From positions 1,860,001 through 1,924,000 of the forward strand of contig NZ_CP016477.1 of assembly GCF_001693275.1 (NCBI RefSeq): DNA of 64,000 nt. The letters run 5' to 3'. A program made the position numbers and the translations under genes. Positions 1 through 64,000 of the stretch are shown in pieces. This DNA is from Picosynechococcus sp. PCC 7117. GTDB taxonomy: Bacteria > Cyanobacteriota > Cyanobacteriia > Cyanobacteriales > MRBY01. Positions within the stretch are counted from its first letter, which is position 1. Each line of letters opens with the position of its first letter. Below the pieces are notes generated by a model, which was not told the origin of the DNA, searched no databases, and worked only from the letters and a program-made list of their open reading frames with translations.

Positions 1-2
1 CC

Positions 3-41
3 GATAAAACCATTAAACTCTGGCGATTCGGGATACAATGA
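3..41 (+). CDS. C-terminal end of a WD40-repeat protein (partial)
   Basis: The first codons of the window read DKTIKLWRFGIQ and then TGA. The DxTIKLW motif is the typical last strand of a WD40 beta-propeller blade, so this is the tail of a WD-repeat protein whose body lies upstream of the window. WD40 proteins are scaffolds for protein-protein contacts; nothing here shows the partner. Only 12 residues are visible, so the call rests on that one motif. Confidence 0.6.
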   Translation, partial: DKTIKLWRFGIQ

Positions 42-79
42 CCACCGAGCAAAAACAAGAATTTAAAACATAAAGCCCC

Positions 80-1174
80 ATGCTACGAGCCGGAATCGTC
101 GGACTGCCCAACGTTGGAAAATCCACCCTTTTTAATGCCCTCTGTGAAAATGCCAAAGCAGACGCGGCCAACTTTCCTTTTTGTACCATCGAGCCCAATG
201 TGGGGGTGGTGGCGGTTCCCGATGGGCGTCTTGATGTCCTCGCCGATATTTCCAAATCCGCCAAAATTGTCCCCACCCGCATCGAATTTGTCGATATCGC
301 TGGCTTGGTAAAAGGGGCAAGCCAAGGGGAAGGTTTGGGCAATCAGTTCCTCGCTAATATCCGTGAAGTGGATGCGATCGTCCATGTGGTGCGCTGTTTC
401 GACGACGATGACATCATCCATGTGTCCGGTTCCGTTGACCCGATCCGCGACATTGAAGTGATTAGCCTAGAGTTGATCCTCGCTGATTTGGCCCAGGTGG
501 AAAAACGCCTCGACCGCGCCCGCAAACAAGCCAAGAGTCGCGCCAAGGAAGCTCTGTTGGAAGTGGCCGTTTTAGAAAAGATTTTGCCCGTCCTTGAAGA
601 TGGTCGTCCGGCCCGGGAAGTGGAATTGGATGAAGAGGAAGAACTCGCGATCAAAGCCCTCGGTTTGCTGACCCGTAAGCCTGTAATCTATGCGACAAAT
701 GTTTCTGAGGAAGATCTCGCCGATGGTAATGCTTGGGTAGAACAGGTCAGGGAGTTAGCCCAAGGGGAAAACGCCCAGGTGGTCGTGGTTTCGGCCCAGG
801 TGGAAGCAGAATTAGTGGAATTAGACGCCGCCGAAAAGAAAGATTTCCTCGAATCCCTCGGCGTAGAAGAAGGGGGGCTGCAATCTCTCATTCGCGCCAC
901 CTATGAACTGTTGGGTTTACGAACCTATTTCACCACTGGCCCAGAAGAAACCCGCGCTTGGACGATCCATGTGGGCATGAAAGCGCCCCAGGCCGCCGGG
1001 GTAATTCACACAGACTTTGAACGGGGCTTTATCCGGGCGGAAACGGTGGCCTATCAAGATTTGGTGGATTGTGGGGCAATGCCTGCGGCCAAGGAAAAGG
1101 GCCTAGTGCGTGCGGAAGGAAAAGAATACTTAGTCCAGGAAGGGGATGTAATGTTATTTCGTTTTAATGTCTAG
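80..1174 (+). CDS. ychF: Redox-regulated P-loop NTPase YchF (Obg-like ATPase)
   Basis: The 364-residue length is normal for YchF. The G1 P-loop GLPNVGKST is at residues 8-16, and the G3 region has DIAGLVKGAS followed by GEGLGNQFL, the YchF form. The G4 segment (NVSE) departs from the NKxD of true GTPases, which fits the ATP preference of this family. A TGS-type domain occupies the C-terminus. YchF binds ribosomes and is linked to translation and oxidative-stress responses. The start ATG overlaps no other gene, and the stop overlaps the longest reading of the next gene by 8 bp, so the two may be co-transcribed. The identification is secure. Confidence 0.95.
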   Translation: MLRAGIVGLPNVGKSTLFNALCENAKADAANFPFCTIEPNVGVVAVPDGRLDVLADISKSAKIVPTRIEFVDIAGLVKGASQGEGLGNQFLANIREVDAIVHVVRCFDDDDIIHVSGSVDPIRDIEVISLELILADLAQVEKRLDRARKQAKSRAKEALLEVAVLEKILPVLEDGRPAREVELDEEEELAIKALGLLTRKPVIYATNVSEEDLADGNAWVEQVRELAQGENAQVVVVSAQVEAELVELDAAEKKDFLESLGVEEGGLQSLIRATYELLGLRTYFTTGPEETRAWTIHVGMKAPQAAGVIHTDFERGFIRAETVAYQDLVDCGAMPAAKEKGLVRAEGKEYLVQEGDVMLFRFNV

Positions 1175-1955
1175 GGAAATGGTCAAGGTTTGGGGGAAGG
1201 TTCTTGTTCTGGGTTTGTTGATTTGGTTTTTGGGGTGGAGTCCGGTTTGGGCTGAATCCCTAGGCGATCGCCTTGATCATTATCCCCAGTGGCAGGATTT
1301 ACCAAGCTTGAATCCGGTGCAAACTGGAAAAGATCTGATTTATCCGGATTGGTTTGCGGGCACCTGGCAGGTGACGAGTACCCTGATCGACCAAGTGGCT
1401 CCCCTCGCGCCGGATTTAGTGACACCTGGCTTTGCTGCTAACGAAACGTTAATTGGTCAGCCTTTTGTGTTTCGGGTTCGGTTTCAACTCCAGACGAACT
1501 TTTTGGTAAAACCTTTATCTTTGCCGAGGCAGACTGGGGCGGCGATTGTGGCAGACCGGGCGTTTAATGGTGCTGAAATTGCCCAGGCTTATCTAGGCGA
1601 AAAAACGGTACAAAAAGTAGAAGTCGATCCCCAACATCCCAACCGCCAGTTAACGATTTTAAAAGGCGATCGCCGCCTCATTTCCACTGTCACAGGCCGC
1701 GCCCAAGCTCAACCTAAACCCGACCAGTTTTTCAGTAGTGAACTCACCCAACAGCAATTTCAAAGTAGCGAGCAAATCTACCTGAATCGCGTTGAAACAA
1801 CGACGGATTATCAACAGCTTGACTCCGATCATGTTACAGCCAATCAAGTAACTGCGATTTATTTGTCTCCCAGTGATCCAGACTTTTTCCAGGCCCAAAA
1901 TAAACCTGTAGCCCTTTACCATTACCATTTAGATTTAACGAAAATTTCTGAATAA
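1167..1955 (+). CDS. Conserved cyanobacterial/plastid lumenal or secreted protein (DUF6816-like)
   Basis: The longest reading is 262 residues; the second Met (position 1179, MVKVWGKVLVLG) gives a cleaner signal peptide, with a hydrophobic stretch ending in SPVWAES, and lies just after AGGGAA. I therefore prefer 1179 as the start, though 1167 is possible. The mature part, with PDWFAGTWQVTSTL near residue 60, resembles a family conserved in cyanobacteria and chloroplasts (DUF6816) that folds as a small beta-barrel. No catalytic motif is visible. It probably acts in the thylakoid lumen or periplasm. It follows ychF without a gap. The function is unknown. Confidence 0.75.
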   Translation: MSREMVKVWGKVLVLGLLIWFLGWSPVWAESLGDRLDHYPQWQDLPSLNPVQTGKDLIYPDWFAGTWQVTSTLIDQVAPLAPDLVTPGFAANETLIGQPFVFRVRFQLQTNFLVKPLSLPRQTGAAIVADRAFNGAEIAQAYLGEKTVQKVEVDPQHPNRQLTILKGDRRLISTVTGRAQAQPKPDQFFSSELTQQQFQSSEQIYLNRVETTTDYQQLDSDHVTANQVTAIYLSPSDPDFFQAQNKPVALYHYHLDLTKISE

Positions 1956-2026
1956 ATCAGGAATTTTAAACACGTTTCAGAACGATTTTTAATACAAAGC
2001 TAATCTTTTAAAAATTAAGGTGAATC

Positions 2027-2890
2027 ATGAAAATTCTTGGCACAACAAAACTCCTCGGTGTGATTGGGGATCCGGTTAAACATTCCTTCTCGCCGATCAT
2101 GCACAATGCGGCGATCGCCGAACTGGGAGTGGATTATGTTTATCTCGCGTTTCCGGTAGCAGGCGCGGCTCTAAAAACGGCCCTGGATGGGTTTTGGGCG
2201 ATTGATCTCCAAGGATTTAGCATTACCATTCCCCACAAACAGTCAATCATGGCGCACCTAGAGGCGATCGCCCCGGAGGCTGAACTGGTGGGCGCGGTGA
2301 ATACCGTTTGGCGCACGGCAACGGGTTGGCAGGGGACAAATACAGATGTGGCGGGCTTTGTGGCTCCTTTGCAGACGTTGGAACGGGACTGGTCGAACGT
2401 CACCCCGGTGATCCTCGGCAATGGCGGTGCGGCGCGGGCAGTGGTAGTCGGTTGTCATCAACTGGGTTGTCCGCAGATCCATGTCTTGGGTCGTGATCCC
2501 GAAAAATTGGCGCAATTTAGCGAAAGTTGGCAAAATACGCCCCTGGCGGGCAAGGTACAAACCCATCTTTGGGGCGATCGCCAACGGCTAATTCCCCAGG
2601 CCCAACTGCTGGTCAATGCCACTCCCATTGGGATGTCTCCCCAAGTAGATGCGTCTCCAGTCAGTGACGAATTAATGGCCAATCTTCCCCCAGGGGCGAT
2701 CGCCTACGATTTAATTTATACACCTTCTCCTACCCAGTTTCTTAAACAAGCCCAGGCCCAGGGCGCAGCAATTATTGACGGGAGCGAAATGTTGGTCCAG
2801 CAAGGGGCGATCGCCTTAGAAAAATGGCTTGGTCAACCGGTTCCTGTCGATACCATGCGTCAAGCGTTACTTAATCATCTCGCTCGGTAA
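2027..2890 (+). CDS. aroE: Shikimate dehydrogenase (NADP+)
   Basis: AroE reduces 3-dehydroshikimate to shikimate in the chorismate pathway. The 287-residue protein has the substrate-binding GDPVKHSFSPIMHN near the N-terminus, the catalytic lysine in ITIPHK, NTDVAGF, and the nucleotide-binding GNGGAARAVV near residue 130. C-terminal NATPIGMSP and DLIYTP motifs are also present. The ATG is preceded by TTAAGGTGA, an acceptable ribosome-binding site. It stands alone, with about 70 bp to the gene before it. All key residues are intact. Confidence 0.96.
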   Translation: MKILGTTKLLGVIGDPVKHSFSPIMHNAAIAELGVDYVYLAFPVAGAALKTALDGFWAIDLQGFSITIPHKQSIMAHLEAIAPEAELVGAVNTVWRTATGWQGTNTDVAGFVAPLQTLERDWSNVTPVILGNGGAARAVVVGCHQLGCPQIHVLGRDPEKLAQFSESWQNTPLAGKVQTHLWGDRQRLIPQAQLLVNATPIGMSPQVDASPVSDELMANLPPGAIAYDLIYTPSPTQFLKQAQAQGAAIIDGSEMLVQQGAIALEKWLGQPVPVDTMRQALLNHLAR

Positions 2891-3017
2891 AATCAGAACC
2901 AGACAGATCTATCGGTTCCTCGATCAAAACTGCGTATGATAAAAGCATCTCCCTTGGCTAGGCCAGGGCCAACTCTCCCACTCTTCCTCGCCAGGCACTC
3001 ACAAAAGATAAATTCCC

Positions 3018-3659
3018 ATGGGCCTATACAAAAGAGTCTATAGAATCCAGAGCATCAGTCCTTCTGACCTCGTGCTCAAACAAGGCATTGATAAAAACAC
3101 AGCGATAATCCTTGCCTTCGTGCCAACCCTCGCGATTATTTTATGGCCAATTTCTGATTTTTTGGGCTATCGCTATGCCGTTTATCTTGTGGGTTTATTT
3201 ATCTATACTTTTATCTTTTTTCCCTTTTATCTTATGCCCTACGCTCGCTATCTAAAAGTAGATGCCGATGCGAACCAAATTATTTATTTAGAAGCCTATT
3301 TAATACAACTCTTTAAGCGGGGCCGCCCTTGGTTTCAATTCTTGCCCCAACCCAAGGTTTACGCCCTCAAAATTCCCCAACTCAAAGCACTCCACGTTAC
3401 TCAATACGACACCCTGCGTTTCTTGGGCAAAGGAGAAAAAATTCTCTTTCCAGATTTTAAATTCGATAATATCTACGAATTAACGCGTACAGTGGTGCGA
3501 ATTTTCCCCCTCCTGGAAGCGGAAGTTTGGGTTAACCCTTGGGAAGGGAATTATGGCAATCCCTACACCTACCTCCGCCGTAAATTAAAAGGGGCAAATA
3601 TTATGTTTTTAACGGGCAGTTCTGGCTCAGAGCTGTTGGGTGATGATGAGCAACTGTGA
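3018..3659 (+). CDS. Uncharacterised membrane protein
   Basis: This 213-residue protein has two hydrophobic segments near residues 27-45 and 50-75 (DFLGYRYAVYLVGLFIYTF) and then a soluble domain with YLEAYLIQLFKRGRPW and a C-terminal region rich in aromatic residues. I do not recognise a named domain. The ATG at 3018 is the first in frame and follows TAAATTCCC, a weak ribosome-binding site. It lies 128 bp after aroE and converges with the Sua5-like gene, only 11 bp away. It is likely a cyanobacterium-restricted inner or thylakoid membrane protein. No function is proposed. Confidence 0.7.
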   Translation: MGLYKRVYRIQSISPSDLVLKQGIDKNTAIILAFVPTLAIILWPISDFLGYRYAVYLVGLFIYTFIFFPFYLMPYARYLKVDADANQIIYLEAYLIQLFKRGRPWFQFLPQPKVYALKIPQLKALHVTQYDTLRFLGKGEKILFPDFKFDNIYELTRTVVRIFPLLEAEVWVNPWEGNYGNPYTYLRRKLKGANIMFLTGSSGSELLGDDEQL

Positions 3660-3670
3660 ACGACAAGCTT

Positions 3671-4306
3671 TTATTTCCGCAGGTGGGAAGGCAATTCGAT
3701 GTGGGGAATGATCTCCCGCAAATCATCAAAGGACACCAGACCAAAATTCAAAATGGTCGGTAAAGGCAAGTGGCAATCAATGAGGGTAGTGCGGATGCGT
3801 TCCTTGGCCTTGCCGCCATCGATAATGAGTGAAACTTGTTGCCCAAAAAAGGCTTCAGCGGTTTTTGCATCATTTGCACGCATCTCACTCCCTAAACTTG
3901 CGGTGCCAGCGGCAATGGGAAAAGGAGCTTGGGCGGCGAGGTCGTAGATAAATTGGTCAGGACAGGACACAAAAACCTCACTATGACCAGCAGTTACGCC
4001 TTCAGCCAAGTTGTTGCGGTGGGGAAGAATAACGCTAATGGGATAGGGAAATTGATTGACGAGGGTTTGGGCCTCGGCACTGAGGATGCCGTATTCAGGC
4101 ACCTTTGGGGGCGTTAAGAGAAGGGTCAGGGGCTTGCGGGGCTCCCAGCCTTTGAGTTCGTGGATCTGATTGGTCGCCTGGGGATTTAGGGCATTGGCAA
4201 TGAGCAGATACACCACGTCGGTATGGATCACGACGACCTGCCCACGGTCTAGTTGTTCGATGATGGGGGCGATCGCCTGGGGAGATTTGGGCAAAAATGT
4301 TGCCAT
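3671..4306 (-). CDS. Sua5/YrdC/YciO-family protein, divergent
   Basis: The fold is that of the YrdC domain, which in Sua5/TsaC makes threonylcarbamoyl-AMP for the t6A tRNA modification. Expected landmarks are present but altered: IHTDVVYLL replaces the usual TDTVYGL, and ELKGWEPRKPLTLLL replaces the KGRPxxKPL loop. PIAAGTASLG and the end of a YrdC domain are recognisable. At 211 residues it lacks the extra C-terminal Sua5 domain. The changed substrate-loop residues suggest a YciO-like paralogue rather than the main t6A enzyme. No partner genes are adjacent. Confidence 0.75.
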   Translation of the reverse strand: MATFLPKSPQAIAPIIEQLDRGQVVVIHTDVVYLLIANALNPQATNQIHELKGWEPRKPLTLLLTPPKVPEYGILSAEAQTLVNQFPYPISVILPHRNNLAEGVTAGHSEVFVSCPDQFIYDLAAQAPFPIAAGTASLGSEMRANDAKTAEAFFGQQVSLIIDGGKAKERIRTTLIDCHLPLPTILNFGLVSFDDLREIIPHIELPSHLRK

Positions 4307-4462
4307 AGTAATTGCACCTAGCTATTTTTTCCATCCTAAGTGATGCAATTGCTGCATGATGCGTTTTTCGCATTAAAATATTTAATTTTTCGCATATCTA
4401 ATCTAAATGGCAGCGAGGCTCGCCCTTTCTCAAGGCCAATGAACTGCTGGCAATATTTTTTC

Positions 4463-5326
4463 CTATGGCGAAGATTCCAGCGGTATCGAGGACTTGCCCT
4501 GGCTCAAAATGCCATACTTCGGCGCAAAAAACATCGCCAACACAAAGACAATCGTCAGTAAAACCACGATCGCCCCTCCTGTCGAAACATCAAAGTGATA
4601 GCTCAAGTAGGTGCCGAAAACACAGGAAAAAATGCTGCTCGCCCCAGAGATCCACAGCATATGATCAAAGCGGTCTGTCAGTAGATAGGCGATGGAGCCT
4701 GGGGTCACGAGCATCGCAATGACGAGAATAATGCCCGCTGTTTGTAGGGCCGTCACAATGGTCAACGCCAGCACAGACAAAAGCGTGTAATACATCAGTC
4801 GAGTATTTAGGCCGATGGCTTTAGCGTGATTTGGGTCAAAGCAAAAGAGTAACAGATCCTTCCGTTGAATGAGGATCACTACCAAGGTTAGGGTGCCGGC
4901 GATCAAGGTTTGCACAATATCACTGTTGGAGATCCCAAGAACGTTGCCAAACAGAATATGGAAAAGATCGATATTACTGGGGATTTTTGTAATTAAGACA
5001 AGGCCAAAGGCAAAGAACCCCGTGAAAATCACCCCGATGACAGCATCTTCTTTGAGCCTTGTTTTTGACTTTACATAACCAATGGCCACAGTTGCGCCAA
5101 AACCAAAGATGAAAGCGCCAATGGCGAAGGGAATATTTAGGGCATAGGCCACCACGACTCCTGGAACGACGGCATGGGAAACAGCATCCCCCATCAGTGA
5201 CCAACCCTTGAGGGTGATATAGCAGGACAACACCGCACAGACGAGGCCGACAAAGGCACTTACCCAAATGGCTTTGACGAGAAATCCATACTGTAGGGGT
5301 TCAATAATCCAATTCACTAAGCTCAT
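4463..5326 (-). CDS. mntB: Manganese ABC transporter, membrane permease MntB
   Basis: This is a 287-residue ABC-3 family permease with about eight hydrophobic segments, including [20 protein letters not shown] near the N-terminus and [18 protein letters not shown], the signature of metal-type ABC permeases. It forms the channel for Mn2+ in the plasma membrane. Its start overlaps the stop of mntA by 4 bp, indicating translational coupling, and it is the last gene of the mntC-mntA-mntB operon on the minus strand. The identification as Mn rather than Zn transport rests on the mntC partner and gene order. Confidence 0.9.
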
Positions 5327-6123
5327 TGATCTACTTCTTCTAAACTGTTGGGCTGCTGTTGGTAATGGGAGGATAATTTTTCAAGACTAGTGACGGGTAA
5401 CCCCCCAAAGGTCATCACGAGGTTTTCCTCTGTGAAGGTATCGGCGGTATAACCTTCGGCGAGGACGGTGCGATTCAGTAAGATAGTGCGATCGCAGAAC
5501 GTTGAGATCGAAGCAAGATCGTGGGTCGAGATTAAAATCGTGTGCCCCTCATCCCGCAACTGCACCAACAGATCGATGATGCTTTTTTCTGTTTTGATAT
5601 CAACTCCCGTAAAGGGTTCATCAAGCAAAATAATTTTGCCTTCCTGGGCCAAGGCCCGCGCGAGGAAAGCCCGTTTTTTTTGGCCGCCGGAGAGTTCGCC
5701 AATTTGACGGTGACGGAATTCCACCAGATCTACCCGCTCTAGACTTTCCATCACTAAACGACGGTCTTTTTGACTGGGAATCCGCAGCAGATTCATATAG
5801 CCATAGCGACCCATCATCACCACATCAAACACGCTCACGGGAAAGTTCCAATCCACTTCATCGGCTTGGGGAACATAGGCCATCAGTTGTTTTTTCTGGG
5901 CCTGCTGCACCGACTGACCCGCAATGGTGACACGCCCCTGGGTCGGTTTCAAAAACCCCATAATCGATTTAAACAGGGTTGATTTGCCACAACCATTGGG
6001 GCCAACCAGGGCGGTGATGGTGCCTGGTTTGACGTGACAACTGGTGTTGTAAAGGGCGAGGCGGGTGTTGCTGTAGGTGACGCTGATATTTTCAACGGCG
6101 ATTTCTGGGATTGGGTAAGTCAT
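5323..6123 (-). CDS. mntA: Manganese ABC transporter, ATPase MntA
   Basis: The 266-residue ABC ATPase has Walker [13 protein letters not shown] near residue 41, signature [17 protein letters not shown] near residue 144 and Walker [13 protein letters not shown]. It couples ATP hydrolysis to Mn2+ import with MntB and MntC, as in the characterised Synechocystis mntCAB system. It lies 54 bp after mntC and overlaps mntB by 4 bp. In Synechocystis this operon is repressed by the ManS/ManR two-component system when Mn is sufficient; those regulator genes are not in this window. Confidence 0.93.
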
Positions 6124-6177
6124 CGCATTTTACCGGGGTAGTGGGTTTAGGAAAGTCTGATTAGAGCGGGTTTTCTC

Positions 6178-7155
6178 CTACTGGGCTGTTCCCGCGAGGA
6201 GGCCATTGGCGATCGTCCGCACATCATATTCGAGGAGATCTAAAAATGTTGGCACTGGGCCATCGGGGGTTGAGAGGGAATCAACATAAAGGTTCCCCCC
6301 AAAGCGGGCGCCCGTCGCCTTAGCCACTTCTTTTTGGCCTTCGTCGCTGACGGTGCTTTCACAGAAAATGGTGGGGACATCGTTAGCTTCAACTTGGGTG
6401 ATGACGCTCTGGACTTGCTTGGGGGTAAATTGTTGTTCGGCGTTGATGGGCCAAATGTAGATTTCTTCGAGGCCGTAATCCTGGGCCAGGTAAGAAAATG
6501 CGCCTTCACAACTGACGAGGAACCGCTGTGCTGCGGGAACAAGGTCGAGATCAGCTTCAAATTCGGCGGCGATCGCCTCTAGTTCGGCACTGTAGGCAGC
6601 GGCATTGGCGTTATAGGTTGCCGCATTGTCTGGATCGAGTGCCACAAACGCTTGACGGATATTTTCGACATAAACCAGGGCATTTTTTGGCGACATCCAA
6701 GCATGGGGATTGGGCTTGTCGGTATAGGGGCCTTCAGCAATGGGAATCGGTTCAATGCCTTCGGTCACAATGACGGCGGGAACATCGTTGAGATTGCCTA
6801 AAAATTGCTCAAACCACCGTTCTAAATTCATGCCGTTATAGAGCAATAAATCCGCATCCTGGGCCCGCACGAGATCACTGGGGGTGGGTTCATAGCCGTG
6901 GATCTCGGCTCCAATTCTGGTGATGGATTCAACGATTAATTTATCCCCAGCCACATTCTGGGCGATGTCGGCGATCACGGTGAATGTGGTTAAGACTTTT
7001 TTGCGCCCGTCTGTGTCATTAACCGTTGTTTCGTTATTAGTCGAAACATCACTATTGACTGACGGAGCCGCTTGCTGGGTACAACCCACTAACCAAATGC
7101 CGCAGACAATACCGACTAGGCTGAGGGTTTGACGCGGTAAGTTTATCCGAATCAT
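6178..7155 (-). CDS. mntC: Manganese-binding lipoprotein MntC
   Basis: The 325-residue cluster A-I binding protein starts with a lipoprotein signal ending in WLVGC (Cys near residue 25). Metal-ligand motifs are present: EIHGYEP, NPHAWMSP and the acidic residue in SCEGAF. Two cysteines, in SCEGAF and TIFCEST, match the position of the redox-active disulfide of Synechocystis MntC, which favours manganese over zinc. The protein captures Mn2+ outside the plasma membrane for photosystem II assembly. The start at 7155 is the first ATG and gives the full signal peptide. Confidence 0.93.
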   Translation of the reverse strand: MIRINLPRQTLSLVGIVCGIWLVGCTQQAAPSVNSDVSTNNETTVNDTDGRKKVLTTFTVIADIAQNVAGDKLIVESITRIGAEIHGYEPTPSDLVRAQDADLLLYNGMNLERWFEQFLGNLNDVPAVIVTEGIEPIPIAEGPYTDKPNPHAWMSPKNALVYVENIRQAFVALDPDNAATYNANAAAYSAELEAIAAEFEADLDLVPAAQRFLVSCEGAFSYLAQDYGLEEIYIWPINAEQQFTPKQVQSVITQVEANDVPTIFCESTVSDEGQKEVAKATGARFGGNLYVDSLSTPDGPVPTFLDLLEYDVRTIANGLLAGTAQ

Positions 7156-7238
7156 GAAACAATTATGAAAAGATCGTAGCCAGATTATCTCATTTTCTTT
7201 TCATATTTGCCAAGGTTGCCCTCCTAAAAACTGCTTTT

Positions 7239-7253
7239 GTAAAGTTTCTTTAC
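7239..7253. promoter_or_regulatory. Perfect palindrome upstream of mntC
   Basis: GTAAAG-TTT-CTTTAC is a perfect 6-bp inverted repeat with a 3-bp centre. It lies 84 bp upstream of mntC and 81 bp upstream of the divergent TPR gene. It could be an operator for either gene or a chance palindrome in AT-rich DNA. I see no clear -35/-10 pair to place it against. Confidence 0.3.
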
Positions 7254-7333
7254 TATTCGTTCCGTAGGTACTCCATCGTTAAGCTAGAGGAGTGGCCATA
7301 GTTGCCGATATCTAATGGGTCGTCGAAAAATTT

Positions 7334-7813
7334 ATGTTGAATGTTGTATTTGCAATGGTTTCAGAACCCCAATTTCCCGTCGTTTCAGAGGTAGTACCGC
7401 CCTTAGCCCAGAGTTTGGAGTTGCCCCCAACTGCCGCGGGGAAAGCAGCTTATCAGTCGGGGGTTGAGTTCCATGAACTGGCTGATTTTGACCAAGCGAT
7501 CGCCGCCTACCAAAGGGCGATCGCCGTTGATCCGAATTTTGTTGATCCCTACATCAATTTGAGCTTGATCTACATCAGTATGGGCCAGTTGGACGACGCA
7601 GAAGCGTTGTTGCAGACGGTGTTGTCATTGCCGGATCACCCGGAGGAACCCGCAAGCATCCATGCCCTCGCCCATTACAATCTGGGCATTATTTATAGTC
7701 GCCAAGGGGACTCAATCCAGGCATTGTCCCAGGTGAATCAAGCCCTGGCGATCGCCCCAAATTTTGCCCAAGCCCAAACTTTCTACCAACAGTTACAGAC
7801 TGCGCCGGAGTAA
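7334..7813 (+). CDS. TPR-repeat protein
   Basis: The 159-residue protein contains about three tetratricopeptide repeats from residue 37: AAYQSGVEFHELADFDQAI, then a unit with DPYINLSLIYISMGQLDDAE, then HYNLGIIYSRQGDSIQAL. The characteristic DPNF spacers between units are present. TPR proteins act as scaffolds; no catalytic part is present. The N-terminal 30 residues are hydrophobic/proline-rich but not a clear signal peptide. It is divergent from mntC and converges with recJ. Its partner is unknown. Confidence 0.75.
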   Translation: MLNVVFAMVSEPQFPVVSEVVPPLAQSLELPPTAAGKAAYQSGVEFHELADFDQAIAAYQRAIAVDPNFVDPYINLSLIYISMGQLDDAEALLQTVLSLPDHPEEPASIHALAHYNLGIIYSRQGDSIQALSQVNQALAIAPNFAQAQTFYQQLQTAPE

Positions 7814-7823
7814 GCTTTGCGAT

Positions 7824-10109
7824 TTAGACCGGAATTTTTTCGAGGGTGGCTTGGATAACGGCGAGGGGAACCTGGGCAAAATACTGCCTTTGAAATTGCT
7901 CTTCGAGGATTGCCTGTTTAAATTGGGCAAAGGCTTCTGGATCAGGAGTGGCGGTCGTCTGCTGAAAACGCACTTGTTCCCCTTTAATTTCAGCGACAAA
8001 GCCGACATTCTTTAAAGCCTTCAGACCGAAATCTAAGGGGCGATCGCCACAATGGAGTTTTGCTTTCAGGTCAGCCAGGGAAACCGTTTGATCCTGGGCC
8101 AGTACATATTTCGCAATGCCAATCAGGGTTTTAAAACACTGTTCCGGAGTGTCGGCAGTTGGGGAAGCATAGTGGAGGGCCAAGGGTTTCCCCGTGGCGA
8201 TCGCCTGTTGATAATTTCCATAAAGGTCCTGCCAAGTGACAGGGCAATCCCTTTGCAACACATACTGATCCAAAGCTTCCTGGGGGAGAGACTGATGCCG
8301 AAAGTCGAGTAATGTTTGTGGAGCCGATTCTGCGGTGGTCTTTGCGGTCGGCGCCACAGCCAAGAGACGCACAAAATATTGATCCTGGGTCTGGGCCTCT
8401 TTGCGGTCTAGCTCAACCACCACGTCCAGCCCCGCCCCCTGGGTTAAATCGTCGGGATGGCCGCCCCACCAAATGCCACTAATTTGATCCGTTTCATCCC
8501 AAAGTTCAAAGTTTGTCTTGAAATAATTCAGTTTACGATTGAATTTGTCCCGCAATTTGCTAAACCCAGTCATCGTCAGACCACAGTCTTTGATCAATAG
8601 TTTTGGTTTTGGATTCCCCATCCCAAAGGGTTCTAGGCATTCTAAAGATTGAAATAATGATTCCCCCAGGTCGGCGATCGCCACCACAAGATCAACGGTG
8701 ATTTCTCCCTGATTCGTCTCAATGTGCTCGCCCCACTGCTGCCGGGCCTGCTGATTAATCGCCGTTTTAAACATCGCCAAATTTTCGGGCCGTATACTCA
8801 AACCCGCCGCGAAAGGATGCCCCCCAAAGTGATGCAGTAGATGGCCTTGGGCTTGCACCAAATCATACAAATCGATGCCGTGGGCGGAACGGGCGGATCC
8901 TTTCCAGAGATCTTGCTCCGGGTCGTAGGTTAAAAGAATGGTCGGGCGGCCAAAGGCTTGGGCAATTTGGCTGGCCACCAACCCTAGCACGCCTCCTTGC
9001 CACTGGGCATCACACAGCACTAAAACGCTCGTGGTCGACAAATCCAGGGTTTCGATCTGGGCCTTGGCCTGCTGGACGACCTTTTGCTGAATCTCTTTAC
9101 GACGGGCATTGGCGAGTTCTGTCTGTTGGGCGAGGTAACCACAGCGGCCCCGTTCACGACTGGTGAGTAATTCGACACAAAAGCTTGCCTCTCCATAAAT
9201 GCGACTGACGGCATTAATTCGTGGCCCGATGCCAAAGGAAATATCGGTTGGGCGATCGCCGGTTTTATGGCAATTGTCGAGGAGCGCTTTAATGCCTGGA
9301 TGGACGACAGTTTTAGGGTTTGTTTGTTTTTGCAGGGCTTGGATCCCCACCTGGGCCAGATAGCGACAATCTCCTTTGAGGGCCACTAAATCTGCAATTA
9401 AACCAATCGCCACGAGGTCTAAGAGATCGGTAACAGGCGGCCTTGCCGAATTCGGTAGAGTTTCCGATAACGCCTCAACTAATTTATAGGCCACGGCAAC
9501 CCCAGACAGATGAAATAGGGGATGATTTTCAGCAAAATAACGGGGATTAATAATCGATAAAACGTCGGGCCTAGTTTCCGGTAAAGTGTGGTGATCGGTA
9601 ATAATCAGGTCAATATCAAGGCTCTTGGCGTAGGCAATTTCTGTCAAGTTTGTGCTACCAGTATCGCAGGTGATAATTAAACTTGCGCCCCAAGTTTTCA
9701 GGCGGTCAATGCCTGGATTATTTAAGCCGTGGGATTCCGTTAAACGATTGGGAATGTAATAGGTTAATTGGGTTTCTTGGGAAAAAAATTGCCCTAATCC
9801 TTCCCATAAAACACTTGTTGCGGTGACGCCATCGGCATCAAAATCTCCCCAGATGGCGATCTTTTTGCCCCGTTCTTTCGCTTGTATCAAGCGGTGTATT
9901 GCTCGTTTCATTTCTTGGCCAAAGGCAAAGGCAGAAGTTGGCGCGTAAGCCTCTGGGTTAAGGAAGCCAGCTAAGGTATTTTCATCATTAAAGCCCCGTT
10001 GCCATAGGAGTTGGGCTAAATGGCGATCGCCTTTGCCATCGGTCAGGATTTCGACCCGCCGAATAAAAGAGTCCGGCACCTCTGGTGTTGCTAAAACCTG
10101 CCAATTCAC
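7824..10109 (-). CDS. recJ: Single-stranded-DNA-specific exonuclease RecJ
   Basis: RecJ degrades single-stranded DNA 5' to 3' in recombination and mismatch repair. The 761-residue protein has the DHH-phosphoesterase motifs: WGDFDADGVTATS near residue 88, ITCDTGSTN, IITDHHTLPE near residue 171, and the DHHA1 glycine motif HFGGHPFAAG near residue 426. Cyanobacterial RecJ has an extra C-terminal region, and here about 180 residues follow the OB-like domain. The start gives the expected MNWQVLATPEVPDSF. The gene is single, ending 11 bp from the convergent TPR gene. Confidence 0.94.
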   Translation of the reverse strand: MNWQVLATPEVPDSFIRRVEILTDGKGDRHLAQLLWQRGFNDENTLAGFLNPEAYAPTSAFAFGQEMKRAIHRLIQAKERGKKIAIWGDFDADGVTATSVLWEGLGQFFSQETQLTYYIPNRLTESHGLNNPGIDRLKTWGASLIITCDTGSTNLTEIAYAKSLDIDLIITDHHTLPETRPDVLSIINPRYFAENHPLFHLSGVAVAYKLVEALSETLPNSARPPVTDLLDLVAIGLIADLVALKGDCRYLAQVGIQALQKQTNPKTVVHPGIKALLDNCHKTGDRPTDISFGIGPRINAVSRIYGEASFCVELLTSRERGRCGYLAQQTELANARRKEIQQKVVQQAKAQIETLDLSTTSVLVLCDAQWQGGVLGLVASQIAQAFGRPTILLTYDPEQDLWKGSARSAHGIDLYDLVQAQGHLLHHFGGHPFAAGLSIRPENLAMFKTAINQQARQQWGEHIETNQGEITVDLVVAIADLGESLFQSLECLEPFGMGNPKPKLLIKDCGLTMTGFSKLRDKFNRKLNYFKTNFELWDETDQISGIWWGGHPDDLTQGAGLDVVVELDRKEAQTQDQYFVRLLAVAPTAKTTAESAPQTLLDFRHQSLPQEALDQYVLQRDCPVTWQDLYGNYQQAIATGKPLALHYASPTADTPEQCFKTLIGIAKYVLAQDQTVSLADLKAKLHCGDRPLDFGLKALKNVGFVAEIKGEQVRFQQTTATPDPEAFAQFKQAILEEQFQRQYFAQVPLAVIQATLEKIPV

Positions 10110-10220
10110 TTTAATGCTTTTTCCTCTGGGTTTAATAGCTTGACTGTTAGATTTTACTCAATAGCCAATTACGGCAAAATTATATTTTTATAATTTTCAA
10201 GCTTCGCTTAGATTGATTTC

Positions 10221-10892
10221 TTATAATTGAGCGATCGCCTCCTGGGCCTGCCAAGAAAACTGGTCGGCACGGCGAAACATTTCCTGGCCACTGTGGAGGT
10301 ATTCTTCATTGTAATTAAGGGTAAACCATTCCAATTGCTCTAGCCCGTCACCCAGATGATTTAAACAATAATATAAATCCCGTGCGGCACGGGCGACATT
10401 GGCTGGATTTGGCAACGATTGAAATAATTTTTGGGCCTGGTCTAAAATGGCTTGGCAATCTTCTAAATAGGTTTGGAACGTTGCCATCAGATCATCATCA
10501 AAGGGGTCGGCTGCCAACTCATCAATTTGATCTTCTAGGGGTTTAATAATCTTTAAAATTGCCTGGTTTAACGGTCGATAAATGTGCTGTAACCAAACAT
10601 CTAAATCCGTCTCTGTGGTTTGGCGGGGACGCACCGTTGTCCCCTGGGCCGAGCGAATTCCGCGATAGTTTGCCGCATCCCGACTGAGATCATACTGCTT
10701 GCGCTGGTGGGCATCCCCCAAGATTTCGTAGGCATGGTTTAGGGCCACAATGCGATCGCCGTTGGCGGTTTGACTTTTATCGCAGGTGTCTGGGTGGTAT
10801 TGCTTCGCGAGGCGACGATAGGCGTTTTTGATCTCCTGCTGGGTGGCCTTCGGAGAAATGTTGAGCACTTTGTAATAATCTGGCGTTGTCAT
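10221..10892 (-). CDS. J-domain (DnaJ-like) protein
   Basis: Residues 4-68 form a J domain: DYYKVLNISPKATQQEIKNA followed by the HPD triplet in KQYHPDTCD. J domains stimulate Hsp70 ATPase activity. The remaining about 150 residues have no Gly/Phe region or zinc fingers, so this is a type III DnaJ; the C-terminal part is helical and acidic with no known domain. At 223 residues it is a small co-chaperone, perhaps with a dedicated client. The start ATG is the obvious one directly before the J domain. Confidence 0.85.
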   Translation of the reverse strand: MTTPDYYKVLNISPKATQQEIKNAYRRLAKQYHPDTCDKSQTANGDRIVALNHAYEILGDAHQRKQYDLSRDAANYRGIRSAQGTTVRPRQTTETDLDVWLQHIYRPLNQAILKIIKPLEDQIDELAADPFDDDLMATFQTYLEDCQAILDQAQKLFQSLPNPANVARAARDLYYCLNHLGDGLEQLEWFTLNYNEEYLHSGQEMFRRADQFSWQAQEAIAQL

Positions 10893-11036
10893 ACTCCGAA
10901 ATTCGCTGAAAATTGCGAGAAATTGCGGCGAGATTACGAGCTATGCTAACCGAAATTGGCGGCTGTTTCAGGCGTTTTTTAAATTTTTGTGACCCCTAAA
11001 TGTGGGTAAGCTAAGGTTGAAAATTTGAGGAATGCG

Positions 11037-12293
11037 ATGAATTTAGATGTGATTGTCGAGTTGGCGATCGCCTTAGCCTTGGGGGTGATTATTGGCCTAG
11101 AACGGGGCTGGCGCAACCGGGCCGACGATGAGGGTTACGGCGATAGCGGCCTCCGCAATTTTTCAATTTGTGGCTTACTGGGGGGAATTGCCGCTTTACT
11201 GGCGCAAAGTTGGGGATTTAGTATTCTTGTCGGCATTTTCCTCGGTTTAGCGGGTTTGGTGGCCACCTCCTACGTTTTAACCGCGAAAAAATCTGGTGAT
11301 TATGGCAGCACGACAGAATTGGCCTTAATGATCACCTTTTGTCTGGGAGCCTTGGCCTTGAGTGGCTTTACCCAAGAGGCGATCGCCGTGGCGGTGGTGG
11401 TGGCCTGGATCCTAGGGGCAAAACCGGAACTCACAAAAACCCTCAATTGGCTCCAGCGCCAGGAATTAATTGCGACCCTCCAACTACTGCTGATTGCGGT
11501 GGTCGTGTTACCCCTTCTGCCCAACCAAGCCATGGGGCCTTGGAATGCTCTCAATCCACGGGCGATCGGTTGGCTGGTGCTCTTGATTGCGGGCATTTCC
11601 TACATCGGTTACTTTGCGATTCGCATTTTAGGTAGTCAAGTCGGGCTGATGTTAACGGGCTTTTTCGGGGGGATTGCTTCCTCCACTGCCTTGACGGTTT
11701 CCTTTTCTCGCATGGCCAAACAACAACCCAGCGAAACCATTTCCCTTGCGGCTGGCATTGTCCTTGCCAATGGCATTATGGCTCCTCGTTTGTTGTTGGT
11801 GATTGCTGTAGTCAGTCAAACTCTGGCCTACAAGTTAGCGGCTCCTTTATTAATTTTAGGTTTGATTCCTGTGATTGCCGCAGTGGCGATCGCCCGTTGG
11901 AAAACCCAACCCCAGGACAGACCCGCCGCCGAAGTGAGCGTGAATAATCCCGTTGAACTGGGTTCTGCACTCCAATACACCGCCCTCCTGGTGATCTTGT
12001 CGCTGTTGGTGCGGTGGGCCCAGGAAGAATTCGGTGAACAAGGGATTTATCTCCTCTCTGCCCTGTCTGGCTTTGCTGATGTCGATGCCGTGAGTTTATC
12101 CCTCGCCAACGCGGTACAAGACGATCTTCCCGAAAAAGTTGCCATGTACGGAATTTGGTTAGCCGTAACAGCCAACACCCTTGTGAAAGTCGGCTTCACT
12201 CGGACGATTGGCAATCTCAAACTCGCCTATTGGTGTGGCAGCATTATGTTGAGTGGTTTAATTGCCGGTTTTTTGGTATTGTTGGCAGTCTGA
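11037..12293 (+). CDS. MgtC/SapB-DUF4010 family membrane protein
   Basis: The 418-residue protein has an N-terminal MgtC-like membrane domain (ELAIALALGVIIGLERGWR) and a C-terminal DUF4010 domain, together about 11-12 hydrophobic segments. An upstream in-frame TTG at 11025 exists, but GAGG at 11027-11030 is well placed for the ATG at 11037, which I take as the start. The family lies in the plasma membrane; its role is not settled (ion homeostasis is suspected for MgtC relatives). Single gene, divergent from the J-domain gene. Confidence 0.8.
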   Translation: MNLDVIVELAIALALGVIIGLERGWRNRADDEGYGDSGLRNFSICGLLGGIAALLAQSWGFSILVGIFLGLAGLVATSYVLTAKKSGDYGSTTELALMITFCLGALALSGFTQEAIAVAVVVAWILGAKPELTKTLNWLQRQELIATLQLLLIAVVVLPLLPNQAMGPWNALNPRAIGWLVLLIAGISYIGYFAIRILGSQVGLMLTGFFGGIASSTALTVSFSRMAKQQPSETISLAAGIVLANGIMAPRLLLVIAVVSQTLAYKLAAPLLILGLIPVIAAVAIARWKTQPQDRPAAEVSVNNPVELGSALQYTALLVILSLLVRWAQEEFGEQGIYLLSALSGFADVDAVSLSLANAVQDDLPEKVAMYGIWLAVTANTLVKVGFTRTIGNLKLAYWCGSIMLSGLIAGFLVLLAV

Positions 12294-12638
12294 GTGAAAT
12301 ATTTTTTCCCATCAAGATTCACGAGCCTTTTGAATACCCCCTTTGGAGGTGGTGTACGGGACTTTAATTAAAGAATCAGCTTTATTGGCTGATAAACCTC
12401 GAAAAAACGACACTGACTACCGTGTTTTGATCCGGTGTTGCCTTTCCTTAAGTGGCTTTCGATTAAGCTCATTTTTCTGAATGCCTCACAGGACAAACCT
12501 TGCAACTCCCCCCAAAAAGATCCTAAGATCGTATATCTGGCAGTTTGCCAAATGTTTTTCGAGGAAATGACGTAAAAAATCATTTGCCCGGCTCCATTCA
12601 TTTCAATTAATAACATCACCAACAAAGGAGGATACCCT
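12294..12638. other. 345-bp gene-free region before rpsU
   Basis: No credible reading frame. It holds a 12-bp palindrome CTTTAATTAAAG (12362-12373) and an inverted repeat ATCAGC-7 nt-GCTGAT (12375-12393) without a T-run, so not an obvious terminator. The 3' part is probably the promoter and leader of rpsU, ending in a strong ribosome-binding site AAAGGAGGA at 12625-12633. Confidence 0.5.
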
Positions 12639-12815
12639 ATGACCCAAGTGGTTGTTGGACAAAACGAAAATATCGAATCTGCATTACGTCGCTTTAAGCG
12701 TCAAGTTTCTAAAGCTGGTATTTTTGCTGATATCAAACGTCGTCGTCACTTTGAAACGCCCATCGAGAAGCGTAAGCGTAAGGCTGTGGCCCGTCGGAAG
12801 AAGCGTTTCCGCTAA
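12639..12815 (+). CDS. rpsU: 30S ribosomal protein S21 (bS21)
   Basis: A 58-codon gene encodes [20 protein letters not shown] and continues with [15 protein letters not shown] and a very basic C-terminus ([13 protein letters not shown]). This is bS21, a small-subunit protein near the anti-Shine-Dalgarno region. The ATG follows AAAGGAGGA at ideal spacing. It is monocistronic, ending in its own terminator 62 bp downstream. The long leader (over 300 bp) hints at post-transcriptional control, which is common for cyanobacterial rpsU genes. Confidence 0.96.
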
Positions 12816-12876
12816 AGAATTTCTGTCTTGAGTTATTGAATCTTGATGTTCGGAAATATCACGAATAAGTAGGAAG

Positions 12877-12911
12877 ATTAGGGGGATCATTGCGATTCTC
12901 CTAATTTTTTT
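12877..12911 (+). terminator. Rho-independent terminator of rpsU
   Basis: ATTAGGGGGATC pairs with GATTCTCCTAAT (12 positions, with wobble pairs) around a short loop, and a run of seven T follows. Confidence 0.8.
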
Positions 12912-12958
12912 AGGAGAGAAATATAGTTCTGGCTAGACTGAGGGCAAGAAAAGGCAAA

Positions 12959-14065
12959 ATGATCCGCATTTATACACAACAGACCCAGGGCCAGGCTTGG
13001 CTCAGTAATCACCAGCAAAAATCGGTCGTTTTCGCCTGTGGCTTGGGCTTTACAGATACGGCTTTAATTCCGAACATTTCCGCTGCCGGGGCCACCCCAG
13101 AGGCGCGCAAATATACGGCGATCGCCGATGCCGAATGTATTTGTCATGGTTTCCGAGAACAGGCAATTTATCCCTTGCCGCCGTTAATTGTCGGGGCGTC
13201 GCCGGCGATTTTATCCCGTGCTATTTTGCAGCATTATCAAATTCCTGCCTATTTATTCGACACAGGATTATGGCTTAAACCAGACAAAAATACCGTGGAT
13301 TGTATTGATGTTGGTGGTCAAAAAGCAAGGTGTGTTTCGACAGGAAAGGCCCTCGAACTTTCAACGGTGAACAAACTTTTCGAGCAAGGTTTAACCTGGG
13401 GCGAAACATTAGCAACCCAATATCCAAATCATTTATTCGTGTTAGGAGAATGTGTGGTCGCAGGCACCACAACGGCATTGGGGGTGTTAACAGGATTAGG
13501 TTATGACGCCAACCAGAAAGTGAATAGCAGTTATATCGAATGTAACCACGATTTAAAGTGGCAAATTGTGCAAACAGGTTTAAAAAAAGCGAATTTAAAC
13601 CCAAACCCTGATCCTTTTGCAGTAGTGGCGGCAGTGGGCGATCCGATGCAGATTTTCGTCGCTGGCGTGGCGATCGCCTTAAGCAGGACTCAAGGAGTTT
13701 TGCTCGCAGGGGGAACACAAATGTTAGCGGTGTATGCCTTGATGGAACGGATTTGTGGGTACCATTCGCTTGATTTTGATCCGAAAAATATTGCAGTGGG
13801 AACGACGCGCTGGGTCGCAGAAGATCCGACGGGGGACACGGTGGGTTTGGCCAATTTAATCGGGAATGTGCCCCTATTAGCGACGCAACTCAGTTTTACG
13901 AATTCTCAATACTCACAACTGCAATCCTACGAACAGGGTTACGTCAAAGAAGGAGTCGGCGCGGGGGGATTGGCGATCGCCGCCCATTTGGCCTACGGTG
14001 CGACCCAGGCGGAATTGTTAGCGATGATTGAACGTACCATTGCCCCCTATCTCGCGGCAAATTAA
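12959..14065 (+). CDS. cobT: CobT-like nicotinate-nucleotide phosphoribosyltransferase (TIGR00303 family)
   Basis: The 368-residue protein matches the cyanobacterial/archaeal branch of CobT-like enzymes, which activate the lower-ligand base of cobamides by transferring ribose phosphate from nicotinate mononucleotide. Visible landmarks are VVFACGLGFTDTALIP near the N-terminus, GLTWGE, VLGECVVAGTTTALGVLTGLG near residue 160 and VLLAGGTQMLAVYAL. This branch differs from E. coli CobT and its substrate in cyanobacteria (perhaps adenine for pseudocobalamin) is not shown by sequence. The gene is single and starts 48 bp after the rpsU terminator. Confidence 0.85.
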   Translation: MIRIYTQQTQGQAWLSNHQQKSVVFACGLGFTDTALIPNISAAGATPEARKYTAIADAECICHGFREQAIYPLPPLIVGASPAILSRAILQHYQIPAYLFDTGLWLKPDKNTVDCIDVGGQKARCVSTGKALELSTVNKLFEQGLTWGETLATQYPNHLFVLGECVVAGTTTALGVLTGLGYDANQKVNSSYIECNHDLKWQIVQTGLKKANLNPNPDPFAVVAAVGDPMQIFVAGVAIALSRTQGVLLAGGTQMLAVYALMERICGYHSLDFDPKNIAVGTTRWVAEDPTGDTVGLANLIGNVPLLATQLSFTNSQYSQLQSYEQGYVKEGVGAGGLAIAAHLAYGATQAELLAMIERTIAPYLAAN

Positions 14066-14187
14066 GGGATTGGGGCATTGAGTTTGCCAATTGGGGCGAT
14101 AAATTTTACGCATTGTCACCGAATGGCGATCGCCCGCCGAAGTTTGCGATACTGGGATTTGAAGCACATTTTGATCCCCAAAATTTT

Positions 14188-15918
14188 ATGGCCGTTGCAA
14201 CACCCCCCAGAGATATCCAGCCCTATTTGGTGAGTGATGACGTTCTGCTGCTGCGATCGCGCACCTGGGATCGCCTCAAATTCGAGATTGAGTACGGCTT
14301 ACAAAAGGGGACAACAGCTAATAGCTACCTGATCACTGGGGAAAAAACGGCATTGCTTGATCCCCCTGGAGAATCTTTTTCTGAGCTATTTTTAACAGAA
14401 ATTCAAAACCGCACAGACCTAAGCCAACTGGATTACATCGTCCTCGGCCATACCAACCCCAACCGCTGTTTTACCCTCAAGGCACTGCTCAAACTTGCGC
14501 CCCAAGTGACGTTGGTTTGTTCTAACCCAGCGGCGATCGCCCTCAAGGATTTACTCAAGGATGAAACCCCCAAGGTACAGATCGTTAAAAGTGGTGACAC
14601 CCTCGATTTGGGCAAAGGCCATGGGCTGGAATTTATCCCGACGCCGACTCCCCGTTTTCCCGGTCACCTCTGCACCTACGATCCCCAAGAGGAAATTCTC
14701 TTTACGGATAAATTTTTTGGTGCTCACGTTTGCGGCAACCAAGTTTTTGACGAAGGCTGGCAATTTTACGACGAAGACCGCCGCTATTATTTCGATTGTG
14801 TGATGGCCAGTTCCATCCGCCAAACCCTCGCTGGTTTGAACAAAATTGAAGATATCCCTGCGAAAATCTATGCTCCTGGTCACGGCCCCTTAATCCGCTA
14901 CAGTCGCCAGGAACTGTTTAATAACTACCGCCACTGGATCGAAAAACAGAAAAACGAACTGTCCGTGGCCCTCATCTATGCCTCTGCCTATGGGAATACG
15001 GCTACTGTCGCCCAGGCGATCGCCCATGGCATTTCCAAAGCGGGGGTGATGGTCGAAACCTTTAACGCCGAACATGCTGACCCAGAGGAAATTAAAGGGG
15101 CCATTTCCCGGTGCAGTGGCTTTGTGATGGGTTCCCCGACCCTCGGCGGCCATGCCCCGACCCAGATCCAAACGGCCCTAGGAATTGTCCTGAATAATGC
15201 CGATAAAAATAAACTGGCTGGGGTCTTTGGTTCCTTCGGTTGGAGTGGTGAGGCGATCGATCTCCTCGAAGGCAAATTTAAAGATGCGGGCTACCAAATG
15301 GGCTTCGAGCCAATCCGCGTCAAATTTAAACCTACGGCAGTGACCCTGAAAACCTGCGAAGAAACAGGGACAGACTTTGCCCAGGCGATTAAAAAAGCGG
15401 CTAAACGGCGGCAACCCAAACAAAATGTCGCTTCCACATCCCAATCGGACAACCTGGAACAAGCCCTGGGCCGGATTGTCGGTTCTCTCTGTATCGTTAC
15501 AACCCAACAGGACAACCTTTCCGGGGCAATGCTGGCTTCCTGGGTTTCCCAAGCAACATTCAATCCCCCTGGCTTTACGGTAGCTGTGGCCAAGGAACGG
15601 GCGATCGAATCTTTATTACATAAAGGTACCAATTTTGTGATTAATGTCCTCCAGGAGGGGAACCATTTAGGGCTGATGAAACATTTCCTCAAACCCTTTG
15701 CCCCTGGGGAAGATCGTTTTGCTGGGGTGGCAACGGAAACGGCGGACAATGGCTGTCAAATCCTCACCGATGCCCTGGCTTATCTCGAATGTACTGTGGC
15801 GAATCGGCTCGAATGTGGTGACCATTGGGTGATCTATGCGACCACCGACAAGGGGCAAGTGCTGCAAAATAACGGCATGACCGCCGTCCACCACCGGAAA
15901 TCAGGCACCCACTATTAA
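14188..15918 (+). CDS. flv1: Flavodiiron protein, Flv1-type
   Basis: Three domains are seen in order: a metallo-beta-lactamase-like domain, a flavodoxin-like domain from about residue 255 (LIYASAYGNTATVAQAIAHG) and a C-terminal flavin-reductase domain (IVGSLCIVTTQQDNLSGAML), the class C layout limited to oxygenic phototrophs. The diiron-ligand motif HxExDH is replaced by GHTNPNR, as in Flv1/Flv2 rather than Flv3/Flv4. Flv1 with Flv3 reduces O2 to water using photosystem I electrons. The reading frame is open from a TTG at 14113, but the ATG at 14188 gives the standard N-terminus (576 residues). No second flv gene is adjacent. Confidence 0.9.
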   Translation: MAVATPPRDIQPYLVSDDVLLLRSRTWDRLKFEIEYGLQKGTTANSYLITGEKTALLDPPGESFSELFLTEIQNRTDLSQLDYIVLGHTNPNRCFTLKALLKLAPQVTLVCSNPAAIALKDLLKDETPKVQIVKSGDTLDLGKGHGLEFIPTPTPRFPGHLCTYDPQEEILFTDKFFGAHVCGNQVFDEGWQFYDEDRRYYFDCVMASSIRQTLAGLNKIEDIPAKIYAPGHGPLIRYSRQELFNNYRHWIEKQKNELSVALIYASAYGNTATVAQAIAHGISKAGVMVETFNAEHADPEEIKGAISRCSGFVMGSPTLGGHAPTQIQTALGIVLNNADKNKLAGVFGSFGWSGEAIDLLEGKFKDAGYQMGFEPIRVKFKPTAVTLKTCEETGTDFAQAIKKAAKRRQPKQNVASTSQSDNLEQALGRIVGSLCIVTTQQDNLSGAMLASWVSQATFNPPGFTVAVAKERAIESLLHKGTNFVINVLQEGNHLGLMKHFLKPFAPGEDRFAGVATETADNGCQILTDALAYLECTVANRLECGDHWVIYATTDKGQVLQNNGMTAVHHRKSGTHY

Positions 15919-15982
15919 GGCTGAGGCGATCGCCTTTTAGAATAGGGTTCGGAGAATTTGACCGTCCCTGGAGGAACCTGCC

Positions 15983-16576
15983 ATTTATACGCCCCCCCTC
16001 GCCCGCTTGATCGAACAGTTCCAGCGCTTACCTGGTATTGGCCCGAAAACCGCCCAACGCCTTGCCTTATACGTTATCAAGCGTCCGGAAAAGGATGTGG
16101 AAGCCTTTGCCCAGGCACTGTTGAACGCGAAAAAACAGGTGGGCGTTTGCCAAAAATGTTTCCATCTGTCGGCCACTTCGGTTTGTGATATTTGTCGCAA
16201 TCCCCAACGGGAGCCGGACGTGATTTGTGTGGTGGCGGATTCCAGGGATGTGATCGCCCTCGAAAAAACCCGGGAATATCGAGGCAAGTACCATGTACTG
16301 GGAGGCGTAATTTCGCCGATGGATGGCATTGGCCCGGAGCAACTGACAATCCAGGCTCTAGTACAACGGGTGAGCGCCGAGAAAACCAAGGAAGTGATTT
16401 TAGCGATCAATCCCAGTGTGGAAGGGGAAACGACGACGTTGTACCTGGCGCAACTGCTGCGACCCTTTACTAGAGTCACCCGCATTGCCTTTGGCTTGCC
16501 CATGGGCGGTGATTTGGAATATGCCGATGAAGTCACTTTGGCCAGGGCCTTAGAAGGTCGCCGGGAACTAGATTAA
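15983..16576 (+). CDS. recR: Recombination mediator RecR, apparent ATT start
   Basis: RecR works with RecO/RecF in RecA loading at gaps. Visible are the helix-hairpin-helix [17 protein letters not shown], the four-cysteine zinc finger (CQKC...CDIC) and the Toprim domain ([23 protein letters not shown]). The frame is open from 15962 but has no ATG, GTG or TTG until a TTG at 16007, inside the conserved N-terminus. The residues [12 protein letters not shown], conserved in RecR, begin at an ATT at 15983, 8 bp after GGAGG (15970-15974). I therefore choose ATT as the start (197 residues). The next gene begins 2 bp downstream. Confidence 0.88.
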
Positions 16577-16578
16577 CA

Positions 16579-17076
16579 ATGCGCAAACTGATCATCGGGG
16601 TGATGGGGCCGGGGGGCGGCGCTACTCCAGAAAATTTAACCGCCGCTTACGATCTGGGAAAGGCGATCGCCGAAGCAGGGTGGGTGCTGCTCACCGGGGG
16701 CAGGGCTGCTGGGGTGATGGCCGCTGCTAGTCAGGGAGCAAAAGTAGCTGGGGGGTTAACGGTGGGCATTTTGCCGGGAAAGAATCACCAGGGTTTAGCC
16801 GACAGCATCGACATTGCTATCTGTACGGATTTGGGACATGGGCGCAACAACGTTAATGTCCTCAGTGCTGATGTGGTGGTGGTAGTGGGTAATGGTTTGG
16901 GCACCGTCTCAGAAATTACCCTCGCCCTGAAAAACCACAAGCCCGTCATTCTCTGGCAACCCAGCCCGGCCACCCAAGCCTTTTTTACGGAACTTGCCCC
17001 CGGTCAGTTTTCGGTCGCGAAAGATATTCCAGGGGCGATCGCCCAAATTCAAGCCCTCATGGACAACCCCGCATGA
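16579..17076 (+). CDS. TIGR00725-family SLOG/LOG-like nucleotide-binding protein
   Basis: The 165-residue protein has a Rossmann-like fold of the lysine-decarboxylase-like/LOG group: IIGVMGPGGGATPENL at the N-terminus, GWVLLTGGRAAGVMAAAS and the PGKNHQ segment, then GNGLGTVSEITLAL. The classical LOG PGGxGTxxE is relaxed to GNGLGTVSE. It may bind a nucleotide or nucleotide sugar; the substrate is unknown. It starts 2 bp after recR and is probably co-transcribed with it. HypA follows after 100 bp. Confidence 0.8.
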   Translation: MRKLIIGVMGPGGGATPENLTAAYDLGKAIAEAGWVLLTGGRAAGVMAAASQGAKVAGGLTVGILPGKNHQGLADSIDIAICTDLGHGRNNVNVLSADVVVVVGNGLGTVSEITLALKNHKPVILWQPSPATQAFFTELAPGQFSVAKDIPGAIAQIQALMDNPA

Positions 17077-17176
17077 GCATTCATCCATTCCTCCAGTCAA
17101 CAATAAACTAAACATTTCTGTCCCAATTCCTGTTGTATCGTGGACGAAAGTAGCCCTCAATCCGGAGCCTCTGGCG

Positions 17177-17542
17177 ATGCATGAAGTGGACATGACCAAG
17201 GCACTCATCTTGACCATTAAAGATTGGCAGGATCGCCATCCCGAACCCGTCAAGATCGAAAAAGTCCACCTCATCGTGGGGCAATTTACCTGCGTTGAAC
17301 CCGTCAGCTTGGAGTTCACCTTTGCCGCCCAAACCAAAGGCACGTTTCTCGATGGGGTAACCCTGGTGATCCAAGAAACGCCCCTGATTGCCTACTGCCA
17401 CACCTGCCAACAAGAATATGCCCCTAATATCGGCCTGCAATATTCTTGCCCAGACTGTCATCAGCCCATGGATGATATCCGCTCCGGTCGTGAGCTAAAA
17501 ATCGACCGCATTGAATACGCTCCCTTAACTCTCCATTCCTAG
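17177..17542 (+). CDS. hypA: HypA-type nickel metallochaperone (GhaA-like)
   Basis: HypA delivers nickel. This 121-residue protein starts with MHEV (His2 is the nickel ligand) and has the zinc site CHTC...CPDC. A longer frame exists from 16994, but it overlaps the previous gene and would bury the MHE terminus; the ATG at 17177 is therefore the start, with GGAG about 10 bp upstream. No hypC, D, E, F or hydrogenase genes are here; instead the locus ends in an agmatinase-like enzyme matching the nickel-dependent guanidine hydrolase of Synechocystis, whose HypA/HypB-like helpers are called GhaA and GhaB. I infer it serves that enzyme. Confidence 0.9.
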   Translation: MHEVDMTKALILTIKDWQDRHPEPVKIEKVHLIVGQFTCVEPVSLEFTFAAQTKGTFLDGVTLVIQETPLIAYCHTCQQEYAPNIGLQYSCPDCHQPMDDIRSGRELKIDRIEYAPLTLHS

Positions 17543-17554
17543 GAACCAACCACC

Positions 17555-18250
17555 ATGCACCAGACCTTTGACGCTGCCCTGGGGGTCAATCTCCTCCATG
17601 CCAACCAAGACCTTGCTGACCACAACCGTGAACATTTTGATGCCTGGGGCCTGACCTGCCTCAATGTGATGAGTAGTCCCGGTGCTGGCAAAACTGTTTT
17701 ACTCGAAAAAACCCTGGCCGCCCTAAGAGATGACCTCAAAATGGCCGTCATCGAAGGGGATATGACCACAGAACTCGATGCCGATCGCCTCCGTCAATAC
17801 GGCGTGCCTGTGATTCCCATTAATACCGGGCGTTCCTGTCATTTGGATGCCAAGATGGTCTCTGGGGGACTACACCGCCTCGAACAGGAATATAACCCCA
17901 ATAACTTTGATTTGTTGCTTGTGGAAAATGTGGGCAATCTCGTTTGTCCCGCCGAATTTGAAGTGGGTGAACATGCCAAAATTGCCCTCCTTAGTGTGAC
18001 GGAAGGAGAAGATAAACCCCTCAAATATCCCGTTATGTTCCAAGAAGCGGACTGTTTATTGGTTACAAAAATTGACCTGGTTCCTTATCTAAACATTAAT
18101 GTTCAACGGATTATTGATCATGTCCGCCAAATGAATTCCCACGCGACGATTATCCCCGTTTCTGCCCAGACTGGGGAAGGTTTAGAAACTTGGTACGACT
18201 GGGTTAAAAAAAGTTGTCATCGAGAAGATGTAATGAAAGTTACAGCATAA
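17555..18250 (+). CDS. hypB: HypB-type GTPase for nickel insertion (GhaB-like)
   Basis: The 231-residue SIMIBI GTPase has the P-loop [15 protein letters not shown] near residue 43, a Walker-B-like [14 protein letters not shown], the [16 protein letters not shown] motif that holds the cysteine used for metal at the dimer interface, and the G4 sequence TKIDLV. The N-terminal CxxCGC motif and long His-rich stretch of some HypB proteins are absent. It uses GTP to transfer nickel from HypA to the target enzyme. It lies 12 bp after hypA, in the same operon, and points to maturation of the guanidine hydrolase encoded 2.9 kb downstream. Confidence 0.92.
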
Positions 18251-18332
18251 TTTGTCTGAAAACAGGATAAACAACAGGCAAGGTGCGATCGCCTTTTAAT
18301 TGATCCCTTGCGTTTATTCTTGTCATTTTCCT

Positions 18333-19373
18333 ATGCTAAAACTGCCTAGTCTTCTGATCCGACCGGCGCTATTTTGTGCGGGTCTTGCCCTGACCGTCGG
18401 CTGCCAAAGTACACCGCCCACAACAACAGGTGAAACTCCGGAAACCCCAACAGCGGAAACAGAAACAATTACCCTTGGTTTTAGCGCGTGGCCCGGTTGG
18501 TTTCCTTGGCAAATTGCCGCAGAAAAAGGCCTATTTGAAGCGAATGGCGTTGATGTAAACCTGACTTGGTTTGATGGTTATTTAGACTCAATTAATGCTT
18601 TTGCGGCGGGACAGCTAGACGCAAATACCCAAACCCTGAATGACACGATTAGTTCAGTGGCAGCGGGTTCTGAACAAGTGATTGTTCTGGTGAATGATAA
18701 CTCCACAGGGAATGATCAAATTATTGTCAGCGAAGGCATTAATAGTATTGAGGATTTACAGGGAAAAACCATCGCCATTGAAGAGGGCACCGTCGATCAT
18801 TTTCTCCTATTGCTGGCACTCCAGGAAGCTGGCCTTGGCCCCGATGATGTGATTATCAAACCCCTAGAAACGGGGGCCGCCGCTGCTGCATTTGTCGCTG
18901 GTCAGGTGGATGCGGTGGGAGCCTTTGCCCCTTTTACGACCCAGGCTTTAGAGCGGGAAGGCAGTAAAACGCTCATTTCTTCGGCGGATTTTCCGGGGGC
19001 AATTCCGGATCATTTGGTGGTCAGTCGGGAGCTAATTCAAAATAATCCCGAAGCCGTCCAAGGGTTAGTGGATACTTGGTTTGCGGTGCTAGATTTCATT
19101 GAAGAAAATCCAGAGGAAGCCCTGGAAATTATGGCCGCCCGGGCCAATGTTTCCGTCGAAGAATATCAAGAATATGATGCGGGAACGACAATTTTTAGCC
19201 TTGAAGATAACCTAACGGCCTTTGATTCTACGGAAGAAAGCATGATCTCCCTGAACTACGCCGCCCAGGAAATTAATACTTTCTTGGTGGATGCGGGGTT
19301 AATTGAGGCGCCAGCAGATCTCAGTGGTTTATTTGATCCTTCTTTCGTTAAAGCCTACGCAGAAAAACAGTAG
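18333..19373 (+). CDS. ABC transporter substrate-binding lipoprotein, NitT/TauT family (probable guanidine importer)
   Basis: The start is taken at 18333 (MLKLPSLLIRP), which gives a compact lipoprotein signal ending in ALTVGC; an upstream in-frame start at 18300 would add an unlikely 11 residues. The mature 320-residue protein has a Thr/Glu-rich linker and then the type-2 periplasmic fold (ITLGFSAWPGWFPWQIAAEK; QGKTIAIEEGTVDHFLLLLA). Members of this family bind small organics such as taurine, nitrate or thiamine precursors. Position between hypAB and gdmH, matching the Synechocystis sll1077-sll1082 gene set, suggests guanidine as substrate. Confidence 0.85.
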   Translation: MLKLPSLLIRPALFCAGLALTVGCQSTPPTTTGETPETPTAETETITLGFSAWPGWFPWQIAAEKGLFEANGVDVNLTWFDGYLDSINAFAAGQLDANTQTLNDTISSVAAGSEQVIVLVNDNSTGNDQIIVSEGINSIEDLQGKTIAIEEGTVDHFLLLLALQEAGLGPDDVIIKPLETGAAAAAFVAGQVDAVGAFAPFTTQALEREGSKTLISSADFPGAIPDHLVVSRELIQNNPEAVQGLVDTWFAVLDFIEENPEEALEIMAARANVSVEEYQEYDAGTTIFSLEDNLTAFDSTEESMISLNYAAQEINTFLVDAGLIEAPADLSGLFDPSFVKAYAEKQ

Positions 19374-19379
19374 CTTTTT

Positions 19380-19412
19380 GCACCCCTCGGTCTTCTTATT
19401 CCGGGGGATTTT
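19380..19412 (+). terminator. Internal terminator/attenuator after the binding-protein gene
   Basis: ACCCCTCGG pairs with CCGGGGGA (about 7 bp with one wobble) around the loop TCTTCTTATT, followed by six T. It sits 7 bp after the stop of the substrate-binding gene and 27 bp before the permease ATG. It probably ends part of the transcripts, giving more binding protein than membrane subunits. Confidence 0.6.
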
Positions 19413-19438
19413 TTAAATCCATTATTTTGGCGATCGCC

Positions 19439-20269
19439 ATGACTAAAGCGCCCGTTATCAAACCCTCTTTCCGGATGCTCAAGCCCTCTTTATTTTGGGA
19501 TATCACCTCTGGAATTCCCCCAAAGTTACGTTGGCTGTTGATGTCTGCCTCGATTCTGTTGCCTCTCATTTTGTGGGGGATTATCTCCAGCCAGGGCTGG
19601 GTTAAACCGCTCTTTCTACCGACCCCCATGGCTGTCTGGGAGGCGATCGCCAATTTGTGGGCCAGCGGCGACCTGCAAAAAGACATTATTTACAGCGTTT
19701 TGCGGGTGCTGACGGGGTTTAGTCTGGCGGTCATCATTTCGATTCCTTTAGGCATTTTGATGGGGGCCTTTGCCAGTATCCGGGCGCTGTGTGAGCCGAT
19801 CATCGGCATTGTCCGCTATATGCCTGCCCCCGCTTTTATTCCCTTGTTGGTTTTATATTTCGGCGTCGGGGAAATTCCCAAGGTTTTATTAATTTTTATT
19901 GGCACCCTTTTCTTCAATACCTTGATGATTATGGACGCCGTCAAGTTTGTCCCCAAAGAACTGATTGAGGCCACCTACACCCTGGGGGGAAATCGACCCC
20001 AAATCGTGATCAAAGTGATTTTTCCCTATATTTTGCCCAAAATCATTGACGCTGGCCGGGTGAATATCGCCGCCTCCTGGAACTTGGTAATCGTCTCAGA
20101 ATTGGTGGCCGCCACAGAAGGGCTAGGCAGGCGCATTAGTGTCGCCCAAAGATTTTTAAATACTGACCAAATTTTTGCTGGCTTAATTGTGATTGGCCTA
20201 ATTGGCCTCCTCATTGACCTCTGTTTTATTTGGCTCCAAAGATTCCTCTGCCGCTGGTCTCTCGACTAG
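19439..20269 (+). CDS. ABC transporter permease, NitT/TauT family (probable guanidine importer)
   Basis: The ATG at 19439 (MTKAPVIKPS) is chosen over a TTG four codons earlier. The 276-residue protein has about six membrane segments (SILLPLILWGIISSQGWV; FSLAVIISIPLGILMGAF) and the EAA-loop sequence ATYTLGGNRPQIVIKVIFPY that docks on the ATPase. It forms the channel in the plasma membrane. The ATPase gene follows after 7 bp. Substrate assignment is by context only. Confidence 0.85.
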   Translation: MTKAPVIKPSFRMLKPSLFWDITSGIPPKLRWLLMSASILLPLILWGIISSQGWVKPLFLPTPMAVWEAIANLWASGDLQKDIIYSVLRVLTGFSLAVIISIPLGILMGAFASIRALCEPIIGIVRYMPAPAFIPLLVLYFGVGEIPKVLLIFIGTLFFNTLMIMDAVKFVPKELIEATYTLGGNRPQIVIKVIFPYILPKIIDAGRVNIAASWNLVIVSELVAATEGLGRRISVAQRFLNTDQIFAGLIVIGLIGLLIDLCFIWLQRFLCRWSLD

Positions 20270-20276
20270 AAACATC

Positions 20277-21053
20277 ATGCATTTAGAAGTTGATCAAGTT
20301 CACAAGTTTTTCCAAACCCGCCACGGAAAAATTACCGCCCTCCAAAATATTAGTCTCCACGTCGAAGGAGGCGAATTTGTTTGTGTAGTCGGGGCGTCTG
20401 GTTCTGGAAAATCGACCCTCTTGAGGATTATTGCGGGCCTCGAAACCCAGAGTACGGGCAAAGTCACCGTTGACCAGCAAGAAATTATTGGGCCTGGGGC
20501 CGACCGGGGCATGGTCTTTCAACGCTATACCCTCTATCCTTGGCTTTCTGTTTTGGATAATGTCACCTTTGGGTTGAAATTGCAGGGAGTACCGAAAAAA
20601 GAGCGTTACGAACGAGCTTATTACTACCTCAATGTGGTCGGCTTAGGGCCTTTCCAAGAAGCACTGCCGAAACAGCTTTCTGGGGGGATGAAACAACGGG
20701 TGGCGATCGCCCGCGCCCTCGCTTCCCAACCAAAGATTTTGTTAATGGATGAACCCTTTGGGGCCTTGGATGTTCTCACCAAAGAAAATATGCAGCAATT
20801 TCTCCTAGAAATTTGGGAGCAAACCGAAACCAGTATTCTTCTGATTACCCACGATGTCGAAGAAGCCATTTTTCTTGGTCAACGGATCTACGTCATGGCA
20901 GCCCATCCGGGACGTATCAAAGAAGAATTAAAGGTAGATTTTTCCCACCACCACGGCGACGAAATAAAGCGATCACCGGAATTTATCGATTACAAATACC
21001 ATGTGATGCAACTAATGCGTGAAGTCCCCGTAGAAGCAGTACAGACCCCATAA
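20277..21053 (+). CDS. ABC transporter ATPase, NitT/TauT family (probable guanidine importer)
   Basis: The start is the ATG at 20277 (MHLEVDQVHKFFQTRHGK); the longer open frame runs into the permease gene and is not used. The 258-residue ATPase has Walker A GASGSGKSTLLR, signature LSGGMKQRVAIARALA and Walker B ILLMDEPFGALD. The Q-loop reads MVFQRYTLYPW. The protein powers the import system together with the two preceding genes. It ends 97 bp before gdmH; the gap carries the stem ACCAAG-6 nt-CTTGGT without a T-run. Confidence 0.9.
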   Translation: MHLEVDQVHKFFQTRHGKITALQNISLHVEGGEFVCVVGASGSGKSTLLRIIAGLETQSTGKVTVDQQEIIGPGADRGMVFQRYTLYPWLSVLDNVTFGLKLQGVPKKERYERAYYYLNVVGLGPFQEALPKQLSGGMKQRVAIARALASQPKILLMDEPFGALDVLTKENMQQFLLEIWEQTETSILLITHDVEEAIFLGQRIYVMAAHPGRIKEELKVDFSHHHGDEIKRSPEFIDYKYHVMQLMREVPVEAVQTP

Positions 21054-21150
21054 AATGCAAAGCTATCTTGCGTAATTTGCCCAAAAACCAAGAATTTGCT
21101 TGGTTACTGCTATCGTTAACTAAATTCGTCCCAAGAAAGGCCCGATCACC

Positions 21151-22323
21151 ATGAGTGAACAACCGAATTTTCGTCCCCCCAGCGAAGCCCAAGCAGCCCT
21201 CGAAAAAGAATCCCACCTCCCCCTCACCGGTTGGCAACAGGAAGTAGACCGGGGCCTGGAATACGGCCTCGAAGCTGCCGCCAGTATCAAAGACCGCAGC
21301 ATTCCGACTTTTTCCCGGGGAGAACTGCCCCACTATGCCGGGATTAATACTTTCCTGAAGGCCCCTTACCTCGAAGATGTCCGCAAGGTCGGTGAATATG
21401 ACGTGGCGATCCTTGGCGTACCCCATGATTCTGGTACCACCTATCGCCCTGGTACTCGCTTTGGCCCCCAGGGGATTCGCCGAATCTCTGCCCTCTACAC
21501 GCCCTACAACTTTGAGATGGGCATTGATCTCCGGGAGCAAATTACCCTCTGTGATGTGGGGGATGTCTTTACGATTCCGGCCAATAACGAAAAATCCTTT
21601 GATCAAATTTCTAAAGGGGTCGCCCATGTGTTTAGTTCCGGTGCCTTCCCGATTATTCTCGGCGGCGACCATTCCATCGGCTTTCCCACGGTGCGGGGAG
21701 TTTGTCGGCATTTAGGCGATAAAAAAGTAGGCATTATTCACTTCGACCGCCATGTGGATACCCAGGAAACAGACCTAGACGAGCGGATGCACACCTGTCC
21801 TTGGTTCCACGCCACCAACATGGCCAATGCTCCCGCCAAAAATTTGGTGCAGTTGGGGATTGGCGGTTGGCAGGTACCCCGACAAGGGGTCAAAGTTTGT
21901 CGCGAACGGGCGACCAATATTCTCACGGTGACTGATATTACCGAAATGGGTATCGATGCGGCGGCGGAGTTTGCCCTAGAGCGTGCCCTAGATGGTACCG
22001 ATTGTGTTTATATCAGCTTTGACATTGACTGCATTGATGCGGGATTTGTCCCCGGCACAGGTTGGCCAGAACCAGGCGGTTTATTACCCAGGGAAGCTCT
22101 GGCCCTCCTCGGTAAAATCGTCCGGAATGCCCCCGTCTGCGGTTTAGAAATCGTCGAAGTTTCACCGCCCTATGACATTAGTGATATTACATCCCTGATG
22201 GCGACGCGGGTGATTTGTGACACCATGGCCCACCTCGTTTTATCGGGTCAGCTACCCCGCAAAGAAAAGCCCGCCTACATTCACCCCGAAGCAAATATGG
22301 CAGTGGATCAGGCTTGGATTTAA
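21151..22323 (+). CDS. gdmH: Nickel-dependent guanidine hydrolase (agmatinase/arginase family)
   Basis: The 390-residue ureohydrolase has the binuclear metal motifs GGDHSIGFP (His), HFDRHVDTQETD (Asp, His, Asp) and SFDIDCID (Asp, Asp). Compared with agmatinase, DAHxD is DRHVD and GTGTPE is GTGWPEPGG, and there is an extended N-terminus; these match the Synechocystis Sll1077 type, shown to hydrolyse guanidine to urea and ammonium with nickel. The gene follows hypA-hypB and an ABC importer, as in Synechocystis. Older databases would call it agmatinase SpeB. I see no guanidine (ykkC) riboswitch upstream. The assignment is by family and context. Confidence 0.88.
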   Translation: MSEQPNFRPPSEAQAALEKESHLPLTGWQQEVDRGLEYGLEAAASIKDRSIPTFSRGELPHYAGINTFLKAPYLEDVRKVGEYDVAILGVPHDSGTTYRPGTRFGPQGIRRISALYTPYNFEMGIDLREQITLCDVGDVFTIPANNEKSFDQISKGVAHVFSSGAFPIILGGDHSIGFPTVRGVCRHLGDKKVGIIHFDRHVDTQETDLDERMHTCPWFHATNMANAPAKNLVQLGIGGWQVPRQGVKVCRERATNILTVTDITEMGIDAAAEFALERALDGTDCVYISFDIDCIDAGFVPGTGWPEPGGLLPREALALLGKIVRNAPVCGLEIVEVSPPYDISDITSLMATRVICDTMAHLVLSGQLPRKEKPAYIHPEANMAVDQAWI

Positions 22324-22400
22324 ACTTTGAGGAAGAGTGTTCTATTTCCTTAGCGGCAAAGCATAATCTTTGTCTGTGTTTTCTAGAGTAATTGTTTGCA

Positions 22401-22865
22401 ATGAAGTATTTGACCCTTGGCAGTTGTGTGTTTTTGGGGTTGGCGATTGCCCCCGTTGCCCCCGTTGCCACCCTTGCCCACCATGACCCTGCACCCACCG
22501 TAGCCCACCACCAACCCACTACCCAGATCAGCCACCACCAGCCCAGCACCCAAACGGCCAAAGTCCGGGCCATTGACTGGGAAACAACCCCAGGAATGCT
22601 TGGTCTGCGGAGCCAAATAGGCCAGACCCTCAGCGTGATTTGTCCGGCGGGACAACCCACAGAAAAAATTTGGGGCACGGATATCTACAGTGATGGCTCA
22701 TCGATTTGTACGGCGGCTGTCCACGCAGGCCTGGTAGAACCAACGACTGGGGGCAATGTGACGGTCAAAGTGCTGGGTTCCCAAACGGATTTTGTCGGCA
22801 CAGAACGCAACGGCATTACAACCTCTAGTTATGGGCCTTGGGGTGGCAGTTTCGAGGTGGAATAG
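22401..22865 (+). CDS. Secreted LCCL-domain protein with His-His repeats
   Basis: The ATG at 22401 gives a signal peptide (YLTLGSCVFLGLAIAPVA), then three 9-residue repeats of the type AHHxPxxxx (His pairs at residues 27-28, 36-37 and 45-46), then an LCCL domain: SQIGQTLSVICPAG, then WGTDIYSDGSSICTAAVHAG and SYGPWGGSFE. The LCCL cysteines are present. The protein is exported; its ligand is unknown. It lies 77 bp downstream of gdmH on the same strand and is closed by a terminator, so it may be the last gene of the guanidine locus. Regularly spaced His pairs could bind nickel or another metal; this is an inference. Confidence 0.8.
   Translation: MKYLTLGSCVFLGLAIAPVAPVATLAHHDPAPTVAHHQPTTQISHHQPSTQTAKVRAIDWETTPGMLGLRSQIGQTLSVICPAGQPTEKIWGTDIYSDGSSICTAAVHAGLVEPTTGGNVTVKVLGSQTDFVGTERNGITTSSYGPWGGSFEVE
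22476..22556 (+). repeat. Three tandem 27-bp repeats encoding His-His units
   Basis: Three in-frame 9-codon units (AHHDPAPTV, AHHQPTTQI, SHHQPSTQT) in the LCCL protein gene. DNA similarity is clear in the CACCACCAGCCC-like cores. They form the linker between signal peptide and LCCL domain. Confidence 0.8.
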
Positions 22866-22891
22866 TTGTTAAAGTTCCCGAAAAAAATTTG

Positions 22892-22919
22892 GCTCCGTAC
22901 ATCCTACGGGGCTTTTTTT
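22892..22919. terminator. Bidirectional terminator between LCCL gene and hemB
   Basis: GGCTCCGTA pairs with TACGGGGC over the loop CATCC and is followed by seven T on the plus strand. On the minus strand the same stem is followed by AAATTTTTTT, so it can also stop hemB transcripts. Confidence 0.85.
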
Positions 22920-23003
22920 GGTCACAAAAAAGGGGACAACTGAAAAGCTTCCCCATGATTCATTCATTTGTTTGTTCGGGGAAAATATACCCCAGGCTAA
23001 GAT

Positions 23004-23996
23004 TTACTCTGCTAACCAGCGCACAGCGTCTTTGGCGTGGTAGGTGAGGATCAAATCTGCGCCCGCCCGTTTAAAGCTCGTGAGGGTTTCGAGGACGACT
23101 TTTTTCTCGTCAATCCAACCGTTTAAGGCCCCGGCTTTCACCATGGAATATTCCCCAGAAACGTTGTAGGCGGCGACGGGTAGGTTGGTCATTTCCTTGA
23201 CGCGCCAAATTATGTCCATGTAAGCGAGGGCCGGTTTGACCATGACGAAATCTACTCCTTCGAGGATGTCGAGTTCCACTTCCTTGAGGGCTTCGCGACC
23301 ATTGCCCGGATCCATTTGGTAGGTGCGGCGATCGCCAAATTGGGGGGCAGATTCGGCCACATCCCGGAAGGGGCCATAGTAAGCCGAAGCATATTTTGCG
23401 GAATAGCCCATGATCGGAATATTCGTAAACCCAGCTTCATCTAAACCTTCACGAATCGCGGCGACAAAACCATCCATCATCCCCGAAGGCGCAATAATAT
23501 CAGCCCCAGCTTTTGCCTGGGACACAGCGGTTTTTTTCAGCAATTCGAGGGTGGGATCGTTCAATACTCGTCCGGTTAAATCCCCCGTTTGCAGGTAGCC
23601 GCAGTGGCCATGGGGTGTATATTCACAGAGGCAAGTGTCATTAATGACGGTCATTTCCGGGATTGCTTCCTTGATCGCCGTGGTTGCCTTTTGGACAATG
23701 CCGCAGTCGTGCCAAGCCCCGGTTGCATCGTTATCTTTTTCGGGGGGAATGCCAAACAAGATCACCGCCGGAATGCCCAGTTCCCAAACTTCCTTGGCCT
23801 CGGTGACGATCTTATCGATGGAGAGTTGATACACGCCGGGCATCGACTTTACTTCGTTGGCGATCGCCTCTCCGGGCACTGCAAAGAGGGGATAGATCAA
23901 ATCATTGGCCGTAAAGGTATTTTCCCGCACCATGCGGCGAAGCGACTCACTTTGGCGAAGGCGACGGGGGCGGCTAGAAGGGAACATAGTTGGCAA
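23004..23996 (-). CDS. hemB: Porphobilinogen synthase (delta-aminolevulinate dehydratase)
   Basis: HemB condenses two 5-aminolevulinate molecules to porphobilinogen for heme, chlorophyll and bilins. The 330-residue protein has the two active-site lysines in [16 protein letters not shown] and [12 protein letters not shown]. The loop [15 protein letters not shown] holds three cysteines, the ligand set of zinc-dependent enzymes. It is monocistronic; the ATG at 23996 is preceded by TGCCAACT, a weak ribosome-binding site. Confidence 0.96.
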
Positions 23997-24074
23997 AAAT
24001 AAAATCCAGATGAAAAATTGCTTCTGAATAGTTTAGGCGATCGCCCCCATTCCTTTACTGAAACGTAACAGTCC

Positions 24075-24175
24075 TCAATGATTAGCAATCTTTGGCTGGT
24101 CTGAGAGGGTTTTCGCCCACTCTCGAATGGCACAGCGGATGACCCAACCTCTCAAGAGTCTATTTTTAAGAATGA
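24075..24175 (-). pseudogene. Remnant of an Uma2-family gene (C-terminal end)
   Basis: The minus strand reads ...NRLLRGWVIRCAIREWAKTL followed by SDQPKIANH and a stop. It corresponds to the last about 25 residues of the intact Uma2 protein encoded at 25783-26406 (RPLGRRAIRRAIREWAKTL). No start or upstream domain is left. It is the residue of a second Uma2 copy on the same strand, separated from the intact copy by the cassette-like AlbA_2 gene. Confidence 0.65.
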
Positions 24176-24437
24176 CCCTAAAATCAAAAATCGCCTTTTT
24201 GCTCTGATCAAGCCCAGTGTCAGGGTCACTATGCTCAGGCTAATCACTCCCCAGAAAAAATCCAGAAGCTTATGCAGAGGTTATTGTTTATGATAGAAAC
24301 GAAATCTGTACAATATCTGGATAACCACTTTATATGGATGTCGTCTGCATAACATCCTAGTAGGGAGTTTATACGGAATTATTCCAAATAAAAGTACTAT
24401 GAGACATTTTAGATGGACTTTTTCCGCATAATCACTA

Positions 24438-24445
24438 GTTATGCC
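24438..24445 (+). other. Putative cassette 5' boundary (G/TTATGCC core)
   Basis: GTTATGCC here is the exact reverse complement of GGCATAAC at 25589-25596. In an integron cassette the 5' end (TTRRRY) and the R'' box of its own attC site are complementary in this way. The ATG of the AlbA_2 gene lies only 29 bp further on, a leader length usual for cassettes. Confidence 0.5.
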
Positions 24446-24467
24446 TACAAGTTTAAGCTAGTAAATT

Positions 24468-25595
24468 ATGGAGTTGAAATTGGAATCAGAAATACTCCAG
24501 CTAATAAATAAAAGAAGAGAGGGCACATATTGGGACTTCAAGGAGAAACACCATGAAAATAAAGCAAGCCTACTACATGATATTTTGTGCTTGTCGAATG
24601 CAGTCTCTAAAAAAGATAAATATTTGATATTTGGAGTTTCAGATCCTTCATCAGGATGTGCAATAGTTGGTGTTCCAGAAGAAAATAGAAGAAGTCAATC
24701 TGACATCATTGACTTTATCCGTTCCAAAAAATTTGCTATCGATAATCGTCCAGAAGTAGAGCTTAGAACCTTGATTCTTAATGAGAAAGAGGTTGATGTG
24801 CTTATAGTGTATGACGATAGACGTAAGCCATATTACTTGAGAGAGAACTACAGAGATAAAGACAAGATTGTAAGAGCCAATTTTATTTACACTAGAAACT
24901 TAGATACTAATACACCTATTGATCAAAGTACGGATAATTGGCTGATTGAAAGTATGTGGAGAGAACGCTTTGGTTTAGATCTTCAACCTGCACAACGCAT
25001 GGTTGAATTACTTAGAAAGCCACAAGAATGGGATAAAGATGTAGGAAATAAAAAGTTTGCCTATCATAAGTACAGTCCCGAATATCAAATCGAATTTGGC
25101 GAAGTCTCTGAATTCAAAGATGTTTACAGTTACTTCTACATCAATGAAAAATCTTTCATCGGTACCGCATCCTTTAGGTATCTAAATACTGAATTGTTTA
25201 GCCTGCCATATGTATATTGTGATGAAATGAGGGTTCAATTAGTTGATCCTACTAACGGGAGTATCAGAGTACAGGGACGAGAATTATGGTATCAGTATTT
25301 TATACTCAATAGTAGAGTCGGTGCATTTCTTGAATTTATTACTGATGGCACTTTAGATTTGAATAGCAGAATGAGCGAATCTGCTTTTGTAATTTATCGT
25401 GACGAGAAAGAACGAGATGATTTTGAGAATTATCTTTCGAGAAATCTAGACCAGTTGGATGCATTTCAAGATTCTGAGTTGGGATTGATGAAACAACAAA
25501 GAATCGTAGAGAGTGGTGAAAGCTTTGTGTTTAATCCTGTCGAAATGATCAAAATTTGCGAACTTTTTGAAGAATGGAGTTTACGAAAGGCATAA
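24468..25595 (+). CDS. AlbA_2 (Schlafen-type) putative nucleic-acid-binding protein
   Basis: The 375-residue protein begins with an AlbA_2/Schlafen-type domain: EGTYWDFKEKHHENK, LHDILCLSNAV and KYLIFGVSDP, as in proteins annotated as putative DNA binding or as ATP-dependent regulators. The rest (residues 150-375) is a helical/beta domain I do not recognise. Codon use is AT-rich, unlike neighbours, and no HIP1 site occurs. The stop TAA lies inside the R'' box of an attC-like site. Some AlbA_2 proteins occur in phage-defence or toxin settings; a role here is not shown. It looks like the single gene of an integron-type cassette. Confidence 0.75.
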   Translation: MELKLESEILQLINKRREGTYWDFKEKHHENKASLLHDILCLSNAVSKKDKYLIFGVSDPSSGCAIVGVPEENRRSQSDIIDFIRSKKFAIDNRPEVELRTLILNEKEVDVLIVYDDRRKPYYLRENYRDKDKIVRANFIYTRNLDTNTPIDQSTDNWLIESMWRERFGLDLQPAQRMVELLRKPQEWDKDVGNKKFAYHKYSPEYQIEFGEVSEFKDVYSYFYINEKSFIGTASFRYLNTELFSLPYVYCDEMRVQLVDPTNGSIRVQGRELWYQYFILNSRVGAFLEFITDGTLDLNSRMSESAFVIYRDEKERDDFENYLSRNLDQLDAFQDSELGLMKQQRIVESGESFVFNPVEMIKICELFEEWSLRKA

Positions 25596-25678
25596 CAACG
25601 CCCATGCACACCGACCGCCGAAAGCTTGTCTGTTGAGTGTTCAAGGTTGTCTGCGGCGGGTGATGGGCAACGTTAACA
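25589..25678 (+). other. attC-like recombination site
   Basis: An imperfect inverted repeat of about 90 bp begins at GGCATAACAACGCCCAT overlapping the stop codon and ends at GGGCAACGTTAACA. The left arm (TAACAACGCCCAT, then CACACCGACCGCC) pairs with the right arm (GGCGGGTG, ATGGGC, GTTA) with small bulges, and the centre is a long loop. Order and spacing are those of a long attC site: R'' (GCATAAC), L'', loop, L', R' (GTTAACA, a partial match to GTTRRRY). No integrase gene is in the window. Confidence 0.6.
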
Positions 25679-25782
25679 CTACAGAGCATAAGGCAAGAGA
25701 GCATTCTATCGATCATCCCTCAATTTGAGAAATCAATCTATTAAGTGTTTCACATTGGCGATAGCGATTGATGGTTTAAGGA

Positions 25783-26406
25783 TTACAGGGTTTTTGCCCA
25801 CTCCCGAATGGCGCGGCGAATCGCTCGACGGCCTAGAGGACGATTTTCTTCGATCAAAGCCATCATTGTCGTCACTGAAATTTGCGGCAGGGCTAAACTC
25901 GTTTCTGAAACGCGATATTCTCCCTGGTCGAGGAGATAAATGGTGATTTTGCCATCCTCATAGCTCCAAATTTCCGGCACTCCTAACCGTGCATAGATGG
26001 GAAACCGTTCTAAAGATCGGCTTGTCAGTTCAATTTCTAAAGCCAAATCGGGAGGCGGATCTTTAGCGAGATCATAGTCCAACTGGCCCCGAATTAACGG
26101 CTCATGCTGGAAGTAAAAACAATTGTCCGGCTCTAAACCTGCTTTGGCCGCTGGTTTACGCCAGGTCGTCGAACCGAGACTTTCGTAATCAATCTCTAGT
26201 TTGTCGGCGCAATCTTTGATCGAGATACTAATCACTTCTTTGTAAAACTCATGCCTTGGCAGAGGCGTCATAATTTCCAAAGTTCCATCACAATAGGCCA
26301 CGCGACTAGAACGAGTTTCTCCCAGATCCCGCAGAATATTTTCAAACTGCTGCCAACTGATATTACTCAACAGCACCCGATCCGCCCGTTGTTTTGTCAG
26401 CATCAC
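25783..26406 (-). CDS. Uma2-family protein (DUF820, PD-(D/E)XK nuclease-like)
   Basis: The 207-residue protein has the Uma2 layout: WQQFENILRDLGE, a Y-CDGTLEIMTP strand, HEFYKEVIS, then PPPDLALEIELTSRS, which supplies the acidic residues and E-x-E of the nuclease-like fold, and VPEIWSYEDGKITIY. The family is hugely expanded in cyanobacteria and its biological role is unknown. The start is M at 26406 or one codon later. It is separated from ileS by a divergent promoter region. A remnant of a related copy lies at 24075-24175. Confidence 0.8.
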   Translation of the reverse strand: MMLTKQRADRVLLSNISWQQFENILRDLGETRSSRVAYCDGTLEIMTPLPRHEFYKEVISISIKDCADKLEIDYESLGSTTWRKPAAKAGLEPDNCFYFQHEPLIRGQLDYDLAKDPPPDLALEIELTSRSLERFPIYARLGVPEIWSYEDGKITIYLLDQGEYRVSETSLALPQISVTTMMALIEENRPLGRRAIRRAIREWAKTL

Positions 26407-26557
26407 TTTATCTCCCCTTGCCGATCACCCTCCATTCTATTTAATGAATCCCAGGACGTTGGCGATCGCCTTTTTTCACCGAGATTCACGGGACAAGCCA
26501 CAGCAAGTTAAAATCAGCCATAGCAAACATTTGTAAACATCAGCCACCACAGCCACC

Positions 26558-29449
26558 GTGACAGACGCAAAGAGCTACAAAGATACCGTTAATTTGCCGA
26601 AAACTACCTTTAATATGCGGGCGAATGCTCCCCAAAAAGAGCCAGAAATCCAAAAATTCTGGCAAGAAAACCGCATTTATGAAGAATTAGCGCAAAATAA
26701 CCCCAAAGACTTCTTTACGCTGCACGATGGCCCCCCCTATGCCAACGGTGACCTTCACATGGGCCATGCCCTGAACAAAGTGCTGAAGGACATCATCAAT
26801 AAGTACAAGCTCCTACAAGGCTACAAAACCCACTATGTCCCCGGTTGGGATTGTCACGGTTTACCCATCGAATTAAAGGTACTGCAAAACCTCAGCGCCG
26901 ATGCCCGGCAAAATCTCACGCCCCTCAAACTCCGCTACAAAGCCCGTGACTTTGCCCTCAAAACCCAAAAAGCCCAAGCAGCCGGATTTCAACGGTATGG
27001 CGTTTGGGGCGACTGGGAAAATCCTTATCTCACCCTCACCCCAGAATATGAAGCGGCTCAAATCGGCGTATTTGGCGACATGGCCCTCAAAGGCTATATC
27101 TATCGCGGCCTAAAGCCCGTCCATTGGAGTCCGAGTTCCCAAACGGCCCTCGCCGAGGCAGAACTTGAATACCCCGAAGGCCATACCTCCCAGAGTATCT
27201 ACGTTTCTTTTCCGATCACGGATCTAAGCCCGGAAGCTAAAGCTGTTTTAGGCGAGTTTGCCGATAGTTTGGGCGTGGCGATCTGGACAACCACGCCCTG
27301 GACATTGCCCGGTAACTTAGCTGTGGCGATCAACCCGGCCCTGGAATACGCCGTCGTCGAAACCGATGGCAGCCTGTGCGCTCAGAAATATTTAGTGGTG
27401 GCCAAGGATCTCGCAGAAAGCTTAACGAAAACTTTTGACGCTGCCTTAACGATTAAAACCAGTTTTAAAGGGGAAATTCTCGAACATTGCACCTATCAGC
27501 ATCCCCTCTATGATCGTCAAAGTCCGGTGGTGGCTGGTGGTGATTACATCACAACGGAATCTGGGACGGGCCTCGTCCATACCGCGCCGGGCCATGGTCA
27601 GGAGGACTATATCACAGGCCAGAAATATGGTTTGCCGATCCTTTCCCCAGTAGATGCAGAAGGCATCTTAACTGAAGAAGCAGGCGAGTTTGCAGGCTTA
27701 AATGTCCTCAACGGGGCTAACGACGCAATTATCACAGCTTTAACGGAAAAACGCGCCCTTTTAAAGCAAGAAGCTTACCAACACAAATATCCTTACGATT
27801 GGCGGACGAAAAAACCGACCATTTTCCGGGCCACAGAACAGTGGTTTGCCTCCGTCGAAGGGTTCCGCGATGAAGCCCTAAGCGCGATCAAGAACGTCCG
27901 TTGGATTCCGGCCCAGGGGGAAAATCGGATCACGGCGATGGTTGGCGATCGCAGTGATTGGTGTATTTCCCGGCAACGCAATTGGGGCGTCCCCATTCCT
28001 GTTTTCTACGACGAGGAAACCGGGGAAGCATTGTTAAATGAAACCACCATTAACCATGTTAAAGAAATTATTGCCAAGGAAGGTTCTGACGCTTGGTGGA
28101 AACGTTCGGTAGAAGAACTTTTACCGGAGGAATATCGCAATAATGGTCGCACTTACCGCAAGGGCACCGATACCATGGATGTGTGGTTTGATTCGGGTTC
28201 TTCCTGGGCGGCTGTGGCCAAACAACGGGACGGTTTAAATTATCCTGTGGATCTGTATTTAGAAGGTTCTGACCAGCATCGGGGTTGGTTCCAGTCGAGT
28301 CTTCTAACCAGTGTGGCTGTTAATAATATAGCCCCCTATAAAACGGTATTAACCCACGGTTTTGTGCTCGATGAAAAGGGCTACAAAATGAGTAAATCTC
28401 TGGGGAATGTGGTCGATCCCAATATCATTATCAATGGCGGCAAGAATCAGAAAACCGAACCGCCCTATGGTGCAGATGTGCTGCGGCTATGGGTTTCTTC
28501 GGTAGACTACTCTTCAGATGTGCCTATCGGCCAAACGATTTTGAAACAGTTGGCGGATGTTTATCGCAAAATTCGTAACACAGCCCGTTTCCTCTTAGGA
28601 AATATCCATGACTTTGATCCGGCGAAAGATGCAGTTGCTTACAGTGATTTACCGGAATTAGACAAATATATTTTGCACCAAACCCACAATGTTTTTACAG
28701 AAGTTACAGAAGCTTTTGAGGAATTCCAATTCTTTAAATTCTTCCAAAAAGTGCAAAATTTCTGCGTGGTGGATCTGTCGAATTTCTATCTCGATATTGC
28801 CAAGGATCGCCTGTATATTTCCGATGCGAATGCGCCCCGGCGCCGCAGTTGTCAAACGGTGATGGCGATTATCCTTGAAACTCTGGCCAAGGCGATCGCC
28901 CCGGTATTGTGTCACATGGCGGAGGATATTTGGCAGAACTTACCCTACGAAACGGGGCATCAATCGGTGTTTAACGCGGGTTGGTATCAACTCGATCCCC
29001 AATGGGCAGCGGACGCAACTTTATTCCAACGGTGGGAAGAACTGCGCAAAATCCGCAACGGCGTGAACCTCGTTCTCGAAAAAGCCCGCACAGAAAAATT
29101 AATCGGTGCTTCCCTCGAAGCAAAAATTCTGATGCGCGATGTGGATGGGGCCTTAACAGACTGGCTCGCGGCCCTAAATCCCGCCGACAGTTTAAGTGAG
29201 TCCCCACGGGTGGATGAACTGCGCTATTTGCTCCTTGTTTCCCAGGTGGAATTTGTGACGGCAGCCCTCGACGATCAGCAGTACCAAGACACCCTGGAGT
29301 TGGCTGCTGGCAAGCTCCAAATCGCCGTGGTCAAAGCGGACGGTCACAAATGCGATCGCTGTTGGAATTACTCCACACAAGTGGGCACCTTTACGGATGA
29401 TCCCACCATTTGTGAACGTTGTAATGAGGCGCTAGTTGGTAACTTCTAA
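26558..29449 (+). CDS. ileS: Isoleucyl-tRNA synthetase
   Basis: The 963-residue class I synthetase charges tRNA-Ile. HIGH-like motif is GDLHMGHALNK (residues 68-78), the editing domain includes TTPWTLPGN and GTGLVHTAPGHG, KMSKS is intact in GYKMSKSLGN, and the C-terminal zinc site reads CDRCWNY...CERC. The start is a GTG at 26558, giving MTDAKSYKDTVNLPKTTFNM as in other bacteria; no in-frame ATG lies before the conserved N-terminus. The gene is single. Confidence 0.97.
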   Translation: MTDAKSYKDTVNLPKTTFNMRANAPQKEPEIQKFWQENRIYEELAQNNPKDFFTLHDGPPYANGDLHMGHALNKVLKDIINKYKLLQGYKTHYVPGWDCHGLPIELKVLQNLSADARQNLTPLKLRYKARDFALKTQKAQAAGFQRYGVWGDWENPYLTLTPEYEAAQIGVFGDMALKGYIYRGLKPVHWSPSSQTALAEAELEYPEGHTSQSIYVSFPITDLSPEAKAVLGEFADSLGVAIWTTTPWTLPGNLAVAINPALEYAVVETDGSLCAQKYLVVAKDLAESLTKTFDAALTIKTSFKGEILEHCTYQHPLYDRQSPVVAGGDYITTESGTGLVHTAPGHGQEDYITGQKYGLPILSPVDAEGILTEEAGEFAGLNVLNGANDAIITALTEKRALLKQEAYQHKYPYDWRTKKPTIFRATEQWFASVEGFRDEALSAIKNVRWIPAQGENRITAMVGDRSDWCISRQRNWGVPIPVFYDEETGEALLNETTINHVKEIIAKEGSDAWWKRSVEELLPEEYRNNGRTYRKGTDTMDVWFDSGSSWAAVAKQRDGLNYPVDLYLEGSDQHRGWFQSSLLTSVAVNNIAPYKTVLTHGFVLDEKGYKMSKSLGNVVDPNIIINGGKNQKTEPPYGADVLRLWVSSVDYSSDVPIGQTILKQLADVYRKIRNTARFLLGNIHDFDPAKDAVAYSDLPELDKYILHQTHNVFTEVTEAFEEFQFFKFFQKVQNFCVVDLSNFYLDIAKDRLYISDANAPRRRSCQTVMAIILETLAKAIAPVLCHMAEDIWQNLPYETGHQSVFNAGWYQLDPQWAADATLFQRWEELRKIRNGVNLVLEKARTEKLIGASLEAKILMRDVDGALTDWLAALNPADSLSESPRVDELRYLLLVSQVEFVTAALDDQQYQDTLELAAGKLQIAVVKADGHKCDRCWNYSTQVGTFTDDPTICERCNEALVGNF

Positions 29450-29491
29450 GTTGTGCTTTAGGGGTGGGAGTAATCTTGCCCTTAATTTTTT

Positions 29492-30196
29492 ATGGATGTC
29501 AATCATCTCGTCGCGGAAATCTTTTCCCCAGCCCTCCGGATGCCCCTCGGAACGGTCATCACTTATCTGGGGGCGCTGTTGGCGATCGCCGAAGGTCTCA
29601 GCCGCAAAAATCACCTAAGCCCAGAACTGACCCGCAAGATTGTCCATATCGGCAGTGGTAATGTCATTCTCCTCGCCTGGTGGTTTGATATTCCGATGGA
29701 AATCGGCATTGCTGCCGCTTTTATTGCAGGCTTAATTGCGCTAATTTCCTACTTCCTGCCGATTTTACCCAGCGTGAACAGCGTCGGTCGCCAGAGCCTC
29801 GGTACCTTTTTTTATGCCCTTAGTATGGGGGTGTTGATCTGGTGGTTTTGGTCAATTCAGCAACCCGTATTTGCGGTGCTCGGCATTTTGGTGATGGCCT
29901 GGGGCGATGGTCTGGCTGCCGTGGTCGGTAGTCAATTGGGCAAACATCCCTACGAAATTCTTGGCAACAAAAAAAGCCTCGAAGGCACTGCCACCATGTT
30001 TGGGGTGGGTTTCTTGATTTGTGGTTTATTATTTCTCGGTTTTGACCTCATGCTTTGGCAAAAAGTGGCGATCGCCCTCGTTGTTGCCCTTTGTTCTACC
30101 TTGCTCGAAAGCATTGCCCAGTTTGGCATTGATAACTTTTTGGTGCCCGTCGGCAGTGCGGCGATCGCCTTTTTACTCGTACAAGCTTTGATCTAG
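29492..30196 (+). CDS. Phytol kinase (VTE5/dolichol-kinase-like CTP-dependent kinase)
   Basis: The 234-residue membrane protein has about six hydrophobic segments. The motifs RKIVHIGSGNVILLAWW near residue 49 and AWGDGLAAVVGSQLGKHPYE near residue 136, followed by NKKSLEGT, are those of phytol/dolichol kinases. Such enzymes phosphorylate phytol released from chlorophyll for tocopherol and phylloquinone synthesis (slr1652 in Synechocystis). It is 42 bp after ileS. Its end overlaps the convergent DUF1232 gene by 4 bp. Confidence 0.88.
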   Translation: MDVNHLVAEIFSPALRMPLGTVITYLGALLAIAEGLSRKNHLSPELTRKIVHIGSGNVILLAWWFDIPMEIGIAAAFIAGLIALISYFLPILPSVNSVGRQSLGTFFYALSMGVLIWWFWSIQQPVFAVLGILVMAWGDGLAAVVGSQLGKHPYEILGNKKSLEGTATMFGVGFLICGLLFLGFDLMLWQKVAIALVVALCSTLLESIAQFGIDNFLVPVGSAAIAFLLVQALI

Positions 30197-30501
30197 GATT
30201 CGTCTACCGAAACCGAAGGGATATCCACCGTTGCCGTCGTTTCTCCCTGGGTTGTCGTTTTCCCTTGGGAATTTTCTTGGCGGGCTTGGAAAAAAGCCAA
30301 GGCCATTTGGGACAGTTCCGCAATCAACAAGGTCGCCAGCATCACATCATCAATCTGACCGGCAATGGGGAAAAAGTCCGGTGAAATATCAATGGGGCTG
30401 ATCAAATATGCCAAAGTGCCTAGAATAATCCACCACCGGTATTTCGGATTGCGCAGGGTGTTGCGGTACCAATCATAAAGAGCCTTGGGAGAAAGCGACA
30501 T
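30193..30501 (-). CDS. DUF1232 (YkvA-type) membrane protein
   Basis: The 102-residue protein has YRNTLRNPKYRWWIILGTLA, then YLISPIDISPDFFPIAGQIDD, the DUF1232 signature (P-D-x-x-P), and a hydrophobic stretch, followed by a hydrophilic Thr/Ser-rich tail. The family is broadly distributed and its function is unknown. It follows psbB on the same strand but is separated by a terminator. The two genes at its 3' end overlap by 4 bp. Confidence 0.85.
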   Translation of the reverse strand: MSLSPKALYDWYRNTLRNPKYRWWIILGTLAYLISPIDISPDFFPIAGQIDDVMLATLLIAELSQMALAFFQARQENSQGKTTTQGETTATVDIPSVSVDES

Positions 30502-30613
30502 AATATTTTTTTAATTCATTCAGGGAATACCTCAATTTTGCATAATCCTCTTCTTTCGCAACCAGTGTAGAAAACCGCCACCATCTCCCCCGAATTCAGT
30601 TAATTTTTCCCAA

Positions 30614-30647
30614 GAAAAAAGAGGCTAGGCTTAAAGGCCCAACCTCC
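30614..30647 (-). terminator. Rho-independent terminator of psbB
   Basis: On the minus strand GAGGTTGGGC pairs with GCCTAGCCTC (with wobbles) and a run of six T follows, 57 bp after the psbB stop codon. Confidence 0.75.
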
Positions 30648-30704
30648 TCAAAATGAATTATTGGAAAAAACTTTCCGATCGATGCAATAGATACCTGTGT
30701 TTAA

Positions 30705-32228
30705 TTAGCTAGCACGGGTACTCTTGTCACCAACCTTCTGGAAGAAGCCCCATTCCACTTGCTCTTCTGCCAGTTCAGGGTCAACCCCAGCAAATACGTC
30801 ACGGTACAACGTCCGAGAACCATGCCAAATGTGACCAAAGAAGAACAGCAGCGCAAATACAGCGTGACCAAAAGTGAACCAACCACGGGGGCTCGTCCGG
30901 AATACACCGTCAGAACCAAGGGTTTCAGTATCAAACTCGAAAGGCTCACCCAACTGGGCACGACGGGCGTATTTTCTGACAGTGGCAGCATCGGTGAAGG
31001 TTTGACCATTGAGTTCGCCACCCAAGAAGGAAACCGTAACCCCAGCCTGTTCAACGGAGAACTTAGACTCAGAACGACGGAACGGAATATCAGCCCGGAG
31101 GACGCCATCCGCATCGGTCATGACCACAGGGAAGGTTTCAAAGAAGTTGGGCATCCGACGAACAAAAAGCTCACGACCTTCTGCATCTTTGAAGACAGGG
31201 TGGCCGGCCCAAGACTGAGCAATGCCATCACCTTGATCCATCGGCCCTGTACGGAACAAACCACCTTTCGCAGGGCTGTTACCGACATAGTCATAAAAAG
31301 CAAGTTTTTCAGGAATTGTATTCCAAGCTTCCGCAGGTGTTGCCCCTGACGCAATTTCAGCATCCACACGGCGCTGAATTTCGTTTTGGAAATAACCCTG
31401 GTCCCACTGATAACGGGTCGGGCCGAAAAGTTCGATGGGGGTGGTAGCGTTGCCGTACCACATGGTGCCAGCGACGACGAATGCGGCAAAAAATACCGCT
31501 GCAATACTGCTGGATAAAACCGTCTCAATGTTACCCATCCGGAGTGCCTTGTACAGACGCTCAGGGGGGCGCACACTGAGGTGGAAGAGACCAGCAATAA
31601 TCCCAACGATACCAGCGGCAATGTGGTGTGCAACAACGCCGCCAGGGTTAAAGGGGTTAAATCCACTGGGGCCCCAATCGGGGGCAACGGCTTGGACATG
31701 GCCTGTTACACCATAGGGGTCAGAAACCCACATTCCAGGCCCCCAGACGCCGCTGAGGTGAAAGGCTCCAAAGCCGAAGCAAAGAAGACCAGATAGGAAC
31801 AGGTGAATCCCAAACATTTTCGGCAAGTCTAGGGCAGGCTTACCGGTACGGGAGTCAACAAAAAGATCGAGATCCCAATAAACCCAGTGCCAAACGGCAG
31901 CGAGGAACAGAAGACCGGACAGAACGATGTGTGCTGCGGCGACGCCTTCAAAAGACCAAAAACCGGGGTTAGTGCCTACGGCACCAGTGATATCCCAGCC
32001 ATTCCAGGAGCCGGTTACGCCCAGCCGTGCCATGAACGGCAGTACGAACATGCCCTGCCGCCACATGGGATTGAGGACGGGATCACTGGGATCGAAAATT
32101 GCTAGCTCATAGAGGGCCATTGAGCCAGCCCAACCTGCGACAAGCGCAGTGTGCATGAGGTGTACAGAAATCAGACGACCTGGGTCGTTAAGGACGACTG
32201 TATGTACGCGGTACCAAGGTAGTCCCAT
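30705..32228 (-). CDS. psbB: Photosystem II CP47 core antenna protein
   Basis: CP47 binds about 16 chlorophyll a molecules and passes energy to the photosystem II reaction centre. The 507-residue length is standard. Six membrane spans are seen, with chlorophyll-binding histidines in [42 protein letters not shown], and [17 protein letters not shown]. The large lumenal loop between spans V and VI lies at about residues 255-440. The ATG follows a very strong ribosome-binding site (AGGAGGAGAG). The psbT gene, normally next to psbB, is not found downstream. Confidence 0.98.
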
Positions 32229-32597
32229 TGACTACTCTCCTCCTAAACAATCGTGTCTACTATGACCAAATATTTTCTCATTATTAACGAGGATTGGTCT
32301 GAACCGAGAAAAACAACTTCAAATCTATAGGAAGATTTTGAGTTGAAATGGCTTTTTGACGGCAATGTCTTCGTAGACTTTAATAAAAACTTCCTCGGAA
32401 AAATTTACAAAAGTTTACAAAGCATCCTCAAGAAAGTTGTTTTGTTATTGCTAGTTGTCCCAAGGACTTAAGCGTTTTTTTCTTCTCTCTAAACTACGAT
32501 ACAAAGGGTTTGTGCTGGGTTTAGGGGGAAGATTGTTTAAAGAAGTGTAACTATTGTTAGAGGGCTTGGCAAGCGTATTACGGGAAATGTAATGGCG
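32229..32597. other. Leader and promoter region of psbB
   Basis: The 369-bp stretch between psbB and a hypothetical gene (both minus strand) has no credible reading frame. The AGGAGG ribosome-binding site of psbB is at about 32236-32244. The rest is AT-rich, as expected for a strong photosynthesis promoter, but I cannot mark the -10 box with confidence. Confidence 0.5.
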
Positions 32598-32915
32598 CTA
32601 ATGGCTTGGAGTTGGGTCTTTGTAGAGGGTGTTGGCTTGGTTTAATTGGGCGATCGCCTCTTCGGGACTGATGAGGCGTTTGATCATCACTTGACCGATG
32701 TTCTCGGTTTTGACCTTCGTGGGATCGGGGGTCACTTCCAGCATCAGGATCGGGTCGTCTACTTGGTAGAGCCAGAGGCGCTCCCCCTGGTTTTCCATGG
32801 CGATGTTGGTGCGCTGAATCTTGGGGGGACGTCGCCAGGACAGAATATCCCAGGGGCCACCGGGTTCCCAAACGCGGCCAATGTGCCACCCTTCGGTGAG
32901 AAAAAAATATTGCAT
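32598..32915 (-). CDS. Conserved cyanobacterial hypothetical protein
   Basis: The open frame runs from 33029, but the first 38 codons are not protein-like; the ATG at 32915 gives the typical N-terminus MQYFFLTEGWHIGRVWEPGG. The 105-residue protein has RRPPKIQRTNIAMENQGERL and DDPILMLEV, and no known catalytic motif. The family seems restricted to cyanobacteria. The function is unknown. It is separated from psbB by over 350 bp and is likely a separate transcription unit. Confidence 0.75.
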   Translation of the reverse strand: MQYFFLTEGWHIGRVWEPGGPWDILSWRRPPKIQRTNIAMENQGERLWLYQVDDPILMLEVTPDPTKVKTENIGQVMIKRLISPEEAIAQLNQANTLYKDPTPSH

Positions 32916-33026
32916 AAGCGAGAATTTAGGGCAGATCAATGTCCAAAATGATAGGCTCGATTGCCCTTTATACCCAGGGGTGGGGTCAATAAATCGCAAA
33001 TATTTTCTAGGTTTTACCATCGCGAT

Positions 33027-33054
33027 CAAAAAACCCCCAAGGATTTTGGAGGTT
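33027..33054 (-). terminator. Rho-independent terminator after the metallohydrolase gene
   Basis: On the minus strand AACCTCCAA pairs with TTGGGGGTT (9 bp, one wobble) over a 5-nt loop, followed by six T. Confidence 0.8.
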
Positions 33055-33083
33055 GTTCAATCAAAGGAAAAATGATGATCCGC

Positions 33084-33908
33084 CTAGGCCCGCAACAGGG
33101 GGCGATCGCTTAAAACTTTAATCTCTGAATTGGCTTGGGAAAGAGCCGCTCGATTGACCTGGAGGCGATTGGAAGCCACCGTTGTCACCTTAATTTCGTT
33201 ACGGTCTACCAAGTTTAAAAAGGATTCAATGGACTGGAGCCCACAGGTGTCGTCCCCGGCCGTTGTTTTGTAGTGGGTCGGGATAACAATCTTGGGACGC
33301 AGCAACTCTAGGGCTTGGAGCGATTGGGCTGGGGTGTAACCCTTGGGGGGAATATTCTGTGGATCAGCATCGGTGCCCCCAACGGGGATCATCAGAATAT
33401 CTGGGCTGCCCCCGGTCAAAATAAAATCATCGATGTCTACTTCTTCCCCAGCGCCGCCGAGGTGCAAGAAACTAATGCCTCCCTGGCGCCAACTCCAGGC
33501 AATGTTGGGCGGGAAACGCCAGCCTCGATAGCGTTCGATGTTGGCATGGGCGAGGCTAATACCGTCAAAGGTGATGTTATTCACGGGATATTGTCCGGCT
33601 TGGAATAAAATCCTGGGGTCTCCGGGTAAACCATCGGTATAGCCTTCGTCGAACAGTTGGCTACTCAACAGGACAATGTCTGCTTGGGGAAATGTGTCCC
33701 GATAACCTGCGGTACAACTGAGGGCACGGAAGGGATTAATGAGAACCTTAGTCCCCGCACCACTGACGGAAAAACAGGTGTGGCCCAGCCATTCGATGTC
33801 AAGGTTGCCGGTTTGGGCTTGGACGGCGTTTTTTTGCAATAGGGAAAAGCCGGCGATCGCCCCAAAAGCACTAATCCCTGCGGTCTGAATAAACTGTCTA
33901 CGTTTCAT
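33084..33908 (-). CDS. Tat-exported metallo-beta-lactamase-fold hydrolase (UlaG-like)
   Basis: The 274-residue protein starts with a twin-arginine signal: MKRRQFIQTAGISAFGAIAG. After export the domain reads DIEWLGHTCFSVSGAGTKVL, as in the UlaG-like branch of the MBL fold (H in LGHTCF), and later LHLGGAGEEVDIDD and IVIPTHYKTT supply further metal ligands. The family includes lactonases and RNA-type hydrolases; substrate unknown. It follows trpG by 23 bp and may be co-transcribed. Its own terminator lies 30 bp downstream of its stop. Confidence 0.82.
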   Translation of the reverse strand: MKRRQFIQTAGISAFGAIAGFSLLQKNAVQAQTGNLDIEWLGHTCFSVSGAGTKVLINPFRALSCTAGYRDTFPQADIVLLSSQLFDEGYTDGLPGDPRILFQAGQYPVNNITFDGISLAHANIERYRGWRFPPNIAWSWRQGGISFLHLGGAGEEVDIDDFILTGGSPDILMIPVGGTDADPQNIPPKGYTPAQSLQALELLRPKIVIPTHYKTTAGDDTCGLQSIESFLNLVDRNEIKVTTVASNRLQVNRAALSQANSEIKVLSDRPLLRA

Positions 33909-33930
33909 GGTTATGTCGGGGAGCCCCTCA

Positions 33931-34554
33931 CTAATTCGTTACAAGCAGCGGTACAGGCGACAGAGTAGCGAGGAAATTCCGCAAAAGCTGTTTACCTGCC
34001 GTGGTTAAGATACTTTCGGGATGGAATTGTACCCCCTGGATATGGGGATAATCCCGATGTTGTACGCCCATAATCGTACCGTCATCCACCCAAGCAGTGA
34101 CCTCTAAACAATCAGGACAATTATTTTTGTCGATCACCAAGCTATGGTAACGGGTGGCGGGGAATGGATTTTCTAAACCAGCAAATACCCCTTTGTTGGC
34201 ATGGTGAATCACGGAGATCTTGCCATGCATCAGGGTTGCGGCACCGATAATTTTGCCCCCAAACACCTGGCCGATGCTTTGGTGTCCCAGACAAACCCCA
34301 AGGATAGGAAGTTCCTGGCCCAATTCTTTGATCACCGCCAAGGAAATCCCCGCGTCTTCTGGACGGCCTGGCCCCGGCGAAATGACGATGCCCGCAGGTT
34401 GTTTGGCACGAATTTCAGCGAGGGTAATTTTGTCGTTCCGATACACTTCGATGTCCTGGGCCACGGGTAATTCTTTGCCTAATTCGCCGAGGTATTGGAC
34501 AAGGTTATAGGTGAAACTGTCATAGTTGTCGATGACGATGATCAAAGGGGTCAC
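33931..34554 (-). CDS. trpG: Anthranilate/aminodeoxychorismate synthase glutaminase subunit
   Basis: The 207-residue class I glutamine amidotransferase has the catalytic cysteine in GVCLGHQSIGQVFGG and the His-Glu in GVQFHPESILT, and begins with IIVIDNYDSFTYNLVQYLGE, typical of TrpG/PabA. It supplies ammonia to TrpE (tryptophan) or PabB (folate); cyanobacteria often use one protein for both. The partner gene is not in the window. It lies upstream of the MBL gene on the same strand. Confidence 0.93.
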   Translation of the reverse strand: MTPLIIVIDNYDSFTYNLVQYLGELGKELPVAQDIEVYRNDKITLAEIRAKQPAGIVISPGPGRPEDAGISLAVIKELGQELPILGVCLGHQSIGQVFGGKIIGAATLMHGKISVIHHANKGVFAGLENPFPATRYHSLVIDKNNCPDCLEVTAWVDDGTIMGVQHRDYPHIQGVQFHPESILTTAGKQLLRNFLATLSPVPLLVTN

Positions 34555-34593
34555 ACTCCTTTAGATAGTGATGGGGATTTGTACGGGGTTGAG

Positions 34594-35082
34594 CTAGGAA
34601 AACAAGGAAATTTTTTGCGGTAAAAAATAGGATTTTACAGGGGTTAAGATAGCAGGCTCTAGGAGTGCTTGGAAGTGGGGCCAAGCGATTAATCCGGCAA
34701 TGGCTACAGAGGCGATCGCCCCGATGAGTACCGCCGCCGCCGCGCAGTCTTTGGCAATTTTTGCGAGCTCATGGTAACTCTGCTGTACTGTAAGATCCAC
34801 CACCGATTCGAGGGCTGTATTCAGCAACTCCAGGACGAGCACTAGGGCGACCATGGCTGTGAGGATCGCTATTTCTAGATAATTGAGGGACAACAGCCAA
34901 CACATTGTCCACACAAAAACGGCGATCGCTAAGTGAATCCGAAAATTTCTCTGGGTGCGGGTGGCGTACACAATGCCCTGCCAAGCGTAACGGAAGCTCG
35001 CGAGGAGGTCAGGGGCCACTTTCCAGGCTAGCGATCGCCGTTCCCGGTCGGGGGGTGAGAGGATTTTTTTGTGTTGTGTCAT
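34594..35082 (-). CDS. dgkA: Diacylglycerol kinase (undecaprenol kinase type)
   Basis: The ATG at 35082 follows GGGAGAAG and gives MTQHKKILSPPDRERRSLAW; the longer open frame overlaps ybeY and is rejected. The 162-residue protein has the DgkA membrane domain with three spans and the catalytic motif VLELLNTALESVVDL, then AKDCAAAAVLIGAI. In Gram-positives and cyanobacteria such proteins phosphorylate undecaprenol or diacylglycerol. An extra soluble N-terminal stretch of about 30 residues precedes the domain. It is 25 bp after ybeY and co-directional, the usual gene pair. Confidence 0.88.
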   Translation of the reverse strand: MTQHKKILSPPDRERRSLAWKVAPDLLASFRYAWQGIVYATRTQRNFRIHLAIAVFVWTMCWLLSLNYLEIAILTAMVALVLVLELLNTALESVVDLTVQQSYHELAKIAKDCAAAAVLIGAIASVAIAGLIAWPHFQALLEPAILTPVKSYFLPQKISLFS

Positions 35083-35107
35083 CTTCTCCCTCAATAGAAT
35101 CACCCCA

Positions 35108-35605
35108 TTATGGAATAAGTTGAACGTTTCGCAAGAGTACGGCTTGACGATCGAGCATTTCAATTAACCGGGCTTCATCGGGATGATCCCACCCCAGCAG
35201 GTGCAATAAACCATGGCTCACCAACCAACCCAGTTCCGTTTGGAGGCTGTGCTGCCGTTCCTGGGCCTGGCGTTGGGCCGTTTCTACCGAAACAATGATG
35301 TCCCCCAGATAGAGCGGTTCCCCAGGGGGTAAGGGGCTAGCAAAGTTGTCTTCGAGGGCCGCAAAGGAAAGGACGTCGGTGGGTTGGTCTTTGTGGCGAT
35401 ATTGGTGATTGAGATTGTGGATTTCGGCGTCAGTGGTAAAGCGGAGGGTTAACTCGTAACCGTCGGCTGGGGGTAAAGCCGCTGTTAATTCCGGTAGCCA
35501 CTGCTCCAGGTAGTTTTCCCAAGGGGCGATCGCCAATTCAGGCAGTTCTAAACCAGAAGCATTTTCGACAAAAATTTCACACTCAAGCACGGGCTGCATC
35601 CCCAT
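35108..35605 (-). CDS. ybeY: Endoribonuclease YbeY (rRNA maturation)
   Basis: YbeY helps form the 3' end of 16S rRNA and takes part in ribosome quality control. The 165-residue protein has the zinc motif HGLLHLLGWDH (H-x3-H-x5-H) near residue 132 and GDIIVSVETAQRQA. The start may be at 35605 or two codons further. The gene sits between the DUF3285 gene (touching its stop) and dgkA, an order common in cyanobacteria. Confidence 0.94.
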   Translation of the reverse strand: MGMQPVLECEIFVENASGLELPELAIAPWENYLEQWLPELTAALPPADGYELTLRFTTDAEIHNLNHQYRHKDQPTDVLSFAALEDNFASPLPPGEPLYLGDIIVSVETAQRQAQERQHSLQTELGWLVSHGLLHLLGWDHPDEARLIEMLDRQAVLLRNVQLIP

Positions 35606-35785
35606 CTAACGGGTGAGGTAGGCCATGGTGACGAAAAACCCCAACAGGCCAGCGGTGGTGAGGAAGAAATGCCAGAGGGACTTACCCCCTTTGCGCACCA
35701 TATTCCGCATGGCGAGCTTGACATAGCTGGGTTTAGGTTCAGTGGCTTCTGGGGCCTGGTCGAGGGAAGTTTGGGATTCAGACAT
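35606..35785 (-). CDS. DUF3285-family small membrane protein
   Basis: The 59-residue protein begins at the ATG at 35785 (MSESQTSLDQAPEATEP); the longer open frame to 35959 is not credible as protein. It has a basic segment (LAMRNMVRKGGKSLWHF) and one membrane span (FLTTAGLLGFFVTMAYLTR). The DUF3285 family is limited to cyanobacteria, and its role is unknown. The gene stops directly before ybeY, so it is likely the first gene of the DUF3285-ybeY-dgkA operon. Confidence 0.82.
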   Translation of the reverse strand: MSESQTSLDQAPEATEPKPSYVKLAMRNMVRKGGKSLWHFFLTTAGLLGFFVTMAYLTR

Positions 35786-35994
35786 GGTTCGGGACGAAGA
35801 ATTTATTGCAACGGGTCGGAATTTTGAAAAAAATATTTGTTTGAAAAACGCCTCTCTAATGTAACAGTTTGTTGCAAAAAATAACGGCGGAAAGAGCCAA
35901 CCCATTGAGACGAGTTTTTCTGATACGTCGCTCCAGTTCTGGAACCCCATCCGATACACTGAATGCTTAAGGCGATCGCTGTTTGGGAAAAATT

Positions 35995-36927
35995 ATGCGC
36001 ATTTTAATTATTGGTGGTACCCGGTTTATTGGGGTTTATCTCACCCAAGTTTTATTGGCGGCAGGCCACGAAGTAGTGCTGTTTAACCGGGGCAATCATC
36101 CGGCACCGACGGGGGTAGGGCAAATTATTGGCGATCGCCAGGATCCCGCTCAACTGAAAGAAAAACTGGCTGGCGAAACCTTTGACGCCATCTTTGATAA
36201 CAATGGCCGCGAACTCGCCCACACCAAGCCCCTCGCCGAGATTTTTGCTGGAAAAGTGAAGCATTTTGTTTATGTCAGTTCCGCTGGCGTTTATCTCCCC
36301 ACTGACCAGCCGCCCCATAAAGAAGCGGATCCCGTTGACCCCAACAGTCGCCACAAAGGTAAGCATGAGACCGAAGCCTATTTGGCCCAGAGTGATTTGC
36401 CCTGGACGTCGATTCGTCCCACCTACATTTACGGCGCAAAAAATTACAACGACCTGGAAGCCTGGTTTTTTGACCGCATCGTCCGCAACCGACCGATCCC
36501 AATTCCTGGAGATGGACAGCTAATCACTCAGTTTGGCCACGTTTACGATCTCGCCACGGCCATGGCAGCGGCGCTAGATAATCCGAAAGCGATTGGGCAA
36601 ATTTACAATATCTCAGGCGATCGCTTTGTCACTTTTACCGGACTCGTCAAAGCCTGTGCGGTAGCAGCCGGGAAAGATCCAGCGGCTGTGGATCTGGTTT
36701 ACTATGACCCGAAAAAATTTGACCTCGGCAAACGGAAGGCTTTCCCGATCCGCGCCCAGCACTTTATGGCGGATATTCACAAGGCCCTAAATGACCTGGA
36801 TTGGCAACCGAAATATGATCTGGTGGGTGGCTTAAAAGATTCCTTCCAAAATGATTACCTTGCCAACGAACGAGACAAGGCTGCTATTGACTTTAGCCTT
36901 GATGACCAGATCCTAAGCCAGCAGTAG
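35995..36927 (+). CDS. NAD-dependent epimerase/dehydratase, CSP41b-like
   Basis: The ATG at 35995 (MRILIIGGTRFIGVYL) is preferred over an in-frame TTG four codons earlier. The 310-residue protein is an atypical SDR with GGTRFIG as nucleotide-binding motif and the region YVSSAGVYLP. It resembles chloroplast CSP41b/RAP38, which binds chloroplast RNA. In cyanobacteria the substrate and role are unknown; it could be a sugar-nucleotide enzyme or RNA-associated. The DUF1493 gene follows after 12 bp and is probably in the same operon. Confidence 0.85.
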   Translation: MRILIIGGTRFIGVYLTQVLLAAGHEVVLFNRGNHPAPTGVGQIIGDRQDPAQLKEKLAGETFDAIFDNNGRELAHTKPLAEIFAGKVKHFVYVSSAGVYLPTDQPPHKEADPVDPNSRHKGKHETEAYLAQSDLPWTSIRPTYIYGAKNYNDLEAWFFDRIVRNRPIPIPGDGQLITQFGHVYDLATAMAAALDNPKAIGQIYNISGDRFVTFTGLVKACAVAAGKDPAAVDLVYYDPKKFDLGKRKAFPIRAQHFMADIHKALNDLDWQPKYDLVGGLKDSFQNDYLANERDKAAIDFSLDDQILSQQ

Positions 36928-36939
36928 AGGAAAAACCCC

Positions 36940-37377
36940 ATGCCCACCCTCGACGATATTTATCAGTTCATCCAAACAGAACTCCCCAAAACAGAAGGCG
37001 ATCGCCTCAACGCAACAACTGATCTTTTTGGCACTTTTGACATCCAGGCCGATGACTGTGCCACCTTTATAGAAAAATTCGCCCAGAAATTCAAAGTCGA
37101 TCTTGATGGCTACCTTTGGTATTTTCACCACGGCGAAGCGGGCCTTAACCTTGGCGGATTTTTGATCAAGCCTCCCTACGAACGGGTTGAACGCATTCCT
37201 ATCACCCCAGAAATTTTATTAAAAGCAGCCACCAAGCGCCGCTGGAAACTCAGCTATCCCGACCACACCCTCCCGAAAAAACGTTGGGATATGGTGGTCA
37301 ATAAAATTATTCTGTTCCTCGTCTTTTTCTACATCCTGAATCGTTTTGCGCCCCTCCTCATCGAAAAATTCATCTAA
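36940..37377 (+). CDS. DUF1493-family protein with C-terminal membrane anchor
   Basis: The 145-residue protein has an acyl-carrier-protein-like N-terminal half (LDDIYQFIQTEL; TDLFGTFDIQADDCATFIE; FKVDLDGY) that lacks the Ser of the phosphopantetheine site, and a C-terminal hydrophobic span (NKIILFLVFFYILNRFAPLL). This is the DUF1493 layout. The function is unknown. It is 12 bp after the CSP41b-like gene. Confidence 0.8.
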   Translation: MPTLDDIYQFIQTELPKTEGDRLNATTDLFGTFDIQADDCATFIEKFAQKFKVDLDGYLWYFHHGEAGLNLGGFLIKPPYERVERIPITPEILLKAATKRRWKLSYPDHTLPKKRWDMVVNKIILFLVFFYILNRFAPLLIEKFI

Positions 37378-37415
37378 AGGCGTTTACCATACGTCGAAGC
37401 AGTATTAGGGAAAAT

Positions 37416-38963
37416 GTGAAGATGAGTGCAAATCCAGAGGTAATCGTCATTGGTAGCGGCATTGGCGGGCTTTGTTGTGCGGGTCTTTTGGCTCGTTATG
37501 GTTATGACGTTTTGGTCTTAGAAAGCCATGCGATCGCCGGTGGTGCGGCCCACAGTTTTACCCGACAGGGCTACCATTTCGACTCCGGGCCATCCCTTTA
37601 TTCCGGCCTTTCCTACAGCCCTTCCCCCAATCCCCTGCGCCAAGTCCTTGATCTCCTCGAAGAAGATTGCCAATGGCTCACCTACGATGCCTGGGGTGTT
37701 CATTTACCCGAAGGTTATTTTCGCGCAGCAGTGGGAGCCGATGGCTTTTGTGAAATGTTGACCCAGATCGGTAAGGCTGATGTGATTCCCCAATGGCGCC
37801 AGCTCCAAGAGACCATGCGTCCCCTCGGTGAAGCCGCCACCAAACTCCCCTTGGCGGCCTTTCGTAACGATCTTGGTGTTGTCCGCACCGTCGGTAAATA
37901 TGCCAAAACTCTCCTGCCTTATCTCCCTTACACTCCCCAACTGAATGCCCCCTTTAGCCGGGTGATGGATCGCGTGATTACTGACCCCTTTATCCGTAAT
38001 TGGCTGGATTTGCTTTGTTTTATGCTCTCTGGATTGCCAGCCAATGGCACAATTTGCGCGGAGATGGCCTTTATGTTCGCCGATTGGTATCGTCCGGAGG
38101 TGATTTTAGATTATCCCCAGGGAGGCAGTGGGGCGATCGTGGCGGCTCTGGTACGAGGCCTCGAAAAATTTGGAGGCAAATTGCGCCTGAATAGCCATGT
38201 GGAAAAAATCCTCACTGAAAATGGCAAGGCCACGGGAGTTCAACTGCGCAACGGTGAAATCCTTCAAGCACGACGGGCAGTGGTTTCTAACGCTTCTGTT
38301 TGGGATACCCTCAAGTTGATTGAGCCGCAAAATATTCCCCGAAAATTGCAAAAACAGGCCGATAAAATGCAGTCTTGTCGCAGTTTTATGCACCTTCATT
38401 TAGGGATTGACAGCAGCAATTTACCTGAAGATTTGGAGTGCCATTACCTCATCGTTGATGACTGGGAAAAGGGAGTTGATGCGGCTCAAAATGTGGTCGC
38501 TGTTTCGATTCCTTCACTGCTGGATCCGAGCCTAGCGCCCCCAGGAAAACATAGTATCCACGTTTATTTGCCTGCTACTGAAGACTATGCACCCTGGACA
38601 AACCTAGACCGTCGTTCCCCAGAATATGCTGCTTTGAAAGAAGAACGTTCCCAGGTTTTGTGGCAAGCTTTAGAAAAAGTGATTCCCGATATTCATCAAC
38701 GCACGGAATTAACCCTTGTTGGTACACCTCTCACCCATAGTCGTTTCCTCAGACGCGATCGCGGTACCTATGGCCCCGAATTAAAAGCGGGGAAAGAACA
38801 GTTTCCGGGTTGTACAACGCCCATCGCCCAACTTTTCTGCTGTGGAGATTCCACTTTTCCGGGGATTGGCATTCCGGCAGTGGCCGGGTCTGGGATGATT
38901 GCCGCCAATACCCTCAGTCCCCTGGGTCAACATTTACAAATTTTGCAGATGATTGCCGATTGA
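37416..38963 (+). CDS. FAD-dependent oxidoreductase, carotenoid isomerase/desaturase (CrtISO/CrtD-like) family
   Basis: The 515-residue protein has the dinucleotide-binding motif VIVIGSGIGGLCCAGLLARYG, GGAAHSFTRQGYHFDSGPS, a middle domain typical of CrtI-like enzymes, and the C-terminal FAD motif CGDSTFPGIGIPAVAGSGM. It is related to CrtISO (CrtH, poly-cis-lycopene isomerisation), CrtD and plant retinol-saturase-like proteins; which of these is not certain. The start is the GTG at 37416 or the ATG at 37422 (MSANPEV), which I would prefer. A terminator lies about 80 bp downstream. Confidence 0.8.
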   Translation: MKMSANPEVIVIGSGIGGLCCAGLLARYGYDVLVLESHAIAGGAAHSFTRQGYHFDSGPSLYSGLSYSPSPNPLRQVLDLLEEDCQWLTYDAWGVHLPEGYFRAAVGADGFCEMLTQIGKADVIPQWRQLQETMRPLGEAATKLPLAAFRNDLGVVRTVGKYAKTLLPYLPYTPQLNAPFSRVMDRVITDPFIRNWLDLLCFMLSGLPANGTICAEMAFMFADWYRPEVILDYPQGGSGAIVAALVRGLEKFGGKLRLNSHVEKILTENGKATGVQLRNGEILQARRAVVSNASVWDTLKLIEPQNIPRKLQKQADKMQSCRSFMHLHLGIDSSNLPEDLECHYLIVDDWEKGVDAAQNVVAVSIPSLLDPSLAPPGKHSIHVYLPATEDYAPWTNLDRRSPEYAALKEERSQVLWQALEKVIPDIHQRTELTLVGTPLTHSRFLRRDRGTYGPELKAGKEQFPGCTTPIAQLFCCGDSTFPGIGIPAVAGSGMIAANTLSPLGQHLQILQMIAD

Positions 38964-39039
38964 AACCATCCTGCCATACCCTTCTCAGGCATCCTCTAAG
39001 ACTTGATGTTTCTTTTAGTCACGCAATAAATATTTTTTG

Positions 39040-39066
39040 ACCCGGTAAGTCTTTTGCCGGGTTTTA
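39040..39066 (+). terminator. Rho-independent terminator after the CrtISO/CrtD-like gene
   Basis: ACCCGGTAA pairs with TTGCCGGGT (9 bp, one wobble) over the loop GTCTT, followed by TTTATCTT. Confidence 0.8.
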
Positions 39067-39103
39067 TCTTTATGATGAAGAGCGCAGTCGATTTAGTGAC
39101 ACT

Positions 39104-40081
39104 ATGTCCCGCCAATTAGAGCGCCTACTGGAAATTGATCGCCTGATCCGTTCAAGAGAGCGGCAAACACAAGTGAGTCTTGCTCAGACCTTGGAAGTTT
39201 CAGAAAGAACAATTCGTAATGATGTTAATTTTTTGCGAGATCGCTATGATGCCCCGCTGGAGTACGACAGAAATCAGGGTTGGTACTATACCGACTCTAA
39301 TTGGCGATTGCCCACTATTCCGGTGACCCAAGGGGAACTTTTTGCTCTCACCCTCGGAGCAAGGATGCTGGAATCTTATTCAGGTTCTATTTATCAAATT
39401 CAATTGCGGGAAACTATTGAGCGAATTGCAGAACGTTTACCAGAACAGAGTGTGATTAATCTGCGACAGTTGGCAGAGGAGCGGGTTCATTTTCGGGTTG
39501 GGGGAGAAATCCAGCTTAATCCAGAAATTTGGCAAGCTCTCATTGAAGCCAGTGAGCGATCACAGTCGGTTTTGATGCGCTACTACTCTCCTAAACGACA
39601 GCAAATATCAGAACGTATTTTCGATCCCTATGTCCTGGATATTTACCGGGCGAGCAATCCTTATGTCTGGGGCTATTGTCACTTGCGCGAGGAGGTTCGG
39701 CAATTTCGGATTGACCGGATTCGTAAGCTTGAACCCACAGGGCAAACCTTTGAGCGGCGGGAATTCGATTTACAGGAGAAATTAAAAAATAGTTTTCAGT
39801 GTGAGGTGGGGGGAAAAACCTATGATGTGGCGATCGCCTTTGATGCTCAAACTGCACCCTACATCACTGAACGGCAATGGCATAGCACCCAAAGGATTGA
39901 GACCCTTGCTGATGGATCGATCACGCTGCGGTTTACGGCTTCGGGTTTGAACGATATGAAGCGTTGGATTCTTGGTTATGGCAGGGGGGCGATCGCCAAA
40001 TCTCCTCCAGAACTAGTGAAGATGCTGGAACGAGAAACGGCGCAGATGGCACGACAAAACGAAACAGGAGAATTTGAGTAG
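39104..40081 (+). CDS. WYL-domain transcriptional regulator
   Basis: The 325-residue protein has an N-terminal winged helix (SLAQTLEVSERTIRNDVNFLRD, residues 25-45) and a C-terminal WYL domain (RYYSPKRQQISERIFDPYVLD; YVWGYCHLREEVRQFRIDRI). WYL regulators of this type (BrxR/CapW/CRISPR-linked in cyanobacteria) control defence loci, often as repressors that sense nucleic acid or nucleotide signals. Directly downstream sits the relic of a cas6 gene and then a type IIG restriction enzyme, so the natural target may have been a CRISPR-Cas operon and may now be the restriction gene. Confidence 0.85.
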   Translation: MSRQLERLLEIDRLIRSRERQTQVSLAQTLEVSERTIRNDVNFLRDRYDAPLEYDRNQGWYYTDSNWRLPTIPVTQGELFALTLGARMLESYSGSIYQIQLRETIERIAERLPEQSVINLRQLAEERVHFRVGGEIQLNPEIWQALIEASERSQSVLMRYYSPKRQQISERIFDPYVLDIYRASNPYVWGYCHLREEVRQFRIDRIRKLEPTGQTFERREFDLQEKLKNSFQCEVGGKTYDVAIAFDAQTAPYITERQWHSTQRIETLADGSITLRFTASGLNDMKRWILGYGRGAIAKSPPELVKMLERETAQMARQNETGEFE

Positions 40082-40168
40082 ATGAATTTTTTGGAAGTGC
40101 AGTTTGAGCTGCGGGGTAAAACGCTGCCTGCGGATCACGGTTACAGTCCCTATTCTGGGATTACATAA
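40082..40168 (+). pseudogene. cas6: N-terminal relic of a CRISPR-associated cas6 gene
   Basis: An ATG directly after the WYL stop opens a 28-codon frame, MNFLEVQFELRGKT then LPADHGYSPYSGIT and TAA. The LPADHGYxLYSxIS motif is the conserved start of Cas6 proteins of the Cmx6/TIGR02807 type, which cut CRISPR precursor RNA. A Cas6 is normally 200-250 residues; everything after the motif is gone and replaced by DNA leading to the restriction gene. No CRISPR repeats or other cas genes occur in the window. Confidence 0.6.
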
Positions 40169-40264
40169 ATTTGCCAACATTCTGCATCATGTTGTTGAAC
40201 TTGATTCTTTGCGAATCTAGTAAGTCTATGATGAATACTATCGGCATTCTGAGTCAGTTATTCG

Positions 40265-43200
40265 ATGTCTATTACTCTTCAATCAGCGATCGCCACATTT
40301 GGAAAAGCAGTTAAGGAAAAACTGTCTAACCCTGTAATGACAGGTCAACCAGAAGATCAGTTAAGAGCACCTTTTGAGACGTTATTGCTCGATCTTGCAG
40401 AACTTTGCCAAATCAAACGTGATGATGTGACGGCAGTGGGTGAGTCGGCTCTAACCGAGCTAAAAACAAGACCTGATTATTCGGTGACTGTCCGCAATGC
40501 CTTGGTTGGTTTTGTGGAATTGAAAGCGCCGGGGAAAGGGGCAAATCCGAAAAGATTTAAAGGGCATGACAAGGCTCAATGGCAAAAGCTTCAGACTCTA
40601 CCTAATCTGATTTATTCGGATGGGAATAGTTTTAGCCTCTGGCAAAATGGGGAATTGGTTGGCTCTATTGTTTCGTTTGATGAGGATATCGAAACTGCTG
40701 GAAAAAATCTAACGCCTCCACAGGGATTGCTTGATCTGTTTCAGTCTTTCTTTCTCTGGGAACCAATCCCACCCACTAATGCCCAAGAGCTTGCCAGAAT
40801 TACCGCTAATCTATGCCGTTTGCTACGGGATGAAGTCGTTGAACAGATGGCTTTGGGGAGTGAAGCTTTAACTTCTTTGGCAGAGGATTGGAGAAACCTG
40901 TTATTTCCTGATGCAACCGATGAGAAATTTGCTGATGGTTATGCTCAGGCTGTGACCTTTGGGCTACTTATGGCGCGGGCGAAAAATATTGAATTGGCGA
41001 CGGGGTTAGATCGTGCAGCAAGAGATCTAAAAAGTGTTAATTCATTGATGGGGACAGCCCTTCGTTTATTGACTGACAATCTTGATGATGAAGCAATTCT
41101 GAAGACTTCGCTCAATTCTCTTGTTCGTGTACTTGATGCCGTGGACTGGGAGCAGATCAGTAAAGGTGATCCAGAGACATGGCTCTATTTTTACGAAGAT
41201 TTTCTGGAAGTTTATGACAACAAGCTCCGTAAAGAAACGGGATCTTACTATACGCCTCCCGCAGTAGTGGAAAATATGGTGCGGCTCGTTAATGAATTGC
41301 TAAAAGATCCGAGTTTTGGATTGCAGGAAGGTTTAGCTTCTTCTGCGGTGACAGTGGTTGATCCGGCGACTGGTACAGGCACATATATGTTGGCAGTGCT
41401 CAAAAAAATTGCGGAATCTGTGAGTGATGATTATGGAGAAGGATCTGTAACATCGGCGATTAATGCGGCATTAAAACGATTAATTGCGTTTGAGCTTCAG
41501 TTGGGACCTTTCACCGTGGCGCAGTTACGAATTTTGGCGGAAGTGCTGGAATTAACGAATGGTTCGCCAACGGAATCCCTCAGAATGTTCGTCACAGATA
41601 CCCTTGGTGATCCGGAAGATGATCAGGGCTGGATTCCCCAGATGTTTGCGCCTATTGCGGAATCTCGTAGGGCAGCAAATCAGATTAAGCGCGAGGAGCC
41701 TGTGACGGTTGTGATTGGCAATCCTCCCTATAAAGACAAGGCAAAAGGTCGTGGTGGTTGGGTTGAGTCCGGTAATCCTCGAACGGATACGCCTGCGCCC
41801 CTAGATGATTGGCAACCGCCTAAAAACTGGAAGATTGGAACCCACGCAAAACATTTGCGTAATCTATACATCTATTTTTGGCGGTGGGCGACGTGGAAAG
41901 TTTTTGATCATCATCCAGAAAACAATTCTGGGATTATCTGTTTTATTACTGTGGCTGGATTTATTGCGGGTCCTGGTTTTCAGAGAATGCGGCAATATTT
42001 ACGGGAAACTTGTGACAATATCTGGGTGATTGATTGTTCACCAGATGGTCATCAGCCGGGAGTGAATACCAGGATTTTTCAGGGGGTACAGCAACCTGTT
42101 TGTATTGTCTTGGCAAGTCGTTCTAAAAAGAAACAAGATGGAAGCCTTGCGAATGTTAAATTTCGAGCTTTGCCCTTGGGAGCGCGGGAAGATAAATTCG
42201 CGGCTTTAGATCGAATTACGTTGTCTGGTGAGGCTTGGGAAGATTGTATGGAAGGAAGTCGCGCTCCTTTCTTGCCGGAATCTGAAGGAAAATGGTCAAC
42301 TTATCCGACGCTCAATGATTTCTTTAATTATGATGGCTCTGGGGTTATGCCCGGTAGAACATGGGTAATTGCACCGGATGTCGAGTCTTTAGAAAAACGT
42401 TGGCAGGCACTTCAAAATGCTCCTATTGATAAGAAAGAAGAACTGTTTCATCCCCATGGTTCTGGGGATCGAACTGTTGCGAAAAAAATTTCTGATTCTC
42501 TGGCAGGACAGCCACAACGTAATCTTTCAGTAACAGAAGATAAAAATGATGTGGTTACTCCTGTGAAATATGGTTATCGTTCCTTTGATCGACAATGGAT
42601 TATTCCTGATAAAAGATTGATCAATCGACCAAATCCGAAATTATGGGAGTGGCATTCAGATAATCAAATTTATTTAGCAACTCCTGATCGTCCTCCCACA
42701 GATAATTGTGCTGTGACGTATATGTCACTAATTCCAGACTTAAATTCTTACAATGGCAGAGGAGGTCGGATCATTCCACTTTGGCAAACAGCGGATTGTA
42801 GTGATAGCAATGTTAAACGAGCATTTTTAGATTTTTTGAGCAACTTTTACGAGGATAAGATTTCTGCTGAAGATTTCTTTGCTTATATTGCTGGTGTTGT
42901 GGCAAATCCTGCCTATACCAAACGCTTTCAAGAAGACTTACAAACCCCCGGTATCCGAGTCCCTTTAACCGCCGATCTCAAGTTATTTCAGGAAGCTGTA
43001 GCACTGGGTAAGCGAGTCATTTGGTTACATACCTTTAGCGAGAGGATGATTGATGCCACTGACAATAGACCATCAGGTCACCCTCGCTTACCCAAAACAG
43101 AACGCCCCACAATTCCCAAAGACGGCACAATTCCCAATACTCCAGAAGAAATGCCTGACGACATCAGTTACGATGCAAACAAAAAGCGTTTACTCGTTGG

Positions 43201-43573
43201 CTCTGGTTTTGTCGAGAATGTTCCACCGGAAGTCTGGCATTACAACGTTTCCGGCAAGCAAATTGTTAAACAGTGGTTTAGTTATCGTAAGAAAGATCGT
43301 AGTCGTCCGATTATTGGCGATCGGCGACATCCTTCTCCTCTGAATCAAATTCAACCCGATCATTGGCTAGATGAATACACGAGAGAACTTCTCAATTTGC
43401 TAAATGTGCTGGGATTACTCATCAAACTAGAACCTCAGCAAGCGGACTTGCTAGAACATATTTGCGAAGGAGAAACCATTTCCCTACAGACTCTGAAAAA
43501 GACAAATGCCTTAGCAGAATCATCAGTCTCTTGTTCACAGAAAAACAACCCAGATCAATTATCTTTACTCTAA
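40265..43573 (+). CDS. Single-chain type IIG restriction endonuclease/adenine methyltransferase
   Basis: The 1102-residue protein joins three functions. The N-terminus holds a PD-(D/E)XK nuclease signature (RPD at 69-71, VELK at 84-87). The middle holds an N6-adenine methyltransferase: motif I VVDPATGTGTYML near residue 363 and motif IV IGNPPYKDK near residue 482. The C-terminal half is the target-recognition domain of the type ISP/IIG kind. No helicase motor is seen, so it is IIG rather than type I. HIP1 sites are absent from most of the gene (one near its start), suggesting acquisition. It follows the WYL regulator and cas6 relic. Confidence 0.85.
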   Translation: MSITLQSAIATFGKAVKEKLSNPVMTGQPEDQLRAPFETLLLDLAELCQIKRDDVTAVGESALTELKTRPDYSVTVRNALVGFVELKAPGKGANPKRFKGHDKAQWQKLQTLPNLIYSDGNSFSLWQNGELVGSIVSFDEDIETAGKNLTPPQGLLDLFQSFFLWEPIPPTNAQELARITANLCRLLRDEVVEQMALGSEALTSLAEDWRNLLFPDATDEKFADGYAQAVTFGLLMARAKNIELATGLDRAARDLKSVNSLMGTALRLLTDNLDDEAILKTSLNSLVRVLDAVDWEQISKGDPETWLYFYEDFLEVYDNKLRKETGSYYTPPAVVENMVRLVNELLKDPSFGLQEGLASSAVTVVDPATGTGTYMLAVLKKIAESVSDDYGEGSVTSAINAALKRLIAFELQLGPFTVAQLRILAEVLELTNGSPTESLRMFVTDTLGDPEDDQGWIPQMFAPIAESRRAANQIKREEPVTVVIGNPPYKDKAKGRGGWVESGNPRTDTPAPLDDWQPPKNWKIGTHAKHLRNLYIYFWRWATWKVFDHHPENNSGIICFITVAGFIAGPGFQRMRQYLRETCDNIWVIDCSPDGHQPGVNTRIFQGVQQPVCIVLASRSKKKQDGSLANVKFRALPLGAREDKFAALDRITLSGEAWEDCMEGSRAPFLPESEGKWSTYPTLNDFFNYDGSGVMPGRTWVIAPDVESLEKRWQALQNAPIDKKEELFHPHGSGDRTVAKKISDSLAGQPQRNLSVTEDKNDVVTPVKYGYRSFDRQWIIPDKRLINRPNPKLWEWHSDNQIYLATPDRPPTDNCAVTYMSLIPDLNSYNGRGGRIIPLWQTADCSDSNVKRAFLDFLSNFYEDKISAEDFFAYIAGVVANPAYTKRFQEDLQTPGIRVPLTADLKLFQEAVALGKRVIWLHTFSERMIDATDNRPSGHPRLPKTERPTIPKDGTIPNTPEEMPDDISYDANKKRLLVGSGFVENVPPEVWHYNVSGKQIVKQWFSYRKKDRSRPIIGDRRHPSPLNQIQPDHWLDEYTRELLNLLNVLGLLIKLEPQQADLLEHICEGETISLQTLKKTNALAESSVSCSQKNNPDQLSLL

Positions 43574-43597
43574 CTATTTAGATTGGAGAATTTTGTC

Positions 43598-43870
43598 ATG
43601 ACAGAACGCGAACAACTCATCCAAGAACTAGAGAAAACCCCAGATATCCTCGTGGGGGAAGTCTTAGACTTTTTGTTATTCATCAAGAAGAAAGCTTCCC
43701 AAGCAATTCCTCAAGAGAAGACTCAAATGGTCTCACAAACTTCTCCTTTTCTGAATTTTATTAATCAACTAGAAACTGATTTGCCTGTGCAAGAGGAAGA
43801 GAAGTTGCCGAGTGATTTTGCAAAAAATCTTGATCATTATCTGTACGGTTTAGCAAAAGAGGCAGAATGA
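43598..43870 (+). CDS. DUF2281-type antitoxin
   Basis: The ATG at 43598 (MTEREQLIQELEKTPDILVG) is chosen; an upstream in-frame TTG five codons earlier is possible. The 90-residue protein has the DUF2281-like segment EVLDFLLFIKKKA and an acidic C-terminus. Such small proteins pair with PIN-domain toxins. It overlaps the next gene by 4 bp, a hallmark of toxin-antitoxin pairs. It lies 24 bp after the restriction gene and may be in the same transcript. Confidence 0.75.
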   Translation: MTEREQLIQELEKTPDILVGEVLDFLLFIKKKASQAIPQEKTQMVSQTSPFLNFINQLETDLPVQEEEKLPSDFAKNLDHYLYGLAKEAE

Positions 43871-44280
43871 AGAAAGTCTTTGCAGATACAGGTTATTGGA
43901 TCGCTTTACTTAATCCTGATGATGACCTTGCTGATAAAGCTAAACAGCTTGCTTCATCCCTAACTTCAGCCAAAATCGTCACGAGCGAAATGATCTTTAG
44001 CGAACTACTGAATGCTTTTTCTAAGAAAGGTAGCATTTATCGAGAACGGGCAATTCGTTTGATCGATTACGCATCTCAGAGTTCAGAAATAGAAGTCATT
44101 CCCCAGACGACAGAACTTTTTAGCTCAGCCCTCGATCTCTACAAGCAAAGACCGGATCAAGGCTGGAGCCATACTGATTGTTCATCATTCTGCATTATGC
44201 AACAGCAAGATATTTTAGAAGCCCTCGCCTATGACAAGCATTTTGAGCAAGCTGGTTTCATAGCTCTCTTGAGAAGATGA
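43867..44280 (+). CDS. PIN-domain (VapC-like) ribonuclease toxin
   Basis: The 137-residue protein has PIN acidic residues at D7 (FADTGYWIALL), E (VTSEMIFSELL) and TDCSSFCIM plus the D in AYDKHFEQAGF. VapC-type toxins cut tRNA or rRNA; the target is unknown. Start and antitoxin stop overlap by 4 bp. The full catalytic set is intact, so it is likely active. Confidence 0.85.
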   Translation: MKKVFADTGYWIALLNPDDDLADKAKQLASSLTSAKIVTSEMIFSELLNAFSKKGSIYRERAIRLIDYASQSSEIEVIPQTTELFSSALDLYKQRPDQGWSHTDCSSFCIMQQQDILEALAYDKHFEQAGFIALLRR

Positions 44281-44281
44281 T

Positions 44282-44821
<540 letters not shown>

Positions 44822-45353
44822 ACCCATCAATCTGGGCCTGTTGCTCTTTAACTTTCAACTCAAGCCGCTTGAAATAATCGAGCTGGGAAACCGAGAAATA
44901 AGCAATAGGAAACCATATCCCTAGGAATGCAATCCAGGCTAAGTCAGATTCTGCTCCCATCAAAAACAGCCAAGGGATACTAGCAAAGAAGGCCGCAAAA
45001 TGAGTGATCATATAGTTCAAGAAAACGATCCGCCATTTTTTATAAAACTTTTTGTAGATCCAGACTTCCAGGCTGAGCGCAAGCATCATCAAAAATAAGA
45101 CCGCAAGCCACTCATCTCCATATTTCGGCCCCGTGGTTACAACTCCGTTAACGATAAAAGCAAATCCAAGGGAACCAAGACAAAATACCCCAAGCAGTTT
45201 CAGGGTTTTGAGGAAAGTATCAATCATGAGCTTTTTCCAGGGGCGCGAGGACGGTCGGGATTATCCGTAATCTATTGGGTAAGTGTTAAAATGCCGTCCT
45301 TCTGTTACTAATGATGATAAGTCCTAAAATGCGTATCTAAACCTGTGATTTAA

Positions 45354-45545
45354 TCAAAATTCCCGCTTTAATCCTTCTTCACTGGCATAGACCCCAAGGG
45401 CGATCCGTTGCCGATGGGGAGCTGTCCGCCCCGTCCCAGGTTTAGGGGGGAGAAAGGCCCGCAGATAGACCCGTTTCCCCCGAATTTCCACAGACACGCC
45501 GATGTTTCCGGCGCTTAAATCCCGGTTAATCTCTTGAATGTTCAT
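45354..45545 (-). pseudogene. N-terminal remnant of a tyrosine site-specific integrase
   Basis: The 63-codon frame MNIQEINRDLSAGNIGVSVE ends EEGLKREF and TAA. The pattern RGKRVYLRAFLPPKPG, then HRQRIALGVYASEEGLK, matches the arm-binding N-terminus of cyanobacterial phage/plasmid-type integrases, which normally continue for about 300 more residues. The catalytic domain is absent. It lies 128 bp from tRNA-Met, a typical integration position. Confidence 0.6.
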
Positions 45546-45673
45546 GGCTTTTCTGGCCTATATTTGACCTAAGCCTTACGAGGGGACAGGCATCCCAGGC
45601 CACCATGAAAAAGTAAGCGAAAATTCCCTACGCTACCGATAGCGCAATGGAAATTTGACCTACACTGTAAATA

Positions 45674-45747
45674 TGGCTCGAGGCAGATTTGAACTGCCGA
45701 CCTTGGGCTTATGAGTCCCCTGCTCTAACCAGCTGAGCTACCGAGCC
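45674..45747 (-). tRNA. trnM: tRNA-Met (CAT anticodon)
   Basis: The minus strand folds as a 74-nt tRNA: acceptor GGCTCGG/TCGAGCC with one wobble, D-arm TAGCTCAGCTGG, anticodon loop CTCATAA, T-arm GCAGTTCAAATCTGC, and A as discriminator. The CCA end is not encoded. The anticodon is CAT; the body looks like elongator Met rather than the initiator. An integrase remnant is adjacent. Confidence 0.95.
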
Positions 45748-45765
45748 AAAACCGTAAACAATAAT

Positions 45766-45784
45766 AACTACCACAATAGTAGTT
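45766..45784. promoter_or_regulatory. Palindromic operator-like site, copy 1
   Basis: AACTACCACAATAGTAGTT: arms AACTACCA/TAGTAGTT with a 3-bp centre (one mismatch). It lies 19 bp upstream of the tRNA-Met gene start and 132 bp upstream of the DUF202 gene start. A near-identical copy follows. Confidence 0.6.
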
Positions 45785-45804
45785 GTCAAGACTTTTCCTA
45801 AAAA

Positions 45805-45823
45805 AACTACCACAATGGTAGTT
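45805..45823. promoter_or_regulatory. Palindromic operator-like site, copy 2
   Basis: AACTACCACAATGGTAGTT: arms AACTACCA/TGGTAGTT are a perfect 8-bp inverted repeat around CAA. The centre is 39 bp from that of copy 1 (about four helical turns). The pair suggests cooperative binding by a dimeric regulator controlling the DUF202 gene or the tRNA. Confidence 0.6.
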
Positions 45824-45916
45824 GTTGAGATTTTGCTGAAAATAACTACGGAAAGTCGAATATCGCAATGGAGTTTGCCCAATCCCCATACAATACGGGA
45901 AACTGCTGAAATCGTT

Positions 45917-46384
45917 ATGCCCCAACTCCCAAAAATTGACCGACAGCGGGAACACCAAGCCAACGAACGCACCTTTCTGGCTTGGTTGCGTACCTCGATC
46001 GCCTTAATTGGTTTTGGCTTTGCGATCGCCCGTTTTGGTTTTTTTGTGCGTCAAATTGAAGAAACCCTAGTCTCCCAGAGTAATTTGCCCTTGCCGAACC
46101 TGGCCTCTTCCGAAACACTGGGTCGAGCCTTTGCGATCGCCGGCATTGTGATCATTGCTTTGGCTCTGTGGAACTATCACCAACATTTTCGCCAAATTGA
46201 ACAGGGAAATTATCAGCCCAATCGCTGGATGATCACCACAACGGCGCTGGTGGCGATGGTTTTAGGGGGGCTGAGTTTGATTTTGATGATTGGCAGTAAA
46301 CCCGATCCGACTCGGGAGGATTTTTCTCGATCCCAGGCCCTTCCTAGAGCCTCAAATGTGTTTAAGCGCCACACTAGGTACTAA
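45917..46384 (+). CDS. DUF202 (YidH-type) membrane protein
   Basis: The ATG at 45917 gives MPQLPKIDRQREHQANERTF, the DUF202 N-terminus; the longer open frame to 45815 runs through the operator repeats and is not used. The 155-residue protein has the signature AWLRTSIALIGFGFAIARFG and three membrane spans (FAIAGIVIIALALWNYHQHF; ITTTALVAMVLGGLSLILMI). The family is of unknown function. Confidence 0.82.
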   Translation: MPQLPKIDRQREHQANERTFLAWLRTSIALIGFGFAIARFGFFVRQIEETLVSQSNLPLPNLASSETLGRAFAIAGIVIIALALWNYHQHFRQIEQGNYQPNRWMITTTALVAMVLGGLSLILMIGSKPDPTREDFSRSQALPRASNVFKRHTRY

Positions 46385-46421
46385 TTCCCAAGGGGAAGAC
46401 TTCTGTGTTATATTTTTAGAC

Positions 46422-46515
46422 GACTCGGATCTATGCGATCTCGACGCCCAAACCTTGTCAGGACCGGAAGGTAGCAGCAATACGGGATGCTCGTGGTAGG
46501 CGTAGGCTCCGGGTC
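46422..46515 (+). ncRNA. ffs: Signal recognition particle 4.5S RNA
   Basis: The SRP core is seen as GTCAGGACCGGAAGGTAGCA followed by GCAATACGGGATGC. The outer arms (GACTCGGA ... CCGGGTC) pair, giving a single-hairpin bacterial RNA of about 95 nt. It targets membrane-protein ribosomes together with Ffh. A T-rich tract follows. Confidence 0.93.
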
Positions 46516-46545
46516 TTTTAGTTTTTTGGGGATTGCAGCAGTCAG

Positions 46546-47136
46546 TTAGTACTTTTCACGGCTTAGGACAAACACGCTACCCTCATTCCCCCGGCCAATG
46601 CGCAGATCTTCATCAAGATAAGTGATATCAAGCCAGCCATTATTATTTTTGCTGTTAATTCCCACATCAACAGGAAAGAATTTTTTCCCGGCTAACATTT
46701 GCTCGACGAGTCCTTTCGGAAAACGGTAGTTCATCAGGCGTTGGGAGCCAATCACGTAGCGATTAAAGAAAACATTCACCCGCTGATCAGAGACAGGAGT
46801 GAAAGAGGCTTCCACGAGCACTAAGCCTTCAAGGAAAGGAATCCCCTCTAGTTCGGCGATGTTGTAGATTTTTTGCTGGAGTGGCCGCACACATTGGTAA
46901 ACTTGCCCTAACTGCAAAAGGGGAAAGCGATTGATCCCCAAAATGCCTTTGCTGGTGGTATAAATCAGTCGCCAATCCCCTTCGAGTAAGGTTGTCGCTT
47001 CTAGGGGCTTGGGGGTCGGGTTTTGGTCTTCGAGGCGATCAACGATGGCGAGGATATTGGCGCGGTCTACTTCAGTGGCGATCAGACCACGATTTTTTCC
47101 GGCAATAGTTTCGAGGAGGTTCGTTTTTAGATTCAT
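46546..47136 (-). CDS. PAP/fibrillin family protein
   Basis: The 196-residue protein shows the fibrillin (plastid lipid-associated protein) signature: LEGDWRLIYTTSKGILGI and a C-terminal TYLDEDLRIGRGNEGSVFVL. In plants and cyanobacteria these proteins attach to thylakoid or plastoglobule lipids and protect photosystem II under stress. The protein is soluble with a lipocalin-like fold. It is downstream of proB on the same strand, with a 58-bp gap. Confidence 0.86.
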   Translation of the reverse strand: MNLKTNLLETIAGKNRGLIATEVDRANILAIVDRLEDQNPTPKPLEATTLLEGDWRLIYTTSKGILGINRFPLLQLGQVYQCVRPLQQKIYNIAELEGIPFLEGLVLVEASFTPVSDQRVNVFFNRYVIGSQRLMNYRFPKGLVEQMLAGKKFFPVDVGINSKNNNGWLDITYLDEDLRIGRGNEGSVFVLSREKY

Positions 47137-47194
47137 GGAAAGGTGAGCAGTGGTCAGCGCAGGTCTAAGGAAATTTAGGCCATAGATTATTTTC

Positions 47195-48319
47195 TCATAT
47201 CCCTTCAGCGGCGATCAGCAGGGCCAAGTTATCTCTGTGAATCACGGTGTCGGCGCTGCCATAGCCGAGAATTTGGCGAATTTGGGTCGAATGTTGCCCT
47301 TGAATTTTTTCAATATCTTGGTGGTTGTAGTTTACTAACCCTCTGGCGATCGCCTGACCTGTTTGGGTTCTCAATTCTACGGGGTCATTAATGGTAAATT
47401 CCCCTTCCACGGCAACAATACCTGCCGCGAGGAGAGAACGACCATTTTTCAGGAGAGCCTGGGTTGCGCCATCGTCAAGGGTTAAAATTCCCTGGGGCAC
47501 GAGGCCGTAGGCAATCCAACGTTTACGGGCATTATCGGCCTGGGGTTGGGCCTCAAAGTGGGTGCCGATATCTTCCCCAGCAACAATTTTCAGGAGATTC
47601 TGGGGGGTTTTGCCCTGGGTAATCACCGTGCGTACGCCAGCGCTGGTGGCAATGCGAGCAGCAGTGAGCTTTGTTTGCATGCCCCCTGTCCCCCATTGGG
47701 AGCCGCTAGATCCAGCATCGACTTGGAGGTTAAACAGTTCGCTGGAACTGACCAGGGGAATGGGGCGGGCGTCAGGATTTTGTCTGGGGTCAGCGGAATA
47801 GAGGCGATCCACATCGGTGAGCAGCACCAACCAGTCGGCATTCACCAAGCTGGCGACCAGGGCAGAGAGGGTATCGTTATCGCCGAATTTCAGTTCATCG
47901 ACGGCAACGGTATCGTTTTCGTTCACAATCGGGATCACGCTGAGATCCAACATCGCGTTGAGGGCTTCCTGGACGGTCAGGTAGGAAGTGCGATCCACGA
48001 GGTCTCGACGGGTGAGTAATACCTGGGCGATCGCCTGTTGCAGACTGGTAAATAGATCATCATAGAGACGAATTAAGCGGCCCTGACCCACGGCGGCGAT
48101 CGCCTGCTTTTCGGCAATTTTTTTCGGACGTTCTGAACGTTTTAACACCCCACAGCCCACGCCCACGGCCCCAGAGGAGACGAGGATCACCCGGTGGCCC
48201 TTTTGTTTGAGGCGGGTCAAGGTTTCCACGAGGGTACCGATGGTTGCCAAAGCCAACATGCCTGTTTTGGGATCTGTGAGGCTAGAGGTGCCAATTTTAA
48301 CGACGATGGTTTGGGGCAT
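47195..48319 (-). CDS. proB: Glutamate 5-kinase
   Basis: ProB phosphorylates glutamate in proline synthesis. The 374-residue protein has the amino-acid kinase domain ([44 protein letters not shown]) and a C-terminal PUA domain ([25 protein letters not shown] begins it). The length includes the full PUA domain, as in E. coli. The fibrillin gene follows on the same strand. Confidence 0.95.
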
Positions 48320-48509
48320 AGAAGACTGTGAGGCTAGGTGAATTTTTCTATTATTTCAGCAAAAATTCCCTTGAGCCGAAAATCTTACCCCACGTCCACA
48401 GCATCCTTCTGGTCTTCCGTTAGGGAAAACAAGGGATTTCAGCAATGACGGTAAAATAGACCCAGTTTCTGTGTTTTACATCCGCTGACAAAAGCCCCCA
48501 ACGTTATCC

Positions 48510-49466
48510 ATGACCCACACTGCGATCACCAAAGAAAAACCCGATTGGGCTGGGGAAGACTGGTTATCCCGCCTCGTCAACCGTCTGATCCAAACAAAGC
48601 CCCTCTACGCTCTGATGAAACAACAGGCCCGGCGCGTTCTGATCAAAACCGCCGAAAAAAATGGTGTTCCCTGGCGGCAGACTGTGAAGGAACTGGAGCA
48701 ATCCCCCGCTAAACAATATTTCCAAGACATCGCCAATCCCCACCTGGACTACCCCGACTATTACCGAGTCCCCTTCCATGCCTATAACGAAGGAAATTTG
48801 TGTTGGCAAGCAGCCTTTGAGGCAGCCCCAGCGACGGCAGCAATGGCCCTACGGGTTTGGAAAACGGAACCCCTCACCCCAGAAGTGGCCCAAGCCCGAC
48901 TCCGCAATAGTTTTTTAGATGTTCTTGAACAATATTTACCTCAGAACGTAAACGAAGCCTTGGATATCGGCTGTTCCGTGGGGATTTCGACCTTTGCGCT
49001 TTTAGAACGACTCCAGGCCAAAAATCCAGCAGTCAAGGTAACGGGCCTCGATCTTTCGCCCCACATGCTCGCGGTGGCTAAGGTTCAAGATAAAAATCAA
49101 GTGATGCAATGGTGCCATGGCAAGGCGGAAACGACGGAGTTTACAGACGATCAGTTTGATTTAATTACCTTGCAATTTGTCCTCCATGAACTGCCCAACC
49201 AGGCCACCCGTGAGATCTTCCAGGAATGCCGACGCATTTTGCGGCCCGGAGGTTGTTTGGCGATCGTCGATAACAATCCGAAATCTCCGGTGATTCAGGG
49301 TTTACCGCCAGCCTTGTTTGTGTTGATGAAGAGCACAGAACCTTGGAGTGACGAATATTATACTTTTGATGTAGAATCGACACTAAAAGAAGTCGGTTTT
49401 GATTACCGCACCACCGTCGCTAGTGATCCGCGCCACCGCACGATCATTGCCCACAAGCCCCTTTAA
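48510..49466 (+). CDS. Class I SAM-dependent methyltransferase
   Basis: The 318-residue protein has a long N-terminal region (residues 1-130) with YYRVPFHAYNEGNLCWQAAF and then a Rossmann methyltransferase domain: motif I ALDIGCSVGISTFALLE, LDLSPHMLAVAK, LITLQFVLHELPNQ and RRILRPGGCLAIVDNN. The N-terminal part is not found in simple UbiE-type enzymes, and the substrate is unknown. It is divergent from proB. nadE follows after 22 bp. Confidence 0.82.
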   Translation: MTHTAITKEKPDWAGEDWLSRLVNRLIQTKPLYALMKQQARRVLIKTAEKNGVPWRQTVKELEQSPAKQYFQDIANPHLDYPDYYRVPFHAYNEGNLCWQAAFEAAPATAAMALRVWKTEPLTPEVAQARLRNSFLDVLEQYLPQNVNEALDIGCSVGISTFALLERLQAKNPAVKVTGLDLSPHMLAVAKVQDKNQVMQWCHGKAETTEFTDDQFDLITLQFVLHELPNQATREIFQECRRILRPGGCLAIVDNNPKSPVIQGLPPALFVLMKSTEPWSDEYYTFDVESTLKEVGFDYRTTVASDPRHRTIIAHKPL

Positions 49467-49488
49467 TTGTTTGCCAAATGTTTGCCGA

Positions 49489-51192
49489 ATGAAAATTGCG
49501 ATCGCCCAACTGAACCCCACCATCGGGGACTTGACTGGTAATGCAGAGCGGATCCTGGTCGCAGCAGAAGAAGCGGCGATCGCCAATGTCCGCTTATTGC
49601 TCACGCCGGAACTGTCCCTCTGTGGGTATCCGCCCCGGGATCTCTTACTCCATGCGGATTTTATTGACCGGATGCAGGCCCAGCTCACGACCCTAGCGGC
49701 AAAAATTCCGCCGACCCTCGCCGTTTTAGTCGGTTTGGCGACCCCCAACCCAGAGGCGATCGCCAAGGGGGAAAAAGCCCTCCACAACAGCATCGCTCTC
49801 ATTGACCAGGGGAAAGTCCAGCACATTTTCCATAAGCAACTGTTGCCCACCTACGATGTGTTCGACGAAGACCGCTATTTTGAACCCGGCAAGCAGTCCA
49901 ACTGGTTTTTCCTCCATCCCAGCCCGACGGTCGCCCCTTTAAAAATTGGCGTCACCATCTGCGAAGATCTCTGGAATGACCAAGCCTTTTGGGGCAAGCG
50001 CCAGTACGAAATTAATCCCCTCGAACAATTGGCCGAGGCCGGGGTCGATTTAATCGTGAACTTGTCGGCTTCTCCTTACACCGTCGGGAAACAGCGCCTG
50101 CGGGAAGGGATGCTCCACCATGGCGCCCAACGTTACCGCACCCCCATTCTCTACGCGAACCAAGTGGGGGGGAATGACGATTTGATTTTTGACGGCGGGA
50201 GTGTGGCCTTTGACCGAGAGGGACAACTGGTTGGGCGATCGCCAAGTTTTCAAGAGTCCCTGTTGGCGGTGGAATTTAGCCCCGACCCACAAACCCTATC
50301 ACTGCCCCAGGGTTTACCTGCTGCTTTTCAGCAAACCATTAGTCCCGAATATGATGCCGATGAGGCGGAAATTTTTGCGGCCCTGGTGTTGGGTCTCCGG
50401 GACTATGCCCGTAAATGTGGCTTCTCGAAAATTGTCCTGGGTTTGAGTGGTGGCATCGACTCGGCCTTGGTGGCGGCGATCGCCGTTGCAGCGGTGGGGG
50501 CAGAAAATGTCCTGGGGGTGCTGATGCCTTCCCCCTACAGTTCGGAACATTCCCTCAGTGATGCGATCGCCCTGGTGGAAAATCTCCAGATTCGCCACGA
50601 AATTATTCCCATTGAGCCAGCAATGCAAGCCTTTGAGACGATGCTAGGCGATTTATTTGCGGGCACAGAATTTGGGGTGGCCGAAGAAAATCTCCAGTCC
50701 CGCATCCGGGGGAATCTGCTGATGGCGATCGCCAATAAGTTTGGTTATTTGCTGGTGTCAACGGGCAACAAGTCCGAAATGGCGGTGGGTTATTGCACCC
50801 TCTATGGTGATATGAATGGCGGCCTGGCGGTGATTGCTGATGTCCCGAAAATGCGGGTGTTTAGCCTTTGTAAATGGTTAAACCGCGACCGAGAACTCAT
50901 TCCCCCGGCAATTATTACCAAACCCCCTAGTGCGGAACTGCGCCCCGATCAATTGGATCAAGATTCCTTGCCCCCCTATCCGGTGTTGGATGAGATCCTC
51001 AAACGGGTCATCCACCGCAATCAATCAGCCCCAGAACTCCACGCCGCTGGCTATGACCACGATACTGTGGCCCAGGTTTTAAAGCTCCTCCATCGTGCCG
51101 AATTTAAGCGCCGTCAAGCTGCTCCTGGTTTGAAAATTACCGATCGAGCCTTTGGTACGGGGTGGCGGATGCCCATTGCCTGCCGCTGGTAA
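49489..51192 (+). CDS. nadE: NAD+ synthase, glutamine-hydrolysing
   Basis: The ATG at 49489 gives MKIAIAQLNPTIGDLTGNAE, the expected nitrilase-domain start; the longer frame overlaps the methyltransferase gene. The 567-residue protein has the glutaminase domain (catalytic ELSLCGYPPRD, then HKQLLPTYDVFDEDRYF and Cys in GVTICEDLWND) and the synthetase domain (LGLSGGIDSALVAAIA; STGNKSEMAVGY). It converts deamido-NAD+ to NAD+. The C-terminal FGTGWRMPIACRW is normal for the cyanobacterial form. Confidence 0.95.
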   Translation: MKIAIAQLNPTIGDLTGNAERILVAAEEAAIANVRLLLTPELSLCGYPPRDLLLHADFIDRMQAQLTTLAAKIPPTLAVLVGLATPNPEAIAKGEKALHNSIALIDQGKVQHIFHKQLLPTYDVFDEDRYFEPGKQSNWFFLHPSPTVAPLKIGVTICEDLWNDQAFWGKRQYEINPLEQLAEAGVDLIVNLSASPYTVGKQRLREGMLHHGAQRYRTPILYANQVGGNDDLIFDGGSVAFDREGQLVGRSPSFQESLLAVEFSPDPQTLSLPQGLPAAFQQTISPEYDADEAEIFAALVLGLRDYARKCGFSKIVLGLSGGIDSALVAAIAVAAVGAENVLGVLMPSPYSSEHSLSDAIALVENLQIRHEIIPIEPAMQAFETMLGDLFAGTEFGVAEENLQSRIRGNLLMAIANKFGYLLVSTGNKSEMAVGYCTLYGDMNGGLAVIADVPKMRVFSLCKWLNRDRELIPPAIITKPPSAELRPDQLDQDSLPPYPVLDEILKRVIHRNQSAPELHAAGYDHDTVAQVLKLLHRAEFKRRQAAPGLKITDRAFGTGWRMPIACRW

Positions 51193-51207
51193 AGCAGATC
51201 CCAAACG

Positions 51208-51966
51208 TTAACCAACCCCAGATATTTCAGTTGATTCCCAGGGAGCTAAACCCAAGTAACGAATGCCTTCTGGACTAACCGCAAAGCGACAGGGAAGAAT
51301 TTGAATGTTGGCGGCGATCGCCTGACGAAATAATTCCCCATATTTCGGGTCTTTGCTATCCCCAGGGGCAAACCGGGTGCAATCGCCTCGATTGATGAAA
51401 TAGAGCATCACCGCTTTTGCTGCGGGCACAATGTCGATGAGTTCTTGGAGGTGCTTTTGGCCCCTGGTGGTTTCAGTATCCGGGAAAAGCGCCAGTTCTC
51501 CCTTTGTCCAGGTGGTATTTTTAACTTCCACATAAATAGGCGATCGCCCTTCCCCCGTCAAAAGAAAATCAATGCGACTTTTGTTCTCTGTGCCATAGCG
51601 CACCTCTGGTCGCACCGTGTCGTAATGGTCGGCTAATTCAGGGATTTGCTTCGCCAAAAGCATCGCTTTGATCACCCGGTTGGGTAACGCTGTATTGACG
51701 CCGACCCAGGTCGGTTCTGGGGTGTGTAACTGGATCATCTCCCAGGTATAGGCTAGTTTGCGCTTGGGATTATCACTTTTTGAGAGCATCACCGGCGCTC
51801 CCAACTCACAAATCCCCGTCATCGGCCCCGTATTGGGACAATGGGCCGTAACGATTTCTCCGGAGGCCAATTCAATGTCTGCTAAAAAACGTTTGTAGCG
51901 TTTCCGCAGGATGCCAGGGATCAATTCAGGATAACGATAAACAAAAGGCTGTGTGGTCGCGGTCAT
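51208..51966 (-). CDS. sfsA: SfsA-family sugar-fermentation stimulation/DNA-binding protein
   Basis: The ATG at 51966 is chosen over the frame to 52023 because it gives MTATTQPFVYRYPELIPGIL, the usual SfsA start. The 252-residue protein has RYKRFLADIEL, HCPNTGPMTGICELGAPVML, SRIDFLL and IYVEVKNTTW, the last two giving a restriction-nuclease-like acid-x-K site. SfsA binds nucleic acid; its precise role is unsettled. It converges with nadE, 15 bp apart. Confidence 0.9.
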   Translation of the reverse strand: MTATTQPFVYRYPELIPGILRKRYKRFLADIELASGEIVTAHCPNTGPMTGICELGAPVMLSKSDNPKRKLAYTWEMIQLHTPEPTWVGVNTALPNRVIKAMLLAKQIPELADHYDTVRPEVRYGTENKSRIDFLLTGEGRSPIYVEVKNTTWTKGELALFPDTETTRGQKHLQELIDIVPAAKAVMLYFINRGDCTRFAPGDSKDPKYGELFRQAIAANIQILPCRFAVSPEGIRYLGLAPWESTEISGVG

Positions 51967-51995
51967 CGGTGGAAAAATTAAGCTGGCGATCGCCC

Positions 51996-52574
51996 CTAAA
52001 ACTTGTAATGGGGATCTTGCCAATCAAAGACAGGGGGAACGTAGGTTTGATATTCCCATTCTGTGATCACATCTTCAATGCGGCGGTGCACAATCCCCTG
52101 GGTGGCTGCTTTTTTGAGGGCTTTGGCCACAATGATTTTTAGGGTATCCCAATCCATATCCGGGGCATCTGATTCGATGAGATAGGAATCCCGTAGGAGT
52201 TTTTCGAGGTCCCGTAGGCAGGTTTCGGCGATTTCGTATTGGGCATATTGGGCTGGCACTAGGGGCGTTGAAGAACGCAAAGGATCCCGTTGGACAGCGG
52301 CGATCGCCTGGCGCACCGCAATATTAATTTGTTGCTTGAGATCCAGAACGCCTTTTTCTTCTTGGCGCTCTTTACCCCGTTCGCTGGAGGCATAGAGGGG
52401 AGGCACCCGGTTCAAAGCATAGGTGGCCACCTCCACCACATCAATATATTCAGCTAATTTCTGTGGGAGGCGCTTGAGTTGCCGATGGATTTCCTTGTGC
52501 ACCAGGTTTTCCATAATATTTTGGTAAGCACGGCGATTGCCCTTTCCTGGTGAGGGCGCAGATGACTGATTCAT
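51996..52574 (-). CDS. comFB: ComFB-family cyclic-dinucleotide receptor
   Basis: The 192-residue protein has the ComFB core: MENLVHKEIHRQLKRLPQKL and ATYALNRVPPLYASSE, typical of the late competence development family. Members in Synechocystis and Nostoc bind c-di-AMP or c-di-GMP and influence motility, DNA uptake and cell size. Here an N-terminal basic tail and a C-terminal helical region (residues 90-192) flank it. The two-residue binding details cannot be judged from sequence. The gene is single, minus strand. Confidence 0.82.
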   Translation of the reverse strand: MNQSSAPSPGKGNRRAYQNIMENLVHKEIHRQLKRLPQKLAEYIDVVEVATYALNRVPPLYASSERGKERQEEKGVLDLKQQINIAVRQAIAAVQRDPLRSSTPLVPAQYAQYEIAETCLRDLEKLLRDSYLIESDAPDMDWDTLKIIVAKALKKAATQGIVHRRIEDVITEWEYQTYVPPVFDWQDPHYKF

Positions 52575-52734
52575 AATAATGGCCCCTGGAGAGCAACGGG
52601 GGATTTTTTAGCAAAGACTGCAGATTTTGGCGAAAACAAGGGCAAAAAATACTTTTCTCTAAGTACCCATTTAATACTATAGTTTGCTTTCCCTGCAGAC
52701 CCAGATTAAGTTAACAATTGTTGCGGCTCCCCAT

Positions 52735-53376
52735 TTACTGCTTTCTGGCAGAAACCGCATAGAACGGATCCCGATGGCCCAGGCCCAGCATTTGTAACAG
52801 CAGGGGTTGGTCGCTCCGCTGTGTCACCACGGTCGGTTTGGCAAAGCCTGGGGTTTGCTGAAAGTAATGCTGCACGAGCTGGAGATGTTCGGCGTCGGTA
52901 CTGTCCCGCCAAGCGGCGATCGCCTTTTGATAAAACATCCGATTTGAAAAACTAACAATACAAATTCCCCCTGGGGTCAGCACCCGTTGAATTTCTGCAA
53001 ACACCGCCTCTGGATATTGGAGATATTGCACCGAGACCGCCACCAAAACCGCCTCAAAGCTTTGATCGGCCAAGGGTAATTTGGGATCGGCATTGAGGTT
53101 TTGAACAAAATAGCGATCCAGACGACGGTTTTTCGCCAATTCTGCCGCGTTCATCCCGTGGCCGACCACCTCCCGAAACGCGAGATCTGGCAAATGGGAG
53201 ACCCAACTACTCATCAAATCTAGAACTCGATCATTGGGCTGCAACAATGTGCCATAGAGTTGGGTTAACTGGTCAATAAAGCCATCATCTACGTGGGTCA
53301 CAAACCGGGGGTAATCGTAGAAAAGCTGATCATCGCTAGAATCGAGCTTCTGCCGTTGGCTAGGGGAAAGAATCAT
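52735..53376 (-). CDS. Class I SAM-dependent methyltransferase
   Basis: The 213-residue protein has the methyltransferase fold with a degenerate motif I (RVLDLMSSWVSHLPD, in which the usual glycines are replaced), the NAELAKNRRLDRYFVQNLN strand and RVLTPGGICIVSFSNRMFY. The altered motif I is characteristic of a cyanobacterial/plastid group of unknown substrate. It is divergent from the phosphatase gene. Confidence 0.8.
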   Translation of the reverse strand: MILSPSQRQKLDSSDDQLFYDYPRFVTHVDDGFIDQLTQLYGTLLQPNDRVLDLMSSWVSHLPDLAFREVVGHGMNAAELAKNRRLDRYFVQNLNADPKLPLADQSFEAVLVAVSVQYLQYPEAVFAEIQRVLTPGGICIVSFSNRMFYQKAIAAWRDSTDAEHLQLVQHYFQQTPGFAKPTVVTQRSDQPLLLQMLGLGHRDPFYAVSARKQ

Positions 53377-53458
53377 AGAAAATGCAGCGCAAAGAATACG
53401 TTAAATTAGTGATCATGCGGGGAAACCCCCAGTCAATCTGCCCCTCAGGCACAGATGT

Positions 53459-55669
53459 ATGGATATTTCTAAGGTAACGATTTCTTGCGGGAAAAACGAC
53501 TGCCCAGGGGTAGCTTCGTTGGCCCAATCCCATTGTCCCCTCTGCCAAGCGCCGGTGGTTAAGCGCTATCTGCGGGTTGTGGGGGCCCCCCAGTTGAACC
53601 TGACGCCCCAAACTCTCGTCGGGGAAGGCGATCGCTATTGGGTGACAGAAACCCCAGATATTGTCTTAGATACGAAGCCCGCATTGCCCCCGGTACTAAC
53701 CGAAACGCTCCCCCCGGCCATCGAAAGTTATCTACGGCTCTCGACCCATCTGCTCCACATTCCCAAGGTATTTGGTCTGTTGACCCCCCAGGAAGGGTGG
53801 TTACTGGAATATCCATCGGTAGCCCTCGACGAAACCGGCTATCCTCGTTGGCCAAATTTATTTATGCCCCTCACGGAAGCTTGGCAGACCGCAACTCCCC
53901 TGCAACAACTCAACTGGCTGATGCAGATTGCGGCGCTGTTACCAGATTTTGTGGAACATGGAGTGGTTCCGAGTGTTTACTATCTGGGGGACTGGGCTGT
54001 CCACGGGGGCCTTATTCAGGTGCAAAAATTGCGCTTTGAACCCAACCAGCCCTTAAATTTGGTGCGCCTGGGGAATTTGTGGGCCGAGTTACTCGAAACC
54101 GTGGCCCCTGTGATTCAACCTTTTTGTCATCGCCTCCAGCAGGGGTTAAGCCAAGGCCAGATCCAAGATCCGCAGCAGCTCTATGGGATTTTGCGCCAGG
54201 GGGTTTTGGAATTGGGGCGATCGCCCCTGGAATATCATTACCGCCTCTATACCGAAACTGACGCTGGCCCCAGCCGTGATCACAATGAGGATGCCTGTTT
54301 TCCGCCCCCCGGCAAAGTTTATCCCGATGCGCCCCTAGCAATTGTCTGTGATGGCATTGGTGGCCATGAACAGGGGGAAGTGGCCTCGGCGATCGCCATT
54401 GAGCAACTGCAAACCCAACTGGAAAATCTCACCGATCATCCGCCGGAGCAGGCCGCCCAGATCCAAGAAAAATTAGCCGCCGCCGTGCTCCAGGCCAACG
54501 ATGTAATTTGCGATCGCAACGACCAAGAAAATCGCCAAGACCGGAACCGCATGGGCACCACCGTTGTCATGGCCTGGGTTCATGCCCCCGAACTTTACCT
54601 GACCCACGTGGGAGACTCCCGCATTTATCGCATCACCACCACCAGTTGCCACCAACTGACCTATGACGATGACCTCGGTTCCCGGGAAGTCCGCCTTGGC
54701 TATGCCCTCTACAAAGATGCCTTGGCCTACCCTGGATCTGGGGCTTTGGTGCAAGCTTTGGGGATGAATCCGTCCCATTCCCTCCACCCCACCGTAACGT
54801 CCCTGGTGCTGGATCAAGACGCGATTTACCTCCTTTGTTCTGACGGCCTCAGTGATGATGGCCAAGTAGAAGCCCATTGGGCAGCGGAAATCGCCCCCCT
54901 AATCCAAGGCCAAAAAGATCTGACCCAGGTGGGCGATCGCCTGATTGAAATTGCCAATACCAAGAATGGCCACGACAACAGCACCATTGCCCTACTCCAG
55001 GTCAAAGTGCAAGGAGAAGTTCCCGAAACGCCGATTCCTTACCCGAAACTCACCCAACTACAACCAACCTTTATCCAACCCAAGGCACCGCCCCCCGTGG
55101 CAACCCAAATGTCTCGGCTCCGGGGACGCAAAACAGCAAATTCCCCCAGTCGTCTATTGCTGATTTTGGCTGGATGTCTGTGTTTGTTGGGGGTCGGCAG
55201 TTTGCTGTGGCAACGTTGGCAGCGGGAACCCCTAGGCAGTTCTCCCTCCACAACACCACCGACGATTAATCCTGTCCCCATTACAGATGTCACCGAAGAT
55301 CCACCAACGGTAACAGTGCCCGCAGGGGAACCAGAGGAGACGACTTTACCCCTGAGCAAAAATCAAATTTTTCAGCTCCAGGAAAATCGTTCCCTCACGG
55401 CCTACGCCACACCAGAGGCGATCGCCACCGCCACCGCCGATCCGTTATTAATTTTGGGGGGCAGTATTCTTCGGGTCGAACAAATCAATGGGGATAATCA
55501 AGTGATGCTGAAACTTTGTCAAAAAGGCGATCAAAGCGCACCTCCAAGTCGCAAACTTTTGACCGAGGGCAATAATGCTTGGGTGGCCCTCGCTGACCTA
55601 GAGGGACAATTAACCCCTGATTTTACGGTGCCTGCCGCGAACCCTTGTGTGCCATCTGCTCTGGAATAA
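53459..55669 (+). CDS. Zinc-ribbon/PP2C-type Ser/Thr protein phosphatase, membrane-anchored
   Basis: The 736-residue protein has four domains. A zinc ribbon (C10, C15, C26, C29) is first; residues about 30-255 form a region resembling a degenerate protein kinase without catalytic residues; a PP2C phosphatase follows (residues about 260-530) with its metal ligands in SRDHNEDACF, CDGIGGHEQGE, HVGDSRIYR, LCSDGLSD and GHDNSTIAL; a membrane span lies near residue 565 (LLLILAGCLCLLGVGSLLW); the last 130 residues resemble an SH3-like domain. It removes phosphates from Ser/Thr in a signalling pathway; no partner kinase is adjacent. Confidence 0.88.
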   Translation: MDISKVTISCGKNDCPGVASLAQSHCPLCQAPVVKRYLRVVGAPQLNLTPQTLVGEGDRYWVTETPDIVLDTKPALPPVLTETLPPAIESYLRLSTHLLHIPKVFGLLTPQEGWLLEYPSVALDETGYPRWPNLFMPLTEAWQTATPLQQLNWLMQIAALLPDFVEHGVVPSVYYLGDWAVHGGLIQVQKLRFEPNQPLNLVRLGNLWAELLETVAPVIQPFCHRLQQGLSQGQIQDPQQLYGILRQGVLELGRSPLEYHYRLYTETDAGPSRDHNEDACFPPPGKVYPDAPLAIVCDGIGGHEQGEVASAIAIEQLQTQLENLTDHPPEQAAQIQEKLAAAVLQANDVICDRNDQENRQDRNRMGTTVVMAWVHAPELYLTHVGDSRIYRITTTSCHQLTYDDDLGSREVRLGYALYKDALAYPGSGALVQALGMNPSHSLHPTVTSLVLDQDAIYLLCSDGLSDDGQVEAHWAAEIAPLIQGQKDLTQVGDRLIEIANTKNGHDNSTIALLQVKVQGEVPETPIPYPKLTQLQPTFIQPKAPPPVATQMSRLRGRKTANSPSRLLLILAGCLCLLGVGSLLWQRWQREPLGSSPSTTPPTINPVPITDVTEDPPTVTVPAGEPEETTLPLSKNQIFQLQENRSLTAYATPEAIATATADPLLILGGSILRVEQINGDNQVMLKLCQKGDQSAPPSRKLLTEGNNAWVALADLEGQLTPDFTVPAANPCVPSALE

Positions 55670-55766
55670 AAATGTTGGGGCTATCGATCTTCCGGAGGCA
55701 TTGCATAATGGAGGGAGATTTAAGCCCCATGTGACCCTGCTGACCCTGCCCTTTGCCCCAAGAATT

Positions 55767-56477
55767 ATGGCCGAATCCCCCACGAATCCGGTGAGTGATG
55801 ACACAGCCCGCACCTTCCTCAAGGCGTTACCTTTTTTCCAGGGGCTACCGGAGGCAAGTCTACAAAAGGCGATCGCCCATCTGGTGACGCGGCCCTTCCC
55901 AGCCAACCAAATTATTCTTTTAGAAAAAGACTGGGGCGGTTCTGTTTACTTTATCCAGATGGGCTGGGTGAAAATTCGCACCTACAACCTCGATGGCAAA
56001 GAAATTACCCTGAATATCCTCGGCGCTGGGGAATTATTTGGCGAAATGGCCGCCCTCGAAGAAGCCACCCGTTCCACCGATGTGATCACCCTGACCGCCA
56101 CCACCATTAGTAGTATCCCCGCCGCCGACTTCGTTGAATTGGTAAACACAGAGCCTCTGGTGGGAGTCCGTCTCGCCCAACTGATGGCCAAACGTCTCCG
56201 CCAAGTGAACCGTCGCCTCCAGGTGCGTGAAACCAATAGTCTGGCGCGAGTCGCTGATATCCTGGTCTTTTTGGCCGAAAGTCAAGGACAAGCCACAGAC
56301 CAAGGGGAGATCTGCATTCCGAGTCTGCCCCATCGGGAACTGAGTAGTTTAAGTGGTCTGGCGCGGGAGACAGTCACGCGGGTTTTGACTAAGTTAGAAA
56401 AGAAAGGTTTAATTAGGCGCACCCCGGATGCTGTGTTTATCCCAAATCTGCGTGCCCTCGACGACATCATCCATTAG
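55767..56477 (+). CDS. Crp/Fnr-family transcriptional regulator
   Basis: The ATG at 55767 (MAESPTNPVSDDTARTFLKA) is preferred; the longer frame from 55647 overlaps the phosphatase gene. The 236-residue protein has a cyclic-nucleotide-binding-like domain (ILLEKDWGGSVYFIQMGWVK; GELFGEMAALEE) and a winged HTH (RELSSLSGLARETVTRVLTK). FGEMA without the RxxS arginine of cAMP-binding CRP makes cAMP binding uncertain. The gene lies between the phosphatase and the DUF2232 gene and is probably co-transcribed with the latter. Confidence 0.86.
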   Translation: MAESPTNPVSDDTARTFLKALPFFQGLPEASLQKAIAHLVTRPFPANQIILLEKDWGGSVYFIQMGWVKIRTYNLDGKEITLNILGAGELFGEMAALEEATRSTDVITLTATTISSIPAADFVELVNTEPLVGVRLAQLMAKRLRQVNRRLQVRETNSLARVADILVFLAESQGQATDQGEICIPSLPHRELSSLSGLARETVTRVLTKLEKKGLIRRTPDAVFIPNLRALDDIIH

Positions 56478-56486
56478 GCGATCGCT

Positions 56487-57260
56487 GTGACTGAGCATTT
56501 TTCTGATCCAAAGAATTCTCCAGAGGATATGAATTGGGTAGATTTAGATTCCCAAGCATCCCAACCCCCAAGCTCCTCCCTTACCCAGGTCAATAACCCA
56601 GAGATTATTGCTCCACCGGCTCCCACCTCAGCGACAAGACATCGCAAAACCTTGGTGGTAGTCGAAACGGCTTTTTTAGCCAGCACCGCCAGCTTAATTT
56701 GGCTGATTAATTATTACTTTCCCATTGGGCCATTGCTGCGACTATTTTTTCCGTTGCCCATTGCCTTGGTCTATTTGCGTTGGGGTTCCCGGGCGGCGTG
56801 GATGTCAACCCTCGTCTCTAGCTTGCTATTGTCGATTCTGATGGGGCCGACCCGTAGCATTATTTACACCATTCCCTATGGCCTGATTGGTGTGCAATTG
56901 GGTTGGATGTGGCGACGCCAGGTGTCTTGGTATTGGTCAGTCACCCTGGGGACGATCTTGGGCACCCTCGGCTTTTTCTTTCGGGTGTGGCTCCTGTCAT
57001 TACTGCTCGGCGAAGACCTTTGGGTCTATGTAATCTCGCAAATTTCGGAGATGGCGGATTGGCTCTTTCTCAAGCTGGGCCTGTTGACCCAACCGAGTTT
57101 ACTGGTGATTCAGCTTTTAGCCCTGGTCATGCTGACTATTAATAGTGTGTTATACCTATTCGTGGTGCATCTGGTGGCATTGTTGATGTTGGATCGTTTA
57201 GGAAATTCGATTCCGCGTCCGCCCCACTGGGTTCAGGTGTTAATTGAGTATGAAGAATAG
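56487..57260 (+). CDS. DUF2232 membrane protein
   Basis: The start is a GTG at 56487; the ATG at 56529 is an alternative. The 257-residue protein has a soluble N-terminus rich in Ser/Pro, then about six to seven membrane spans (TLVVVETAFLASTASLIWLI; PLLRLFFPLPIALVYLRWGS; MLTINSVLYLFVVHLVALLM). This matches the DUF2232 family, which resembles substrate-binding subunits of ECF transporters. The substrate is unknown. It is 9 bp downstream of the Crp gene. Confidence 0.8.
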   Translation: MTEHFSDPKNSPEDMNWVDLDSQASQPPSSSLTQVNNPEIIAPPAPTSATRHRKTLVVVETAFLASTASLIWLINYYFPIGPLLRLFFPLPIALVYLRWGSRAAWMSTLVSSLLLSILMGPTRSIIYTIPYGLIGVQLGWMWRRQVSWYWSVTLGTILGTLGFFFRVWLLSLLLGEDLWVYVISQISEMADWLFLKLGLLTQPSLLVIQLLALVMLTINSVLYLFVVHLVALLMLDRLGNSIPRPPHWVQVLIEYEE

Positions 57261-57271
57261 GCTTAAGGTTT

Positions 57272-58129
57272 ATGGGAGCGCAACTGTATCAGCAAATCCG
57301 CGAATTTTATGATGCGTCTAGTCCCCTCTGGGAATCGATCTGGGGTGAACATATGCACCATGGTTTCTATGGTCTAGGGGGCACAGAACGGCTCAATCGT
57401 CGGCAGGCACAAATTGAATTAATTGAAGAATTTCTGGCCTGGGGCAAAGTTGAACAAGTTGGAAATTTTGTCGATGTGGGCTGTGGTATTGGCGGCAGTA
57501 CCCTTTATTTGGCTGATAAGTTTAATGCGCAGGGCGTTGGGATTACCCTCTCTCCGGTACAGGCCAATCGGGCGATCGCCAGGGCGACGGAACAGAATTT
57601 ACAGGATCAGGTTGAGTTTAAAGTGGCCGATGCGCTAAATATGCCCTTTCGGGATGGGGAATTTGACCTCGTCTGGACCCTCGAAAGTGGCGAACATATG
57701 CCCAACAAGCGGCAGTTTCTCCAGGAATGCACAAGGGTGCTCAAGCCGGGTGGCAAGTTATTAATGGCGACTTGGTGTCATCGACCAACGGATTCGGTGG
57801 CGGGCACCCTGACCCCGGATGAACAAAAGCACCTTGAAGATCTGTATCGGGTTTACTGCTTGCCCTATGTGATTTCGTTGCCAGATTATCAGGCGATCGC
57901 CACCGAATGTGGTTTAGAAAATATCGAGACAGCAGATTGGTCTACCGCCGTGGCCCCCTTCTGGGATCAAGTGATCGATTCTGCCCTCACCCCAGAAGCA
58001 GTTTTTGGCATTCTCAAAGCTGGCTGGCAAACCCTGCAAGGGGCATTGGCCTTAGACTTGATGAAAAGCGGTTTTCGGCGGGGTTTAATTCGCTATGGTC
58101 TACTCCAGGCCACGAAACCAAAAGCATAA
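57272..58129 (+). CDS. Tocopherol-type (gamma-tocopherol-like) methyltransferase
   Basis: The 285-residue methyltransferase has motif I VDVGCGIGGSTLYLADKF, ITLSPVQANRA, ESGEHMPNKRQF and RVLKPGGKLLMATWCHR, the pattern of gamma-tocopherol methyltransferases of plants and Synechocystis Slr0089. It lacks a signal peptide. It starts 11 bp after DUF2232. Phytol kinase, another tocopherol-related enzyme, is encoded at 29492-30196 in the same window. The substrate (gamma-tocopherol or another quinol) is inferred. Confidence 0.85.
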   Translation: MGAQLYQQIREFYDASSPLWESIWGEHMHHGFYGLGGTERLNRRQAQIELIEEFLAWGKVEQVGNFVDVGCGIGGSTLYLADKFNAQGVGITLSPVQANRAIARATEQNLQDQVEFKVADALNMPFRDGEFDLVWTLESGEHMPNKRQFLQECTRVLKPGGKLLMATWCHRPTDSVAGTLTPDEQKHLEDLYRVYCLPYVISLPDYQAIATECGLENIETADWSTAVAPFWDQVIDSALTPEAVFGILKAGWQTLQGALALDLMKSGFRRGLIRYGLLQATKPKA

Positions 58130-58184
58130 ATTCCCATGGGCTCAATTTACCGCGTTTGGTCTATATTCTTCAGGAGATCTTGAG

Positions 58185-58748
58185 ATGGTTCAAACTCCCT
58201 TAAAACAATTAACGCTCCCAGAATTCCTCTCATTACCCGAAACAAAACCAGCGGGGGAGTATATCAATGGCCAAATCATCCAAAAACCAATGCCCCAAGG
58301 AAAGCATAGTTCCATTCAAACAGAGTTGGCCTCAACAATTAACTTGAAGTTGAGATCTTCAAAAATAGCAAGAGCCTTTTCTGAACTGCGCTGCACCTTT
58401 GGCGATCGCTCTACAGTCCCTGATATTTCTGTGTTTACTTGGGCAAGAATTGTACGGGATGAAAATGGTGAGATTGCTAATGCTTTCCAGCTTGCTCCTG
58501 ATTGGACAATTGAAATTCTATCGCCGGATCAAAGTCAAACGAAAGTCACGAAAAATATCTTGCACTGTCTCGATCATGGCACTGAGATGGGGTGGTTAAT
58601 TGATCCTGCCGAAAGAACAATTTTTGTATATCAACCCAAACAGCAAACATTGGTTTTTGATGGGCCAACTCAGCAAATTGCTATGCCATCTTTTGCCCAG
58701 GCAATCCAGTTAACGGTCGAAGATATTTTTATGTGGCTTTTGGAATAA
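58185..58748 (+). CDS. Uma2-family protein (DUF820)
   Basis: The ATG at 58185, after CAGGAGA, gives MVQTPLKQLTLPEFLSLPET; the frame to 58095 overlaps the methyltransferase gene. The 187-residue protein shows EYINGQIIQKPMPQGKHSSI, the VPDISVF motif and APDWTIEILSPDQSQTKV, the acidic motifs of the Uma2 PD-(D/E)XK-like fold. The function is unknown. It belongs to the same family as the gene at 25783-26406 but is only distantly similar. Confidence 0.82.
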   Translation: MVQTPLKQLTLPEFLSLPETKPAGEYINGQIIQKPMPQGKHSSIQTELASTINLKLRSSKIARAFSELRCTFGDRSTVPDISVFTWARIVRDENGEIANAFQLAPDWTIEILSPDQSQTKVTKNILHCLDHGTEMGWLIDPAERTIFVYQPKQQTLVFDGPTQQIAMPSFAQAIQLTVEDIFMWLLE

Positions 58749-58849
58749 ATCCGGTAATTTGTTAAAAAATCAAGGCTGATTGCTTGGTTCAGGTGATCAG
58801 CTAAAAAGTAGTCTTTTCAAAGCAGCATTCAAGGCGCGATATTATTCCC

Positions 58850-60094
58850 TTACTGGGGCGATCGCCGCCAAGGTACTTCCCACCAAAAAAACCTCAAGGC
58901 GAAGATCCCCGCTAGCAACTGGAACCCGCCAAAAATCCCCAAGGCCCAGGCAAAGCCCCAGGTGAGCAGCTTTCCGAATAGCAAACTACCGATCCCAAAC
59001 CCCGTAAAGAGAGTAAAAACCTTGAGACCCATGGTTTGACCGAGATTGTCGTCGTCCCCCAAGTCCGTGACAATACCCACAAAAAGCGGTTGGGTCAAAT
59101 CATAGCCGATGGACAAAATGACCACGGCCACCGTTGTCATCCAAGGGGTAATCGGTAAGATCATCACCAGACCCGACAGGGCCGCCATCACCAGACCTGC
59201 CGGCACTAACCAGCGTCTTCCCCAACGATCCACCGCTTTCCCAATCCAAGCACTCAACAATAGGCCCGGCACCCCATAACCCAAAATGGTTAAACCAATA
59301 TTCAAGGGACTCATTGCAAACCGTTCCGAGAGATAAAGGCCCAACCAAGTAAAGACCCCTGCATGGTAAATCCCATTCCACAGGACATAGGCATAGGTGC
59401 GCTGGCCCCGAAAGCTACGGAGTACCTGCCAGTATCCCCGGAAGATTTGCTGGATCGAAGGAGGAGATTCCTGGGGGGCTTCGTCAAACAGTGCACCATA
59501 GGGTTGCAGTCGCCACAGCACTAAACCAGCGGCGATCGCCGTGCCGATAAACAAAGTCCGCCAGCCAATAAACGGCTCTAGGATTGCGCCCCCAGCAGAA
59601 CCCGCAGCCATCCCCCCTTCCATTGCCGCAAAGATTAAACCCAACATTGCGCCCCGACGCTCAAAGGGAAATAGATCTCCAATTAGAGCAAAGGTCATTG
59701 GAATAATGCCACTGGCCCCAATGCCCGTTAATAGTCGCCAAGTAGCTAATTGGGACAGATTTTGGGATGTCGCTGTTAACCCGGTACAAATTACAAAAAT
59801 AATCAGCGCGACTCGGATAATCGCCCAACGACCAAAACGATCCGAGAGAATGCCATAAAAAAGAGCCATTACAGCGTAGGACAGCATATAAATCGGCACA
59901 ATAAAGCCAATTTCCTGGACAGAAACGCCAAAAATCTCCGATAAACGGGGAATTAAAGGCGCAATCATGTAACCCTGTAAAAAAATCAAGCCCGCCGCCA
60001 CAGCCAATAAATAAAATAAATTGCCATGACTTTTTAGCCGCAAATTCTGATCTGCGGGCTCTGTGTGACGCTGAACGTTGGCCTGTTTTTTCAT
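58850..60094 (-). CDS. MFS transporter
   Basis: The 414-residue protein has twelve hydrophobic segments and MFS landmarks: MLSYAVMALFYGILSDRFGR (loop 2-3 motif GxLSDRFGR) and GMAAGSAGGAILEPFIGWR. The first 20 residues are hydrophilic. It resembles drug/sugar efflux carriers of the DHA1 type; the substrate is unknown. The C-terminal end is rich in Arg and lies near a HIP1 site. It converges with the Uma2 gene. Confidence 0.83.
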   Translation of the reverse strand: MKKQANVQRHTEPADQNLRLKSHGNLFYLLAVAAGLIFLQGYMIAPLIPRLSEIFGVSVQEIGFIVPIYMLSYAVMALFYGILSDRFGRWAIIRVALIIFVICTGLTATSQNLSQLATWRLLTGIGASGIIPMTFALIGDLFPFERRGAMLGLIFAAMEGGMAAGSAGGAILEPFIGWRTLFIGTAIAAGLVLWRLQPYGALFDEAPQESPPSIQQIFRGYWQVLRSFRGQRTYAYVLWNGIYHAGVFTWLGLYLSERFAMSPLNIGLTILGYGVPGLLLSAWIGKAVDRWGRRWLVPAGLVMAALSGLVMILPITPWMTTVAVVILSIGYDLTQPLFVGIVTDLGDDDNLGQTMGLKVFTLFTGFGIGSLLFGKLLTWGFAWALGIFGGFQLLAGIFALRFFWWEVPWRRSPQ

Positions 60095-60313
60095 GAAGAA
60101 TTAAAAAGTTAGGAATTCCTCACAATATCCTAAGGGATGCTCTGGCCTAGGATAATCTTCTCAATTGCTCAAAACAGACCCAAAAAGCTTAAAACACAAT
60201 GGTTTCTACCTTTAAATATATTTTCTAACAGAATTTGTAATTACTCTGATTAGCAATTGCAATCTTTGGGTTGATTTCATCACCGCTAACAGCACTTTTT
60301 TGGGGAAGATACC

Positions 60314-60718
60314 TTAAAAATTCGTGGCGATCGCCTGCACCGGACAAGCGGGTAAACACTGTTCACAAACCACACATTTTTGGCGGGTAAATTTTAGTCG
60401 AAACGTTTGGGGATCTAGTGACAATGCCCCCGTCGGACAAACCCCCGTACAGAGACCACAATCCACGCAAATATCTTCGTTAATCACAATTTCTTTGCTC
60501 GCGAGGGAAACTAAAATCCCCTTGCCTTTCATCCATTCTAAGGCTATCTCAATGGCATCAATATCCCCCTGGAGTTCCACCACCAACTTGCCCACCTGGT
60601 TTGGAGCGACCTGGGCGCGGATGATATTCGCCGCAATATTAAAATCCTTTGCCAAGCGATAGGTGACGGGCATTTGCACCGTGTCCTGGGGAAATGTCAG
60701 AGTCACGCGTTTTTTCAT
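60314..60718 (-). CDS. NIL-domain 2[4Fe-4S] ferredoxin
   Basis: The 134-residue protein has an N-terminal NIL domain (VTLTFPQDTVQMPVTYRLAK; ANIIRAQVAPNQVGKLVVEL) followed by two 4Fe-4S motifs: CVDCGLCTGVCPTGAL and CVVCEQCLPACPVQA. NIL domains occur in methionine-transport and sulfur-metabolism proteins and act as sensors of sulfur amino acids. The combination is common in cyanobacteria and methanogens. The redox partner is unknown. It is 185 bp downstream of rbcS on the same strand but separated by a terminator. Confidence 0.86.
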   Translation of the reverse strand: MKKRVTLTFPQDTVQMPVTYRLAKDFNIAANIIRAQVAPNQVGKLVVELQGDIDAIEIALEWMKGKGILVSLASKEIVINEDICVDCGLCTGVCPTGALSLDPQTFRLKFTRQKCVVCEQCLPACPVQAIATNF

Positions 60719-60823
60719 CTTAAAAATTCCCCTCGAATTTTATCGCCATAATCATTTTGGTAGGGGTCTACCATGGTAAACCTCTACAACAGAATTTTCG
60801 TGGTGTATTCTGACAATTTTAAA

Positions 60824-60857
60824 CAAAAAAATGCGACCGTCCTAAGGCGATCGCATT
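60824..60857 (-). terminator. Rho-independent terminator of rbcLXS
   Basis: On the minus strand AATGCGATCG pairs with CGGTCGCATT over a short loop and is followed by a run of T. The stem includes the HIP1 octamer GCGATCGC. Confidence 0.85.
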
Positions 60858-60902
60858 CCGCATGATTCAAATTAAATTCAGGTCACAAAAACCGACAAAA
60901 CC

Positions 60903-61238
60903 TTAGTAACGGGTTTGGTTGGGCTTGTAAACGATGAAGCTAACGGTTTGGCACTGCTTGATGTTGTCGAAACCAACAACACGGATATAGCAGTCAGAAT
61001 ATTCACTACGGCACTCACGCACTTCGTTGAGTACTTCTTGAGCAGAGCTTGCGTTGAAAAGGGGCAGCTTCCACAGTGTCCAGTGGTGAAGTTCGGGAGT
61101 CGGATCTTTTTCGAACTCGATACCAGGAATATAGCCTTGATCCATCATGTACTGGACTTGGCGAGCGATTTGCTGGTCGCTGAGGGGGGGCAAGTAAGAA
61201 AGAGTTTCGTAACGCTTTTCTTTAGGTAAAGTTTTCAT
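60903..61238 (-). CDS. rbcS: Ribulose-bisphosphate carboxylase small subunit
   Basis: The 111-residue form IB small subunit begins [20 protein letters not shown] and has the [19 protein letters not shown] segment and [10 protein letters not shown]. Eight copies cap the RbcL octamer in the carboxysome. Last gene of the minus-strand rbcL-rbcX-rbcS operon, with the terminator 46 bp downstream. Confidence 0.98.
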
Positions 61239-61268
61239 TGATTTATGTCCTCTTTATCGGATCAAAGT

Positions 61269-61673
61269 TTATTCAGAATCTTCTGAAGTATCAGACTCAC
61301 CAGGGTCAGGTTCAGTCTGATCAGTTGATGAAGAATCAACTTGAGTTAAACGCTCTAATAAAGAACGGCGATGGTTTCCATTAGACTGCTTGATTTGGCT
61401 GAGGACCATCTCTGGTAAAAACTCCAGAACTCCTTCAGCAAGGTTTTCTCGCACTGTCAGGATTCTGAGGACGAGCTCTTTGTTTTCTAGCATCATCGCT
61501 TCGAGGTAAAGATCACTTTCCTGAATTGGATGACGTTTAGAGAACTCTCCTAACCAAATCGCTTGTCCAGGATTGGTTTCACTTAGCTGCTGACTAATCA
61601 GACGCACCGCTTGGTAGGTCAAATAGCTTTGCAAAGTGATGGCCGTTTCCTTCGCAACTTTTTTAAACTCCAT
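61269..61673 (-). CDS. rbcX: RuBisCO assembly chaperone RbcX
   Basis: RbcX binds the RbcL C-terminal peptide and helps form the RbcL8 core. The 134-residue protein has AKETAITLQSYLTYQAVRLI and the helical RQQLSETNPGQAIWLGEFS-like core, plus an acidic Ser/Asp/Glu-rich tail. Position between rbcL and rbcS is the standard cyanobacterial order. It is 30 bp before rbcS. Confidence 0.96.
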   Translation of the reverse strand: MEFKKVAKETAITLQSYLTYQAVRLISQQLSETNPGQAIWLGEFSKRHPIQESDLYLEAMMLENKELVLRILTVRENLAEGVLEFLPEMVLSQIKQSNGNHRRSLLERLTQVDSSSTDQTEPDPGESDTSEDSE

Positions 61674-61683
61674 GGGAGGAAAT

Positions 61684-61729
61684 CATCAGTGAATAGGTAG
61701 ATTCTGACAAACTTCCCCATCCACTGATG
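61684..61729. promoter_or_regulatory. Inverted repeat between rbcL and rbcX
   Basis: CATCAGTG (61684-61691) and CACTGATG (61722-61729) are perfect 8-bp arms with a 30-nt loop, lying just after the rbcL stop. As RNA it could stabilise the rbcL segment of the operon mRNA or slow 3' decay. There is no T-run, so it is not an ordinary terminator. Confidence 0.5.
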
Positions 61730-61741
61730 CTCATCAGGAGC

Positions 61742-63157
61742 TTAGAGAGTGTCAACGGTATCGAATTCGAACTTGATTTCCTTCCACAGGTCGAGGGCGG
61801 CTGCCAATTCAGGAGACCACTTACCTGCTTCACGGAGGACATCATTACCTTCACGGGCCAGGCTGCGACCTTCGTTACGGGCTTGAACACAAGCTTCCAG
61901 AGCAACACGGTTTGCAGTTGCACCAGGTGCGTTACCCCAGGGGTGACCGAGGGTACCACCACCAAACTGGAGGCAGGAATCGTCGCCGAAGATTTCAACG
62001 AGAGCAGGCATGTGCCATACGTGGATACCACCGGAAGCCACAGGCATGGTGCCGGGGAGAGAAGCGTAGTCTTGGGTGAAGAATACACCGCGAGAACGAT
62101 CTTCTTCAACGTAGTCTTCACGCATCAGGTCTACGAAACCGAGGGTTGCGGCGCGATCGCCTTCGAGTTTACCCACAACGGTACCGGAGTGGAGGTGGTC
62201 ACCACCAGAGAGGCGGAGACACTTGGCGAGAACCCGGAAGTGAATACCGTGGTTCTTCTGACGGTCAATTACCGCGTGCATTGCCCGGTGAATGTGGAGC
62301 AGAACACCGTTGTCACGGCACCACTTCGCCAGGGTAGTGTTCGCAGTGAAACCACCGGTTAAGAAGTCGTGCATGATGATGGGCGTGCCGATTTCCTTCG
62401 CGAATTCAGCCCGCTTGAGCATTTCTTCGCAAGTGCCAGCGGTTACGTTGAGGTAGTGACCCTTAACTTCGTTGGTTTCAGCTTGGGATTTTTCGATAGC
62501 TTCTTGAACGAACAGGAAGCGATCGCGCCAACGCATGAAAGGCTGAGAGTTGATGTTTTCGTCATCTTTGGTGAAGTCAAGACCACCACGGAGACATTCA
62601 TAAACCGCACGACCGTAGTTCTTCGCAGACAGACCGAGCTTCGGCTTAATCGTACAACCGAGGAGAGGACGACCATACTTGTTGAGGAGGTCACGCTCTA
62701 CAGTGATCCCGTGGGGAGGCCCTTGGTAAGTTTTGATTAACGCAACGGGGAAGCGGATATCTTCGAGGCGCAGGGCACGCAGCGCTTTAAAACCGAATAC
62801 GTTACCAACCAAGGAAGTCAAAACGTTGGTTACAGAACCTTCTTCAAACAGATCGAGGGGGTAAGCAACGAAACAGAAATATTGGTTGTCTTCACCGGGA
62901 ACGGGTTCAACGTTGTAGCAACGACCCTTGTAGCGGTCGAGGTCAGTTAAACCATCGGTCCATACAGTGGTCCAAGTACCGGTAGAAGATTCAGCCGCAA
63001 CAGCCGCAGCACATTCTTCGGGGGGGACTCCAGGTTGGGGAGTCATCCGGAAACAAGCGAGTAAGTCGGTATCTTTCGGGGTGTAATCGGGGGTGTAGTA
63101 AGTCAGGCGGTAGTCCTGTACACCGGCATTAAACCCAGCAGATTTGGTCTGAACCAT
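61742..63157 (-). CDS. rbcL: Ribulose-bisphosphate carboxylase large subunit (form IB)
   Basis: The ATG at 63157 ([20 protein letters not shown]) follows GGAGG; an earlier in-frame start is not used. The 471-residue protein has the catalytic Lys in [17 protein letters not shown] and the carbamylated Lys in [23 protein letters not shown], and [13 protein letters not shown], all intact. The C-terminus ends in [10 protein letters not shown]. It is the first gene of rbcL-rbcX-rbcS, and ccmN lies about 470 bp upstream on the same strand. Confidence 0.99.
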
Positions 63158-63629
63158 GCGGTTTTCCTCCAGCAAAAATGCTTATCTTTAACAGACAAAT
63201 ACCAGTAACGGTATCGTTGGTCGAAAACTTCAAAAATCTTACGTTGGCAAAACTGCTTTTTAAAATTCTGAAGATTCAAGTCTTATGACTTTCTTTAATC
63301 TGTGGGATATGTTACCACAGCCTCGACTTATTTTTATCTTTTAGCAACAAAAAAAGATTGCTTTTGTTTTTTGGGCTGATTAGCATTTCTAATGCTGTTT
63401 GATGGGCCTATTTTGCCCTTACAAAAATACCTAAAAAAGCCATAAAATCCCGCTCGAATTCAGCCATGCTACCTAATGAGACATTGGGCTAAAACCGTTT
63501 TCTGTCGGGATCTTTAGAGAGGGAAAGCGTTCAGGTGAGATGAATTAAGTATTTATGTTTCTCAACAATCTCCTTTAAGAACTTTAAACATTTAATTTTC
63601 ATTCAAAAAATCATGAAAGCTTTGTGGGG
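63158..63629. other. Intergenic region between ccmN and rbcL (both minus)
   Basis: The 472-bp stretch is AT-rich with no credible gene. It holds an RbcR-type site (63379-63393), the inverted repeat CTGTGG-9 nt-CCACAG (63300-63320) and, on the minus strand, the -10-like TAACAT within the latter. It is the rbcL promoter and leader; rbcL has its own promoter in addition to any read-through from ccmN. Confidence 0.6.
63379..63393. promoter_or_regulatory. RbcR-type operator upstream of rbcL
   Basis: ATTAG-CATTT-CTAAT is a perfect match to the ATTA(G/A)-N5-(C/T)TAAT motif reported for the LysR-type regulator RbcR, which activates rbcLXS and ccm genes in cyanobacteria. It lies 222 bp upstream of the rbcL start. 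The RbcR gene itself is not in the window. Confidence 0.7.
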
Positions 63630-64000
63630 CTAGGGCTTATCTGGTGGATTTGGGGTATTGAGAGAATTTTGGTGAGGGAATAGGGTCATTAATAGTTGAT
63701 TGATATAAACTTGCCCGACAACTGGTGTTTTTTCGCCCGATTCTAGGGATTCCTTTGATTCTGGAACCGTCGGCATCACTTCGGTGTTTGGTGTTTCAGT
63801 TGGAGAGGATCCTGCTTCTGGTGGGGGCTGAACATTGGGACGGCTACCGCTGCTAGTGGGCGATCGCCCTGGTGGCGAAAAAGTTGTGGCAGTCTGGTTG
63901 GTTGTGTCCTCTGCCTGCCAAGGATCGAGGGGTTGGCTTGTCGATTGATTCGCGGGTTTTGACGGTTGAGTCTGGTAAGAAGCGGTAGTTTCTTGGCGGG
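63630..64000 (-). CDS. ccmN: Carboxysome assembly protein CcmN, C-terminal part (partial)
   Basis: The visible 123 codons (frame ends TAG at 63630-63632) are rich in Pro, Ser, Thr and Glu, as in the linker of CcmN, and end with VVGQVYINQLLMTLFPHQNS, a match to the amphipathic encapsulation peptide by which CcmN links the carboxysome core to the CcmK2 shell. The gene starts outside the window. Its place directly upstream of rbcL on the same strand fits a ccmKLMN-rbcLXS order. Confidence 0.78.
   Translation of the reverse strand, partial: RQETTASYQTQPSKPANQSTSQPLDPWQAEDTTNQTATTFSPPGRSPTSSGSRPNVQPPPEAGSSPTETPNTEVMPTVPESKESLESGEKTPVVGQVYINQLLMTLFPHQNSLNTPNPPDKP

Follow-up and report, generated by a model that had tools for sequence, protein, structure and literature searches.

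The window, the whole stretch of 64,000 bp analysed here, corresponds to positions 1860001-1924000 of the 3.09-Mb chromosome of Picosynechococcus sp. PCC 7117 (whole genome 3.43 Mb). From left to right, the locus contains a crtH homologue, a WYL regulator gene, a 28-codon frame, a type IIG-like restriction gene, a VapBC toxin-antitoxin (TA) pair, a cas7/TA remnant, the remains of an integrated element and a tRNA-Met gene. The crtH homologue, left neighbour of the WYL gene, encodes a CrtH-like carotenoid isomerase/oxidoreductase and ends at 38963. The sole close reference operon for the locus is found on plasmid3 of Picosynechococcus ([Synechococcus]) sp. NIES-970 (AP017962.1, locus L016).

The WYL gene (39104-40081, + strand) encodes an intact winged-helix regulator of 325 aa with matches to the WYL (Pfam, 8e-16), WCX (7e-16) and HTH_11 profiles, and this combination of HTH, WYL and WCX parts at the head of an operon is that of a candidate WYL autoregulator of a defence operon. 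Alignment with 10 homologues shows that the protein retains every invariant residue. Comparison with the NIES-970 gene gives dN 0.15 and dS 1.37 (dN/dS about 0.11), and the count of derived residues relative to NIES-970 (34 vs 22, P=0.14) indicates no excess decay.

Upstream of the WYL genes lies a shared element, consisting of an inverted repeat (consensus approximately CGGAA..TTTTTGC(C/A)GGGT) followed after ~9 nt by a -10-like box (consensus TA.GAT, 41 aligned upstream regions). The core TTTYGCMGGG is present in 41 of 66 WYL upstream regions, nearly always 48-60 nt before the start, while the control of 1.34 Mb of surrounding sequence contains 5 matches, corresponding to 0.04 expected in the upstream regions. 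In a class-wide scan, the full element was matched 22 times, and 20 of these matches precede a complete or remnant WYL gene by 24-49 nt. The window has retained an intact copy, with the inverted repeat CCCGGTAA-GTCTT-TTGCCGGG at 39041-39061 (+ strand) and TATGAT at 39071-39076 (+ strand), in the conserved spacing. It most likely represents a candidate autoregulatory operator of the WYL gene, and so of the former cas operon, as it resembles the site that BrxR recognises at the BrxR promoter, an inverted repeat of 11 bp with a spacer of 5 bp (PMC9122601). The element occurs once in the 3.43-Mb genome, and a second operator controlling other genes was accordingly rejected. Across cyanobacteria, the promoter-operator marks the WYL-cas family, and it precedes both I-B and I-E operons (L062-L127). 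No report of it was found in the literature searched, and it offers a direct EMSA target for this large family of cyanobacterial WYL-cas loci.

The original prediction held that WYL regulators of this kind often precede CRISPR-Cas operons in cyanobacteria, and the survey of relatives bears this out. Among 60 genomes from the genus and order, I-B cas genes lie behind every WYL homologue found, 10 full ones and one fragment. Named cyanobacterial genomes gave 66 homologues, 62 of which have at least 900 nt of readable downstream sequence, and the next gene is a cas gene (by our own profiles) in 57 of these 62. The order is mostly cas6-cas3-cas8-cas7, typed by PADLOC as I-B/MYXAN; cas3 comes first in 11 of the 57, and those examined are I-E operons. 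The remaining five comprise L119 (a cas operon of type I-E by reading), three broken WYL genes, and L113, the only intact WYL gene without a cas gene next to it. Of the candidates for WYL genes without cas neighbours, L122, L127, L118 and L120 were set aside as the WYL gene itself is broken there, and L119 and L222 proved to be cas operons of type I-E. The gene order in the relatives is WYL-cas6-cas3-cas8-cas7-cas5, and a WYL-IIG pair occurs neither among the 62 readable WYL homologues nor in the 8 other genomes that carry the IIG gene.

In the window, the TAG stop of the WYL gene abuts the ATG of the 28-codon frame (40082-40168, + strand), which ends in a premature TAA. The encoded peptide was predicted to be the start of a Cmx6-type Cas6, and it does match the Cas6 profiles, corresponding to the Cas6 N-terminus in TIGR02807 (cas6_cmx6, E=2.1e-5, positions 1-27 of 197), PADLOC Cas6b (1.4e-6) and Pfam Cas6 (2.2e-4). 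Its scores lie below the whole-protein cut-offs because only a 27-residue fragment is present. Against a profile built from relatives the peptide scores 38.6 bits, compared with 5.5 bits for the best of 5000 shuffles, and the first 105 nt share 92 identical positions with NIES-970 cas6 (88% DNA identity); together these rule out a chance match of the 28-mer. The cas6 homology runs ~8 codons past the stub stop, with recognisable cas6 DNA until about 40189, and the stop itself is a substitution (CAG to TAA) relative to NIES-970 cas6, accompanied by an L-to-P change. The stub is the only MYXAN-type cas6 match in the whole genome. The left junction segment that follows (40190-40264, + strand) has no match to NIES-970 cas6, whose similarity ends at about 40182-40189, nor to the DNA upstream of IIG homologues. 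The cas6 gene of NIES-970 plasmid3 (L016:7694-8101) itself looks broken, as its 136-aa frame covers no more than positions 1-115 of the 197 in the family profile.

The next gene (40265-43573, + strand) had been described as a complete 1102-residue nuclease-methyltransferase, and this description stands. The protein matches PADLOC REase_MTase_IIG with 1310 bits over residues 8-1079 of 1102 and the Pfam domains N6_Mtase, Eco57I and Type_ISP_C. It comprises a PD-ExK nuclease, an N6-adenine methyltransferase and a type ISP-like C-terminal specificity domain, and the motifs PD-ExK (RPDY...ELK), DPATGTGTY and NPPY are intact and conserved in homologues. The nearest solved relatives are LlaBIII and PDB 7lo5 (1029 aa). 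The methyltransferase domain of the window enzyme aligns with those of the type ISP enzymes LlaBIII and LlaGI and of 7lo5, and its specificity region also aligns with that of LlaBIII. However, LlaBIII has 1578 aa compared with 1102 aa here, and the window protein has no Pfam match to a helicase family, which makes type IIG a better label than type ISP and distinguishes it from the translocating type ISP enzymes.

Homologues of this IIG type are rare, occurring in 8 others of 390 cyanobacterial genomes, and the nearest (60-69% identity) belong to other cyanobacterial families; none of the 8 has WYL or cas genes nearby. In two IIG homologues (L055 and L056, from G120 and G094) the PD-ExK motif is changed (E to G and D to N, respectively), and these enzymes may be limited to methylation. 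As originally noted, the gene in the window contains a single HIP1 site near its start; the site lies at 40286. The density in the window would predict about 5 (Poisson P about 0.035), and the scarcity is consistent with recent arrival. This site, the nearest HIP1 to the left junction, sits inside the IIG gene, and a left junction at HIP1 was rejected on that ground.

Downstream of the IIG gene is a VapBC pair, consisting of a VapB-type antitoxin (DUF2281-like; 43583-43870, likely start ATG 43598, + strand) with matches to Pfam (9e-4, below that family's cut-off) and to NCBIfam TA_VapB (0.007), and a PIN-domain VapC toxin (43867-44280, + strand; Pfam PIN, 5e-10). This pair differs from the one in the NIES-970 operon. 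It is followed by the 3' remnant of a cas7 gene (44282-44407, + strand), comprising the last ~35 codons with their own stop. The remnant is in order and in register, 39 aligned residues being 69% identical to the C-terminal end of Cas7 from NIES-970 (DevR/Cst2; E=3e-17, pairwise). Next come a full-length antitoxin gene (44424-44654, + strand), which matches the one directly after cas7 in NIES-970, and its truncated partner PIN toxin gene (44651-44734, + strand), which in NIES-970 lies between cas7 and cas5 and whose homology here ends at a HIP1 site. The cas7 tail with its TA remnant (about 44298-44734) and the second TA pair inside the insert go beyond the original prediction.

By blastn, the window matches NIES-970 mainly in two colinear segments of the same strand orientation, and it corresponds to the reference operon only at both ends. 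The first (38999-40182, L016 6613-7794, 77%) includes the WYL gene and the cas6 start, and the second (44319-44734, L016 12946-13360, 82% over 416 bp) spans the last ~35 codons of cas7, the following antitoxin gene and the first ~28 codons of the PIN toxin gene. Between the two, 5151 bp of the NIES-970 operon (most of cas6, cas3, cas8 and most of cas7) are exchanged for ~4.1 kb containing the IIG gene and the VapBC pair. No other evidence speaks as strongly for a replacement within the operon as the remnant on the cas7 side. The reading of the 28-codon frame as similar to cas6 by chance or as a small gene of another kind, and of WYL-IIG as an ordinary regulator-restriction unit, has in its favour only that the stub peptide scores below the family cut-offs, and is refuted by the DNA-level match on both sides: the 88% identity to cas6 lies in the same place directly 3' of the WYL stop, the cas7 tail lies on the far side of the IIG gene, and the WYL-IIG pair is present in no relative.

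No functional effector (cas3, cas8, cas5, cas7) and no repeat array are present at the window site, from which cas4-cas1 and cas2 are likewise absent, and no copy of the NIES-970 CRISPR repeat occurs anywhere in the genome (up to 3 mismatches). As the NIES-970 matches are confined to the ends and the repeat is missing from the genome, the locus is a relic rather than a working CRISPR system; for the same reason, a leftover array of the lost system was rejected. The predicted swap of one defence system for another is thus borne out by the cas6 stub and the in-register cas7 remnant that flank the restriction gene, and we hold it to be almost certain that an I-B (MYXAN) cas core was exchanged for the IIG restriction gene and VapBC between operon remnants. 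The exchange is a single observation, since the same product is seen in no other genome, and it looks recent, since the stub is still 88% identical to NIES-970 cas6.

The original operon would have had the type I-B (MYXAN) order operator-WYL-cas6-cas3-cas8-cas7-vapBC-cas5 etc. Its effector core, from cas6 codon ~34 to the last ~35 codons of cas7, was almost certainly exchanged in place, with direction kept, for a piece carrying the IIG restriction-modification gene and the VapBC pair. The remnant would have been joined to the decayed prophage beside tRNA-Met through another break, subsequent or independent, at a HIP1 site. One direct repeat (D7, 40175-40191/44183-44199) was considered as a target-site duplication and rejected, because the PIN gene contains one of the copies and the search gave 16 pairs of this weak kind. 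It is improbable that the mosaic was instead built stepwise by unrelated insertions (a WYL-cas6 fragment, then IIG, VapBC and a cas7-TA fragment). Such a history would suit a hotspot, an outer right break that meets prophage DNA at a HIP1 site, and a VapBC pair and IIG gene with no common relatives seen here; however, both cas flanks derive from one operon type, on the same strand and in the correct order, and they diverge from the one reference to a similar degree (77% and 82%).

The interval between the crtH homologue and tRNA-Met has a history of its own. In the closest relative (G002; L047, chromosome 2003001-2023000), the same interval is occupied by a prophage-like element of ~16 kb that encodes a complete integrase and is bounded by direct repeats of 45 bp, copies of the tRNA-Met end. 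The window and this relative diverge at 38971 and rejoin at 44732, and the window retains one gene of the G002-type element (44739-45227, - strand; blastn 83% to L047) and an N-terminal remnant of the integrase (45354-45545, - strand), the full 369-aa form of which is encoded in G002 (L047:1594-2703). The tRNA-Met gene (45673-45748, - strand; ARAGORN/Rfam) is the integration site of this hotspot, recognised as such because G002 holds the prophage-like element there and the window its remains. The right-hand break of the cas relic (44726-44733) occurs at the HIP1 site, where it is joined to the prophage remains. Integrase-type insertion of the present contents at tRNA-Met found no support, as the second att copy is missing. 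A gene for the bacterial small SRP RNA is located beside the hotspot (window 46422-46518, + strand).

The WYL and IIG genes are co-directional, and both the regulator and its conserved operator are intact. Between 40081 and 40265 no terminator-like site was detected, and no promoter consensus was found before the IIG gene, although a sigma-70 scan is a weak test that could miss a promoter in 75 bp. These features support the original idea of a shared regulator only indirectly, and on them we slightly favour the view that the WYL protein controls the IIG gene today. The WYL protein would still bind the operator and repress its own promoter, from which the IIG gene would be transcribed at least in part, being co-directional with no terminator detected; the ligand that once relieved repression of the cas genes, whatever it is, would thus do the same for restriction. 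We estimate the probability of the best explanation as a whole, in-place replacement together with inherited WYL control, at roughly three in four.

A somewhat less probable account, and the most serious competitor, accepts the replacement as real but holds that regulation was not inherited: the IIG-VapBC piece would simply have inserted into a cas operon already in decay at an integration hotspot, the WYL gene and operator being fading leftovers and the IIG gene having its own promoter in the ~75-100 bp upstream. In other genomes the IIG homologues stand alone among unrelated neighbours, and the family therefore needs no WYL regulator; the site, beside tRNA-Met and with a prophage-like element in the closest relative, is a turnover hotspot. 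In addition, the swap is recent, so that decay may have lacked time and an intact WYL gene and operator are weak evidence of use. Against this, the WYL protein keeps every invariant residue with no significant acceleration, and neither the operator nor the -10 box has decayed, whereas the cas6 stub has by now acquired a stop and the L-to-P change; the lack of a promoter consensus before the IIG gene points the same way, as far as that weak test goes.

Truncated cas6 genes are also present in other genomes. On plasmid pSYSM of Synechocystis PCC 6803 (NC_005229.1, L159:6917-8978), the frame directly behind an intact WYL gene, which retains the operator core, has 69 aa (SGL_RS00450, annotated as a recombinase family protein), and its first ~30 residues are Cas6 (TIGR02807, 7.6e-6). 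This cas6 N-terminal stub, cut at nearly the same codon as that in the window, is fused to an apparent resolvase tail and followed by a Phd/VapC pair, and it represents a case independent of the window. The pSYSM arrangement (SGL_RS00455-RS00440) resembles that in the window in having an intact WYL gene and a cas6 stub with the rest of the operon gone, but differs in its resolvase-tail fusion and the TA pair behind it, and has no restriction gene in the 15-kb stretch examined. In genome G066 (L195, reverse complement 5321-5524), a second, truncated cas6 start is located ~1 kb before the intact cas6 and operon. This duplicate stub ends at a HIP1-like GCGATCGC, the motif at which the pSYSM stub is also cut, hinting that HIP1 sites serve as joints. 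The further stubs in pSYSM and G066 indicate that loss of the operon behind the WYL gene is recurrent, while replacement by a restriction enzyme is seen only in the window genome. With cas6 stubs cut at about the same codon in three lineages (window, pSYSM and G066), one may speculate, with little confidence, that operator, WYL gene and cas6 start form a reusable socket, effectors being lost repeatedly through cuts just inside cas6 and other genes taking their place behind the retained regulator.

It is well established that defence systems are exchanged at hotspots, and WYL repressors of defence operons are known. The closest counterparts of the window locus are the I-B (MYXAN) operons of NIES-970 plasmid3 (AP017962.1) and Synechocystis PCC 6714 pSYLB, which have the same WYL gene (79% to NIES-970), promoter-operator, cas6 start and antitoxin after cas7; unlike these, the window lacks most of cas6, cas3, cas8 and most of cas7, and has IIG and VapBC in their place. 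In Synechocystis 6803, the WYL repressor Sll7009 acts on a I-D CRISPR system, and its deletion raises mature crRNA, according to the accounts given of Hein et al. 2013 in PMC10212523 and PMC4012209. Sll7009 is, as in the window, an HTH-WYL regulator beside a cas operon, although the CRISPR subtype differs and the two are likened by role rather than sequence. BrxR and CapW are WYL repressors of BREX and CBASS, encoded at the head of the defence operon (PMC9122601, PMC9122589, PMC9122588), and the BrxR inverted repeat (11 bp, with a 5-bp spacer) has the same layout as the window element. However, BrxR and CapW loci keep their own system, whereas the regulator and effector in the window come from different immune systems. 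The substitution of a restriction enzyme for a CRISPR effector core between surviving pieces of the operon amounts to a natural promoter-swap experiment, and the locus is a natural setting in which to see whether the switch of one immune system can be adopted by another. Two questions become accessible with it: does the WYL ligand report infection as such or something specific to CRISPR, and can one defence regulator stand in for another?

In Synechococcaceae SM2_3_2 (G155; L113/L223), an intact WYL gene with its operator has a DUF820/Uma2-like gene, rather than cas genes, behind it, and this locus is another lost or replaced cas operon. PCC 7117 itself carries two further Cas1 loci (L150, L151) on contig C6 (264782 bases), one of which resembles a type I-D operon, and the strain thus still has CRISPR systems elsewhere.
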